A stretch of 64,000 nt of DNA from Romanomermis culicivorax (taxonomy: Eukaryota > Nematoda > Enoplea > Mermithida > Mermithidae), in the NCBI GenBank assembly GCA_963922205.1, contig CAWUHX010000011.1, positions 62,001 to 126,000 on the forward strand. Direction: 5' to 3'. A program made the position numbers and the translations under genes. Shown piece by piece: positions 1-64,000 of the stretch. The notes under the pieces are model-generated. The model saw only the letters and a program-made list of their open reading frames with translations. It ran no database searches and was not told where the DNA came from. Every line of letters begins with the position of its first letter. The first letter of the stretch is position 1.

Positions 1-101
1 AAACATACATTTTCGAGTTTTTCATAGGTGACTACAGTAATTACATTCAACAAATTCACTGCGCTAAAAATGCAAACTAGAACTTCCCTTTAAAGTGAAA
101 T

Positions 102-288
102 TGTTGAGGCAACCTGTTCCTGATACTCAGGGCTTCAGTAAAAGTTAGGCTTGGTCTGGGACTTGAACCCGGGACCTTGCGGCTACCGTCCGCACACTCT
201 AACCAATTGAGCCAACCAAGCAATGGGAAAGGCGCTCTCTTTTTGCAACAATTCCTAGTTGAGGTGGTTGCTATGGCCACTCTCAACA
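102..288 (-). mobile_element. tRNA-derived SINE, copy 1
   Basis: A 187-bp unit with short inverted ends (TGTTGAG and CTCAACA) repeated again at 331-517. Positions 149-221 on the minus strand fold like a 73-nt tRNA: a perfect 7-bp acceptor stem (GCTTGGT with ACCAAGC), box A-like TGGCTCAATTGG, a 5-bp anticodon stem and box B GGTTCAAGTCC. The anticodon position would read GGT (Thr), but the universal U33 is replaced by C and the T stem has a mismatch. This suits a tRNA-headed SINE transcribed by Pol III better than a working tRNA gene. The tail past the tRNA part (to 102) is shared with copy 2. Confidence 0.75.
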
Positions 289-330
289 TCCCTCCCCCAT
301 CAAGTTTGACAGACCATCAAGGGCCACCAG

Positions 331-517
331 TGTTGAGGCAACTTGTTCCTGCTACTCGGGGCTTCAGTAAAAGTTAGGCTCAGTCCCGGACATGAACCCG
401 GGACCTTGCTGCTACCGCCTGCACACTCTAACCAACTGAGCCAACCGAGCAATGGGAAAGGAGCTCTTTTTTTGCAACAATTCGTAGTTGAGGTGGCTGC
501 TGTGGCCACTCTCAACA
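331..517 (-). mobile_element. tRNA-derived SINE, copy 2
   Basis: A second copy of the unit at 102-288, in the same orientation and 42 bp away, with the same TGTTGAG/CTCAACA ends. The tRNA-like head is 378-450. Acceptor pairing is kept with one G-U, the anticodon position is again GGT with C33, but the anticodon and T stems each have a mismatch and the T loop reads TTCATGT. Similar length and spacing suggest local duplication or two nearby insertions. Confidence 0.72.
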
Positions 518-639
518 AATAACCCTGGCAACTATGTGTTTAACCACATAGCAGTATGTGAATTATTTTCATTTTTTGTAGATGCATAGGAGACACCATG
601 AACTATCCACTGCACAGCTAGGTTATTATTCCTTTTGAG

Positions 640-1515
640 CTCCAGCAGTGAGTATATTAATTTTCATGGAAAAAACAGCTTTTAAAACATGCTTCCTATC
701 TGATTTTCAACACTTCAAAACTTGCTGAAAACTGTAAAATGCAAAATAGGGAAAAATTTTTACACCACGTTATAGAGCATTGTTTTCCCACATCTAACAA
801 ACGTTTAGCTATAAAGCTAGGTCATGTCTAGCCCAATGCCTCATGAGTCTCGTAAATAGACTGAAAAATGCCAAAAAATGCAAAAATTCACAATTTTTGG
901 GCACTAAAGCTATGTGAATTTTACTTTTTATGCAAAATGAGTGTCACATTGATATTCAGCATAGGAAACTTGATCTACTGTCTCATTTTTGAAGTTTATC
1001 AAGCTGTGATTATTCCACAACAGAGGTTGCCATTATCAGAAAATTTAGTTATTGGATGGTATTCATACTTCAAGTCCTGCGACCCTCTAGTACATGATTC
1101 CCGTAATTTTTTGTCAGCTGGTAGAGGACATCGTAAAATATCTATTGTATAGGGAATTTTTCGGTGCTTCTGATCTTTGATGGTAGATATGTCGATTTTT
1201 GTAAAAAAAATAAAAATTTTTGCTCTCAAAATTCGATGTTTCAAGGACCACTGTATTCTTAGTATGTACTTTAGACTAATGAATCCTACAGTAAACTGTG
1301 GCCCATTGATTTGCCTAATGTTGGGTGAATTTTCAGAACATGATGTCCGACATACCTAAACCTGCAAAAGTTGAGAGAAGTGTATGTCAAAAATTGAAAA
1401 TTGTGAATTTCTGTCTTACTGTGGCTATGCGATTTTTGATATTTGGACAAAAGGAATATCATTTTCATTCCTAGGGCATCAAGTTAACCAAATATTTGAT
1501 TTTCAGGTATAGGGT
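640..1515 (+). repeat. Dispersed repeat arm A (copies at 37.4, 40.3 and 46.7 kb)
   Basis: No coding potential. The stretch matches, at diverged level and in reverse complement, 37412-38312 and about 46730-47600, and in the same orientation 40321-40690. Shared landmarks are TGTAAAATGCAAAAT, the 'tatagagcat' segment, GTAAATAGACAGAAAAATG-like text, CATCAATTTT near 'ccactgtattc', and an outer end containing GATTTTCAGGTA (1500-1512). In the copies at 37-40 kb the repeat flanks a transposase-like gene in inverted orientation, so this is probably one arm of that transposon family without its gene. Bases 518-639 show nothing recognisable. Confidence 0.65.
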
Positions 1516-1619
1516 CAATTTTTTACTTATCACAACTAAGTTGAATCCTCTCAGAAACCGCGTTTTATGACTTATTTAAAACCTGAATCTTTGGATTCGT
1601 GTTATCCTCAGTAAAGTCC

Positions 1620-2352
1620 AGAATGACATTACTAGTTAATTTTATAGTTGGATCCTATCTGTTTTGTTTACAGTTTCTTGTCATTCTTTCCAAAAAAATG
1701 GAATTGTTGTGCATTCACAGAATGTATATCATCCTCTGCATATTCATGGAACTGGCATACTGCTGAGTCTCCGAATTTATATTTGGTTAGTAGCTTGGGA
1801 GTTATCAATATGTTACGTAAGATTTTAAATAGGAATTGTTTATAATTTTTCCCAATTACCATGGTTTTAAATATTTTCCAAGCTCATTGAAATTCTGTTC
1901 ATAATGAAATATTCAAATTTCTCTGTCAAACTAGCTACCCTTTTGGGGTACTTAATCTTGCTTCAATCATATACTTTTTAATTTTAGAGATATCTTTTAT
2001 TTCAAAGGTCTATGGATTAAAATGTGGTCTTTTTTCTGTCTTTGAAGTGTTTTGATCAGTAGCTTCCATTGTTTTGGTATTCAATATACAATTTTGGCAT
2101 AGTCTAACCAAATGACAGAACATCCTTCACTCCTTATGTGTGCATATGTTTTTATTCCATCAATTGGCGAACCAAGGATACAACTGGTTAAAGTGTGTAC
2201 ATTGCAAACTTTTGATCTACCCACACAGATTACTTGTCAGTGATAATATATCTCATGTCATTTATCCCTTGTATCAAAACTTGCATAGGTCTAATTATAT
2301 CATATATGTTGCTAATTTAAATGTGTTGCAATTTCTTCAATTAATTTTAATT
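1620..2352 (-). pseudogene. LINE ORF2 3'-part fragment (L0)
   Basis: On the minus strand the conceptual translation around 1860-1670 (YKQFLFKILRNILITPKL) resembles the C-terminal region of the LINE ORF2 at 12.6-13 kb (KYEQFQYKILHTILDTPYLL). Nucleotide similarity continues through about 2100 (tail of the 'gcatagtc' block) towards 2350. It is a small, frameshifted remnant of the same L1/Tx1-like family as L2. Its upper edge coincides with the start of the G1 LTR, so G1 probably inserted into this fragment. Confidence 0.6.
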
Positions 2353-2953
2353 TGTTGTAGTGTGTTTCCACCGATTTTCACGATTTTCTAATAGTTTTGT
2401 CAATTTCGTAAAAACGCCCGCAAGTACAACACATCCAACCATGCCCGACCTGACCCAGTGCGACGGTTACTGTGGAAGATAGTTTTTGTGAATTAGTTAG
2501 TGTTTTTTTATTGATTCTTCTCGTGCCTCTCGCCTCTCATATTATAATTATCATTTCCCCTGTACATTACTCGCCTGGTTTTTATATTGGTAAGACGTCA
2601 TGTTTTTTGGAAGGGGCAATTTTTAAGTAAGTTTTATAAATAAATGTTTAGTTAGAAAAGCGTTTTATTTGTGTCCAAAAAGTGTGTTACCTTGTCTGAC
2701 TAGTTTCAGTCAGGCATTTCTTGGGCAGGTTGTATTCTGTTCTTGACTTCTCGCCCCTGAGTGAGGAGTCATTCCGAGGTTTAGGGCAGGCCCAGGGAAG
2801 CACTGGCGTTAAGGTCGATCTCTGGCTATCTCTCCTGCATAACAATTCCCCTTGCCGATTTCACAGCCCTTCCTCCGACCTGACGGATCAAGGAGGCAAG
2901 AAATCAGTCAGAGCCGCCCCCAAACGCCCATCCCAAATTTTCAAAATACAACA
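2353..2953 (+). mobile_element. 5' LTR of Ty3/gypsy element G1
   Basis: A 601-bp segment starting TGTTGTAG and ending ATACAACA, which gives a perfect 7-bp terminal inverted repeat (TGTTGTA/TACAACA) typical of LTRs. It contains TATA-like TTTATAAATAAATG at about 2634-2647, compatible with a promoter and polyA signal. A TGG-starting putative primer binding site follows directly and the G1 gag frame lies downstream. No second copy is seen in the window because G1 is broken at 7433, so the call rests on termini and context. Confidence 0.6.
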
Positions 2954-2954
2954 C

Positions 2955-3145
2955 TGGTGAACCGTCTGGCTCGCCTGTTGCAACCTTAGAACGCGCCGCC
3001 CAATTTTTCGACCGATTTTCGTTCGTTTTTCGCCTGTTTTTCGTCCAATTTTCACCCATTTTTCGCCAACTTTCGCCGGTTTTTTCTCGATTTCTCGGCC
3101 AATTTTCAAGATTTTTCGAAGCGGTTTTCACCAGCGCCTTCTCCG
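2955..3145 (+). promoter_or_regulatory. G1 putative primer binding site and leader
   Basis: One base after the LTR end the sequence reads TGGTGAACCGTCTGG. TGG is the complement of a tRNA CCA end, as expected for minus-strand priming. I cannot name the tRNA. The rest is a roughly 190-base untranslated leader with repeats of 'tttttcg' and 'ccaattttc'. Confidence 0.4.
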
Positions 3146-5840
3146 ATGATGGCCGCATCACCTACAATCAATGCCGCGACGACGCCGACGTCAGCAACGT
3201 CGATATCCCCGACGCCCGGAGTGACTACCTCAATTAATCATCATTCTTTTCAGCCCAATCTGGCGCAGCCAGTTTTATTGCTTTTTCAGATGCCCCGCAT
3301 CTTCCTACACAGGCGCACCCCTTTTCCGTCCATTCCGCGACGTCAGCAAGCGACGCCGCGCATCCTGACACTCTGCAAAGAGGCGCGACGAAGTCAGAAA
3401 TGGGCGCTCATCTTAGAAATGATTTCCCGCAACGCGCGTCAATTTCAGCAACAACCGTTCACCACCAAAACGTTTTTCAACAAGGCGTGTTGACGTCAGC
3501 AAGCGGTGCTCATCTCCAAACTACTCCCTATCAAGGCGCTGTGACGTCAGCAAGGGGCGACAATGATCAATATGCTTTTCCATGAGGCGCCGCGACGTCA
3601 GCAAGGTGCGCCAACCATCAAATGGCTTTTCCACAAGAAGCCGCAACATCAGCAACCATTGCTCATCAGCCAACTATCATAGGTGATGTGCCGCAGCCAG
3701 TGAGTGTTTTTTCCACCATGGCGCCCTTTCTAAACTCAAATTCTGTGATAGCACCCCTTTTAAATTTAAATTCTTCTCCGGCGCCTTCTTCTCAACCTTT
3801 TGCTAATGTTTTAAATGAATCTTTGGTGCAAGGTTTGCCGGTAACTCTGCCTGCAGCTTCGAGTCTGAGTGCATCGGCTAGGCAAGTAGTTTCAGCAGTG
3901 GCGCCCCCTCCTAGTGCACAGGTAAGTGTTTTTAACAGCAACAGAGGCCAATCCAACCCATCTGATCCTGTTGTCGAGACAAGATTTTTGGCACTCGAGG
4001 AAAAATATGCATGCCAGCTTGAACAAATGGAACAACGACAAATAATCATCATGAACGCATTGCTAGAGAAAAAGGAACAAACTGCCACTGAAAAATCGAA
4101 ATCGCCATTGTATGATGTCCTAATGACTGCTCGACTACCACCGCCTGCTGAGCCCATTCTGGAATATTGTCTGCCACTGCCAGTTGCCGCATCCATCCAG
4201 CCTTCGACGAATCATCAAAATGCATCAAATCACTGTCATGCTGATGTGTTAGCGGGTGGTGCTTTACCCCAACTGTGTGCATCTGCTAGACAAGGTGATT
4301 TCCCCGACTTACCGCCTGAAAATTTTCGCACAATGGATAACCGACGCCTGAAGTCTCAAGAGGAGGACGGTCGAATAAAAGTCATTGTCAAAAATATGCA
4401 TCCACTTCATGTTGACGCTTCCATCAAAGATAAATAACTGCTGCGATTCTTCACACGCCTCGAAAATGAATTCCGCTAGGATGAATCGAACTATATCAAA
4501 ATGAGTATGCTCTGCCACCTCACACCTAATACGCCCAGCGATACGATTCAAGACATAACCCAATACAACGAAGCCAAGAATATGCTCATGTTTCAACTCG
4601 CACCCGATTGCAACGAAATGACGCTCAAACGAGAATTTGCCAGGATTACACCCCAAACTGGAGAAGAACCTGCGGCCTTTCTTTTCTGAGCCTATGTACA
4701 GCTTCTTTACCATGATAAAGATCAAATTTTTCAGCACCAAACAATTATTCAAACTTTTCTAACTAAAATGCCTATTTTTTATCAACTTTCTATTGGTGAA
4801 GAAGCAGAAAAGTTCACTAGTGTACATCAGTTAGCCAATACAGTCGCTAGAGTTTGCAGCAAACTAAACGCCATGAAAGCAGAGATCAGCAATGATGAGC
4901 AGGAGATTGTTGTCCATCAGGCTGTTCCGGAAGCCGTGACACTGCAATCATCAACATCGCCACCTATGAACAAACGTTTCGACCGCCGCCGTAGCCATGA
5001 TCATCCAATGGACCGCCGACAAGCTGAGTTGCCTGCCGCTCCTGGTAGGAGTCATCTCAGTGATGGCTCTCCATCTGAAGGGACAAATCTCCCGTTTCAT
5101 CATCAAATTGCCTCGTATGAAGACAAAGAAAACTGCAAATCAAGAGCAATTTCAACCAACAAGAACAACCTCTTCGAAAGACAAAACCACTACAAATCAC
5201 ATAGCCATGACAGGTATCAAACTCGAAATCGTCGATCTGCTACCCCTGATTTGAATTGGTTTCCCCCCTCTCCATCTTCTGGTCTCTGGTGCGACGCCCA
5301 TAATTTGCACACTCACAATACCGAAGATTGTCACTGGCTCAAACAAGTTAACACCTCAAAGATGTATTGTCAAAACCCAGATTGCCGCATGATGCCCTAC
5401 AACAGTCACTATCTCAACACCAACCATCACCACTACAGCAACAACCTTAGAGCTTGGGGTCCATGGCGAAATCAACAAACACGCAACGGTTCGTTTAAAC
5501 AGCATATTCACTATAATATGCCTGTTCCTCCAACTTCAATGCCAGCATTGCCGGCCCCTCTGACTAATGCAGCCGCCAATACGGCCAAAGTGTCAGATGC
5601 TGCCACCGTGGCTCAGCCTTCAACAACTGCAACTCCTTCCGAATTGATTAGTGCCAAGACGATGACTAGCCCCGGAATCATCAGCTGGGATGCCTCCGCT
5701 CAACCTGCCCACCCGCCCTGGATCATTCAATCAGCCGTTTGCCGAACCAACAACCCCGCGCTACCCAATACAAAATTCATCCAAAAATATGCCCCAACAA
5801 GTGCCTTCATGATACGAGTCAAAGTTGGCAAAGTCAAAAG
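3146..5840 (+). pseudogene. Ty3/gypsy Gag region of G1
   Basis: From about 3400 onward the gag and pol regions share one reading frame to 7433, so this family appears to encode a Gag-Pol fusion. The N-terminal part is low-complexity and rich in A, S, T, P and Q (3146-4300). A capsid-like middle part lies at about 4330-4870 (LLRFFTRLENEF ... EFARITPQTGEEPAAFLF). A zinc-knuckle-like C-X2-H-X4-H-X4-C (CDAHNLHTHNTEDC) lies near 5290-5330 and would bind the RNA genome. In-frame stops interrupt it at 3583 (TGA), 4435 (TAA), about 4480 (TAG) and 4687 (TGA). The first 250 bases are in another frame, so either the start is after 3146 or there is one frameshift. Expressed product unlikely. Confidence 0.7.
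3187..3604 (+). repeat. Five-fold GACGTCAGCAA repeat in G1 gag
   Basis: The 11-mer GACGTCAGCAA occurs at 3187-3197, 3339-3349, 3492-3502, 3543-3553 and 3594-3604, plus degenerate versions near 3390 and 3655. The copies at 3491 and 3542 include the full palindrome TGACGTCA, the CREB/ATF binding consensus. In protein the repeats encode T-S-A motifs of the Gag N-terminal region, so they may serve coding, regulatory or both roles. Confidence 0.6.
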
Positions 5841-7433
5841 GAATGCTTTAATCGACACTGGTGGTCAATGTTCCATCCTTCCATCCGGCCTCGTCAAATG
5901 AGCTTTCGATAAACAAATGCTTTGCTTGCCCATCTGTGGAAAGATAAAGGTCGCCGATGGTGCCACCGTCATTGCTCATGGTCCTGTTATCATCATGATG
6001 GGATCCCCATTTGGCGAACATTCGGTCAAATGTGTCGTTCTCAACGATGATGATCAAGATCAATTTATTATCGGCACCAACTTCCTCGCTCATCCCGAAA
6101 TCAATGCCATTCTCAACTTCAAAGAAAAATTTCTGGAAATCCAAAACCTCAAAATGCCACTCAAAGTAGTTGCTTCGATCAAACCACAACCATTTCTATC
6201 AACATCCTGCGACAATATTTTGGAAGAAATCCCTCGGGAGGAACAAGTGAGTATTTATGATAATTTTTCAGAAACTGATGGTCAAGTTGAAGAAATCGAA
6301 GCTGAAAAAACGATACGGCAGGCTCAACCTAGTCCACACCAACCGCCTTCACGGCAGCTGGAGGTCACGGAGTTCGCGGAACCTATCTTCCTTGTCGCTC
6401 AAGCAACCCTCTCCATTTTGCCAAACTGTCAGCAATAGATAACTGGCACCGTTTTTCCCTCCATGCTTGTTTCTATTCCCGATTTGATTGTCCAACCATT
6501 GACCATCAACAACGTCACCACAGAATTCCCAATTGAAACTGTGATTGTCGATGTAACCAATGGAAGCTGCCCACTTTTGTTTGTCAACAATACACCAAAT
6601 TGCATCAAACTTCGACCAAACCAAATCGTCGCCATGGCCAAACACACGTTGGAGTCTGTTGCTGCCCTGATTCAGGATAGCGATATCCGTGTTTCAGTTG
6701 CCGCGTCCGATTGTGATTTGACTGACCATGAACCAGCCATGCTGGACAAATCGCTACCACTTCATACGGACAATCAAAAATTGGAATTCCCCTTGAACAA
6801 GATGACCGAAAAAACCCGCATTACTGCCACTCAAAAACCAAAAGCCCTCAGTATGCTTCGGCAAAACTGAGACGTCTTCAGCCTCCCCGGCGACAAATAT
6901 ACCTTCACCAACAAACTGACTGTCAGTATCGATGCCGGCAGCGCAAAGCCTGTCTCATGCCACTATTACTGCGCCAGGATGGAGCAGAGACCGATTGTAT
7001 GCCGCCATATCCAAGAAATGCTCGACAATGATTTTATCGAACAATCCTGCTCGCCCTGGGCTGCGCCACTGTTCCTGGTAAAGAAAAAAGATGGATCTTG
7101 GCCACCCGTTGTCGACTACCGTGGAATAAGCGACGTCACGCCGAGCGACAAATTCCCAATTCCGCGCATCGATGACTACTTGGACGCCATGGGACAAGCA
7201 AAATTTTTCACCACACTTGATCTCAAAGCTGGGTACTGGCAGGTACCCCTCGACAACAATTCCCCCGATAAAACAACCTTCATCTGCCAAGAAGGTTTGT
7301 TTCGATTCAAAGTTTTGCCGTTCGGTTTGAAGAACACGCCCGCGGAATTTCAACATTTGATGGAACGAATTCTCCGCCCCTATATATGGAAAATTTGCCT
7401 CGTCTACATGGATGATATTATCATTTTCTCGAT
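5780..7433 (+). pseudogene. Ty3/gypsy Pol (protease and RT N-part) of G1, truncated
   Basis: Same frame as gag. The aspartic protease has LIDTGGQCS (active-site DTG at 5853-5861), followed by the retropepsin-like GPVIIMMGSPFGEHSVKCVV region. RT starts near 6890 and shows [61 protein letters not shown] and the catalytic box [10 protein letters not shown] at about 7400-7433. Stops interrupt it at 5899 (TGA), 6436 (TAG) and 6868 (TGA). The frame ends abruptly at 7433, where minus-strand LINE sequence begins; the thumb, RNase H and integrase are missing. Closest relative in the window is G2. Confidence 0.85.
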
Positions 7434-8043
7434 ATTATCAATCTTCCAAAATACAACAAATTTGTCTCATACAAAAGTTGGATTGTATCAGTGTTTGCAG
7501 TCCACCAACTTTTTCAATTTCTCTAGTTCCAATCATATTCCATTTTCCAGTATTTTTGAGTAGCTGGAGCAGCCATTTTGCTTTTAATGATCCTGACATG
7601 ATTTCAATATCTGGCATTTTAACACCACCATTGCAGTAATCTTGAATCATTTCATTCATCATGATTTTTGATGTAGTTATTCCACATAAACTTCAATGAT
7701 ACTGTGGACTAGTTCAGATAATATTAAATAGTTCCAAACAATAACCTTTCTTTAGAATGTGAGATTCCGTGATCTCCAAGTTTCACATTCCATTAGACAT
7801 TTTGTGGGTTTTTCAGCAAAGTTTTTCTTATACATTAGTTTCTTGTCATAAGAAAAATGGGTTCCCAGGATATTTATTGACTTTACTATTTCCCATTCCC
7901 CAAGCTTTTCTTTGACATTTTTGTTCTTACCAAGCCCTAAAACTTGAGAATTTTTCGTATTTATTTTCAGACCTGATGCTTTTGAGAATAGATCAATAAT
8001 TTTTAGTGCTTCACTGAAATCATTTTCATCTTTCATTAGGATT
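7434..8043 (-). pseudogene. LINE L1 fragment, RT C-terminal side
   Basis: Minus-strand translation gives [18 protein letters not shown] and [10 protein letters not shown], matching L2 at 13.3 kb (SLKAKWVERLLNSAGKWN), and further up SGLKINTKNSQVLGLGKN and ILGTHFSYDKKLM. It is the downstream half of a LINE RT copy whose upstream half continues at 8905-9327 beyond a solo LTR. Both ends are truncated: the 3' tail beyond the QSNFC region is absent at the junction with G1, so a simple target-primed insertion into G1 does not explain the junction. Confidence 0.8.
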
Positions 8044-8047
8044 ACAG

Positions 8048-8900
8048 TGTAAGATAGGTGATAACATGTTAGAGTAAAATGGATCACTGTATATAATTTT
8101 AGTCATGTATATATTTCTCGAGTATGCCTGGTTTTTCATCTCATTTATGGCCTGTACATTTTTCCCAAGTACTTTGTTTTGAACATCCCTGTAGCCAAAA
8201 TCCATTAGTAACGCAATTAAGAATTGATGCATAATAATTCCACACATCCACACCTGGTCCTATAACCTACTCAAGTCACATATAGATACACATTCCCAAG
8301 AAATACAGTATCCCCCCAGAGGCGTAAACACACCTGCCCATGTAGAAAATACAGAAATCCCGACCCAGACACAAGATTTAGGTAGAATGCATGGAAAACC
8401 GAAAAACACATGAAAAACTAAAAACATGTAGGCATGGCTAAGCATACAGTAAATTAAAGCATGTATGCATGGAAATTAGGCATGAATTAAAGCATAAAGG
8501 TGTGGCGATAGAAGCATACAGTAAGCGAAAGCAGGTAAGCAAAGCAACGATTGGTTAGGAAAGCAAGACGAAAGCGGACCTCCCGTGGGGTGAAGGCGTG
8601 GCCTAAAGAAGCAGTATAATAGGCAAAGGAAGTGTGGAGTAAAGAGAGATTTTTATGGAGATTTTATGCAGATTTTAATTTGTGTTGTATTGTATGCGGA
8701 AATCGTGTTTTGGAAGCAAGAAGCATTTTGTATTTGTTGAACATCAACGCAAAGAAGGTCGTCAGCAAATTGTTCATTTTATATTATTGTCATTTTATTG
8801 TTTATTTATCATTCGCTTATCGTGTGCCGTCCCCGTGGACCATTGGAGGTTGAGCATATTGACTCAAGTAAAATTACAGTAGAGAAATCTGGGCGTTACA
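8048..8900 (+). mobile_element. Solo LTR, family LTR-A copy 1
   Basis: An 853-bp insertion inside the LINE RT coding sequence. It starts TGTAAGATAG and ends GGGCGTTACA (TGTAA/TTACA inverted ends) and is flanked by the direct repeat ACAG (8044-8047 and 8901-8904). The LINE reading frame stops just after the YADD motif on one side and resumes on the other without loss, as expected for a clean 4-bp-duplicating insertion. A reverse-complement relative with its own duplication is at 33646-34459. Which strand is sense for the parent element is not known. Confidence 0.85.
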
Positions 8901-8904
8901 ACAG

Positions 8905-9327
8905 TATCATCAGCATACATTGAGACTTTGTGTACTTGATTTGCTGCAATTAGCCTTTTGTATTTGTTCGATTGTCTTAGAGTTATGACCATGTATTCCA
9001 GGGCAAAAATAAATACATATGGTGATATTGGGCAACCCCATCTCACTCCTCATTTAAGTTCAAATCGATTTGTACCAGAGTTAACCACAATGGCTTCAGA
9101 ATTTTTATATAAAGTCTGTATCCACGAGCAAAATTTCTTCCCAATACCAAATGATCCAAGGCCCCTCACCATAAAATTTCTGTCCAGGGAATCAAATTGT
9201 TTTTCAATAACACCGTTAAGGGACAAAACCTTTTTGATCTTTATTTATAATGCTTTTAATATATGTCTTCGAATGGCAAGCTAAGATCTTTGCTAGAATT
9301 GTGTAATCTACATTAGTCAATGATATA
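8905..9327 (-). pseudogene. LINE L1 fragment, RT core with YADD
   Basis: Continues the fragment at 7434-8043. Minus-strand translation shows GCPISPYVFIFALEYM and HKVSMYADDTV, the RT catalytic box, and further upstream the equivalent of the NVDY..LAK motif near 9300. It matches L2 at 13.9-14.4 kb. The sequence ends at 9327, where the TATTGTCTGTTTTA end of a MITE-like repeat begins, so the 5' remainder (endonuclease, ORF1) is absent. Confidence 0.78.
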
Positions 9328-10985
9328 TTGTCTGTTTTATTAAATGCTTGTTATGCAAAAATGCTGAAAGTAGGTACACATGCGGAATTTTGCGCTGACA
9401 TAATATCCTTGTTAACTGTATGTTAGGAATTGATTAAGGGACTGCGGTAAACTGTGACTAAACTCTTAACTGAACTCGATAAATCTTTTAGCAATAATTT
9501 CCGCCCAGTGCGGAATGTCCAAAAAATTTTCCCGCGCACAGCTAAAAAATATTTGCTCTGCACAGAGAAGGCAAAAGCCATAGGCACAGTTGGCCGCAAC
9601 GGGCGAAAAACAGTGTGGTTCTGGTGGCCACAATCGATACAGCATATGCAATTCTGCGCTGAATAACACTAGATACCTGAATGAATGTGAACAGTAGGGT
9701 AACCACTAAAGCACGGATCCATCCGTGAATCGCGGATCTGTGCCCAAAACGATCTAAAATAGGATATTTTCCTGGATCCAGACCAAAATCCCGTTGATAT
9801 GAAATATTTTTGATTTAAATCAATTTTTTTGATAAGGATCAACTTTTGTGTGTGCAAAAATGTGTGCAAAAATGACCTGCTGATCTCAAATAATTGTCAA
9901 ATGCCATTCATTTAGCAAACTCTGATCAAAGTCGCCCCTGATTAAAGTCAACCCGACTTACCTTATAAATTTTCTGCATTCTTTCTCTTCGTGTGTACTT
10001 TCATGCTACGCATCAAATTTTTGATCCAGATCAACAATTTTGATCCTAATTAAATAAATTTTTGATTTGGATCAAAAAAAACCATATCAAAGTGACCCGT
10101 GATGCGGGAAAAAATCCGGATTTTTAAATTTTCAAACGACATAAAAGTTGTTCTGGTCACGGATCCAGATCGCCAGATAGAGGTCCGCGGGATCCGCAGA
10201 CATTCTGTTTCAAGTCGTTGCAAAACCAAGTTCAGAAACCTGACTTTGGTTATTCCAATTCGGATCCAGATCCATGTTCAAGTCATCAGATCCGCGATCC
10301 GCAGGTTTCGATTAGATACATAATTTTTTTTAAACCCGCTGTGTCTGAAATTTGTTACAATAAACCATTTCATATTTCTTTGTGTAAACTTCACTGCAGC
10401 AAATAATCATTCATTTTTTACATGTACAGTAAATGCTTCATTTTCCGTATGTATTATGTTGACTTACCATGAACAACCTAGCAACTCTTGAATAATTTCT
10501 TGTCTGAAATTGCGGTGAACTGTGCTTACCAGTGCGGTCTTCGGGTTCCACATTTTTGGGAACCCCACCAAAGTATGCCATTGTGAGAGGCGCAACCAAC
10601 CCGAAATTGCATACCCCAAAATTTGTGGTCGCGAAAAAACGGGTCAACTATGCCTACAGCTTAAGCAAATGACCTGTGCTGCAGTGGGATGCGCGAGATT
10701 TTGAGATTTCAACTTTCCAAACCACACCAATTGTATCACGATCTTAACTCTTAAATAACTCAATCTTAACTCTCATTAAATGAGAACCATGTTCAAGAAA
10801 TGTTTTCTTATTCCCAAATTTTTTCCTAACGAATAGTCTCCAATTCCGTCAAATTTTAATTGCCACATTTTTTCGGTGAAACAGTATAGTGCGTGCACCT
10901 GCAGTAATTGAACAAGCAACGTGTACTTCATTTTATCCTTTTTCGGTTACAAGCATACAAGCACAGCATAGAAATTCTACTGGGG
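9328..10985 (+). repeat. MITE-like repeat M1 (long copy, itself interrupted)
   Basis: The left part (9328-9650) and right part (about 10670-10985) match, in reverse complement, the continuous 545-bp element at 32710-33253: GTCTGTTTT...AAATGCTTGTTATGC at the left end, and 'cagtatagtg.gtgcac..g.agtaattgaacaa' near 10880-10910. The left terminus matches the TATAG(T/C)CTGTTTT ends of the family; the right terminus is eroded. Between the two halves sits a GATC-rich segment absent from the 33-kb copy. No coding sequence seen. Confidence 0.6.
9690..10325. repeat. GATC-rich inverted-repeat insertion
   Basis: Roughly 18 GATC tetramers in about 630 bp, many as GGATCC, CGGATCT or TTGATCC. The two ends are loosely inverted: GCGGATCT near 9733 against AGATCCGCGATCCGC near 10290, with TTTTTGATC-type text in the AT-rich middle. 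It is absent from the equivalent place in the 32.7-33.3 kb copy of M1, so it is probably a separate foldback-type insertion. No protein is recognised. Confidence 0.5.
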
Positions 10986-11121
10986 GTAAGTCAGGACAGG
11001 GTGTTTAATACCAATTTTTTTTCCTTTCTTGATAATAAAAAAAGGTCTTACATAGTTCTTATAACTGCGATATTTGAAAATAAATGGAGGGTTAAAAATC
11101 CCTCGGGGCGTTACCTATCCT

Positions 11122-11640
11122 AGTCCATGAGTTGGAAGAGAATAAAGGATCGGCAGGAGAGTTATCCAGGGATCGTCCTTAATGCAGATGTTTCCTACCA
11201 CCCATGCTTACCCAAAAAGGACTAAAATTTAAGTACTTAAACCCACAAATAATGATCCAAATTAGCAAACCTTTGGTTTCCTAATTTGAATCCACCCAAG
11301 CTTATTTGAGAAACAAGGAGACGTTTCTCATATACAAGTTTACCTGATAAAAACAGACTTATGAACAACTGAAAGGAATTACTGTGCTAGGGCGACTAAT
11401 AACACAATACGAAAATGGGTGTGGTTAAACACAAGTTTCGCCCATACCGGAAAATGATGAAAAGGAGTGCTTCTTCCAAAACAACAACCTATTATAAAAT
11501 TGTACCGGAATCGGCAGAAAACACACTGCAACACCCCTATTGTGGTAGATCGCCTTAAGTGATCATCACGTCGACAAATAAGAAATGCAATGGGAGCTAC
11601 ACCATCCTTAGTGGCTGTCACCAGGCAGAGCCAAAGTGCC
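11122..11640. repeat. Dispersed repeat R1, copy 1
   Basis: Starts GTCCATGAGTTGGAAGAGAA and aligns closely with 29343-29603 and then, after a 1.1-kb solo LTR insertion in that copy, with 30704-31020 (CGACTA.TAACACAAT.CGAAAATGGG, AATTGTACCGG). It therefore acts as an empty-site control for that LTR. No protein recognised. The preceding 10986-11121 shows nothing. Confidence 0.65.
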
Positions 11641-12203
11641 CCATTGGCAGCGCCTGGTGGGGCGGCTGGAGTCATTGTAGTGGTTAGGTGATGTGTAGGA
11701 CGAAAGCCTTCTGACTCATTCCACAATTAGTGAGGCTGATGGTGCCCCATTGGCAACAGTGCAGCCGTCACTCTGTCAGCATGGATATACTAGAGGGCAC
11801 CAGCATACGAGTCCATGCAGATGGGAGGGTGAGTTTAGCCACTATTTTCAGGAGATCTGAGAATGCAGGTTCGAAAGATACTTGGGGAGGACAGAATGCG
11901 ACAAATGGTATGCAGCAGGCGAAAGGACAAACTAGTGGTGGCATCATTGGCTCTAGGGCAGATAAGCGACATTCCAGGGCTGATATGCTATAGGTCATGG
12001 GTAACAGCTTGGTGGCGAGAGAGTGAACTAGTACATATGAAGCAATGAAACGTGATTACAAGAAAAACTGAGGTGAGAAAATGAAGCAACAACAATGTGG
12101 CGATTGGGTTTCAATTGTGATGGCGATGGCGTTTTGCCGATGAGGCAGAGCATTGATGGTTTTGATGATCATTGTGACCAGTGTATCGATCATCATGATG
12201 ACA
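11641..12203. other. Unassigned stretch between R1 and the LINE tail
   Basis: GC content is higher than its surroundings. The phrase 'gtgccccattggca' occurs twice (about 11637 and 11741). Short open frames exist on both strands (11730-11993 plus; 11768-11998 minus) but neither looks like a known family. I see no RNA gene or clear repeat partner in the window. Confidence 0.3.
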
Positions 12204-12226
12204 GTTTTTTTTGTTTTTTTTCCTAG
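12204..12226 (-). other. LINE L2 3' A-rich tail
   Basis: On the minus strand the LINE sequence ends in AGGAAAAAAAACAAAAAAAA, an A-rich tail as expected at the 3' end of a target-primed LINE insertion. The coding region ends a little upstream. Confidence 0.55.
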
Positions 12227-12307
12227 CAGTTTTATTAATCGCAAAATAAATACAATGTATACAATTAGTAAAGTAGTAATAATGCAAAGAAACTTCTTGT
12301 TTATTTT

Positions 12308-15300
12308 TTATGTATTTATCATGTTTTCTAATAGTTGCTTTTCTGCAAAGTGATAAGATCCTATGGTGTTTAAGAAACAGTTTAGATCGTTTTCAAAAAA
12401 ATTGTATGTCAGATTTATATCTAATCTTCTTGTTTTGTATATATGGTATTTAGTAAAGACCATTAAAATGTTAAGGGTATTTTTCATTAGTCTGTCTTTA
12501 CTCGTCATACCTAAAATATAATCCTGCTGGTTTATTCTGAAATTAGGTTCTAAGTGATTCCGAATTCTCCTTTCTAAATCGCTCAAAAGAATTCTGACAG
12601 TAGGACACTCATACAGCATGTGTGAGATGTCATCATTTACGTCACAATGTCTACATAGTTCTGATCAGCATAATTTGTATTTGGCAAGTAGGTACGGCGT
12701 GTCTAATATAGTATGTAATATTTTGTATTGAAACTGTTCGTATTTGTTCCCAATTTCTAAGTCATGTAGTGTTTTCCATGATTCTTCAAATCTTTCGCAT
12801 GAGACCTTAAGTCGGTCTTTCCATATTATTTCTCCTTTTGGGATGCATTGTCTCGCATTTAGTATATGTTTTTTTATGCTATTCAGTTCCTTGGTAGCCC
12901 AAATTTGTGCAGTGAACACACTCTCATTCCGATGTCTTCCATAATTTTTTATTAGTGTTTTCCATGTTTTTGGTATCACATACAATATTTTTGCATAGTC
13001 AAATCAAGTTATTTGACACTCCTCTTTCTTAAGTGCTGCATAGGATCTGATAGACCATGTGTCGTCTAACCAATAATATAAATAGTTGAACTTTGTCTCA
13101 TGAAGAGCACGAAAGAAAACTGATTTTTTATTTACCAGGACGTATCTGTTGTTGTTTATCCTTTGTGTGGTGACTTCAAGTGGCGTAACTACCTCATATA
13201 CATTGCTACTTGGAATATTATGTATTGTTTCTAGGATTTCTTTGTAGAAAGTTGAATGAGTAACATTTAATTTGTCCGTACAAAAATTGGATTGTATTAT
13301 TTCTGAAAGACCACCAATTTTGTCAAGATAGGAGGTTCCAACCTTATTCCATTTACCAGCAGAATTTAATAGTCGTTCAACCCATTTAGCCTTCAGCGAT
13401 ATTATAACTGTCTGAATATCATTCAATACCCCCTTTCTCATGACTTTGAGCCAAGACTACAGATTTTATTTTAGGAGTTGAGCCATTCTACACAAACTTT
13501 CGTTGCATACTTCTGATCTGTTTAATTAAGCTCTTGTCCACTGCTAGATTTATAAAACTATAATTCAATTTTGACATTATTGAGTAATTCCATACCGTAA
13601 CTTTTCCGTAGAATGTTAGCCCCCTGGTCTTCCATATGTTACATTCTTTCTGACATTTTTTGATTTTTTCCGTAAAATTTTTTGTGTTCATGAGATCCTT
13701 GTCATATGAGAAGTGGATTCCCAAAATTTTTATGCTATCTGTTATATTGCATGAACCTAGTCTATTTGTTTTTGACCAGTTTTCTCCCAAACCTATGATT
13801 TGTTTTTTTTTCAGGTTGACGCACAAACCAGATGCTTTTGAGTATTCTTTTATTATTTTCAGTGCATTTTTTAAATCTGGTTTATCCCATACCAGTAAAG
13901 TTGTATCATCAGCATACATGGATACTTTATGAGTCTCGTCTTCTATCTGTAATCCTCTGTATGCTTCTGATGTCCGTAAATTAATAGCCATACATTCCAT
14001 GGCACAGATAAATATATAAGGAGAAATGGGACATCCTTGCTGGACACCCCGCAACAGTTTAAACCTTTTGGTTGTGAAGCCTGAGTTCATAACTACTGCT
14101 TCTGCTCCATTATATAATGTATCTATTCACTTACAGAATTTGTCTCTAAAGTTGAAGTGTTTTAATGTTCTGATCATGAATTTCCTATCAAGTGAGTCAA
14201 AAGCCTTTTCGATGTCCAATGAGACAATGTATCCAGACTTGGTTGATTTTTTATAGTGTTCTATAATGTCCAAAAGATATCTTATGTTTTCACCAATGTA
14301 CCTGTTTGGCATGAAGCCTTTTTGATCCTCATGTATGATTAGGTTGAGCTGACTCTTTAGTCTTGTGGCTAGTACCTTAGCTATTAGTTTATAATCTACA
14401 TTTAATAGTGAAATCAGTCTCCAGTTTGACAGTTCTGATATGTCTTTTCCCGATTTGGGTAGTAACCTAATAATGCTCCTGCGCTTAGAGTCTGACATAA
14501 TACCTTTCTCTAGGTTATAATTTAGGCAGCTAATTAGCCGGTCTTTTATTATGCCCCAATAGTTTTTGTAAAATTCTACCATAAGTCCGTCATCACCTGG
14601 AGATTTCCCATTTTTCATATTTTTCAGTACAGTTGTGTATTCAGATTGAGAAATATTCTGTTCTAAGCATTTATTTTTTTCATCAGTTATTTTTGTGTAT
14701 TCTGTTTCTGCTATTTTCTAAAAGAAATTTTCTTGAAATTTCGTTTCATCTATTTTCTGTCCATACAAGTCACTATAGAATTGTAAGATCTTGTCTAATA
14801 TTTTTGATGGATCCGTGATTTTGTTACCATCTCCATTTTGGAGACTTGTTATACATTTCTATTATAGCTTCTTTTTTCCATGTTTAGAAAATATTTATTT
14901 GGTTTTTCTCCCATGGTATTCCATTTGAGTTTTGTTTTTTCCATTGAGAAAGCTATTTTTTTCTCCATGATTATGTTTAGTTCTGTTAGAATTAAGTTAT
15001 GTTTTAATCTATCTTCATCAGTTTCGAATTCATCGATTTTTCGTTGCAACTCTTGTAGTTCTATTCTGAGATCTTTTTCTCTGTTTTTGGTTGATTTCGC
15101 TATTTTTTTACAGTAAGTAATTGTATCTTTTTTTATAATGTATTTTATATACTCCCATGTTTTTGATGGATCTGAGCCCATGTCCTTGCTCTCTTTTATT
15201 GCTTTGTGAACCATAACTAGGAGTAGTTTACTGTATTTTGTGTCCGCAATTAATGAATTGTTAAAATGCCAAAAACCAGGACCTCTCCTTTTGAAGAGGC

Positions 15301-16017
15301 TTCCAGTTAGTTTAAGAGTTATAGCTTTGTGGTCAGAAGGGAGGCCGCCAACTATGTCACATTTGCTGACCTGACCCATAATTTCCTCAGAGGCCAAAAA
15401 ATAATCAAGTCTGCATTTGACATTTGACTTAGGTTGATACCATGTGTATCTTCTTGTTGTTGGGTTTCCTCTTCTGTACGTGTCAACTAGATCTAAAGCA
15501 GATACATGTTCCAGAAATTTAGTTACTGATTTCTTTTTGTAATTTTTACTGTTTCCTCCAACTTTGTCCAGTCCTTTGTCTATGGTTGGATTGAAATCTC
15601 CACCCATAAGGATAGGTAGTTCACTTTTGTTGAAATTTTTCAATTGGTGGAAGAGATCATCAAAAAAAGATAATTGTTCTTTTTCCTGGACTGGGGTATA
15701 AACATTTACTAATATAAATTTGTGGTCTGATATTTTTACTTCAAGAAATATATACCTACCTTCAGTATCTTTTTTCGTTGATATGGTCTCATATGAGCAG
15801 AGATTATTTAGGAGTATGGCAACGCCTTTTGAATTGCTTCTTCCATGTGAGAAAAAGAGTGTATTTGTGCCACATCCCCACTCAAGTCTAATTCGATTCT
15901 CAGTCCCTTTGACTGTGTGTGTTTCTTGTAAAAAATGATATCCGCATGATTATTCTTTGCATATGCAAAAATACTTTTGCGTTTTGCCTCAGGTATTATA
16001 GATTTACAGTTCAACAA
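12308..16017 (-). pseudogene. LINE L2 ORF2: endonuclease and reverse transcriptase
   Basis: Read right to left. An APE-type endonuclease (about 16017-15300) shows PEAKRKSIF near the N-terminus, GGDFN, RLDYFLAS and the catalytic SDHKAI. After a coiled, lysine-rich linker (15150-14850), RT starts near 14620 with NGKSPGDDG, NWRLISLLNVDYKLIAK, GFMPNRY, SLDIEKAFDSLD, GVQQGCPISPYIF and the box MYADD (about 13900). The C-terminal domain (13440-12308) ends with a Cys/His cluster and MLYECPTVR, as in L1/Tx1-clade LINEs. Frameshifts and stops split it into several frames. A TIR transposon cuts the element at 16018-20133, separating ORF2 from ORF1 (20619-21101). Function in life: nicking target DNA and copying its own RNA there. 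Confidence 0.88.
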
Positions 16018-17385
16018 TAAAGGCTCATCTATACTTCGGACGCAAGGCTTGCGTTGCGTGCGTTGCGTCCGTTACGGCAAAAATGCGGAAGTATGGATGC
16101 TCCGCTTGCGTATCTTGCGTATTTTTCTTGCGTCCGAGTATGGATGCTCGGTTGCGTTGCTTGCGTTGCGCTCCTTACGGCCGACGCAAGCATACGCAAA
16201 CGGTACAGTAGGATTCTTGACTTGACGCAAGGAACGCAAGAAACGCAAGGATTTTCGCTTGTGTTTTCTTCGGATTTCCGAACTTCCCATTTCATTATTG
16301 ATGATGTTCATGCCTTCGTTGAGTTTTTTCTTTCTTTTTTTCCAGCGAGTCGTCTGCCGCGGTTATTTTTTCGTAAAAATGTCGTAATTTGGGGGAAGCT
16401 TGGTTTGTGGGCAATCCAGACTTCTGAAATGTTGGATCAGCCCGGGTTTTTGGTTTTCTCAGGGGTTGTATGGGTGCCACTTTGGCATACCTGTAATTGG
16501 GTGGGGATTGGGAGAGCCTCCAACCTGGTGGAGGAACCCTATACCCAAATGTTGCGACTCCCCCCAAACACCGTTTTTTTTCCTCGAAGATTTTTTCCAA
16601 ATGAGAACCGGACCCAAATTTTTTTTCCTCATTTTGCAAAAATTTCTCACATTTTTAAAAACGTTTATAATGCGTCTACGGATGCTTTTTTATGCATTTT
16701 AGGAGCATACCCAAGCATTTTGATGCTTTTTGATTTAGAAATCTGCAAAAATTGGGAAAAAATTGAGAAAATTCTGGTTATGATAGTCAAAATGAGCTCA
16801 TGAAGAATGTATTGGTGTTTTACAAGAGCAGAGAAAGCATTTTAACGACAGAGTTGTCATGAATTTATCCTTTATTTATATTTCTGTGGTTCCAATTAGG
16901 ATTATCCAATTTTATTTTATTTTTTTCCCGGCGCGGAGCGTCAGAAAAAATTTTGGATTTTCACTTTCTAAAACGCTGGAAATTGAACCTTCACAACGTT
17001 GGGAAATAAATTAAAATCCGACTGAAGAAGTATGATTTGTTCCCCATTCCAGTGTTGACTGTTAACTATTAGAAAATGAGATGAGCTAATTTGATTGATA
17101 GAAACTGTTGATAATTAATTATTAAGGGTAAATTTTTGGGGTAAATTTTCGAAATAAGTATTTGGTTTTTTTCGACTTTTTTGAGATTTTTCGGGACTCC
17201 CCAAAATTGTAGAAATTTCAGGACTCCCACCCGTAGGAAACTGCTTGAAGCGCTATATTATGGAGGAAATTAGGAATGTTGGAAAAAATCTGCGTGCCTT
17301 TCATACGAATGAAAAAAAAATCCGTTCATCAAGACAAAAAACTAGTATTTTGATGCATTTTAGAATGTCGAAAGTTACCGGCGCT

Positions 17386-17595
17386 CATACCTGTAATTGG
17401 GGAGGGTTTGGGGGTGGACCCACCAACTTGGCCAATCCTGTACCCAACCCCCCCAGATTTGGAAAAATTAGGAAAAAATTGGGCAAAAAGACTCTTTTTT
17501 GGCTTTTTTTGGGAAAATTATCGACTTTTTTTACCCCCCTCCAAAATTGCTGGTTCCCCCCTCCCCCGAAACTGCTCAGAGCTCTTGCAGGTATG
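17386..17595. mobile_element. Nested MITE 1 with 8-bp target duplication (hAT-like)
   Basis: A 210-bp element with ends CATACCTG and CAGGTATG, flanked by the direct repeat CCGGCGCT (17378-17385 and 17596-17603). An 8-bp duplication suits hAT transposons. The inside is rich in C runs and ACCCAAC. It lies within the 16021-20130 transposon, so it inserted later. Confidence 0.75.
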
Positions 17596-18061
17596 CCGGC
17601 GCTCTGCGCTAATTTCAAGCTTCGTTGGCAAAACCCACTTTTCAAAATTTCGGATTGCGAATTTTTTGGGTTTCGGTTACTTCTGCATAGTTGTAAGACC
17701 TTAGGTCGGTTGTAGGAGGTAAAAATCAGCCTAAAAGTCGAAAAAACCCAATTTGTTTGCCGCAATCACGAAAATCTTTTTTAAAGCCAGAATGGCACCT
17801 TTTTATCCTATTTTTGATTTTTTTGCATGCTGAGTCAGTCGGGGCTTAGAAGCTCCTCAATTACAACTGTTTTTTCTGTTTGATGAGTTGTGATTTAAGT
17901 TCTTCACCACATTTTTGACAAATTTAGATATATTTACAGCCGTTACTCGAGGGCTTTTCTAGGTATGTTGGGGTTTTCTTTGATTTGATTGCTAAAAATT
18001 TTTAAACATAGGATCATTAAGCCAAGTTAAAAAACCTAAGTTTTTCAATTGTCCTACTAAA

Positions 18062-18232
18062 CATACCTGTAATTGGCCCTGTACCCAACCCTCCCCCAGA
18101 CTGGGAAAAATTAGAGAAAATTGGCAAAAAAGTGCCTTTTTTGGGAAAATTTAAGAATTTTTTGGACCCCCCTCCAAAATTTCTGGTTTACCCCCCCCCC
18201 CCCACCGACTGGTCGGACTTCTTACAGGTATG
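18062..18232. mobile_element. Nested MITE 2, same family
   Basis: A 171-bp element with the same CATACCTGTAATTGG start and TTACAGGTATG end. Flanking 8-mers CTACTAAA and ACACTAAA are nearly identical, consistent with an old 8-bp duplication. A third CATACCTGTAATTGGG end is at about 16488, but I cannot place its partner. Confidence 0.7.
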
Positions 18233-19293
18233 ACACTAAATTCGCATGAATTGAATACTATTTCTGCTATGACGTGCAATCAATGTCACTGGGAATACAA
18301 AAGAACTAGTCGAGGCTCAAAATGTTAAAAAACCGTGGTGAATAGAAGAACGGAATCCTAATGTTCTAATTTTACATACCTGCTACACTATTTAACGCAA
18401 TTCAAGTTGCAGTCAGGGCCGTTCTTAATGGTTTAGAGGCCCTGGGCGAACTCCGGTTTAGAGGCCCTCAATTTTTTTTCAATAATTATTATACACCATG
18501 CCATTTTTAGGTAATAGATGATTCACTAATTTACATACTTTAAAATATCTAAAAACTACGTTATTACAAGATTCTAACTATTCACTTATCAAAATACATG
18601 TTATTTGACTTTCATAGCACTCCTCTTCTGTATTCGTTAGTTGTGTATCATCCTCCGTTTAACAAGGCTTAATTTAGGATAATATTTGTGTACTCTGGTA
18701 TCAGAAAAATTGTCCGAATTTTACTACCCATTAGTTTTACAAAGCGATTTATTCTATAGAGCGCTATTAAATGATTCACTTACCTCGTGAGATAATCCAG
18801 AATCAAATCCTGACTTACTTATACAGGAGCTACTGGATAGAAACGTACGCTGAAGCTAAAACAGATAAATGAAATTTTTCGTCTGTATGTTTTCAACTTC
18901 CGACTGTCTCTAAAGTCATTAATTATAGATTTTTAATTTTTGTACTACTTTCATCCAACTAGATTTGAGTCCAGAGGTGCGTGCCGATTGTCCAGGACCA
19001 TGGGAATAGTCCGAAGTTTCCTCGTACGCCACTAAGGTTGAGATTTGAAACGAAACTATAGGTCATTTCACCCTAATCGAAAATATTCTAGTCGATACTT
19101 GTCGCAATTTTGATCACTCCGCAAGTTAGTAGAATGATAAACGATATCTGATTCATAATCCTCAAGAATTAAATTGTAAGAGATTTATTGTTTCTCAAAA
19201 ATTTGAATATTGATTATTTTTGAATGTTGAAATCTATTATTTTCCATGTCTCACGTCTTAAAAATTCAGAATTTCAACAGAATAAAGTTTTAT

Positions 19294-19388
19294 TTTCAGC
19301 TGATCTTGTTCGACGTTTCGACCAGGATCGCCTCGACTGGATTTCTAGCGTCGATTATTCCCACGTACATCAAATATGTGATTTTCAG
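19294..19388 (+). other. Exon-like segment inside the TIR transposon
   Basis: A 95-base open segment preceded by TTTTCAG and followed by CAG|GTGAAG, i.e. with acceptor- and donor-like edges. Translation (ADLVRRFDQDRLDWISSVDY) is not recognised. It could be a remnant of the transposon's own gene. No neighbouring exons found. Confidence 0.25.
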
Positions 19389-20133
19389 GTGAAGTTAAAA
19401 TGCTTATCACGGCTTCGTGTAGAAGAATCTAAATTTTCATAGAAAGTCTTTCTTGTAACTTGTTTTTCGTTTAGAAAATTAGACTTTTTGAACCATTGTT
19501 TGAAAACTTGTGAAAAAGCTTATATTTTGTGAAATTTTTCTTTGACATTTCCCAAATATAGTGAGTATTCAAAATTCTTCACCTCCGAAAATTTGTTCCT
19601 GTATATTTGCATTCAATGAGTTTATCTTCTGTTACCAGAAAGTCTCGACAGGGCGAATACGTAATTTGAAATCACGAAGAAGAAAGATGAACGTGAAATT
19701 TTGTGTCCCCATTATGTAAAATTTGTTTTCCTTAAACGAATAAAACTCAAGAAGCCTGTTCCATTTTCATGAGATTTCTCAAAATCCTTTCGAGAAAAGA
19801 TGGCTAATCATTTAATTTAACGTTAATTCTGCTAATCTCAGTTTAGTTGAAATTTTTTTGTTTGAAGAGGCGCATTATTTTTGGCTCAAATACTTATGAA
19901 TTTGCTAGACAAAATTGTAATTTGATTCGCAAGTTTTTGATTGCGCCATAATTCTTGCGTCCGTTGCACCACAAATTTGGAGTATGGATAATCGGCTTGC
20001 GTTGCTTACGTCTCCTTACGTTGCTTCCGTTGCGTGCGTTGCGTCAGATTTCTTACGCAATGTAAGCAACGTAACGCAAGCAACGCAACGTAAGCAACGC
20101 AAGCCTTGCGTCCGAAGTATAGATGAGCCTTAA

Positions 20134-20618
20134 GAAAGATAAGTTATACGACATTTGAGAAAGAGATGCATCATGCGCTGGGTCATTTGCTAATCAAATT
20201 TGCTTGTGAAAAGGTATTTTACATAGACGTAATAGAAATTTTTGTTAGAAAAAATGAAATAATACACAATAGAATGTGAAAACCTGCAAGCCAAAGCTTG
20301 AGGCGCAAAGTGAAATAAATTTCTCAACCCCGAAGGGCACAGAGTAAGGCATCACCTAAAGATGATGCTAAATTACCAATTTTTTATTTGGTCGATTGAA
20401 TACAATTTATTGGCATTTCAAAAAAGAAAAAACGAGTAAATATTAACAAGCGCAGTAAATAGTGAATGATATTGTTATCAAATATGAAAAATGACAAATA
20501 CTACTAAAGACTGATTAAAGAAAAAACAAAAAACTAAATCGAATAATCAAAAAAACATTATTAACATTTATGATGAAATTTGCCCTTTCTTCTTATTAAA
20601 TTTTCCTCATTTTTCGTC
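20134..20618 (-). other. LINE L2 inter-ORF region
   Basis: AT-rich, without coding potential, lying between the end of LINE ORF1 and the transposon that separates it from ORF2. Two short segments, 'gaggcgcaaagtg' and 'ccgaagggcac' near 20310-20340, look unlike the rest. I see no other feature. Confidence 0.35.
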
Positions 20619-21101
20619 TCATTGTTGGCGGGTTAAATTGTCTGCAAAGATAGTTGGTGGTTTCCTGTCGTTATTGAAAGTTGCTAAATTTTTGGCATGA
20701 GATGCAACCATTCTTTTTTGTTCAAGATTTGAGAAGACAATCTTTACTTGACAGTTCTCAGCCGATTTGTTCTTGAATGCCCCGATCCAGTCCATTTTGA
20801 TGTTGTCCATTTCGGTTTCGGCCACAGCCATTTTTTTGATTATAAATTTCTGTATTTGCCGAAATTTGTCCTCGAATGTCAACTTCGGATTTATTGGATA
20901 AAGGTCCATTGGAAAATTAAAAAGCCAGGCAACAGGCTTTCGGACAATGCTTTCGACCATTTAAACTCGTTTTTCCAATATATCGACCTTTTGTTTGATC
21001 GCCAATTTTTTGTTGTTGTTGTTTGATGATGAATTTTCGACTTGATCATGGAATTTTTGTTTCTTTGCAGCCATTGAATCTTGATCCACATTGTTGCTCA
21101 T
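20619..21101 (-). pseudogene. LINE L2 ORF1 (RNA-binding protein)
   Basis: Starts with ATG at 21101 and reads in one frame through one TAA (20961-20963) to a TGA near 20619. The N-terminal 45 residues are polar and coiled-coil-like (KKLAIKQKVDILEKRV). The C-terminal part has VKIVFSNLEQKRMVASHAKN followed by PPTIFADNLT, the pattern of L1/Tx1 ORF1 proteins, which bind the LINE RNA. It lies in the same orientation as ORF2, as in a normal LINE. A related ORF1 is at 35320-35900. Confidence 0.65.
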
Positions 21102-21149
21102 TCTTTTCATTGAAAAAAACATATATTTGTGGAGTAATAAGCGACCCAG

Positions 21150-24100
21150 CGCAGTGACACTATATGACTAGAGAATAATGGTGAAAGAAGGTATGTAAAT
21201 TTTTTAAAGCAAAGAAGACGAAACCACCTTTCACAAGCACTGCAAAAAACCCGACCTTCTGATGACAGTTTTGATTGCAGTAGCAAGAATTGTGGCATCC
21301 ATTATGTTCTGTATTGTGGTATGGCAGGCAGCCGTGATGGTCCACGTCAACCTGACAACAGGTTGATGATGTGTAGGTGCATCATGGCAAAGGCGACAGC
21401 CATTGATTCCAGGCTGTGGGACTGGCAGCAGAACCAATGAAGGTACATGGGCTGGCGTACTGACCAACAAAATTTGGCATGTCAGTAGCAATTGTCAATG
21501 GGACAAAAAATCATGGCTATATCGCATCAGTATGGGGTAATTCAATTTACTATGGTATTTGAGATAGATGCGGTACAATTTTTGGTGCTGGCAGTAACTG
21601 GAAATTGCAGATATTGTGGATAGGTGAGCCAGTAATAGATTGAACCGATGGCTGTGTCATAGGCTTGGAAGAGACAATGTGGGTTGTCCAAGCCACAGGC
21701 TTCATACAGGAAGTGCATGAGGTGGGCCGTAAGGATGGCATCCACACTACCCATTTGCTGCACCCACAGGCCAAGCTATCAAAGGAAAAGCTTGGCTACT
21801 GCAGATGGACATGAGGGGCCTTGATTCTCTGTGAGCTGGTCGAAGGTGTTTATGGAAATATTGGTAAAGCACCAAAAGCATTGGTCACCCGCAAGTAAAC
21901 AACAATCAAGATGTGAACACTTAGTTGGCCTAGGAATTGATTCAATGGCATCTCTTGCATAGTGCGCAGTGAGAAGAATTCAATAGCTGGATTGATATGT
22001 GATGGGTAGCACAGGCTGGCCAACAAAATCGTATGGGGCTGATTGGTTGTTCAGAAACAGGTGTAATTTGGCAGCATTAGCCATTGAGGTAGCAACTGTT
22101 GCATACTTAGAATGGTAGTAGTGGTCATCCAAGTAGTTGCTGTCACTGGCGTGATACCATCATTGTTGTTTGCAAAACAGTGGAAGTTGGCATTGTGGTT
22201 ACAGTCATGGCTGTCATCATTGAAGTGGCAACAGCGGCCGATGGTGGGGCTATAGCCATGGTGGGCAATGACATTGTCCTTGTCAAGGCTGACATGGATT
22301 TTGCAGAAGTTGGGGGTTTGATGTCCATGGGCACAGCTGGAGGTTGCAAGGCCATAGACCCAGACAGCAGGGGTGGATTTTTCAGATATTCGAGGTAAGG
22401 TCAAACTTAGGCATCACTCTGTGATTGGCTGATATATTGTGTCAATTGGGTGGAGAGCAGCTGAAGGTGTTCCTTGTAGAATCTAGAAAAATACACTTGA
22501 TGAGTTTGCTCCCTTTGAGTTTGGTGATGAGGAGCATCAACATCACAGTCTCTTTGGTGGCTGTCACCATGGTGACCATTGTGGCGACAGACAAGACTGG
22601 TCTCTTTCATGATGGTGGCAATCATCACCTTGATGGGAGTCATGATGTGTGTGGTACATGGTCGCGCTTTGGGCTGGTGTATCGAAATGGTATCTGATTA
22701 TTCTTTTTTAGTCACAGTTTCTGGTGGTGGTTGCTTTGTTGGCATGACTTTCAGCTGCCATGTCAGGCCAGTAGAGGAACTGGCAAGACTGGCTGTTTCA
22801 CATTCCTTCATTCAGGTTCCTTGTTTTGATCTCTGCTCATGGCATTTAGCAGTGCCTCTTCTGGCCATCATTCTGCCCTCAGCACAAGATGTGCAGGGTA
22901 CCTTAGTACATGAAAAATTGATAGGCTGCTAAAATGTTGTCTGCTAAAATGTTGTCTCCCATAATCGCCTTTAAGGCCCTATGTGAGAGCCTTGAATAAA
23001 TGGTGGTGTTGGAATTGGCAGGCAAAATGGCAGTGAGTGGGACATTGTGAAAAGTGATGATGATTGTTTGGGCCAACTGTTTGATTTCAGTTGCTTCCAA
23101 CAAATTTTTGGGTATATAGATGTAGTGCTGAATATTTCTGGAATAAAACTGTACTGACCAAACACCAGATACAGTAATATCAGGTAAAAAATGTACAGTG
23201 TCACATATTCTAACATGTCGGGTTGCAAGATAGAGGTTTTCAGATCATTGAAATATCAAAGGGTGTATGGAAACTTGAGCATGAAATGTGAGACATTCAG
23301 GGACCACAAAGTGGGGAGGGTGGCCTTCAGTGTACTTTTTTTGGGCATGAAACCAATTTTCCAAGCCAGCTCATAAAGTGGTTGGGACAAATCAATATTT
23401 TGAATAATTCAGTAGGCATTGAAGTGAATGGCCTTAATGACCGGATCTTTGATTTTTTTTGATGGTCGGCCCAGAATTGGATACCAAGGAGGGTGTATAT
23501 TCTTCCCCAATCATGGGTTCCTTTGTATGAGAGTACAATGGTGTGGTCACTGTCAATTAGGGAGAAAAAGGTGAACCAATCTTCTGCTTTAGCTGTGAAA
23601 GTTTCGAAAATGAACATGTTGCCATTATGAAATGCGAGTTGGACATGACCCGGGTAGCTGGAAGCATTAAGATCAGCAGGCATCCGAATTTTGAATTTAA
23701 AGTTTTTTATTTCAGCAAAACGTATGGATTCAGTGTCAGAGCTGATGTGCATGTGGCCCCAGAAATTTGGTGTGGCCTGGGCGGTGAGTGCCACCCCCAT
23801 GGAACCAGGTGCCAAGAAAACAGGTGGCCACAAGACATTTGGCAGCCATGTGAAAAGCGTAACATAACAGCATTCCAAATGTGCCAAGTCATTTGGCAGA
23901 TGGTCATTTGGCATTGTGTAATAAAGGAGCAGGTAGGTATAGTAACATTGGACAAACTGATTTCAAGTGGTGCCAGAGTTGTGCCAAGTCCAAAGGTTGA
24001 CCTCATTTTGAACCAAAAATGATTAAATGTTTGCACCAAAATAGGTTAAGACTGGCAGGTTCCCTGAATGGCTGTGACTTGGGCGGCAATGCCATGATGG

Positions 24101-24500
24101 TTCCAATCAGATCACATGAGGGAGGTGACAAGAATTCTTGTACAGGCCAGTAAAGCAGCTGCCAGATATGACAACAAATTTGATAGCTAGATGATTTGCA
24201 GAATCATGGTGGCTGACCACTGATCTTCTGTAGGTAAGGTGGAGGCGAGAAGTGTCCAGTGGGGTCCCAAGTACAGGTCAGAGGGCATGCAGAGAGATAA
24301 AAAGCTAAAGTAAAGATGCATGCAAAATTATAGAATACCATTGCAGCAAATAGACAAATCGTTTTGATACAGCTGCTGATCTCCCCAATGAATGTACCAT
24401 TCCTTGATGTTGAGCAACTGGTTGTAGGGGACATTCTCATCAGCAGCAGACAAGGTTGATGATGTTGTCATATCTTTGGAAAATTTAAAGAGCAGCGGAG
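21150..24500 (-). pseudogene. G2 ORF3 downstream of pol, with DEDDy exonuclease-like domain
   Basis: This degenerate region follows pol of G2 in the same orientation. At 23850-23190 the translation resembles the G3 exonuclease domain: FLAP near the start; motif I SSDTES (23726-23741) with D and E both present; VQLAFHNGNMFIF; motif II YKGTHDWGRIYTLLG with Asp at 23510-23512; and motif III LEYVTLY (about 23205), in which the catalytic Asp is Tyr. Later segments (about 23100-22900) still parallel G3, e.g. LAQTIIITF with LARRFRETF. The 3' part (22900-21150) is low-complexity, rich in H, P, T and Q. Many stops and frameshifts; surely inactive. No LTR was found at its lower edge, where LINE L2 begins. 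Confidence 0.6.
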
Positions 24501-24783
24501 AGAAGCAACAGTTTGGTGCAAAGGTGAAGAATAGGGTAAAGTGTTGAAAAGAATAAGCAGCTAAAAAGTTTTAAGGATGTAAAGTTAAATATGTGCAAAA
24601 CAAACACTGTTTACAATATACTATGAACAATATGAAGTTAAGAGAAACTAAAGTCAATTTTTACCAGTTAATCTTATGAGAGTGAAGAAGTTCAGGGTTG
24701 GATGAAAGCAAACAGAATGACCGCAAGCCCAATAGAACCTAAGATTAAAGAAGAGCCTGAACTGAAAGTAGAACAATGGGTGG

Positions 24784-27700
24784 TCAGAGAAAATAAATGG
24801 GTGGTGTTGTAAAGTTTGACATTAATGGGTGGTGAGAATGCAAGGTGCAGACCAGCTGTAGGAGGGAGGACTGCAATTGGCTAGGGCGCTGAAGGAGAGT
24901 AGGCATCATCAGATCACCAAAATCTGAAATGAATAAAGAAGAATGATATATGTACAAATGCAGCATGATGAGGGCCTTGTATACTGTAGAACACTTTATA
25001 AAAATAATATCACTGCAGCAGTGAAGAATGGGCTGGGTGGTGTGTTCTCCTGTTTTGGTAATGAAAACATCTCTAGCCAGTCCAGGAATAAAGGGTCTCA
25101 AATGCAAAGTTGAAACTTTTTGCAGGCAGCCAGGCACATTGAGGGCATCGATCCTAACCATATTGTTGTCAAGATGCCTGGTTGGCTTTTCATGTGTTGG
25201 TCAAGAGGAGGAGATCATCGATGTAATCTTGCACTCTTAGCCTTTTTGGTTGTAGTACTTCTTACTAGCCTCAGCAGCCTTGTCAAGATTGAGATTTATT
25301 GATTCATACATCCTTAACTGAGCTTGCATTAGAATATGTTGATAAGTGTTGTAATTGAAGGGTAACATCAGGCGGCAGGCACTTTTGTAGTCAAATGTTA
25401 TGCAGGGTTTGTGGCCATGTGACAAGCTGAATGGCAAGTGGCAGATCATGGTGTGCAGTGTGGCATGGTAGGGGAACATGGCAAATAACCTTCCCAATTG
25501 TCTGGGTCATCGGCGTTATACTTTTTCAATTGGGCCATTAGTGTCTGGTTGAATAGTTTGACCATACTGTTGCATTTCAAATGGTATGCCATCATTTAGA
25601 CTTTTTGGATTTTGAGGAGCTCACAAATTTCTTGCATCAATTTTGACCTAATGCATCCACCTTGATTGGAGAGGATAAGCAGGCTGCCATGGTTCAGGAC
25701 ATCATTGTTTACAAAACATTCGACAATCATGGATGCCTTTTGATCAGAAATTAGATGTGTGGATACCCATTTCATAAAGTAGTCTTGGAAAATGATAACA
25801 TAAAGTTGTTTGTCGCCTACACGTGAGTTAGTGAGGATGTCCATGGTGACAATCTCAAAGGGATGAGTTGGTTGAATTGGATGCTGATGTGGGTTGACAT
25901 ATCTTGCAGGACTTGGTCCAATCGCTAATGGCTTCTTCTATATGGGGCCACCAAAAATGATTTTTGATGGCTGCTAGAGTACAGTTGGAGCCTTGGTGGT
26001 TTATAATCTTCCCACAGTTGGATTGATGAAGCATTTTGTTGACTAGTGAAGTGGGTAGAACAGGCTGCTTTGATGCTTGGTTTGGCAGTACAAGATGCCA
26101 TCTCTGGTGAAGAAAACAGTCAGCTGACTTGTGGCATTTGAGTTGTGAAGGGTGGCGGTGATATTGGTGATTGTTGGGTCAGAGGCCTGTGTAAGCCAAA
26201 TCTCTACCTGAGAAGTGATTAAAGTGGCTGCAACTATAGGCAGCTGAAACTCAGTGGGCAGGAACTGAGGTGTGGTGAGCACGGCTTGGTCAGCCGATTA
26301 TTTTGACATGGTTCAGGTGACAACATTGACATTAGGGGTAGTCATGGCAGGCAGCCATATCTCAATTGACAAAATATCAGTTACCATGGGGTTGGGGCTT
26401 AATATCCCACTGGTGGTGCAAAATTGAGGGCGGAAAATTTTGTGGCCAACTCTTCATGCTCAGGATAGGTGGCTTCTCTTGATCATCTTTCCTAGACAAG
26501 AAGTCAGCGCAAGCATTATCTTTACCTTTACATATTCCACCTTGTAATTGTAGTTCTATAGATTGATGGCAAATTGTTGCAATGAGGAATTTTGGTGCTT
26601 TTCATCTTTTAGTCATTCGATGGGCTTGCGGTCGGTGCAGACAATAAATTTCTATCCGTAAATATCATGGTGGTACATACAAAATTTGTAAACAATCACA
26701 AGGCATTTGTGCTCCATCATACAATATTGTGTTTTCACGTCAGTGAGGATGCAGCTGTTGTAGGCAATCACCCATGTGTTGTTGCCACTTCCTTGGTACA
26801 ATATGACACCAATGGCCATTGTGCTCATGTTGGTTTGAATAATAAACTTGGCCTCGCCATTGTAGACAGGATAGTGGAGGAATGGTGACATTGTAAAAGC
26901 CTTCTTGATTCCCTCAAATACTTTCTGTATTTGTTCGTGATATCATAAGTCAAATTGTGGCGGAGCAAAGCGTATAGTGGACTTGATAGTGTGGTCAATT
27001 GTTTGATAAAGCACCTACACCATTGGAGGAGGCCTAAAAAACTTTGAATACCTTTTTTCATCCACAGGAACTCATATTGGATGATTGCTTTGACTTTGTC
27101 CGGGCAACAAGCAAATCCTTCCACATTGAGTAGATGACCCGAAAATTTGACTTCCAGCAGCAAGAATTTGCACTTATCAGGCTGAAGCGTCAAGTTGGCA
27201 GTGCGAAGAGCATCAAAAATAATTTGTAGGTGTTGGAGATGTTCATCAAATGAGTTGGAGAAAATGATTATGTTGTTGATATAGAAGAGGCTAATTTTTC
27301 AAATATAGGGTCCTAAGATTCTTTCCATTAGTCATTGAAATTCAGTGGGGACCTTCTTTAGGTGGAACTGCAAAACTTTAAAACAGAACAAACTTTCATG
27401 GCAGATGAAGGTTGTTTTATCATGGGAATCATGGTCGAGGGGTACCTGATAGTACCCAGCCTTTAGATCGGGCATCATAACAAATTTTGTTTGTCTCATA
27501 ACGTCAGAGTAATCCTTTATCCATGGGATTGGAAAACAATCACTTGGGGTTTTTTTGTTGATGCCAGGATCTTTTTTGTTGATGCCAGGATCCATCTTTC
27601 TTCTTTTCGTTGATGCCAGGATCCATCTTTCTTCTTTACCAGGAAAAGTGGCACCAGCCATGGCAATTGGAACTGTTCAATAAAGTTGTTGTTGAGCATT

Positions 27701-28960
27701 TATTGTAGGTGGCAGCATATGATTGGTCATTGTTCCATGGCCACCCAGTAGTAATGACAGGATATGGGTTTCGTGGTGCCAGTGTCAAGGCTAACCATCA
27801 GTTCATTTGTGAATGTTGGCTTGTGGCCAGGCAGACTGAAAACATCTCGGTTGTGCAGAAGCATACCCATGGCTTTTGCTCTCTGAGGGGTGGTGATGAA
27901 TGTTTTTACTGTCATTTCGTTAAGGGCAAATCTAGCTTTTGTTTATCAGTGTGGTGCAGTAGGGATTTATCCAGCAGGGCAGGCTTGTGGTCAGTCAAAT
28001 CACAGTCAGATGCAGCAACTGAAAGGTGGATATCACCATCCAACTTCGGAACAGCCACAGACTTCAAGAGGTGCTTTGTGACAGTGATTAATTGATTCAG
28101 GCAGAGTTTAATACTATTTGGAGTGTTGTTAATGAACAATAAAGGGCATTCACCATTTGTAATGTTGACAATAGCTTTTTCAATGAGGAATTCTGTCGCA
28201 GCTCGATTTTGACTGAGGGGTTGAATGATCAAGTCTGGAATCAAGGCATTCATTGAAGGGAAAATGGTGCCAGTGACCCATTATTGGCAATTTGAGGAGA
28301 TTGTGATTGAGCCTTCAATGACTAGAAAAATTGGTTCAGCAAGCTCCATGAGCTCCATCTGTCATGAGGGCAGATGGTGTGGGCTAGGAAGGGGATGCCA
28401 ATCTGATTTTTCTGCTTCGATTTCTTTGGTTTGGCAGAAAGTACGAGATTTATCATCACAAAGGCTCACTTTATCTTCATGGAGAATTTCTTTCAAAACA
28501 TTGTCACAGGTGGTGCTAAGGAACATTTTGAACAATGGTTTGATTGTGGCAATGACCTTGAGTGGCAGTTTAATGTTTCAGATTTCAATATAATTATCTT
28601 TGAAGTTGAGGAGGGCGTGGATGTCATGGTGCACTAAGAAATTGGTGCTGATAATACATTGGTCATTGTTTCCATCATCAAGGATCACACATTTGATCAT
28701 GTTTGCGGAAAGTTGATTCTATAGTGATGAGAACAGGACCATGGGTGGTGACAATGGGGCCATCAGTGACTTTGGTTTTTCCACAAACCAGTAAGGAGAG
28801 GGATTGTTTGTTGAAAGCGTGCTTGACAAGGCTGGATGAAAATACTGAACATTGCACACCAGTGGTAATAAGGGCATTTGATTTGATGCTGCTTATCTTT
28901 ACAGGGATTTGGAAACTTCAGGTCGAGGCGTACTTCTTGACAAAAGATTTTGTTGTTGGC
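24784..28960 (-). pseudogene. Ty3/gypsy Pol of G2 (PR, RT, RNase H, integrase), decayed
   Basis: Read right to left. The protease region near 28866 has LITTGVQCS where G1 has LIDTGGQCS, so the catalytic Asp is lost (28864-28866). HNRDVFSLPG (about 27855) precedes RT. In [17 protein letters not shown] is followed by a tandem duplication (27557-27623) replacing conserved sequence, then LKAGYYQVPL; the catalytic box reads YINN (27272-27277) instead of YMDD. RNase H begins FIIQTNMSTMAIG (26850). Integrase keeps FQDYFMKWV, but LSNQGG replaces LSDQG (about 25690). The C-terminal QLRMYESINLNLDKAAEASK is homologous to G3. Function in life: copying and integrating the element; this copy is dead at several active sites. 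Confidence 0.85.
27557..27623. repeat. Three-copy GTTGATGCCAGGATC repeat in G2 RT
   Basis: The 15-mer GTTGATGCCAGGATC is at 27557-27571, 27578-27592 and 27609-27623. It encodes repeated DPGINKK on the minus strand and sits between the KKDGSW and FPIPW motifs of RT, where G1 and G3 have conserved VDYRG sequence. Confidence 0.7.
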
Positions 28961-28964
28961 CTAA

Positions 28965-29347
28965 GGTTGTTGATTTGGCAAATGGAGGAACCTATGTGGC
29001 AAGGATCATCTGCAGCACTGGATGACCAATGGGCTAAAAATGGAGGGGGCTGTAGGGACTTCTTTTGATGGCATAACCATATTGGCAGCAGACATCTCTT
29101 GACTGTAACCAGGCACGTGTGAGGCATTCACCATTGGGGTGGCTGAACTCATCAGCAGGGTGAGCAGCACTTCAGATGACTGAGAGCTGGTGTGGGACGA
29201 GTTTGTAGGCATAGTTACAGAGGGCATCAGCAGTGTATTATAGTGGATGTGTTGCTCCCCCAGGGTGGCATAATTGTAGTCAGGGTACACAGAGTAAGTG
29301 TTCTGAACATTATTGTTATTGTGAGAAAAACAGTTACCTTTGTCCAT
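28965..29347 (-). pseudogene. G2 Gag C-terminal remnant
   Basis: QHIHYNTLLMPSVTMPT resembles G1 Gag (QHIHYNMPVPPTSMPA), followed by the same P/S/T-rich linker before the protease. The zinc-knuckle and capsid parts are missing: the element is cut off at about 29347, where repeat R1 begins. Confidence 0.65.
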
Positions 29348-29603
29348 GAGTTGGAAGAGAATAGAGAATCAGCAGGAGAGATAGCCAGGGATCATCCTTA
29401 GTTCACATGTTTCTTACCACCCACACATACCCAAAAAGGACTAAAACTTAATAACTTAAACCCACAAATAATGATCCAAATTATAAAATCTTTGGTTGCC
29501 TAATTTTAATCCACCCATGCTTATTTGATAAACAAGGAGACGTTTCTCATATACAAGTTTACCTAATGAAAACAAACTTATGAAAAACTGAAAGCAATGA
29601 TTG

Positions 29604-30703
29604 TGTCAGGGATAGGTTGGGGAATCCTGCTGACTTTAGACAAGCAAGTATCGTTTCTGTAGACAAAATTTATTGATAAATATCTTAAGTACAAAATAAT
29701 ATCCAATACCCTATCCCGTGACAAGAATAAAGCAAATGTACACAAAACGTGAGAAACAACAACAAGGAATGATGTGGCAGAATGGCAGATTCCTGGAACC
29801 AAGAAAGACGCTGGGCTAAGGCTTGTGCGGATTGGGGTCAAAAGGACACACTGAATGTACAGTACACAGAAAAGAATGAGGGACTGGCTTATATGCTAAC
29901 AAGTTCAGAAATGCAAAGGGGCAGTGCCTGCTTATATGCTAATCAGTTCTGGGTATGACGGGTACCGCTTCACAACAAATGTGGGGAGGATAAGTCACTA
30001 AACAACTGCACACATAAATGCAAAGGAGCAATGCCCACTTATATGCTAATGGTTTCAGGGTATGTCAGGTACCACTTGACAAAAAAATGATGTGGAGGGG
30101 ATGGGTCACTATCCAACTGCACAGGAAAGCTTTGAAAAAACGTTCTGCTCCAAAAATCAACCGTCTTGTAGGATTCAAAAATCTTCAACTGACTCTCTTC
30201 TCTTTTCTGTGCTGAACACATTTTCGAAAAAGGGTAGGGCAAATACTACTCCCTGTACTTGCCAACAGTTGGCCACACAACTGTCTTACTGTACTTTTCC
30301 AATCTTGCATAGGATGCATATAATGTACTGTAACTTGTTGCTTTGCAGGGCCACATTGGCCCTGTGTTTCATAAGCGCATAATTATTTTTTACGAATAGG
30401 ACGTTTTCCACACAAAATAACAAAAACAGCAATTAGGCTGGTGCTACTTAAGAAATAGTGAGTTACATAAAATAATTAGTGGATTCCAGCAAAAATGTCT
30501 GGAAAAAAATGTTGAAGTGTTTACGAGAAAATATGAACATTAAATGGATGTTGAAGTGTTTATGAACATGAACAATCTGAAGTGTTTACAGGAAAAAATA
30601 TGAACATTAATAATTTGCGCAAAAGTTTCAAACATAATTTACGATTTTCATTCAAAAGAATTTTCATAATTTATAACGTATTTTACACTCATACCTCATG
30701 ACA
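29604..30703 (+). mobile_element. Solo LTR, family LTR-B
   Basis: A 1,100-bp insertion in repeat R1. It starts TGTCAGGGATAGG and ends ACCTCATGACA (TGTCA/TGACA ends) and is flanked by ATTG at 29600-29603 and 30704-30707. Repeat R1 at 11 kb supplies the uninterrupted site. The termini resemble those of the G3 LTR (TGTCAGAGG...CATGACA), so the two may be related families. It holds a tandem duplication (29917-30012 and 30019-30122). Confidence 0.82.
29917..30122. repeat. Two-unit tandem repeat (about 102 bp) in LTR-B
   Basis: Each unit runs from GCAAAGG(G/A)GCA(G/A)TGCC through CTTATATGCTAA to CCAACTGCACA or similar. About 80 percent alike by eye. TTATATGC could be a promoter TATA element duplicated with the unit. 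Confidence 0.6.
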
Positions 30704-31165
30704 ATTGCGCTACGGCGACTAGTAACACAATTTGAAAATGGGCCTGGTTAAAAACAAGTTTTGCCCATTGCCAAAAATGATGAAAGGAGGACACCGGGGA
30801 AGCACTACTAATGATAATAACTCATGCACTCACCTTGCCTGGAATGGTCTACTACACTCAATCCGAATTGTACCGGCAGGTGCTTTTTCGAAAATGACTA
30901 ACTATTACGAAAATATACAGAAATCGATGGAAAAAACACTACAACATAACATCCAAGCAGCACATTCTCCAACTTATGTTAATCAGATATGTGAAATTAT
31001 TTTCTCAGACTGCGTTTTTTAAAGTTTTAATGTTACTTTTTTGGAATCAAGTATGCTTTGTTTAGAGAAATTTTTAAACTACAGCATCATTCCCTCTTAT
31101 GACGACTTTCTCTTCTCTCTTGCTCATTTTCCTTCATCATCCCTCTCAATCATAGCTTGTGGAGT

Positions 31166-31240
31166 CAAATCTGCTGGGGGCCAGCAAGAATCTGCTAGGG
31201 GTCAGCAAGAATCTGCTGAGGGTCAATCAAGGTCAGTTGG
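31166..31240. repeat. Three-unit 24-bp tandem repeat
   Basis: Units of 24 bp built on AATCTGCTGGGGGCCAGCAAG start near 31167, 31191 and 31215, with small changes. An M1-type end (AAAAACAGACTATA) lies at 31292-31306. The rest of 31021-31344 shows nothing. Confidence 0.6.
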
Positions 31241-32345
31241 GGATCAGACCCCCCAAACCCGCTCCACATGCATGTATGGACAAGTATTTAAAAAACAGAC
31301 TATAAATCTCCAGTTTCCCAATTCAATTGTATCTGTTTTGGTATTTATGTTATAACACTTTGTCTTTGGGAGTCAGAAACGATGCCTACTTTCAGATTAT
31401 GATTTAAACATTTAATTAATGGGTCCTGAATGACATTCCAAAAAGTTTTATAAATTTCAAGCATAAGACCATCAGCTCTAGGCGATTTTCTGTTCCTCAT
31501 TGACTGCAAAGTTTTTTTTATATTCATTGTGTGTATTTTTCTTTTAGATTACTTTGCTGATCATCTGAGAGTTTTGGGTGTACCCAAGTGGAGGCTACCT
31601 GTTAAAAGAATTTATCTTGTTGTGACTTTTTGTCCATATTCTGATCATACAAGTTTGCATAAAATTTGTGGATAGTCAGTAGGATATCTTTAAAATTTTC
31701 GATAGTCTCTCCCCTTGAACCTTTCATGGAAGTTATGGTCTTCTTGTTATAACTTTCTTTGAGATTCAAAAAGTATTTTGTTGGTTTCTCACCTGTTAAG
31801 TTCCACCAGATTTTTCTCTTTTCCATTGAAAAAAGTGCTTTTCCTTCCATGAAGGTTCCCAGGTCCGTTTTAATTTCTTTGTATCTCTGATTACCCTGTT
31901 CTGATTCCCGAGAATCAATTTGTCGTTCAATATCTTGTAGTTCTTTTCTCAATGCAGATTCCATATCTCTCCAATCTTTAGCAAGTTTTTTACAATATAC
32001 GATTGTTTCATATCTAATTTTATATTTGGTGAACTCTCATGTTTTTATTGGATCAAAGTTATGTTTTGCAGCCTGTTTCAGAGAGTCATCAACTGTTTGA
32101 CTTAAGAGTTTTTTAAAGTGCCAGAAACCTGGTCCTCTTTTTTTAAATAAACGTCCAGTTAGTCTGAAACACACTCCATTATGATCTGTGGGTAATCCAT
32201 CAATAATGTCACATTTATCCACTTTATTAATTTTTTTTCTTCACATACGAAAAAAAGTCTAGTCCGTATTTCACTACTGGATTCATATGCCCCCAAGTAT
32301 ATTTCACTCTGTCTGGATATTTAAACCTGAAGGTACTACTAGATC

Positions 32346-32589
32346 TATAGCCTGTTTTTCTTGAAATGCTTCTAAATTATAAAAGTTGAAGGCTAGTACT
32401 ATTTTAGATTTTTACGATTTTCAGCTAAACCATTCGTCACATGAGATTGAAAATTTGTGAGCTTATTCCATCAACTCTTAACAATTTTTCGAGTGAAATA
32501 CTGTGGAAGTCTTCTGTAAACGATTTTGACTGCATAGCCGATTTTTGTCTTTTTTCAATTTAGAAGCATTTTATAAAAAACAAACTATA
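32346..32589. mobile_element. M1 MITE, short copy, TA target site
   Basis: A 244-bp element with inverted ends TATAGCCTGTTTTTCTTGAAA and its complement (AAAAAACAAACTATA). Comparison with LINE L2 (...AACTAGATCTA...) shows insertion at TA, as for Tc1/mariner derivatives. Internal marker: GTAAACGATTTTGACTGCA. Related copies lie at 36126-36692. Confidence 0.75.
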
Positions 32590-32709
32590 CTTGCGAATAT
32601 ACTTACAAAATTGTGATACTGATTTCTTTTTTTATATTAAAATAATTTCCACCAGTTTTGTCTAAGATTGGATTCATAACAATATTAAAATCTCCACCCA
32701 TGATAACTA

Positions 32710-33253
32710 TAGTCTGTTTTTTATGAAATTCCTTGTAACTGGGAAAAGATGAAATGAAGTTTACATTGTTTGTTCAATTACCGCGTGTGCGCACACTATA
32801 CTGTATTACGGGGAAAAACGGGACAGTTGAAATTTTATGTAATTGAATTCTATTGGTTGGGAAAAAAGTTGGAAATGAGAAAAAATTTTGAAAATTGTTC
32901 CCATTTAACGTAAAGAATGTGGGAGTTGAGATCATGATACAATTGGTGTGCTTTGGGAAGCTGAAATCTCAAAATTCGGCACATCGCGCCTCAGCCCTGG
33001 TGATTTGCTGAGCTTTCTCTGATTAGAGCGAATATTTATAGTCGCGCGAAAGTTTTTTTGACATTTCTCGCACTGGATAGAAATTATTTTTAAGAGTTAT
33101 TGACTTTAGTTAAAAGTTTAGTCACAGCTTACCGCCACCAGTTAATCGATTCCTAAAATACAGTCAACAACAATGTTATCTCAGCACAAAATTCTGCATG
33201 CTTACTTTCTTTCAGCATTTTCGCATTACAAGCATTTTGAAAAAACAGACTAT
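32710..33253. mobile_element. M1-type MITE, long form, TA target site
   Basis: A 544-bp element with ends TAGTCTGTTTTTTATGAAA and AAAAAACAGACTA, bounded by TA on both sides and inserted in LINE L3 at a site intact in L2. Its interior matches both halves of 9328-10985 and differs from the short form, so two MITEs share ends but not interiors. No coding sequence. Confidence 0.72.
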
Positions 33254-33645
33254 AGATAGTCATTTCAATTACAAGTCCTCAAATTTTCAAAAATTTCGTC
33301 ATAAAAGGGGACTTGAAGATTCCCATCCACAGGTGCATAGACATTAATTAGTGTTATTATTTTGTCCTCCAGTTTCATTCGGATAAAAATATACCGACTA
33401 TTAGCATCAGTTTGTACTTTTTCTACTGTATGCATAAATCTGTTGTTTGATAGGACTGCAACACCTCTTGAGTTTGATTTTCCATCTGAAAACTTTAAAT
33501 TATTTTGGCCACAACCCCATTCTAACTGTAGTCTGTTTTCTAAAAAATTCAGTAGTGTTGGCTTCCTGTAAAAATATAACATCCTAGTGATTTTGTTTGC
33601 AATATGGAAATATTGACTTCCTTTTTGCCTCAGGATTCATAGTTT

Positions 33646-34459
33646 CGTAACGACCAGTTCTTAATGATGCTTTACTTGATCCAAAGAATGGTGCGACGTT
33701 GGACAAACGGGGGTGGATAACGGTACAACAATGATAAAATGAATACAAAATCCACGATTGCTTGCTGGTTGAAAATTTATACCAATGCTCCACAATAAAA
33801 CACGATTCTCGCTTTAAAATGCTTTCAAAAATATACATAAGAATCTCCATAAAAATCTCCATAAAATATGTCTCTTTCTGGGTTTTCCTGTCTTTTATAC
33901 CGATTCTTTGATCCACACCCTCCCATCGTGGGAGGTCTGCTTCCATCAGCTCGCCTAACCAATTGCTGCTTTGCTTACCTGTCTCTGCTTACTGTATGCT
34001 TCTTTAGGCACGCCTTTTGCTTTAATTTACTTTTAATCTCCACGCTTACATGCCTTTAATCTACAGTATGCTTTGCCTCACCTATATGTTTTTAGTTTTT
34101 CGGTTTTCCATGCATTCCTTCTAAATCTTGTGTCTGGGTCGGGGTTTCTGTATTTTCTACATGGGCAGGTGTGTTTACGCATCTGGGGGGGGGGGAATTA
34201 TTGTACCTATAGAATGTATATTTTCATGTGCATTATGAGGGACAGGTGCATATGTGCAAATAATTATGTATGTCTTAATTGGGTCAATGAGGTGTGGGAC
34301 GATCAAAACAGAGTGCTTCACATAATTTTATAAGAATGTTTGGGTGTGAATTCCAGACACCCTTGAGACATAGATTAATAATATGAATTTATAATTAATA
34401 ATGAATATCACAAAGTTTACATTTTATATTTACATTAATGCGTTAGCATGTACGTTACA
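33646..34459 (-). mobile_element. Solo LTR, family LTR-A copy 2
   Basis: Reverse-complement relative of 8048-8900. It runs from CGTAACGACC to TACGTTACA (one base off TGTAAC/GTTACA) and is flanked by GTTT (33642-33645 and 34460-34463). It lies right at the start of LINE L3 ORF2. Alignment with copy 1 is clear for the 33870-34140 portion and weaker near the right end. Confidence 0.75.
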
Positions 34460-34609
34460 GTTTTAACATTTAACAATAGAAATTTAAGATTATATGACAT
34501 AAATAAGAATCATACATCCTGGGCTAAAAAACTATGACATATGTTATATTAATTTGCTTGTGTGCTTTGACCATTTTAATAACGAAATTGAATTAACTTT
34601 TTAGTTTGA

Positions 34610-34876
34610 TGCCCATCTTTCAGGGCCTCGATAGCATGAAAGTTAGAAGTCCATCTTTCAGGACCCAGATATGCCCATCTCTCAGGGCCGAGACTACATT
34701 AAAATAAAATGTCCATCTTTCAGGACCTAGATTATGCCCATCTTTCAGGGCCCGGATAGCTGAAGTTCATCTTTCAGCACCTAGATAATACCCCTTTTCA
34801 GGGTTTAAAAACACCTGAGGGGTGTTTGGGACTTTCAAGTTGAAATCCATACTTGTGTAACCCATCTTTCAGGACC
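34610..34876. repeat. CCATCTTTCAGGGCC minisatellite
   Basis: Eight degenerate units with core (C/T)CCATCTTTCAGG(G/A)CC at about 34613, 34652, 34676, 34713, 34738, 34767, 34792 and 34861. Units alternate GGGCC and GGACC forms, giving a higher-order period of about 62 bp. A CAG following T-rich text makes each unit look like a splice acceptor. The remaining sequence from 34460 to 35319 is AT-rich with nothing else seen. Confidence 0.7.
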
Positions 34877-35319
34877 AAAATACCCTATTCGAGTCTTATT
34901 GAGTTGGAGCCACTCATTTTATCGGGGCAACTTCAACTGGATAATACCAGAGCAACTTCCTGTCTATCCACCCACCCGGCGTCATTTTTTTCTATGCAAT
35001 TTTTTGAGAAAAATGTACACCCAGGAAAAAGGAAATGAAAAAAATCATATGCAGAGTTGTTATTAAAAAATATAATTTTGCTATTCTGACTATTTTAAAT
35101 TCTGGAAAAAATGTAAAAATAAAAAAGAAGGAATAATTATGAATTGACTTTTTTCCTTTAAAGTTCCTACCTCCGATTCTTCATTCAACCACTTCAATGT
35201 GATGATTTTATCAAGCTCCTAAAAAAAGACTGCTGAAGAAACATAAAAATATATATATATTAATAAAAAAACAAATTCGTTACTCCAACCGCCTGAATTT
35301 ACTTTGAACTTTGAGCCTT

Positions 35320-35900
35320 ATTCCTTTTGGTCAGCAGCCATTTGGACCTGGCATTACATTGTTCCTTGGTGAGATTGTCGTCATTGGAGGCTTTTGGTTT
35401 TTATTGAAAATTGTCAATTTTTGGACAGAGCTAGCAATCTTTTGTTTATCTTTGAGATTCTCGAAACCAACTTTGAGATTGATTAAATTTTCGCCCTTTG
35501 AGTAGATGCTATCCAATCATTTGAACATTCTCCACTATATCATGAGGTAACTAACATTGTTGTCTTGAAAAATCGTTTAACTTGCCCAATTTTTGCATCT
35601 GATTGATCTTTTTTGTTGATTTTGTACAAATCCAGCAGAAAGTTGTATATCCAGTTTGCTGTTTTCTTGCCTCTACGTTTAACAGCTTCTACCACTGGAA
35701 TCAATAAATTGACCTTTTTCTCCACTTGAATCAGTCAAACCACTAAGCCCGCAGTGATATTTTGATCGATAATATTTTCCTCTGAAATCCCATCCTGATT
35801 TGAGCAATTCCTTTTGTACATGGCATCAATTTCATCATTTTTTGCTTTAAATAATTCATATCCTTGCAGTTCATAACAACAGGATTAACACACAATTAAC
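35320..35900 (-). pseudogene. LINE L3 ORF1 remnant
   Basis: Two broken frames: WIYNFLLDLYKINKKDQSDA (near 35640) parallels WLFNFPMDLYPINPKL of L2 ORF1, and KLTIFNKNQKPPMTTISPRN (near 35390) parallels NLATFNNDRKPPTIFADN. It lies upstream of L3 ORF2 in the correct order, with a solo LTR and a minisatellite between. The stretch 35900-36125 shows nothing. Confidence 0.6.
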
Positions 35901-36125
35901 CTGTGCAGCCCAAAGAACAGGCTGAAGTAATAAAAGAGCACAAAAAATAGTCGTCCACCATTTTCCGTAATATTTTCCTATATTCGATTAAAAAATTATA
36001 CTGTAGGTGTCTATCACCTGCCAATTTTGTGATTGGAAAATTATATCATAAATACCTCATCAAGATGGTTGATGAGTCTAGTTTTTGTCATTCTTTGATT
36101 TGTTCGAATTTCATCAAAATCAGCC

Positions 36126-36692
36126 TATAGCCTGTTTTTCCTGAAAAGCATATTTCATATTCTTACGATTTTCTGATAAGTCATGTCACATGGACTGGAA
36201 ATATGATAGCTTCTGCTAAGTTATGTGATATAGAACTGGAAATGTGAGAGAACTCTACCATTGCCTGTTTTTCTTGAAATGCTTCTTGATGAAAACGGAA
36301 AGCAAGTAGTATTTCAGATTTCCACGATTTGCTGATGAACAATATACCATATAGAACTGGAAATTCGTGAGCATACTAAACTAACCTTAAACAATTTTTC
36401 GACTGAAAAATTTTAGAGTAAGAGCTCGTTGTAAACGATTTTGACGACAGTACTGATTTTTGTCACTTCAATATGACCACTCTTTTAACCTATTTCACGA
36501 TTACCGATATTGATTTCCCGATTTCTAGTATGACTGCATTTACAGCAATTGCAACTGATGTTTTGGGTAAGAAGTTTTACAAAAAAAACTTAGTGTAAAC
36601 GATTTTGTCGCCAGTGACAATTCTTGTCATTTTTCGATTTACAAGCATTCTACAAAAAAATAGATCGATAGATAATTTATACTTTCTTACCC
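36126..36692. repeat. Cluster of M1-type MITE sequences
   Basis: Two starts of the family (TATAGCCTGTTTTTCCTGAAA at 36126 and GCCTGTTTTTCTTGAAATGC at about 36262) and two copies of GTAAACGATTTTG(A/T)CG (36434 and 36595), ending CAAGCATTCTACAAAAAA. It looks like nested or tandem insertions. The stretch 36693-37203 has open frames on both strands that I cannot assign. Confidence 0.6.
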
Positions 36693-37088
36693 AAAATGAC
36701 GTTTATTCTTGAAGACTAATGCCCAATAACACACAGGAAATCAAATTTTTGGGAGCATTCATCATCTCAAAAGACAGACTCTTTTTCATGACGTTTGATG
36801 AGACAAAAAGTTTCAGGCGTTTGAACAAGGTTCGCGACTGTAGCGGACGATTCTCTGGTACTCCTTGTCGTATTTATTTGTCGAATCTTACGAGCCGAAT
36901 CACGCGAACAACCTGATTAGCGTTTCTTTTCACTCAAAAGAGAAGAGGGAGCTCTCCCCTGCCACTTGAATGCAGAATGAGGAGTTTCACAGTATGAAGT
37001 GCATATGCTTCAATTCTGCAGGAAAACGATTAAGAGACTTACGAAACTGAGACCCAAATCTGTACTCAGACATGTACAACAATTACTT

Positions 37089-37094
37089 TTTATT
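37089..37094 (-). terminator. Polyadenylation signal of the PP1-like gene
   Basis: AATAAA on the minus strand, about 110 nt past the stop codon in exon 37278-37204. A fitting position for the end of a short 3' UTR. Confidence 0.45.
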
Positions 37095-37203
37095 TCAACA
37101 TCAGTAGACTCGAAAATTTCGCCGTTAGTAATTACGACTTATAAATTAAAAGGTGAATGCGAATTGACGTTATGTACATGTATTGTTGACGACGACTTAA
37201 AAA

Positions 37204-37278
37204 TCAAGTTTCTTGGATAACAGCAGTAGAATGAGCCATTTCTGCTTGTCGCTGCTTCTTTTTGATGGGCTTTATTTG
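37204..37278 (-). CDS. PP1-like phosphatase, last exon
   Basis: A 75-nt exon preceded by the acceptor AATTTTAG and ending in TGA. It encodes QIKPIKKKQRQAEMAHS and a few more residues. It joins in phase 0 to exon 43705-43571, giving the order found at PP1 C-termini, where the last beta strand is followed by a Q-I-x-K-P segment and a basic tail. The short tail differs from other PP1s, so the assignment rests on splice phase and this motif. The intron before it is 6,292 bp and contains three transposons. Confidence 0.6.
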   Translation of the reverse strand, partial: QIKPIKKKQRQAEMAHSTAVIQET

Positions 37279-37411
37279 CTAAAATTAAAAACACAAATGA
37301 GCGAACGTTTTATAACAGAAAATATAAATCACTATAGTCTGTTTTCTAAGAGACAATTTCTAAGAAAATTCGGCTTCTCATACAGAGAGTTGTGATGAGT
37401 AAAAAATTAGC

Positions 37412-38312
37412 CCTACCTGAAAATCACACATTTGGTGTAACTTGATGCGCTAGGAACGAAAATGATATTCATTTCGTCTGAAAATCAAAACTCGCATAGC
37501 TACAGTAGGACGGAAGTTGAAAATTTTCGATTTTTGACCTACACTTTTTTCAACTTTTGCATAGGTACGTCGGACATCATGTTCTGAAAGTTTACCCAAT
37601 ATGATTGCCAGGATGAGCCACACTTTACTGTAGTATTCATTAGTGTGAAGAGCTTGTTAGGAATACAGTGGTGCTCGAAACATCAATTTTTTAAAGCAAA
37701 TAATGTCGTTTTTTCACAAAAATCACCATATCTACTGATAAAGCTCAGAAGCACCAAAAAATTCCCCGTACGATAGATAGCTTACGATGTCTTCTACCTA
37801 CTGACAAAAGATTACAGAAATTCATGTACTGCTAGAGAGTCGCACAACCTGAAGTTTGAACTCTATCTTATAATTGTATTTTCTGGTAGTTCACACCTGC
37901 ACTGTGAAACTACTGGAGCTTGATGAATTTTAAAAATGAGGCAGTAACACAAATTTTGTATGGTGAATGTTGAGATAATTCCCAAACTCATAAAAAACAA
38001 AATTCGCAGGGCTACACTACCCCAAAATTTGGAATTTTTGCATTTTTTATCTATTTACGTGACTTGAGATGTATCAGCCTAGGCACGAAGTAACTTTATT
38101 ATTGACCTTGTATGTGATACAGAATACAATGCTCTATAATGTGGCATGAAAATGTTTTCAGAATTTTGCATTTTACACTTTTTAAAGACTTTTAAAATGT
38201 CTGAAAAGTGACCCTAAAAATGGTGAAAAAGCAGGTTTATCTCCACGAAACTGACTTTATGTACTGCTAAAGCCGAAAGCACCCAAAACTTCCCTGTACA
38301 GTGGATATATTA
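37412..38312 (-). repeat. Inverted-repeat arm B of a transposon-like unit
   Basis: Reverse complement of repeat A (640-1515). The outer end is TACCTGAAAATCACAC; the inner end (38290-38312) reads TACAGTGGATATATTA, the mirror of 40321 onward (TAATATATCCACTGTACAGG). Together with 40321-40690 it brackets the zinc-finger/transposase-like gene, suggesting long terminal inverted repeats. Noncoding. Confidence 0.6.
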
Positions 38313-38369
38313 GTTGCATACAGAAATTTCCAAAGTTTGTAAACAGTGTGTTAAATCTGCAAAAGACTA

Positions 38370-40320
38370 TTATAGTTGATGAATTTTAATTTTTGATTTT
38401 TTATCTTGAATGTTCATGTTCCAGTAGAGATGACAGGTAAATATTGGAAGTTTGAATATAAATGGGAAAACAAAGTATCTCGAGCCTTGGAACCAAATCA
38501 GTTTGGAGCAATTCACTTTCCATCTGCGAAGTCCAGTCATATGGTGCTGGGTCATTCATAGCTTCAGCTTCATCTTCTTCACATAACATGTCTGCTTCAG
38601 CAGGTCAGCAGGATCATACTTGGTTACTTCATCTTCATGATATGACTTTCTCCTCATGACCAGAAGCTTGCAATTTGTTGGACTATTAGAAATCCATCTT
38701 TGGAAAAGTGTCCGTTTTCGCACATCAGCCTGGATATCATTTCAGCATCAAACTTTTGTTTGAGACGGATTCCTTCATCAAATTTGCTCAGTAGAAACTG
38801 CTTCTGCTTTGCTGTAAGTGTCTTACATCTTGGTTGACTTTTGAGTGCCCATGACCCTTGTACAATATTTGTTCCATATGCAGCATAGAAAGCTTGTAAC
38901 GCATCTTGAAGATCTGGAGATAAGGCTTTCAACAGGCTGCTTCCAGTTTCCTGCTATATGCATTTATAGCAGTGTCTCTCAAGCTGACTCTTTGTGGTAT
39001 CAGTTGATGATTACCGATAAGTAGATGTCAGAGTAAGTTCCCATGTTTGAGGAAAGATTTGGCACATCCTTCTTCTAGACAATCAAAGGGACTGTTCTCA
39101 CATTGTGGATTTTCATCCTCCATATAATCTCCAAAGTTAAAACATGCTGCCATTTGATCAGTATCCTCTATTGGTCCATTACTCACATTGCTTCTATCAC
39201 TTATTGATTGACATATACTTGAATCACGAGATGAAGCAAGTTGCCTATTCTTTTGGAGAGGAACATTCATCACATCAATTTCTCAAAGGTATCTTTGGAA
39301 CTAACTTCTTCAAGGGAAAATAAGATTCCAGGACCTATGTTGTAAGGAGGCCAAGCACAGATATGGTCAATATCAAAAAGTAGAAGCTTATTCTTGGCAG
39401 TTGAATTTTCATTACTTTGAGAGGATATTTGAGTTAACTTTGGATAAAGATTGCACCTTTGACACCATCAAAAGCTTTTACACATTGAAATAATTCTTTT
39501 GAGTTGGTGCATTTATTGTTTTGATTGATGAATAGCCAAACTTGCCACTTCACGAGTGCTAATACAATCACATGGTCTTCTCCCAAACTGAGGTTCAGAA
39601 AAATCCCATTGTCTAACTGCTAAGCACATTCTTTTTGAGATTACATTCATGGAGCCTTAAGTGTTGGATCCATGAAAGCAACCAGCATTGTCTGAGTGCA
39701 TATAAGCCTGACATAGGTTTGGAAGTTCTTGTTTGAATCTCAGTATTGTATCACTGATGATTGCAATGCCTGCATCATTATCATGGGATAGTGGATCAAA
39801 TACATGTATGTATGTAAGTCCTTGAGTGGAGTTCTTTGCTGATATCAGCTAGGATGTACATAATATGCCAAGGTATCCCTCTCTTGCCATACCAGTTTGA
39901 TTGATCTTCATGGCCACCATACATGCACATGGGAAGGGGTAGGGGGGGGGGTAAGCCCCCATATCTGAGACCCTGGCCACCCCCCCTGGCCAAAAAAAAT
40001 CGTCAAACACCCCTATGTGAACTTTTTCCAAGACAGCTTTTTTCATTATTTTTGTGCATATTTTGTATGAAAAACAGGCTTGCAGAACTTTTTTTTTGTT
40101 TTTTTGCTCACCCACCCCCTACCCCCCCCTAAGGGGTAAAAGTCCATGGACCCTCCCCCCTTAGAGAAATCTTGCTGTGCATGTCTGATGGCCACTGATT
40201 GGTGATAGCAGTCTAGCTGCATGAATATTTCATCATCCCATGAGTTAGTAATCAAATCAGGCTGTGTCATATCTTGGTGCACTGCATGGAGAAATTTTTT
40301 GCATGCAACTTGCAAACATC
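38370..40320 (-). pseudogene. C2H2 zinc-finger, SDNAGC-motif transposase-like protein
   Basis: Several frames on the minus strand, read right to left. A segment with WDDEIFMQLDCYHQSVAIRH (40250); then NWYGKRGIPWHIMYILADIS (39870), SDNAGCFHG (39690) and WDFSEPQFGRRPCD (39600). A C2H2 finger CLEEGCAKSF...HGNLL (39090-39030) follows, then LTAKQKQFLLSKFDEG and SKDGFLIVQQIASFW (38820-38690). I recall this order from multicopy uncharacterised proteins in cnidarians, molluscs and other invertebrates; aspartates in the SDNAG and upstream motifs could be DDE-type catalytic residues, but that is inference. Stops, frameshifts and a G-rich insertion (39931-40162) show it is broken. Fragments flank the DIRS element. 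Confidence 0.6.
39931..40162. mobile_element. G-rich MITE with quadruplex-prone ends
   Basis: Interrupts the gene above. It starts GGGAAGGGGTAGGGGGG and ends with the mirrored CCCACCCCCTACCCC...CTAAGGGG...CCTCCCCCCTTA. The left end fits a G-quadruplex pattern on the plus strand and the right end (40110-40133) on the minus strand. No target duplication is certain. Confidence 0.5.
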
Positions 40321-40690
40321 GTAATATATCCACTGTACAGGGAAATATTTGGCGCTTTTGGCTTTAGCAGTACATATAGTCATTTTCGTGCAGAGAAACC
40401 TGCCTTTTCACTATTTTTACAGTCTCATTTTTGACACTTTAAAACTTCCTAAAAAGTGTAAAATGCAAAATTCAGAAAATATTTTCATACCACATTATAG
40501 AGCATCATATTCTGTATCAAATACATGGTAAATATTAAAATTACTTCATGCTCAGGCGGTTACATCTCAAGTCACGTAAATAGACAGAAAAATGTTAAAA
40601 AATGCAAATTCCAAACTTTGGGATACTGCAGCCCTGTGAATTTTACTTTGACTGACATTAATGCAAATTTTTGTGTAAATAAGGTACAAT
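40321..40690 (+). repeat. Inverted-repeat arm D (truncated)
   Basis: Same orientation as repeat A and inverted relative to arm B: TAATATATCCACTGTACAGG, 'gtgtaaaatgcaaaattcagaaaat', 'acgtaaatagacagaaaaatg'. Only about 370 bp of the roughly 900-bp arm remains. Confidence 0.6.
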
Positions 40691-40836
40691 GAGAAGAACG
40701 ATTTATGTAACATAATGGCTCCCATCGGGCTATCGAATGCAGTATGCACTGCATCATATTGGAATTTCTGAATTAAAACATTCGATCATCAAAAAAATGT
40801 AACTTAATTTTTTCCAATGAAGAATTGAAAGAATAA

Positions 40837-42375
40837 GACTAATTGTTAGAATCCACATGCGGATGCAGAGGGCGGATATGGTCTAAAAGGTGGATGCAGA
40901 TATGGATGACAGATGCAGAATCTGCATATTCGCTGCCTAATCAGCAGATTAAAATGACAAAATCTGCACTTTTTTGGCAGATATTGAGGTCTAACTGTCG
41001 GACGCAGAAAGTGACGGAATCCGCCCTCTTCAAGTCTAAAAAACAGATATGCTTGGCAGATGGCGGATATTTTTTTCTAGTTTTTCAGTGGTTTTGTTTA
41101 ACACTAAAATATTTTGGTGCATACGAATCTCTAAAAGGCAGATTTCAGAAAAACTGATGGATTAGCATCTGCCATCTGCATCACGTCTAAACAGCGAAGA
41201 AATTTGGCCGGTATCTGGACGATTTTTGTATGCTTTTATAGTTTTTGGAATTGGAAAATTATCAAATTAAACTATAAATTGAAATATAAATCGAATGATA
41301 AAGACTAATTAAATAATTAATTAAAAACTTTAAAAAATTAGAACATCGTTTGATTTCAAATTAACATTTTAAATTATACAAAAATAAAAATTAATTTGAA
41401 TTAAATCTTGAATAAAATCTAAATCAAATCATTTTTTAAATTTTATGGTGAGATTAGAATTAAATTTTATTTTAAATAAAAATTCTAAATTAAATTTAAG
41501 ATTGAATTCTGGAAAATTGGAAAAATAAAATTTTTTAATGTAATCATAAAAACATTGATAAAATGAATAAAACTAACAAACTAAATTAATTTTAAAAAAA
41601 CTAAATTAACTCTTAAAAATTTAATTAAAACAATTAATTAAATTAAACTACAATTGACCAATAAACAGAGCTATAAATATAAAAATAAATAAAATGATTA
41701 ATCAATAATTTAATTTGAAATTCAATATTTTGTAAATTCTAATCCGACCAGAAAATTGAAAATTTAATTCAGATAAGTTTCGACCTTGATTCGACATTCC
41801 ATTTAAAATAAATTTTAAATTTAGGTCAAAATTTTAATTTGAAATCGAACGATTTTTCAAATTTTTAATTAATTAATTATCTTATTTATTTTTATATTTA
41901 TAACTTGATTTATAGTAAATTTGTAGTTTAATTCATTTAATTTTTTTAATTCAATTTTTTAATGTTTAATTCAACTTTTTTACAGTTCAATTGAATTCAA
42001 AATTTTATTTAAAATTATAATCCGATCAGAAAATGAAAAATCCAATCCTGCCACATCGAATCCGCCACATCCGTCACATTTTTCCGCCGTTTAGACGTAA
42101 TGCAGAGGGTGGATGCGGATCCGCGATTTCTTCCAATATCCGCCTTTTAGACGTTGATTTCCACCAAAAAATTTCCCGAGATGGACAAAACCACTGAAAA
42201 ATTTTGAAAAAATATCCGCCATCCCTTAAGCAGCCTTTTAAACGTGAAAATGGCGGATTCCGCATCCGCCGATTAGGCCAAAATATCCGCCAAAACGGTG
42301 CGGATTCCGCATCCGCATCCGCCTTTTAGACCGCATGCGCCGCCTGCACCCGCATGCGGATTCCACCAATTAGTC
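40837..42375. mobile_element. Foldback transposon with 350-bp inverted arms
   Basis: Ends GACTAATTG and CAATTAGTC. Arms 40837-41200 and 42035-42375 are inverted copies built from GCGGATGCGGA and a recurring GTCTAAAAGGCGGAT motif (about five per arm, diverged by G/A changes on the left arm). The core, 41230-42030, is extremely AT-rich (aaattaa strings) with no open frame. It lies in the last intron of the PP1-like gene. Multiple subterminal motif copies look like transposase binding sites. Confidence 0.8.
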
Positions 42376-42562
42376 ATATACCCGAGTTGAAACGCAACAA
42401 GATGTTTGGGCAGAGAAGAAACAACCTATATTCGCCAACAACGTTTTTCGTAAATTGACTATCGCAGATAAACCAACAACTTGGGAGAAAAATATGTCCA
42501 AGTGCACTGCGGGTTTTTCATCTACAAAAGCATTTCTCACCGGTAGAAGTCGCATTTCAAAG
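42376..42562 (+). other. Possible terminal exon, unknown gene
   Basis: A plus-strand frame open from the foldback edge to TAA at 42562 encodes RVETQQDVWAEKKQPIFANN and ...TAGFSSTKAFLTGRSRISK. Composition looks protein-like, but there is no known homologue and no start; it could be a host exon cut by the foldback insertion or chance. The stretch 42563-42882 shows nothing. Confidence 0.25.
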
Positions 42563-42882
42563 TAAATGGACTACAGTAATTAATGCAGCTACTTTGAGAA
42601 AAATCCAAAACGCGGAACACGGATCTACAAATGAATACTCAGCGAGAAAACTAGACCGATTCCATTCGGCGGTTTATTTATTGTTCACGCTAAAAAAAAA
42701 CTTTGACAGCATTCAATCCATCCCAAAAAATTTCAATCGTATAGGCAGTTGACGGCGACCATGCCTCAACTAGAGTTATTGAAACCTCTTCCCAGCCGGC
42801 ATGAAATCGACGAAAAACACATTTTTTTCATTGAAAATGTATCTTGTCGGAGCGGAAATCGGTCAAAAAGCAAAAAAAGGTT

Positions 42883-43165
42883 CAGGGGCCGGCTTCATCA
42901 AAGAGACTTAAGCTTCAGCTGAGCTGCGGCTTAAGCTGTATCTTAACTCTATATGTTATACCATTGCCGTTAAGCTGCAGCTCAACTCGTACACACAAAA
43001 CATATCGGGAAAGTTAAGCTGTAGCTGAGCTGCCCCTTAACGAAAATGTTATAACATACAGAGTTAAGCTACAGCTGAGTTGCAGCTTAACGACAATGGT
43101 ATAACATATAAAGGTAAGCTACAGCTCAGATGGAGCTTAAGCCTCTTTGATGAAACCGGCCCCTG
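42883..43165. mobile_element. Palindromic MITE (CAGGGGCCGG ends)
   Basis: A 283-bp near-perfect palindrome: CAGGGGCCGGCTTCATCAAAG at the left, mirrored at the right, with arms made of TTAAGCTGCAGCTCAAC-type text. RNA from it would form a hairpin of roughly 130 bp. No clear target duplication. It lies in the last intron of the PP1-like gene. Ends resemble 45567-46372. Confidence 0.75.
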
Positions 43166-43570
43166 TACTTCGCACCGAAATATTGCTCCGTATTATTTTA
43201 AAGCAACAAAAATCGTTCATTACGAGCGTGTTTTCTCCTTTTTTGGCAGAAAAAAACATATTTTTTAGCAATTACTAGCCCCCTCCATCAAAATTTTGGA
43301 ATTTGGGCAACACCCAACCTTTAAACATTGCCCAAACGGTCGGAGATTTCCTACATGTATGATTAAATCTAGGCATGAGAATAAAGAATTGAATCAAAAA
43401 CACGGCTAGACAAAGATTACGAATCAAATGGGCATTCACGCGCAAGTGGTGTTGCAAAAAACAATTTCTGGGATGATTAAAATGAAGTTCCTTCAAGGCG
43501 ACAAGGATGACGTGAAAACCAGTGAGCAGATTGTCCGATTCTAGGCATGTCGATATAATATTTCTCTTAC

Positions 43571-43705
43571 ATGAATTCGAACATTTAAATCCTTATCGAT
43601 AGAAACGACGGCAGCCATGTTGACGAATTCGCCGCAGTAATTAGGAGCACTAAAAATTGTTATCAACTTCTCGTTGGCGAAATACTCGTAACCATTGGAT
43701 ACCAC
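43571..43705 (-). CDS. PP1-like Ser/Thr phosphatase, exon with SAPNYCGEF
   Basis: 135 nt, 45 codons in phase 0, acceptor ATTGTTTAG, donor GTAAGAG. The protein reads [20 protein letters not shown] followed by PNYCGEF, the signature at the PP1 C-terminal side of the active site (beta12-beta13 loop region). Metal-dependent PPP phosphatases remove phosphate from Ser/Thr, usually with targeting subunits, in nucleus and cytoplasm. No stop or frameshift within the exon. Confidence 0.88.
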
Positions 43706-43900
43706 CTAAACAATGCGAATATATTACACGTACAATCTGATAGAAAAACGTTATTCGAAAAGTTTTGTCCACAAATTGTTGCTTCGATTAAAACCCGATA
43801 AAAATCGTTATGGACTTCAGACGTCAAAAACTAAGGTTCTGATCATTCATTGCTCGAACCACAGCATAAAACGAAAGTTTCAGACAAATTGAAAATATAC

Positions 43901-44004
43901 TTGATGCCCTCTTAAAATCAATTCCACGCCAGTATTTTTGCAAAATTCTTCGACTGTGTCTTCGCCAAAATCGACGCTTATTCCTCGATAATTGGGATTG
44001 AAGC
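43901..44004 (-). CDS. PP1-like Ser/Thr phosphatase, exon with RGHQ
   Basis: 104 nt; acceptor ATCAAG, donor GTATAT. It completes a Gly codon with the previous exon and encodes FNPNYRGISVDFGEDTVEEF ending LILRGHQ. In PP1 this corresponds to the RGVSFTFG helix region and the metal-binding His of (A/G)HQ. The RGHQ form in place of RAHQ and other changes mark a divergent paralogue. Confidence 0.87.
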
Positions 44005-44058
44005 CTTGATAGAATGTGGAAAAGTGGAGAAAAAGCGATTGATACTCACGAATGTTAC

Positions 44059-44183
44059 CTTGAGATCCGGTTTTCGGATCCGCCCAGAGTAAATCAGCCA
44101 AAAGACCCGGTTCAACCGGTCCGGGACGAGGTAGCTTGATTTTACGAACGGCGTCTAAATCGGTTAACAATGGCGATATACCT
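44059..44183 (-). CDS. PP1-like Ser/Thr phosphatase, exon with GISP and LLWADP
   Basis: 125 nt; acceptor GAATTTTCAG, donor GTAACA, followed by a 54-nt intron. It encodes GISPLLTDLDAVRKIKLPRP and then GLLADLLWADPKTGSQ, corresponding to the PP1 region GLSP...GLLCDLLWSDP. The first base would complete the second Gly of HGG on an upstream exon. I could not find the N-terminal half (GDIHG, GDYVDRG, GNHE) between here and 48 kb, so earlier exons lie further away, beyond large insertions, or the gene is truncated. Confidence 0.85.
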
Positions 44184-44602
44184 CTGAAAATTCGCCAATT
44201 TTTTTCAGTCGTATATAAGAGCGCCACCACGCATTGGGGGGTCAACCAGATAGGTGTTTTACACCATCCAAATAATGACTTTTCAAGGAGAGCAGCTAAT
44301 TTTTTTTTTTGAAAACGCAGTAAATGGGATATCAATCAATAGATCTCATTGCGATCTACTCAAAAATATGACTTCAAATGACACAACTGTATTTTTGACG
44401 GACTTATGGGTGGTTAAAATTTGGTTGACCTTCACCAGGTTTAATTTGTTTCCGATGTATGAGCACAATTAACGGTGAAAAAGTTTTGTGCTGACAAATT
44501 CTGATGATTCTCTACGCAAATGGCACGAAAATAGGTTCGCCAATAAACTCTGCTCATGGTGCATTTTAGAACGTCAAAATCACAATATTTTCTGGGCATA
44601 TA

Positions 44603-44722
44603 TTAGGAATGCTTCGGTTTCACTTTTTTTTCCTTTTCCGATTTAAGTTTTGAACTTTTGAGTTCACGGTTTCGGTTTTCAAGTTCTTCAAAACATGGCT
44701 TATTCCAATCGCAAATAGTCAT
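44603..44722 (-). other. Possible small coding exon, Lys/Glu-rich
   Basis: ATG directly after the acceptor TTTTTCAG, then 39 codons (MTICDWNKPCFEELENRNRE ... KSEKEKKVKPKHS) to TAA. It could be an internal or last exon, or a trans-spliced start if the species has spliced leaders. Not recognised and not part of PP1. The stretches 44184-44602 and 44723-45566 show nothing else. Confidence 0.3.
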
Positions 44723-45566
44723 CTGAAAAATTCAATAGATGAGAAATATCTTTTTATGCAAGGCTGCTCCGCTTTTTAATATTCAAAAATAATCGCTGTG
44801 GCGATAACCGGATGGAGCTCTCGCTTGAGTTAAAATTACTCAAGTGCTTTTCCAGATCGTCAAAAAATTCTTATCTGCAATGTTTTGTTTCTGCACAGTG
44901 CAGGCTTTTAAGGCTTCGTGCAGAATTTTTTTTGTGATTTCTGGAGTGGTGCAGGATTTTTTGAGTCATGTGTCTGACCACATGTATATTCTTCTATAAT
45001 GTGTCAGTCATTGATTCTGAACTTTTAAAATCAATTATTTTTTTACCGTAGTCGGCACATGGCCTAGAGTAAAACGAATTTCAAAATAAATTCACAATCT
45101 TTCGTGAATTTATTTTCAAATTCATTTCATGAGAATGAATAAAATTTTGATGATGCGCACACACTTCTGATATCAATGAATTACACATCAAATTTGCTTT
45201 TTTTTCTATATTCACTATTGTTGTACTCATAGTTTTTTCCGCGCCGGTCGTTCCGCATCCTCCGGAGATCGGCCAGAAAAATTTCCGCACCACCATTAAA
45301 ATCACTAAAAACATTAAAAAATCTCCATTCCGTGCGGAAAACTCTCCAAAAATTTTCCGCACGACCCAAAAAATCCACTGTGCGGAAAAAAATCCCTGAT
45401 TGTACTGCAACAGGGGAAAACAGCAGTGCAGAAACTTTTTTTGGCTTTTCTGTAGTGTAGAAAGCCGGGTGCAGGAAAACACTGCTTATCTGACTGAAAC
45501 TGTGACGCAGATTAACATATGATTTATCTCATTTCATTCATATTGAAAATTTCGTCCGATAGAACG

Positions 45567-46372
45567 GGGGCCGGTTTCACTAAAGCGGTCTAGGCCCGAG
45601 CTCCAGATTATCTCGACCAAAAAAAATAAAACCTCAGTATCAGAGGATTCGGTAACGTTGAGATCATCCCAAGCTCGAAATTATCTCGAGGTCGGGATCA
45701 TCTCGAGCTCGGACTTAAACCTGAGCTTCAGATGTTGTGTTTCAGTAACATTTCTCATTTAATCCTGATCCTGACGAAGTTAATCTTCCTATCGAGCAGG
45801 TTTTAAGTCCGAACTTTTTTGTTTTTTGCTACCGTTGGCTGTTGAGAATGAATTTTTGCGTTAATGATTCAAGATAGGACGAATCAATAAGATTTCATGA
45901 ATGATGCGGAACTACAAGATCGTTACTTTTATCAACTTGATCCCAACGTGCAAATGAATGAAGAATCAATAAGAGTAAGAGGAAAAGTACAGCAGATATT
46001 TCAAATTTTATGGCCACTTTTTAGCACATTTTATTTTGCCCCGTCTGGCCGTTAGTTTTTTCACGCAGTTATATGCACTCATGTTTTACATTTTTCCACA
46101 GTATTTTCTAAACAAATATCCCTTTTTGTTTTTCCTTTGATTCTGCAAACATATAACATGAATGACGTGCCAAATTCTACGCGTTTTTATTGTTATGGTG
46201 AGATTATTCCGAACGTAGGCTTAAGCCTCAGGTTCAGCCTAATCCGGAGTTCGACCTTTTTATTCAAACCCCAAAAAGATGAAACCGACGTCGCTCTCAA
46301 CTGAAACTCAGTTTCAAGCACTTAATACCGACGTCAGGATGGTCCTCAGTTCCAGTTAGTGAAACCGGCCCC
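45567..46372. mobile_element. 806-bp MITE, GGGGCCGGTTTCACTAA ends
   Basis: 17-bp perfect inverted ends GGGGCCGGTTTCACTAA (45567-45583 and 46356-46372). Subterminal parts contain repeated TCTCGA and GAGCTC motifs (45598-45730) and CCGACGTC-type motifs at the right. No open frame. Related by its ends to 42883-43165. Confidence 0.75.
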
Positions 46373-46438
46373 AGCAGTAGTTCAGCCATAAATTCACTCT
46401 GTGTCGATTTTTGAACTTCAATATATTTGTTGAACTTA

Positions 46439-46520
46439 CGAAATCGACTCAATATACGTGGAAGGAGTTGTGAAATACCCCGAAGCAACCTAACGGACAC
46501 TGTACATTTTCGCTCATACA
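46439..46520 (-). other. Exon-like segment, unknown
   Basis: 82 nt with acceptor TTTAATCTCAG and perfect donor GTAAGT; translation VYERKCTVSVRLLRGISQLL... is not recognised. It could belong to the 5' part of the minus-strand PP1-like gene, but no PP1 motif is present. Confidence 0.25.
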
Positions 46521-46729
46521 CCTGAGATTAAATCCAACTGAATGATGCCTTCCGATTTCTGTCATTTGAAGCAATATTGGGCAAGGATTGAAATCTTTCT
46601 GGTCGTAGTCTTTTGGTCGGATTTTTTGTTGTTAGTCGTCTGTTTTCAGGAGGTAGGAATGAATACGATTTTTACACTTCATCTAAAATTTGTTGAATGT
46701 TATATACAGATAGCAGCTTACTTACATAT

Positions 46730-47600
46730 TTGCTGTAACTTGATGCGCTAGGAACGAAAATGATACTATTTCGTCTGAAAATCAAAACTCGCATGGCTGC
46801 AGTAAGAAGAAAATTGCAATTTTCGATTTTTTCGATTTTTGCTTTCAACTTTTGCAAGTTTAGGTACCTCAAACATCAGGTTCTGAAAATTTACCTATTA
46901 TTAGGCCGATGAATGGGTCACAATTTACTGTAGGATTTATTAGTGTAGAGTACATACTAAGAATACAGTGGTCCTTGAAACATCAAATTTTGAGAGCAAA
47001 AATTATCATTTTTTCCACAAAAATCATCATATATACTGCTAAAGCTCAGACGCACCAAAAAAATTAATTAAACTTAATGCATTTCAAAAATGAGACATTA
47101 GAACAAGTTTCGTATGCTAAATATTAATGTAAATGCTCATTTTGCATAACATATAAGATTTTCATAGCTACGGTACCCCAAAGTTGGTAATTTTCACACT
47201 TTTTGCCATTTTTCTGTCTATTCACGAGACATACGATGTATTGACCTAGGCATGACCTAGCTTTATTTGTCAACATTCACTAGATGCGAAATACAATGCT
47301 CTATATTGTGATATAAAATTTTATTTCAATTTTGCATTTCAAACCTTTTTAAAAGATTTGAGATGCTGAAAATGAGACGATAAAAATAGTTAAAAAGCTG
47401 ATCGTTTATCCCAAAAATGACTGGAGTGTCTACACTGTTACAGCTCAGAAGAACTGAAAACTTCTGCATGCGGTGGATAGTTCACGATGTCTCCTACTAG
47501 CCCACGAGAAATGACGAAACATCATGCACTGCTATGGAGTTAACTCTACAAAAAACAGCGAACTTATTTTGCTTGATTAATTTTGATTTTTAATTCTTGA
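46730..47600 (-). repeat. Dispersed repeat arm C
   Basis: Same orientation as arm B (37412-38312): TGTAACTTGATGCGCTAGG at the outer end, 'ctacggtacccca' and 'gaaatgacgaaac' inside. A gene fragment of the SDNAGC family follows directly, as after arm B. Confidence 0.6.
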
Positions 47601-47639
47601 TCAACAAAAGTTGGCCTTAAACGAAATTTTATGTTTCAG

Positions 47640-48044
47640 ATTAGATGATTTTAAAATATTAGGAGTGAACATAAAGAAAAAAACAAAGCATCAGACTTGA
47701 TGCAGTCACTTTGGAATAAATCACTACCCATATTCCAATTTGGGTCAAAGCTTGAAATATTTCATACCTTCTGTTTCATCATCCTCCCATAAATGGTTTG
47801 CTTCAGAACGATAATATTAAACTCGTTAAGCTTCATGAAGGTGACTTGCTTCCAATGACCAGGAACCTGCAACTTGTTGCACTGTTACTTCATCTTTGGG
47901 AGCTGTCCGGGCATCAGTCTGAATATCATTTCAGGGTCAAACTCTTGTTTGAGACATACTCCTTCATCAAACTTTCTTGGCAGAAGCTTCATTTGCTGTG
48001 ACATGCCTGCTTCACACGTTCTTTGACTTTTGAGTGCTCATCCC
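47640..48044 (-). pseudogene. Fragment of the zinc-finger/SDNAGC gene, left of DIRS
   Basis: Matches 38590-38860 at nucleotide level ('tttgacttttgagtgctcat', 'atatcatttcag.gtcaaac'), i.e. the C-terminal FDEG/EMIS part. It is cut at 48044, where the DIRS terminal repeat starts. Confidence 0.6.
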
Positions 48045-48185
48045 TATTCTACTACACAAAAACAGCTCGACTTAACATATGCTTATTCACTCAAACTATA
48101 AGCCAATGAGCTCGCTTAAAAGCTAAAGGAGAGGCAGAGTCTTAGCTTGCTTTGGTCTCTGAACCTAGTGACCATTCAGTATTCA
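48045..48185 (+). repeat. DIRS left inverted terminal repeat
   Basis: Pairs with 52598-52737. The inner part (from ACTCAAACTATAAGCC to ACCATTCAGTATTCA) is nearly identical between the ends; the outer 37 bases differ at several sites, and each version has its own complement in the internal region. Confidence 0.9.
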
Positions 48186-48243
48186 CTCGAGCTCTTAGCT
48201 TGTGGTCACTTTTTTCTTTGTGCTTCATTGTTTTTTCGGACCT

Positions 48244-49305
48244 ATGTCTATCGTGTCCAAAATTTCTAGAACTTCCTTGAAATTGTTGGACAATTCGATC
48301 AAATTACGCCTTATTGCTGACAATGCCTTGGATACGGAGGCAATATCCGATAATGATAGTGACAGGGCTAAAACCCCTGGAGGCGACTTAGATGACGACG
48401 GCGACAAAAGCGTAGCCAGAGATGGTAGCGCCATCAGCAACAAGAGTTTTTCGGCTACTAGGAAATGCCATCATTCAAGCAGTCATGGCTCGTCAGTCAT
48501 TAACAATACACTATGGGATGATGCTCCAGCATGGAATGACTCACAGGTGGTAATGCCAGAGTTCTTTGATGACCCTTTGGTCAAATGCCAACGTTTATCT
48601 CTTCAGCCTAAAACCAAGCTGATAGCCAATCGGGAACTCTCAACATGCTTCGAGGAAGCCAAGGCATGCAAGAAGCATTATGCCCAGATGGCAATCCCAG
48701 ACTGCAACGTGGCCATTGCTCCAGCTATTGACGATGATTTATGTCTCTTCCTGGAATGGGCCAACAAATGGCCAGTACGTAAAGACGAGCGTCTTTGTAA
48801 TGTCAACCAGGCCTTATTAGAATGTGCCTTTCCTTTGATCGCCATTCTGAAGGAAATTGAGAAAGGTAATGGCGATTTGTCCTATGTCCAGAAGGCAGTA
48901 CGCCACACTTTATGCCACCTTTCTTCGGCCTTACATGACGTTACAGTCAACAGACGGTTCGAAACATTGCGCATTTTGGGAATAAATACCAAAATTTTAC
49001 CTGAAATTTTGTCTGTCAATGTGGCTAGCCACGAGAACGTCCAAAGATGCTTGGACCCATCGACCAAAATTGCTCCTCCACCTCTGTTTAGACATTTGCT
49101 TTGCAGCAAACTCAAAGGGCGAGGCCGTAAAGATAAAACCTTAGGCATGGCTTTACAAACTCTAGGTGGACCATCGAACCATTTGAGTGGACCCCCTAAG
49201 TGGTTCATAACTCCACCTGATGACCAGAAGGACTTTCGTCCCAGATCCGACACATTCAAGTATGATTTGGGAGATTTACAATTTTTTACCTTGTGTCTCC
49301 CCTAA
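48244..49305 (+). CDS. DIRS ORF1, Gag-like protein
   Basis: First ATG in an open frame of about 353 codons, intact to TAA. An acidic, Ser-rich N-terminal part (DNDSDRAKTPGGDLDDDGD) is followed by FDDPLVKCQRLSLQPKTKLI and a helical region ending with a basic KLKGRGRKDK. DIRS ORF1 is thought to act as Gag, binding the element RNA. It overlaps the RT frame at 49221-49305 in a different frame. It is the only undamaged frame of the element. Confidence 0.7.
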   Translation: MSIVSKISRTSLKLLDNSIKLRLIADNALDTEAISDNDSDRAKTPGGDLDDDGDKSVARDGSAISNKSFSATRKCHHSSSHGSSVINNTLWDDAPAWNDSQVVMPEFFDDPLVKCQRLSLQPKTKLIANRELSTCFEEAKACKKHYAQMAIPDCNVAIAPAIDDDLCLFLEWANKWPVRKDERLCNVNQALLECAFPLIAILKEIEKGNGDLSYVQKAVRHTLCHLSSALHDVTVNRRFETLRILGINTKILPEILSVNVASHENVQRCLDPSTKIAPPPLFRHLLCSKLKGRGRKDKTLGMALQTLGGPSNHLSGPPKWFITPPDDQKDFRPRSDTFKYDLGDLQFFTLCLP

Positions 49306-50970
49306 TCATCAAATTAGTGGCAGGTTATGGTTTTTCTTGCATAACTGGAAACTTATTTCTTCTGACCCCTGGGTCCTAGCCATTGCTGCTAGCCTCTCAC
49401 TTGATTTTCATACATGGCCTCCTAGGCAGAAGTTTGGGCCTAAACCATTAAAATTTTTCCCAAAGGAACAAGAACTGATAAATGAAGAAATCAATGGGCT
49501 GGTAGAGAAAGGAGCCATTTCCCCCTTTTCAATCTCTCCAGGTGATACACATGACACTTGGTTTTCTCGGCTCATTTTTGTACACAAGAAGACAGGGGAC
49601 TTGAGGCCAGTCATTAATCTCCGACCCTTGAATCAGTTTCATGAACATTTCAAAATAGAAAACATTTCGATGCTAAAAGATCTGTTGCAACCAGGCGATT
49701 TTTTTGTCAAAATTAATCTAAAAGACGCTTATTTTGCTATTCCTATAGCCGAGAAACACAGAAGGTTCTTATCTTTCGAATGGTCAGGGCAATGTTTTCA
49801 TTTTTAATTGTCTACCATTTGGACTGGCCTCAGCCCCTCCTGTTTTTACTAAAATGCTTAAACTTTTCGCTTTTCTGGTCCGACAGATAGGCCTGTGAAT
49901 CATTATATATCTAGATGATATGCTCTTCATGAACCAAACGGCGATAGGCCTGAAAAATGATATCGCCTTAGTTTCATATATCCTAAAAAATTTGGGGTTC
50001 ATCATAAATGAAGAGAAATCCGAGACAGCGCCTGTCGAGAAAATATCTTTCCTTGGCCTCCTAGTGGACTCAGTTACAATGTTGTTTAGCATTTCTGATG
50101 ACAAAATCATGTCAATCATAAATAAATGCAGAGTTCTCGCTAATGCAAATTTTGTCATTGCCACGGACCTAGCCCACCTGCTGGGAACCATAACTTCAGT
50201 TAGCCAGGCTATTATTCAAGCACATTTATACAGTAGGCATCTTCAAACTTGTCTGATTGAGGCGCTCAAATTTCACCGGTCATACAATGCCCCCATTGTT
50301 CTGTCAGCTGAAGCAAAGAATGAATTAGGCCTATGGTCTAGACAACTGTCATGTTGGAACAGGAAAAATATACTTCCAGAGAAAAGTGCCATCTGTTTTT
50401 TCTGATGCATCTAATACTGGCAGGGGTGTCTACTGTAACAGCAAAAGTTCGTCCGGCTTATGGAATGAAAATAAAAAAGGCCTGCATATTAATTGCAAAG
50501 AACTTTGGCAGCATTTTTTGCCTTAAAGATCTTCACCCCAAACTTGCATGGAGTTTTGATAACATTAATGCTAGATAACTCTACAGCTGTAGCTTACCTG
50601 AACAAGATGGGTGGAACAAAAAACAGCTTTCTTTGTAATCTTTCAATAGAAATTCCGAGTTGGTGCCTGGACCGTAACCTAACCCTCCAGGCGGTACACC
50701 TTCCAGGATGTGAAAATGTGCAAGCTGACCAAGCCTCCAGAGCTAAGGCAGATAGGAGCAACTGGAAACTTAGCACTTCCATTTTTTCACTGATAAATGA
50801 AAAATGGGGCCCACTGAACATTGATCTTTTTGCTGATAGAAAGAAAAAACGTCTAAATAGCTTTGTTTCTTGGAAACCAGATCCAGATGCTTTGTGCATA
50901 GGTGCCTTGAGCTTCTCTTGGCAGAACCGTGGGGCACTTTATGCCTTCCCCCCTTCTGTCTCCTGAGCAA
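49221..50970 (+). pseudogene. DIRS reverse transcriptase and RNase H
   Basis: Begins with GRLWFFLHNWKLISSDPWVL typical of DIRS, then LVEKGAISPF, RLIFVHKKTGDLRPVINLRP, VKINLKDAYFAIPI, CLPFGLASAPPVF and the catalytic box IIYLDDMLF (49900-49925). RNase H follows with FSDASNTGRG (about 50395), LDNSTAVAYL (50570) and WGPLNIDLFADR (50810). Damage: frameshift in a T run at about 49805, TGA at about 49895, and frameshifts at about 50395, 50510 and 50955. No methyltransferase domain is seen. Confidence 0.88.
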
Positions 50971-51168
50971 AGTCGTGAGGAAAGTTATGCAGGAAGAAGT
51001 TGAGATGGTATTGATTGCTCCAATCTGGCCAATGCAAATTTGGTGGCCAACATTGCTGTATTTGGCCACAGAATTTCCATTCTTTCTCTACAACAATTCC
51101 TCTATCTTGACAAATTCAGAGGATAAATTGCATCCACTGATTGAGAATGGCACCCTTCATCTTTCAGG

Positions 51169-52173
51169 GTGGAAAATATCCGGGAAACCTGGCAGAGCCC
51201 AGCCCTTTCGCAGGATGCTGCCGACATCTTGTTACAGTCATGGGCCCTCAGGACCAAAAAGCGTTATAACTTGGCCCTCAGAAAATGGGTTCACTGGTGT
51301 AATGTACAGGAAATTGATCCCATTCAGGCAACTGTAGTCGACTTGGCTAATTATTTAACAGCTCTACATAAAGAAGGCCTAAGATACCAGACCATATCTG
51401 GAGCTATATCAGCTATTTGTGCAGTATTAAAAGAAACTAACCCAAAATTTAAAGATACTCCCTTACTGCCACTCATCTTAAAGGGCATTTTTCGCTCTGA
51501 TCCCCCTGGGCCACGCTATACGTCTGCATGGGACGTCAGCATGATCCTCAATTTCCTCAAGTCTATCGACCTATCTGATAGGGGTTCAGAAACATACAGA
51601 AAATTGTTTACATAAAAAGTTGTTACACTTTTGGCCTTGAGTAGTCCCCAGAGATCTTCAGAGATTTGTAGACTTTCCACTCAATACATGCAGATCTTCT
51701 CACATCGCTTGGTTTTTTGGATTCCAGAAATGCCAAAAACCGGCAATTTCGGGCTACCTCTAGAGGTCGTTCTACATAAGTTTTCTAACCCCTTACTTTG
51801 CCCATATTTGCATATAATGGAACATATTTCCTTTACAAAACCCATCAGGGCTATTAACTCTCACCTTTTTCTCTCATATATAAAACCATTCAACAAGGTC
51901 ACTTCTACCACTATCTCTCGTTGGATCATCAGAGTATTATTTCTGGCTGGTATTGACACCTCTGTGTTCAAAGTGCATTCTGACTATTCTGCGGCATCAT
52001 CTGAAGCATTATCGAGTGGCCTAACAACAAAAGAGATTTTTAAAAGGGCCAACTGGTCACCCAATTCAAAAACCTTCTTTCGCTTTTATAATAAGACAAT
52101 CATTGATAAAAGAGTGACCTTTACGGAGGCAGTTTTTTGTACTAAGGTACAGTATTTGTTCTGTTTGCTTTAA
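51169..52173 (+). pseudogene. DIRS tyrosine recombinase
   Basis: An N-terminal core-binding part (ALRTKKRYNLALRKWVHWC, LANYLTALHKEGLRYQTISG) precedes a catalytic part after a TAA at 51613. SPQRSSEICRLS carries the first Arg. The second Arg of H-x-x-R is missing: VHSDYSAASS. The terminal NSKTFFRFYNKTI supplies the nucleophilic Tyr. It would recombine circular DNA into the target without target duplication. The stop and missing Arg make this copy inactive. Confidence 0.88.
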
Positions 52174-52178
52174 ACAGG

Positions 52179-52286
52179 CATATGTTAAGTCAAGCTGTTT
52201 TGTGTAGTAGAATAGAATATTTTGCTTGGCCTTTAGGCCAATGTGAAATATATATTCTACTAACAAAAACTGCAAAGACTTAACAT
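52179..52286 (+). repeat. DIRS internal complementary region
   Basis: 52179-52214 is the reverse complement of the left outer end (one mismatch, one deletion) and 52253-52286 of the right outer end (a few mismatches), separated by 38 bases. It starts just after the recombinase stop codon. The stretch 52287-52597 is noncoding. Confidence 0.88.
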
Positions 52287-52597
52287 ACCCACCTCCCTGC
52301 CCCTTTGTACTAATCAGGTTCCTTTGTTTAGGAAACCCTGGTTACCACGGAACAAATACCGGGAGCGGGTCGTCATAATGCTTGCGTGTTTGGCCGTGGC
52401 AGGCGCCCCTTTTGAATCAGAAAATTCAATTTTTAGTTACATCTGTTTGTCTGCCATACTGTATTTAAAAAAAATGTTCGACGTTTGACCCCACTTGGGG
52501 GCTTTTTTCCACCTGCTCTGAATTATTTAAGTATAGCGGTCATTTCCTACTTTGCCTTGTTTGGCATTTCTTTTTTTCAATAAATAATGGCTCTCAT

Positions 52598-52737
52598 GAA
52601 TACTGAATGGTCACTAGGTTCAGAGACCAAAGCAAGCTAAGACTCCGCCTCTCCTTTAGCTTTTAAGCGAGCTCATTGGCTTATAGTTTGAGTAAATAAA
52701 GATATGTTAAGTCTTCGCTGTTTTTGTTAGTAGAATA
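52598..52737 (+). repeat. DIRS right inverted terminal repeat
   Basis: Reverse complement of 48045-48185; ends GTTAGTAGAATA at 52737. Confidence 0.9.
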
Positions 52738-52774
52738 TATAGTAAAAAGTAAGTAGTAAGTAAAATATTCCATC

Positions 52775-53215
52775 CTACAATATTGGTGCCTCCTGTAGTG
52801 CAGAATCCTTGCAATGCTTCTTGAGGGTGATGAATCAATAGCATTGAACAGACTGCTTCATTATAAATTCTCCAACTCAAAAAGATTTATTCCATGGTGG
52901 AGTGAAAAGTAGAATCCTAATCCAGAGTTGACACAGATATCTTGCATTCTGAAAGAGGTAGGCACTCAAGAGTCAAACAAAATGCAAACGTTCAAACAAG
53001 GCAGAAGTAGTTTCCGCAGAAGAAATTTGATGAAGGTATTCATGTAAATGAAACGTCTGATGCTGAAATGATATCAAAACTGATGCAAAAAATACACAGT
53101 TTTCCAAAGAGGAATTTCTAACACTACAACAAGTTGAAAATTTCTGGTCACGAAAAAGAAACCTACTACTATCCTACTGGAGCAGATGATCTAGGTGAGG
53201 AATATCAAACAGAAG
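52775..53215 (+). pseudogene. Fragment of the zinc-finger/SDNAGC gene, right of DIRS
   Basis: Plus-strand sequence reading KKFDEGIHVNETSDAEMISK matches SKFDEGIRLKQKFDAEMISR of the gene at 38.4-40.3 kb, then QTEDMNGSTLYDLQ before a stop. Orientation is opposite to the fragment left of the DIRS element, and the two overlap in content, so they are separate copies. The stretch 53216-53392 shows nothing. Confidence 0.6.
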
Positions 53216-53392
53216 ATATGAATGGCTCGACATTATATGACCTGCAGTAATTTATTAATAGCTTATTTGCTTCAAAAGCTTGTAATGCAATGCTCTTCTA
53301 CTTATGTCTACTCCAAATGCTTTACTAAGTTTATCGACTAAAATAGTTAACAGTATTTTGTAGATTTAACCCCAACGTAGTACATTAAGCTT

Positions 53393-54245
53393 TGTCATGT
53401 CGTATATGTGGTCGTATACCCTTGGCTACCTACCTGCAGTTCTTGGGAGATCCAAACTGGTACGGCCCCTAACGCTAACCCGGTATTAATTGCAGTCCTA
53501 CTGCAGATAACTGAGACTTGGTGAACGAAGATATTTATTTTGAATAAATGAAAGTGTAAATACAACAGTGAAGGTAAGTGATAAACGAAATGCAAAGTGC
53601 CAAAGTACGTGAACACAGAGGCCGGTCTCCTCCCTGCTTCGCTGACCCTTCTATTCATCAATGTGCAGAGAGCCACAGGGACTTCAGGATATCTTAGTCC
53701 ACAGCCTAAGCTGAAACTTGTCCAAAGATGAAAACAATCTACCTGGCTCCAGAACAACAACTCACTAAATTCCTTGATCAAAATTGAATGTCGAAAAACC
53801 CCCTCAGGCCGCGTAAATCCTCAAGATTGGTCCGCGACGCGAACTCCAAAACACACGAAAAACAAAACGGCGAATGCACCCTCGCTCCTTCCTGAGCCAC
53901 CGCGGGTCTTCACCAAAAAACGCCCGATCCTTTGGATTGGATGAACACAATACACTGAATGGAGACCCTTCTCCAAAGACGCAATAAAACGACCAGGGGG
54001 TAATAAAAACGAATTATCAGAATGAATAAACATACTGCAACGCGCCTAACATCAACTTGCTAGTTGCATGCAAAACATTCCCGCCACCATTTATTTATTT
54101 TAGACCAAAAATGTATGTGACACAAACCGTTTTATCGGTTTGTTTACCTAACAATAAATGGAAACACTTTAACAACAAAGGAACTTTAGAAAATGAAAGT
54201 GAGGTAATTAGAGGACCAAAGGTCAGAGGAATTGACCCTCTGACA
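53393..54245 (-). mobile_element. 3' LTR of Ty3/gypsy element G3
   Basis: 853 bp. On the minus strand it starts TGTCAGAGGGTCAATTCC and ends ACGACATGACA (TGTCA/TGACA). A polypurine tract directly precedes it. The flank 53389-53392 (GCTT) should recur beyond the 5' LTR outside this window. Ends resemble solo LTR-B. Confidence 0.75.
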
Positions 54246-54262
54246 TCCCTCCCCCCCAAAGG
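54246..54262 (-). promoter_or_regulatory. G3 polypurine tract
   Basis: Minus strand CCTTTGGGGGGGAGGGA directly before the LTR start TGTCAG. This is the primer for plus-strand DNA synthesis in LTR elements and fixes the direction of G3 as minus. Confidence 0.75.
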
Positions 54263-55408
54263 CAAGACTTTTCCCACCAGCGAAGGGAAAAGTCAGGGGT
54301 CCCCCAAGGGCCCCCGACTCCCGATGCCGACGACTCCAAATGTTCCAAAAACGACGCTACGCGCCGTTGACGCAATAAAATCAATAAAAATAAAACGCCC
54401 GTATCGAACGGCATCTTTACAACTATGGGGCCGATGGTGCCGGATGCTACCCCCGACGCTAAAAGTTCACTACTAAAAATGCCCCATGGGCCCCTTTACC
54501 CGAATAAAAAAGAATAAAATGTTTGAAGGAATAGCGTTCGCGGCACTCGGGCCGAATTTGACCAAAATAAAAATAAAATCGTTTAACCGGCGGCGACCCC
54601 CGCGGTGCCCGAGTTAGGTTGTGGGCCGCTCCCCACTGCCGTCGATGTGTTTGGTATCGGCGGCTCCTCCATCACTGATTGTGGCCTTCGTCTCTGTCCT
54701 CTCTGGAGGGGGGGTTGTTGAATGTGGAGAGCCCGCAAGACTTTCGGAATTTCACTGCCGTTGTTCCTCTGGCCCCTTGGCCGGACACTGGCCCCCCCAA
54801 CGCTTTTGGTATTATCTGCCCCCAGGGAGAAAGGATGCCCGAAGACCGAATCCTCTGGCCCTTTGGGTGTCTAGATTTTGAACCAAAAATATTTAGGGTA
54901 TTTGTTGTTAAAGTGAATCTGCCTTATTAACAGGTAAACTTAAACCAATAACACGGTCTGTGCCAGAAAAAAGAATTTGAAGTGAAAATATGTTTTGGAA
55001 AAAAGGATAAAGAAAAATATAGAAATGGTAGCGAAAGTGCCTGCCTACAACCTGCATGATGTTAGTTGGTGACTGCTTTTGGAAGGAGAAAAATAGTCAG
55101 AATTTACGAAAATACAAAAATTGGATTATAATTTACAAATTCACCGAAAAGAGGTACAAGATATCTTCGTGCAGATTCGAATAAAACAGAACACAGACGA
55201 AAAAATAAACAAAACAAATTACTGAGATTAGTACGAGAGGCAATTTTAAGACAAAATTTAAAGTGGCACAACCGGTTTTTCATTTTGTAATACTAACGCT
55301 CGGAAAAGAAAAAATAAGTGACCTTTGAAATATCCGGAAAATTTACAGAGTGAAATAATTACTTTTATGGTGACCTCACAAAGAGCGGGGTCATTTTTAA
55401 CAAAAAAT
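54263..55408 (-). other. G3 untranslated 3' region
   Basis: 1.1 kb between the ORF3 stop and the polypurine tract. 54263-54900 is GC-rich with repeated AATAAAA; a minus-strand frame of about 115 codons (54927-54573; Pro/Gly/Arg-rich, no early ATG) has no known relatives. 54930-55400 is AT-rich and empty. Confidence 0.4.
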
Positions 55409-58400
55409 TTACTTTTGTCTATGACCACTGTGGTCCCACCCAGGCTGACCAATGCCGTGTTCTCTTTTCAACGGCGATATGTAATCCGGGTTTCCCATTG
55501 ACAGCGGTCCTTGGGGCCGTTGCGTACCCGTTGAAGTCCCCGGAATTTCCATTCTTTCTTCACCTTGTACGTTACGTATCGGCGGAATTATTGTGGGTGG
55601 CGGCATTTGAAGGCCGGGCGGAACCAGGAATTGGTGATAATATTGCGGTTGCCCCGGCTGGAATTGCAAAACCGAAAATTGCGGTATTTGAAACTGCAGT
55701 GGAGGAGGTATCATCATATTGGGCAATACTTGGCCTGAAAAAAAGGGCGATTCATACAATCAACTCCTACCATAGGCAGTCCCGGGTAGTTCGGCCGCAT
55801 ATATGGTAATTGTTGCCGCTGCGCTTGCATCATTGCGTTCGGATCGGCCATCGATACTCCTTGTTGACTCGTTTCATTGGCTCTAGGCCTATCCAGTGAA
55901 GCCGTTCGACTGGAGTAGGACACATCCAATCAATCATCCTGTTGGTAATATCCCGGTGTCCTCTTTCGGCTTCAAGACTTTCGGTTCCCTTTCCGTTCTT
56001 CCGATTCTCTTTTCTCTTTTTCCTTTCATTCGAACTTTTCTTCATAATCTTCAATTTCTTTGCGCCAACTTTCTTCCTCGTTTTCTCTTCGTCTCGTTTC
56101 TCTAGACATCGATTTTTCATGGCGACTTTCCTCTCGGTGCCGACTTTCGTGTTTCCTTTTTCTTTCTTTCTCTGGTGTCGCCGATTCTTCTCTCCTTCAT
56201 TCATCATTATCTCTTCTAGTCCAATTTTTGAATACCTTACCTGCCGCAGGCCTACTGTAGGGGTGCTTGACTCGGTATCCGATTTTCTTTTTTAAACTTT
56301 TTTCGACTTCTAAAAGATCGTTAGCCTTCTTCCTATCGATCACTTCCCAAAAATGTATGCGGGGATCAGTATTATCGGTTTCTTTCTTCCATACTTGAAT
56401 ATTCACATATTTCGGTTCCCGGTCTCTCTTATCCTGCAGGACGGCCTTAGCAATCGTATACGCTAATCCCGCTGCCTTAGACTGGCAAGAGGCGTATAAC
56501 GTATGAAAATTACTACCTGCTCCTTCTTGTCTGGCATTAAATTCGCGGCCTAGTTTCATAGTAACATAAGCGTGAGCCTGATAATAGAATCCCGCGAAAT
56601 TCTGTGGAATTCTGCCCAACCGCGACAATTTCATGAATAAACAGGCGCAGGCCCATACCGCGGCTTCGTATGCTTTCCACGGGGGCTGAGTCCTAGTCCA
56701 TTCAGCCAATTGAAGTTCGAAGATGTTCCACAATTTTTCAGGTAAATTCACCTACAGCACGTGAAACTGCAGTTCGTAGTAGCGTATTGTTTCTATTTCC
56801 ATTCCTGCTTCATCGTAGATATGGTTTATCAAGTCCGTTGTCATAAGAGCTACCTCTTCATCCAAAGCGGGATCCATGTGCGCGAGATATTTCTGAACAC
56901 ACCGATTTGACAGAGATACTCTACCATATTGGAAATCTACGACGTATTTTCCTTCTTTCAAAGCTTTATTCAGGACTTGCCCACGTTTCCCGAGGCCTCG
57001 TCGATACTTGATTTTGTCATTTGGATTTCCTGCCGGTTGTTGGAATTTCCCACTTTTCACTTTGTCCAATTCGGCTTTGTTCTCCTCTTGCGCTATTCGT
57101 TTCTCTTTCTCTTGCCTCTTGTTGTACATTACTCTCACAAATTTTTCGGGGTTGGTTATGTTTTCTACATTCTGCCCACCGGCCTTGGCGTATACCGGCG
57201 GTGCGGGCAAAACATTAGTTTCAGGGGTTTCGTCCTCACTCCCGATTTCGGATACAACTTCCACGTATGGTTCCTCACTTGTTCCTTCTTCGGCGTTAAC
57301 ATTCTCCAATTGCTTTGCCAGTTCGATCCCAGCCTTTCCCTATTTCTCCTTTTCCAACGTTTCTATCTTTTCTTTCATTTCTTTTATTTGCTCGGTCAAC
57401 TTTTCCAAATCGGGTTGTATTTCACTTTCGGGCTCGACTATTTCCATTAGTTTTTTCTCCTCTACGACACCTTTACTGTCAGCAACGGGTGTATTGGCGA
57501 TAGGGGGATCCATGATGATTACCTCTACAGGCTTTTCTTGTTCCATTTCGGTACCTGAAACATTCAAATTATCCATTTTAGAGGGTACAATTTCCGTCTG
57601 TTCCTTCGAAGTTTTTTCTATAGGACCCTGGCTAGCCGGGACCACAACTTCTACTTGAGGAAACAGATCCGAGTCGTCCCACTTAGTCACAGATTTGAGA
57701 GTTGTAGAAGTGCTGGGAACCCATAGGTCCTTAGCCTCGAATATAGAAGTGGAAACATTCCAATAAATGAGATTTTTGCTAGCCGTGTGAACATGCAAAA
57801 AGTGAAACACATTATGAAAGTTATGATTCATAAAATAAATAGAATTTTCCCGTAGATCCGTTTCTATTTCTTCTATGGGCTCCTTTAAGGAACGGGGTAT
57901 CCATTTTATAGGTAGTACGCAGAAAATATTTTGGACTGATTTCTGGGTGTGTACCTTTGGATATCGTTCCATCATTTGTTCCGTTTGCTTGGTCATTCTG
58001 TCCTTCACAAGATCTTGGCCCATCCATTTCATAAATTCAATTCGTTCTTGTTCGTTTCTCCACACGGAGGACCACATACCTGACGTAAATCCTGGGACCC
58101 AAGATCTCCATTCTTGCGCTGAATGAGGCCACAAGAAATAAATGAGGGGATTTACGTTCTTCTCATACAGTTCCTTGACTACAGGGACAATCGACCGATT
58201 GATTTTTGGGTGATAGTAGTCCCTAAGCAGCGATACTTGTTCTCGTATATTATTCGTAAAGTGAATCACTTTGCTAGGCCACTTTCCTTGCTTCATTTCC
58301 ATCTCTCTTGGTTCTATTGGTCGTCCGAATTGCCGCGCAGCTAGTATATCTTCCAGATCCCAATCATTGATGGGCCCCTCTTCCGAGTCTTCCGTATCTT

Positions 58401-59490
58401 TCCTTTTTCATGATGCTTTTACCTTTCTTTCCACCCACGGATACCAACTGCGGGGTACTGGTTGCGGGTCGATGTCGCTATTCGAAAAATGCGGGGGGCA
58501 ATAAAAATTTCTGGTCGCTTGCTCTTCTGATAATTTATAGGTTGCGATTGCTTCTCCACACATCATGAAATATAACACATTGATATTGCCCATCATTTCC
58601 TCTACTCCGTACGCACCTTTCCATTGCGGATCTGTATATTTATCTTCGAACGTTTCTCGAAATCTTCGGGCTAAATCGGCAACCAATTCTGGTTCCATCG
58701 CATCATGCGGATATAACTTGAAATAATTTTGCACATCAGTGGCGAACCCGTAAAGAAGTAGCTCTAAGAAACATAGAAGGGATCCGCGCGTGTCGAGCGT
58801 CGCGTATCGCAAAACTTCTATGTTTAGTTTGTCTGCTTCCATGAGTTGTCGAAATTCTAAGGACCTCAATTGCCCCCACAAAATTTTGAAAGGATCAGCC
58901 CACAGGAATAAAACTTCCGTCATAAGAGCCTTTAAGCTCGGGGCTTCTGGGCTAATTCCGATCATTCTTGTCTTTGATTTATCTTTCATTTCGGCCAATA
59001 CGATTTCCAGATCGTAAACACAACACGATAAGATATAATCGATATTATCACGCTTTTTTCGGGCTAGCTCTCTTTCCTGATCTAAATATCCGAATCTAGT
59101 CAGGACTAGAATGATGTCTTTGCAAATGTGAAAGCCAACGATGATATTCTCCTGGCGAAAAATTGTGCCGTATATCTTATGAAAATGTTCCTTGTCCCAA
59201 AACTTCAAATCTACCATGAAATTCTTCCCACACATAGTCCAAATCGTTAGAAGCCTCAACGCGTCGCTGGGTTTCGAACCCGGTGTTTTCGGTTTCCTTC
59301 CACTTTTGGTATCCAACGTGATAACTATTCGTCCTCTGAATTTGGATTGGTTTATCCCCTTATTGAACGCTTTAATATTTTCGGGCGCGAGGAACATAGG
59401 TTCTTCGATGGCTGTGTGGGGCCCACCAAACAACGACGTGAAATAATTAAAAATGTCTGTCGACCGCACCAATCTTCGCACGTTATAATC
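55409..59490 (-). pseudogene. G3 ORF3: DEDDy exonuclease-like domain plus long C-terminal region
   Basis: One frame from 59490 to about 55740, then one frameshift in a T run (55737-55743) to a stop at 55409; about 1,350 codons. The N-terminal 300 residues fit DEDDy 3'-5' exonucleases of the RNase D/EXD type: motif I VITLDTKS (Lys where Glu is expected), motif II VGFHICKDIILVLTRFGY with Asp, then SLKALMTEV and motif III RYATLDTRGSLLCFLELL. Then come helical domains, a Glu/Lys coiled coil (near 57340), an Arg/Glu/Ser-rich stretch (56200-55930) and a Pro/Gln-rich tail. Seven in-frame stops: TGA at 58408, 56197, 56026, 55972, 55930; TAG at 57340 and 56752. It lies between pol and the 3' LTR, the env position. 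Confidence 0.7.
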
Positions 59491-60190
59491 TTAAAATTTT
59501 CACGCAATTTTTCACCTATTCTTTTTTGATACTAACTTCGAAACAAAAATGACTCAAAAGCTCAAGAATAAATTTGGACATAGGCGAGTTGATCAGTCTC
59601 TCAAATACCCAAAATCCTCGGCATATAAATTGCCGCGCGGTCAATTTAGAGTCCCATTTCGAATAAAAAAAAATTTACCACATATTTTACCCTTTCTACA
59701 ACTTACTACTAATTTGAAAATTGGTATTGTCTTGGCGGTCTTGGGGCTGCCCAAAACTATTATCTACTTCGACGATATTGGACGTAGCCATAACGCGTTC
59801 AAATTTGGACTTCATGAATCCTCCAATCGACGAAAATAATCAATATAGTAATATTTTGCAAATGAAATCTAAAAAACAGCTCCATAACACCTCGACTTTA
59901 TGGGATCTATGACTCGGGGAGGATTTTCTCGGGACTTATAAACATTTTGATTTCTTCACACCGAGCATGTGAAAAAGTATAAATTTGCCCATTAAAATTT
60001 TTCCCGCATCGTAATTTTTTGATAAATGCCTAAAATTGCCATAAAATTGCCAAAAATAAGTCAGAACGATTAAAAATTTGAAGGGGAAAAAAAGGGGAAA
60101 AAATGGGAAAGATATAATACATGGAACATTAAAAAAGGACGCATAAAACAAAATTCGAACACAATGCACAAATAAAACGATAAAAATGAA
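59491..60190 (-). other. G3 spacer between pol and ORF3
   Basis: 700 AT-rich bases with no LTR-like sequence, which supports pol and ORF3 belonging to one element. A 39-codon frame (59815-59696, MKSKFERVMATSNIVEVDNS...) ends in a GTAAGTTG-like donor and could be the first exon of a spliced ORF3 message; this is speculative. Confidence 0.4.
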
Positions 60191-63100
60191 TTATAAGCTA
60201 CAGTAAAAATCGGGTGTCCGCGTAACAAAAGGCATTACGCGATTTATGGAAACTATTTGTACTTGCGAATCTGGTTTCCCAGTGCGGCATATTTTTATGA
60301 CATTTTTGTCTAAATTATGTGTTTCTATCACTTCATAGGGACCGTCATTCATTGTGTCGGCTTTCCCTTTTATGATTCCTTTTTGGTAGAGCACAAGTTC
60401 ACCAATTTGAAATGTCTTTTCGCGAGCCTTCCTGTCATACTGTAATTTTCGTTCGGCCACCGATTTTTTGTGATTTTCATTTATAATTTTGTACGTGTTA
60501 AGGAGATGTTCCGTTAACATGTATTTATAGGTCTCGTAATTATTTTGAACAATTATTGGCCTTGCAATGTCATTATCTATCTGAAATCTTGCCTCGTTGC
60601 CGTACAATAGACTATGAGGGGAGCTTTTCGTGGTTTTGTGGGGCGTAATCCGATAAGCAAATAAAATCTGCTCCAGATAATGAGGCCAATCATCTGGGTC
60701 GGTTATTGCCACTCTCCTAATTTGCTCAATTAGAGTCCTATTGAATCTTTCCACCATACCATTGCATTGCGGGTGGTATGGTGTCGTATTTATCTTCTTT
60801 ATTTTCAGAAGATCGCACACGTCGGGCATTAATTGAGACATATATGCTGAGCCCTGGTCGCTCAGCAAGTGTTTCGGCATCCAGTGGGTATAAATTACTT
60901 TCTCCATAAATGCCTTTACTATGGTATCGGCTTTTTGGTCGGGAATACATTTGGCCTCGACCCATTTCGTAAAATAATCCATGAATACGATAACATATGG
61001 TCTCTTTTCTCGCAGAGGTGAAATACTAACCACATCCATAGCTACTATTTCCCAAGGGTAAGAAACAGGTATGGGGTTAAGTGGTTGAATTGGGTTTGCT
61101 ATGGGGCGACATAATTGGCATACGACACAGGATTTTATCCACTTAATAATGTCGTCTTCCATATTCGACCACCAAAATTTATTCCCAATTGCGGCAATAA
61201 TTCTATCTATTCCTTGATGTCCCATTAAGGTATCGCCGTGGTATTGATGTAAGACAAGGTGCCTAGGCTTGGAGGGAATCACTAATTGATTTCTTCCATG
61301 GATATTTTCTCGGTATAATACTTCATTTTCCAAGTGAAAACTGTTGAAGTATTTTTTAGAACTATTTTCACCAATATTCCAGAAAATATCCACCAATTTC
61401 GAGTTTAATCGCTGTTGTTTCTTGATCAATTCCAGAGAGAATAATTCGGACTCCTTTTTTGCTTCCTCTGGCCTTTGGTCTATTTCTTGTTGAGTTGGTG
61501 GTGGAAGATCAATAAATGTCTCCTGTGTCTCGGGCTCAAGCATTTGTCTTGTCATGGCTCTCGTTACTGCCATGCATTCGGGTTCCATATTCGCATTTTT
61601 GTCCTCAATTTCATCGTAACTTTCTCGCTTTTTGTTTCGAATCTTTTCTTTCTCCTCGGATCTTGATAAAAAATCCGCAAAGGCATTTTCACGTCCGGCT
61701 ACATTTTCGAATGTATAGTTAAACTGTCCAAGATATAAAGCCCATTTCAACAACCTTTGATTTTGTTGTTTTTCTGCGGAGAGCCACGTAAGTGGTTTAT
61801 GGTCTGTTCTGATTGTGACCCTAAACCCCATAATGTAATGTCTGTATTGCTTGAACCCATAGACTACGGCTAAACATTCTCTTTGCATTGTGGAATATCT
61901 TGTTTCGGCGTCGTTTAAAACTCTACTCGAATAGGCTATCATCCAGCGGTCATTTTCCGTTTCTTGGTACAAAATCGCACCTATCGCTGTCCCCGAAGCA
62001 TCAGTTTGAATCACAAATTTCGCCGATCCATCAAATATTGGGTACCGAAGGAAGGGTGCCGTCATTAGGGCGTTTTTTACACCTTTAAAAGCCGTTAACT
62101 GTTCTTCCGAAAGTTCGAACTTCTCCTTCCTATTCTTCTTTACGAGGGCTTCAAATAAAGGCTGGGCGATGAAGGCTAAATTATGTATGAACCGTTTGGA
62201 CCATTGTACTAATCCCAAAAATTTTTGTAGCTGCTTGATGGATTTGGGTACTTCAAAATTTTTAACCGCTTCTATTTTCTCGGGATCAACTGACATTCCA
62301 TTTTTATCCAATATGTGGCCTGAAAATTTTACGCTGGCTGGCATAAAGGAACATTTGTCAGGTTTCAATGTAAGATTTGCGTTTGTCAGACATCGAAAAA
62401 TGGTTTCTATATTTTCTAAATGCTCCTCGACGGTTTTTGAGAAAATTATCACATCATCAATATATACTAAACATATTTTCCATACATATGGGTAGAGAAT
62501 TCATTCCATGAGACGCTGAAATTCTGCGGGAGCATTTTTAAGCCCGAATGGCATTACTTTAAACTGGAAAAGACCGTCTTGGCATATAAATGCTGTCTTT
62601 TCTTTTGATTCTGAATGCATTGGTACCTGCCAGTAACCGGACTTTAAATCTAAAGTCGAAAAATAGCGTGCACCTCCTAACGCATCTAAGTAGTCGTCAA
62701 TTCGTGGTATCGGAAATTTATCGTTTTTCGTTACTTGGTTAATTCCTCTGTAATCAACTACTGGTCTCCACGTGCCATCTTTCTTGCCCACTAAAAATAA
62801 TGGTGCAGCCCAAGGGCTTCTAGAGGGCTCGATGACACCTTTTTCCATCATATCTTTCACATGCTCACGAATAATATCTCTCTGCATGATGGGAGCTCTC
62901 CAATAGTGCTTTTGAATGGGTAATGCGTCTCCTGTATCGATTCTATGCTGTGCCTCGTGGGTCATCGTCAAAGGGTCGTTTTTCATACTAAATGCATGCC
63001 TATGTTTAAGTAGGACATTCATAAGTTGCTGTTGCCCTTCTCGATCAACACTCGATTCTTTTACTAGTTGCGTTACGATTTTGATGAATTCTGGTTCGCT

Positions 63101-64000
63101 CTGCTGTTGGATTTGAGGTTCTGTCTGAAGTTGATGTATCTTTTCGTCAAATTCTGGCCCCACGAATTTAGTTTTTGATTTTGCTATCAACTCATTGCTA
63201 CGCAATTTTATCCCTTTGTTCGTTTCATTTATAAGTAAAATTCGGAAATTATTATTTCTAGCATCCACAATTGAGGCATCGACGTCGAATAAAGTATCCT
63301 TCCCCGTTTCTTCTACCACTATAGGACCCTTTGTCCAATCTTTCTGTGGCCAAACCACAGCTTGCACAAAAGAAGTGGTATTGGGGGGAATATATGTCCC
63401 ATTTTTTGTCCAAATAAAAGTTTCTTCATTCATTTCCGTAATTGGCATTACTTGTTCTTGATCATCGTCACTTTCTAATTCAGGCAGGTCTTCTTCCTTA
63501 ATTTCCTCCTTTATAGGTACATAATCCAAAACCATCAAATTTGTAGGAATTGGCAACCGGGACGGTATTTGCGCATCGTCGAATAATGTTTCACTAATTA
63601 TCTGTCTTTCTACATTTGCTAGACGTATGTGGCCTTTTCGAAAATCAATAGACGCCTGTATACTAGGATGGGTTAGAAAATCTAGACCCAATATAATACC
63701 TTCGTTCAGGTTATCTAGCAATGTGAATCTAGCGAGAAAATTTCCAAAACCGGTTCCAACGTATATAAATGTAGGACCATATGTTGTTACGCGTTTTCCA
63801 ACCGCTGTTACTACTGAATTTAAGATAGGAAATTTTGTCTTAAGTGTATTCAGTAGTCTCGATGCTGTATCTGTCCTCATAAAGCTAGATTGTGCTCCCG
63901 TATCGATTAGGGCTTTGAATTCTTCTCCACGTATTTTAACGGGTATTAATAATGGTTGACATTTGCAAAAATTTTCCAAAAATAGATGTTCGTTATCATT
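60191..64000 (-). pseudogene. Ty3/gypsy Pol of G3 (protease, RT, RNase H, integrase), near-intact
   Basis: One frame, open at the window edge, so Gag lies outside. Protease [13 protein letters not shown] (63900). [62 protein letters not shown]; then a TGA (62501-62503) just before the box VYIDDVIIFS. RNase H: IQTDASGTAIGAILYQ, RECLAVVYG, RTDHKPLTWL. Integrase: an H-H-C-C finger ending CVVCQ, catalytic VAMDVVS, LLSDQGSAY and GMVERFNRTL (DDE), and a GPYEV GPY/F module. At the TGA site G1 has CGA, so one substitution separates this copy from an intact frame. Of the three gypsy copies it is the least decayed. Confidence 0.93.

What the first reader, a model, noticed from the sequence alone, without database searches (positions are those of the whole stretch)
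55409..59490. A DEDDy exonuclease-like ORF3 sits in the env position of gypsy element G3
Seen: motif I LDTKS, motif II VGFHICKDI, motif III RYATLD with SLKALM before it, in the spacing of RNase D/EXD-type exonucleases; the frame lies downstream of pol, on the same strand, and is followed by a polypurine tract and LTR, with no LTR between pol and it. Known: DEDDy exonuclease ORF3s have, as I recall, been reported in LTR retrotransposons of bdelloid rotifers. Inference: this animal lineage carries its own or a shared version, here fused to a roughly 1,000-residue C-terminal region that I cannot assign. An exonuclease could trim cDNA or RNA ends during replication or oppose host defence.
Basis: partly seen in the sequence, partly recalled or inferred. 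Interest (0 to 1): 0.88.

Follow-up and report, generated by a model that had tools for sequence, protein, structure and literature searches.

The report
Exonuclease gene carried by nematode retrotransposon
A jumping gene in a mosquito-killing nematode carries, where related elements may carry an envelope gene, a large gene that begins with a likely nucleic-acid-trimming enzyme; a similar arrangement was known from rotifers, and here it occurs in many copies, some of them recent.

Summary
The genome is Romanomermis culicivorax. The window holds an old, broken copy of a ~13.65-kb Ty3/gypsy element: PR-RT-RNaseH-IN, 0.7-kb gap, ORF3, polypurine tract, 3' LTR. In 20 of 20 further copies fetched (picked for open frames), pol ends about 0.7 kb before ORF3 with no LTR start between; 9 of 10 of these checked have LTR pairs 97.7-100% identical. 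ORF3 is open for 1361-1365 codons in 15 of 20; dN/dS of its exonuclease part is about 0.06. A coding first exon and splice sites shared by 21 of 21 copies imply a 217-nt intron. Direct Pfam and PDB searches found no exonuclease match and two structure predictions failed; the identity rests on homology (blastp about 1e-18) to a sister-element ORF that Pfam recognises as PF01612. D-E-D-Y-D is complete in 23 of 25 copies; the window copy has K for the motif I glutamate. A second DEDDy ORF family also lies behind pol (4 of 4 loci read). DEDDy ORF3s were known in bdelloid rotifers; the nematode host, the fusion to ~1,100 unassignable residues and the intron are new in what I could search. Function is inferred.

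The parts
60191..64000 (-). pol of the element (aspartic protease, RT, RNase H, integrase with GPY module), running off the window edge; one in-frame TGA at 62501-62503 inside RT
   Evidence: Pfam PF13975, PF00078, PF17917, PF17921, PF00665; ORF tables; stop; GPY motif seen in the translation
59707..59791 (-). ORF3 exon 1, 85 nt, MATSNIVEVDNSFGQPQDRQDNTNFQIS plus one base
   Evidence: same length and start codon in 21 of 21 copies; coordinates; several UniRef R. culicivorax gene models begin with such a peptide joined to exon 2
59490..59706 (-). inferred intron, 217 nt, GTAAGT donor and TTTTAAG acceptor, with an in-frame TAA at its 3' end
   Evidence: splice sites identical in 21 of 21 copies, indels inside the intron, none in exon 1; no RNA evidence
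58411..59489 (-). ORF3 exon 2, first part: DEDDy exonuclease domain (about residues 30-262 of the piece) and start of the C-terminal region; motif I D-x-K (E lost), motif II D intact, motif III Y-x-x-x-D intact
55409..58410 (-). ORF3 C-terminal region (about 1,100 residues after the exonuclease domain in open copies): acidic linker, a coiled-coil-like stretch (by eye), a constrained second region, K/R/E-rich stretch, P/Q-rich tail; interrupted here by stops at 58408, 57340, 56752 and a frame change after about 56200
54246..54257 (-). polypurine tract GGGGGGGAGGGA
   Evidence: GGG[AG]TGTCAGAGG found in 19 of 20 fetched copies, missing in L011
53398..54245 (-). 3' LTR, TGTCAG...TACGACA, 848 bp; the 5' LTR is outside the window at C11:128260-129054 (91% identical)
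   Evidence: ends supported by 4-bp target duplications in other copies

Best explanation
It is the ORF3 of a Ty3/gypsy LTR retrotransposon family of the mermithid nematode Romanomermis culicivorax. Shown: ORF3 lies between pol and the 3' LTR, is maintained by strong purifying selection, and begins with a domain homologous to DEDDy 3'-5' exonucleases (PF01612) with all five catalytic residues in 23 of 25 copies read. Inferred: ORF3 is translated from an RNA in which a 217-nt intron is removed, so unspliced genomic RNA cannot make it from the first ATG; this separates genome from ORF3 messenger much as retroviruses do for env. Inferred: the protein is a soluble nucleic-acid enzyme, not an envelope. 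Its N-terminal domain trims 3' ends of the element's RNA or single-stranded cDNA, while the long C-terminal part holds it to an RNP or particle or takes it to the nucleus. The window copy itself is a dead relic. The confidence given is for identity, anatomy and an active soluble enzyme; the choice of substrate alone I would put at about 0.4.
For: Position: LTR pairs flank the exonuclease match at the expected spacing in C11 (the window element), C238, C235, C3 and C66. Of ten of the 20 fetched copies whose ends I read, nine have both LTRs, 97.7-100% identical, and the eight that are not tandem show 4-bp target duplications. Pol end about 0.7 kb upstream in 20 of 20 fetched copies plus the window. 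Identity: blastp of four window-family sequences to L157: 27-29% identity, E about 1e-15 to 1e-18; our profile scores L157 and L161 at 52 and 56 bits against 11.1 for the best of 2000 shuffles of L157. L157 matches PF01612 at E 4.3e-8, 33.6 bits over a cut-off of 23.6, and has a gypsy integrase 46.6% identical to the window's just upstream. D-E-D-Y-D complete in 23 of 25 copies of three subfamilies, window included. UniRef names two fragments (P0003, P0006) '3'-5' exonuclease domain-containing protein'. Selection: dN/dS 0.062 (exonuclease piece), 0.106, 0.043, 0.098 for four successive parts, L013 against 13 copies; nine further pairs gave 0.037-0.126 for the exonuclease piece. Intron. No hydrophobic stretch of transmembrane strength in the two copies scanned (best 19-residue mean 1.35).
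Against: No sequence of the window's own family that I tested reaches PF01612, a PDB chain, PHROGs or NCBIfam (Pfam; PDB; PHROGs, window only; NCBIfam, L013 only). Direct profile comparison with RNase D or with the second DEDDy family is not significant (hhalign probability about 1% or less), although the RNase D alignment puts motifs I and II in register. In hmmsearch with RNase D or second-family profiles, the best shuffles outscored the real sequences. Both structure predictions failed. The first 85 codons of exon 2, which hold motif I, are less constrained (pN/pS 0.18) than codons 86-255 (0.047). No transcript was seen, so intron and expression are inferred. No activity is shown, and the DEDD relatives Maelstrom and EXD1 have lost catalysis (passage of PMC5408684). 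The copies for the selection test were picked for open frames.
Confidence: 0.7

Rival explanations
1. Counter-defence (same enzyme, other substrate): the exonuclease degrades or trims host small RNAs or the dsRNA from which they are made, so protecting the element. R. culicivorax is reported to lack PIWI and 22G-RNAs; clade I nematodes keep an RRF-3-type RNA polymerase.
For: PMC4323106 (passages seen) reports no piRNAs, no PRG-1/Piwi and no 5'-triphosphate small RNAs in R. culicivorax, and RRF-3-type polymerase in clade I. PMC5408684 names a silencing role like that of mut-7 as a possibility, while doubting it (passage). The family is numerous: 113 places scored, a lower bound.
Against: No link to small RNAs was tested. 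The K/R/E-rich stretch fits many RNA-binding roles. Strong constraint does not tell the substrate.
Confidence: 0.25
2. The domain is no longer an enzyme but an RNA-binding pseudo-exonuclease, as in Maelstrom or EXD1, and works as an RNP-assembly or export factor.
For: The window copy and L011 carry K for the motif I glutamate. The precedents are named in PMC5408684 (passage). Codons 1-85 are less constrained than the rest of the domain.
Against: All five catalytic residues are kept in 23 of 25 copies across three subfamilies and in L157 of the sister family; dN/dS of the piece is about 0.06.
Confidence: 0.15
3. ORF3 is an env-like gene and the exonuclease resemblance is accidental.
For: It stands in the env position and is preceded by a splice acceptor, as env genes are. 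No direct family match.
Against: No transmembrane-strength segment, homologous to a PF01612 protein, complete D-E-D-Y-D in 23 of 25 copies.
Confidence: 0.03
4. Artefact: a host exonuclease gene that happens to lie next to a relic, or an assembly join.
For: The window copy alone, broken and with one LTR in view, would allow it.
Against: LTR-pol end-ORF3-LTR recurs in copies on different contigs, with target duplications.
Confidence: 0.01

Closest known systems
DEDDy-type ORF3 of bdelloid rotifer LTR retrotransposons (Juno, Vesta) and Athena elements; Rodriguez, Kenefick and Arkhipova 2017, PMC5408684 (abstract and passages seen)
   Same: A DEDDy exonuclease homologue as extra ORF downstream of pol in retrovirus-like LTR elements; more than one lineage in one genome carries it; no transmembrane domain.
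   Different: Host is a nematode. Exonuclease domain at the N-terminus of a ~1,390-residue protein whose C-terminal ~1,100 residues have no relatives that I could find outside the species. Intron inferred at its start. Motif set is D-E-D-Y-D (the paper states that DEDD is changed to DEED in rotifers). At least 28 long open frames here among 113 scored places, against 1-2 full-length copies per family on average in A. vaga according to the paper. Common descent with rotifer ORF3s was not testable.
Pfam PF01612 DNA_pol_A_exo1 (RNase D, WRN exonuclease, MUT-7, Rrp6)
   Same: Order and identity of motifs I, II and III; significant homology through the sister element's ORF.
   Different: The window-family sequences tested are below detection by the Pfam model.
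Ty3/gypsy elements with env (errantiviruses and similar; recalled, no call)
   Same: Position of the extra ORF after pol, a splice acceptor before it, LTR and polypurine tract structure.
   Different: No membrane segment; an enzyme homologue instead of a fusion protein.

Membership tests
DEDDy 3'-5' exonuclease superfamily | D-x-E, D and Y-x-x-x-D in order and spacing | tested here: met
   23 of 25 family copies; the window copy and L011 have D-x-K
DEDDy 3'-5' exonuclease superfamily | statistical homology to a recognised member | tested here: met
   blastp and profile to L157; L157 to PF01612 E 4.3e-8
DEDDy 3'-5' exonuclease superfamily | direct match of the family itself to PF01612 above cut-off (helpful, not defining) | tested here: not met
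   window, L009, L013, L017 and ten UniRef fragments: no match; none of the 91 PF01612 matches in the genome lies at one of the 113 places (coordinates compared by eye)
DEDDy 3'-5' exonuclease superfamily | RNase H-like exonuclease fold | tested here: inconclusive
   AlphaFold2 pLDDT 52.8 and 44.7
DEDDy 3'-5' exonuclease superfamily | metal-dependent 3'-5' hydrolysis | not testable with these tools
   -
Ty3/gypsy LTR retrotransposon | pol order PR-RT-RNaseH-IN | tested here: met
Ty3/gypsy LTR retrotransposon | paired LTRs TG...CA, polypurine tract, 4-5 bp target duplication | tested here: met
   9 of 10 copies with LTR pairs: 8 with a 4-bp duplication, one tandem; the tenth without 5' LTR at the expected place
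Ty3/gypsy LTR retrotransposon | gag upstream of pol | not tested
   lies outside the window; not examined as DNA
bdelloid-type DEDDy ORF3 | DEDDy ORF downstream of pol inside the LTRs | tested here: met
bdelloid-type DEDDy ORF3 | common ancestry with the rotifer ORFs | not testable with these tools
   no rotifer sequence was held; the homologue searches returned only R. culicivorax
env ORF3 | transmembrane segment | tested here: not met
   best 19-residue hydropathy mean 1.35 in the two copies scanned, exon 1 not included

The most novel reading that the evidence does not exclude
Retroelements of a nematode without piRNAs took up DEDDy exonucleases at least twice, separately from rotifers, and one lineage built the enzyme into a ~1,390-residue spliced ORF3 protein that opposes RNA silencing or edits cDNA ends. 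That would be a recurrent, unrecognised class of accessory enzyme in animal LTR elements.
Probability: 0.3. Interest if true: 0.8.

Novelty: new variant of a known kind. Interest (0 to 1): 0.62.

Why it matters
Exonuclease ORF3s in LTR elements were, in the papers that my searches showed, described only in bdelloid rotifers. Their role there is open: the authors report no clear link between ORF3s and copy number, and no departure from neutrality within the genome for the env-like and GDSL ORF3s that they resequenced (PMC5408684, passages). Here the ORF is under strong constraint in a numerous, recently active family, in a worm reported to lack piRNAs. That makes the question 'what does a retrotransposon gain from an exonuclease' open to test with RNA, small-RNA and enzyme assays.

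Tried and rejected
Direct homology route: PDB, Pfam, PHROGs, NCBIfam, hhalign and hmmsearch against 80 bacterial RNase D and against the second DEDDy family were negative for the window-family sequences tested. The sister family found among weaker PF01612 matches settled it. Viral contigs: 49 stretches matched a pattern, none a relative. Full-length ORF3 search: none at E 1 or better among 7984 scored candidates. Env reading rejected. A similarity of the C-terminal region to the gag-like start of P0014 was sought and not found (blastp E 0.24). A test for intronless copies by a splice-junction pattern did not complete. An integrase search for the second family did not complete either; three further loci were read instead. 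Copy number of the sister family was not obtained. A rotifer phylogeny was not possible. In one search three of six pol comparisons, all with L009, gave dN/dS 0.26-0.36; the other three gave 0.04-0.06. I take L009's pol end to be disturbed but did not examine it. One search stopped with an error after printing its codon windows; its second half was rerun. An earlier count said 16 of 20 copies with the long frame; the table gives 15.
Full report
Host and genome. All 17 relatives of the exonuclease piece found in the protein database at E 0.001 are R. culicivorax UniRef entries, as are all 37 at E 1 of a profile search that scored the 7996 candidates sharing most words. The window's assembly has 359,112,060 bases in 595 contigs. 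That agrees with the v2 assembly of Romanomermis culicivorax, 359.1 Mb and 595 scaffolds, in PMC10879605 (passages seen). It is a mermithid nematode, an obligate parasite of mosquito larvae.

The element. On the minus strand the window shows pol with protease, RT, RNase H and integrase, ending at 60191. After about 0.7 kb comes exon 2 of ORF3 (from 59489), with exon 1 (59791-59707) in the gap; ORF3 ends in open copies at the place that corresponds to window 55409. Then follow 1.15 kb without an obvious shared frame, a polypurine tract at 54257-54246 and the 3' LTR from 54245 to 53398. The LTR search of the genome scored 40 matches. They include the 5' LTR of this very element outside the window (C11:128260-129054), so the element spans about 13.65 kb, and LTR pairs around the exonuclease matches in C238, C235, C3 and C66; C138 has a pair 27 kb apart. 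The two LTRs of the window element are 91% identical, so this copy is old. It carries an in-frame stop in pol (62501-62503), three stops in ORF3 and a frame change.

Copies. A search with the exonuclease piece scored 113 places, a lower bound; by my count of that table 28 of 113 have an open frame of at least 1359 codons and no stop in the match. I fetched 20 of the 113, picked for long open frames: 15 of 20 are open for 1361 or 1365 codons, the other five for 1129 to 1187. A query from another subfamily (P0002) brought up further copies with 1355-1359-codon frames. The pol end lies about 0.7 kb upstream in 20 of 20: 19 by a pattern, L013 by reading. The LTR start motif does not occur between pol and ORF3 in any of the 20; one match in L025 lies upstream of the pol end. 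In L011 the motif was not found at the 3' end either, so there the spacing alone speaks. Of ten of these copies whose ends I read, nine have LTR pairs identical at 97.7-100%. Eight of the nine show a 4-bp target duplication; the ninth, C209, is a tandem pair sharing an LTR. For the tenth, C94, no 5' LTR was found at the expected place. The family has therefore moved recently.

The intron. ORF3 exon 2 has an in-frame TAA directly at its start and no methionine in its first residues. Upstream, 21 of 21 copies carry an 85-nt stretch beginning ATG and coding a 28-residue peptide, without indels, followed by GTAAGT; the acceptor TTTTAAG is likewise present in all 21. The stretch between differs by indels. 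Several UniRef gene models of the species join the same two pieces. This is good evidence for a spliced ORF3 but not RNA evidence.

Is it an exonuclease? Directly, the family sequences tested are invisible to Pfam, PDB, PHROGs and NCBIfam. Profile comparison with RNase D is not significant, though it sets ALDTES against ALDTEF and REDI..L..FG against SEDL..L..FG; with hmmsearch the best shuffles even outscored the real sequences. Two structure predictions failed. The link came from the weaker end of a PF01612 search of the genome, which gave 91 matches, none at one of the 113 places. One group (C130, C407, C207; L157, L160, L161; 27.6-32.1 bits, over the cut-off) aligns with the window family over the domain. 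Identity to L157 and L161 is 27-29%, with blastp E as low as 1e-18 to 1e-19 in a three-sequence comparison. Profile scores were 52 and 56 bits for L157 and L161 and 32.6 for the shorter L160, against 11.1 for the best of 2000 shuffles. L157 alone matches PF01612 at 4.3e-8. L157 stands about 240 nt behind a gypsy integrase 46.6% identical to the window's. So the DEDDy ORF was probably already present in the common ancestor of two gypsy families (inference). The catalytic set D-E-D-Y-D is whole in 23 of 25 window-family copies; the window copy and L011 have D-K-D-Y-D. The second E to K change in the window, next to the motif II aspartate, is not catalytic by this alignment.

A second DEDDy family. 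The strongest PF01612 matches belong to another multicopy ORF of about 608 residues (Pfam 1.3e-10; best PDB matches WRN and MUT-7 exonucleases). In C69 a frame with gypsy RNase H (over the cut-off) and an integrase zinc-binding match (24.9 bits, just under its cut-off of 25.5) lies directly upstream. In three further loci the same integrase region lies at the same place: 4 of 4 looked at. In a tree of 25 rows this family is separated from the window and sister families (support 94/91), but the tree tool warns of long branches and only bacterial RNase D was available as outside group. Two captures are likely, not proven.

The rest of ORF3. After the exonuclease domain come about 1,100 residues: a constrained region, a relaxed acidic linker (codons 596-680, pN/pS 0.36), a coiled-coil-like stretch (by eye), a second strongly constrained region (codons 851-935, 0.026), a K/R/E-rich stretch and a P/Q-rich tail. 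No family, PDB chain or long homologue was found. The length limits of the homologue search mean that shorter relatives of this part alone would have been missed. Selection: dN/dS 0.062, 0.106, 0.043 and 0.098 over four successive parts; within the exonuclease piece, codons 1-85 stand at pN/pS 0.18 and codons 86-255 at 0.047. That is strong evidence that the whole protein is used by the element.

What it does. The lack of a membrane segment and the enzyme homology argue against an envelope. I think trimming of 3' ends of the element's own RNA or cDNA is most likely. Attack on silencing RNAs is the main rival, given that this worm is reported to lack piRNAs and 5'-triphosphate small RNAs (PMC4323106, passages seen). 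Neither was tested.

What is known. PMC5408684 (abstract and passages seen) reports DEDDy ORF3s in Juno and Vesta LTR elements and in Athena elements of bdelloid rotifers. PMC5718144 (passages seen) and PMC6338049 (passages seen) cite exonucleases as accessory parts of LTR elements. My paper searches (listings and abstract starts seen) showed no title or abstract start reporting such an ORF in nematodes. The library holds only open-licence papers, so this is no proof of absence.

Noticed in passing
G000 C69:277521-279347 and similar loci (L051-L070): A second, separate gypsy lineage with a ~608-residue ORF that Pfam recognises as PF01612, behind pol in 4 of 4 loci read.
   Followed up: partly
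G000 C130:67800-70260 (L166, L157): Sister gypsy family with a PF01612-recognised DEDDy ORF behind its integrase; copy number not obtained.
   Followed up: partly
window 48069-52713: A stretch with 129-nt inverted repeats (93%) enclosing sub-threshold RT and tyrosine-recombinase matches; might be a DIRS/PAT-like retroelement.
   Followed up: no
window 13004-15949 (-): Remnant of a non-LTR retrotransposon: endonuclease/exonuclease/phosphatase domain followed by RT.
   Followed up: no
window 6871-7563 (+): Another RT fragment (PF00078); three open frames before it (from 2990) have no Pfam match at 0.01.
   Followed up: no
window 55408-54258 (-): About 1.15 kb between the ORF3 end and the polypurine tract, mostly similar among nine aligned sequences (majority-base fraction 0.66-0.95 per 50 columns) but without an obvious shared frame.
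   Followed up: partly
G000 C209:298957-313357 and on: Two elements in tandem that appear to share an LTR (exonuclease matches 12.8 kb apart).
   Followed up: no
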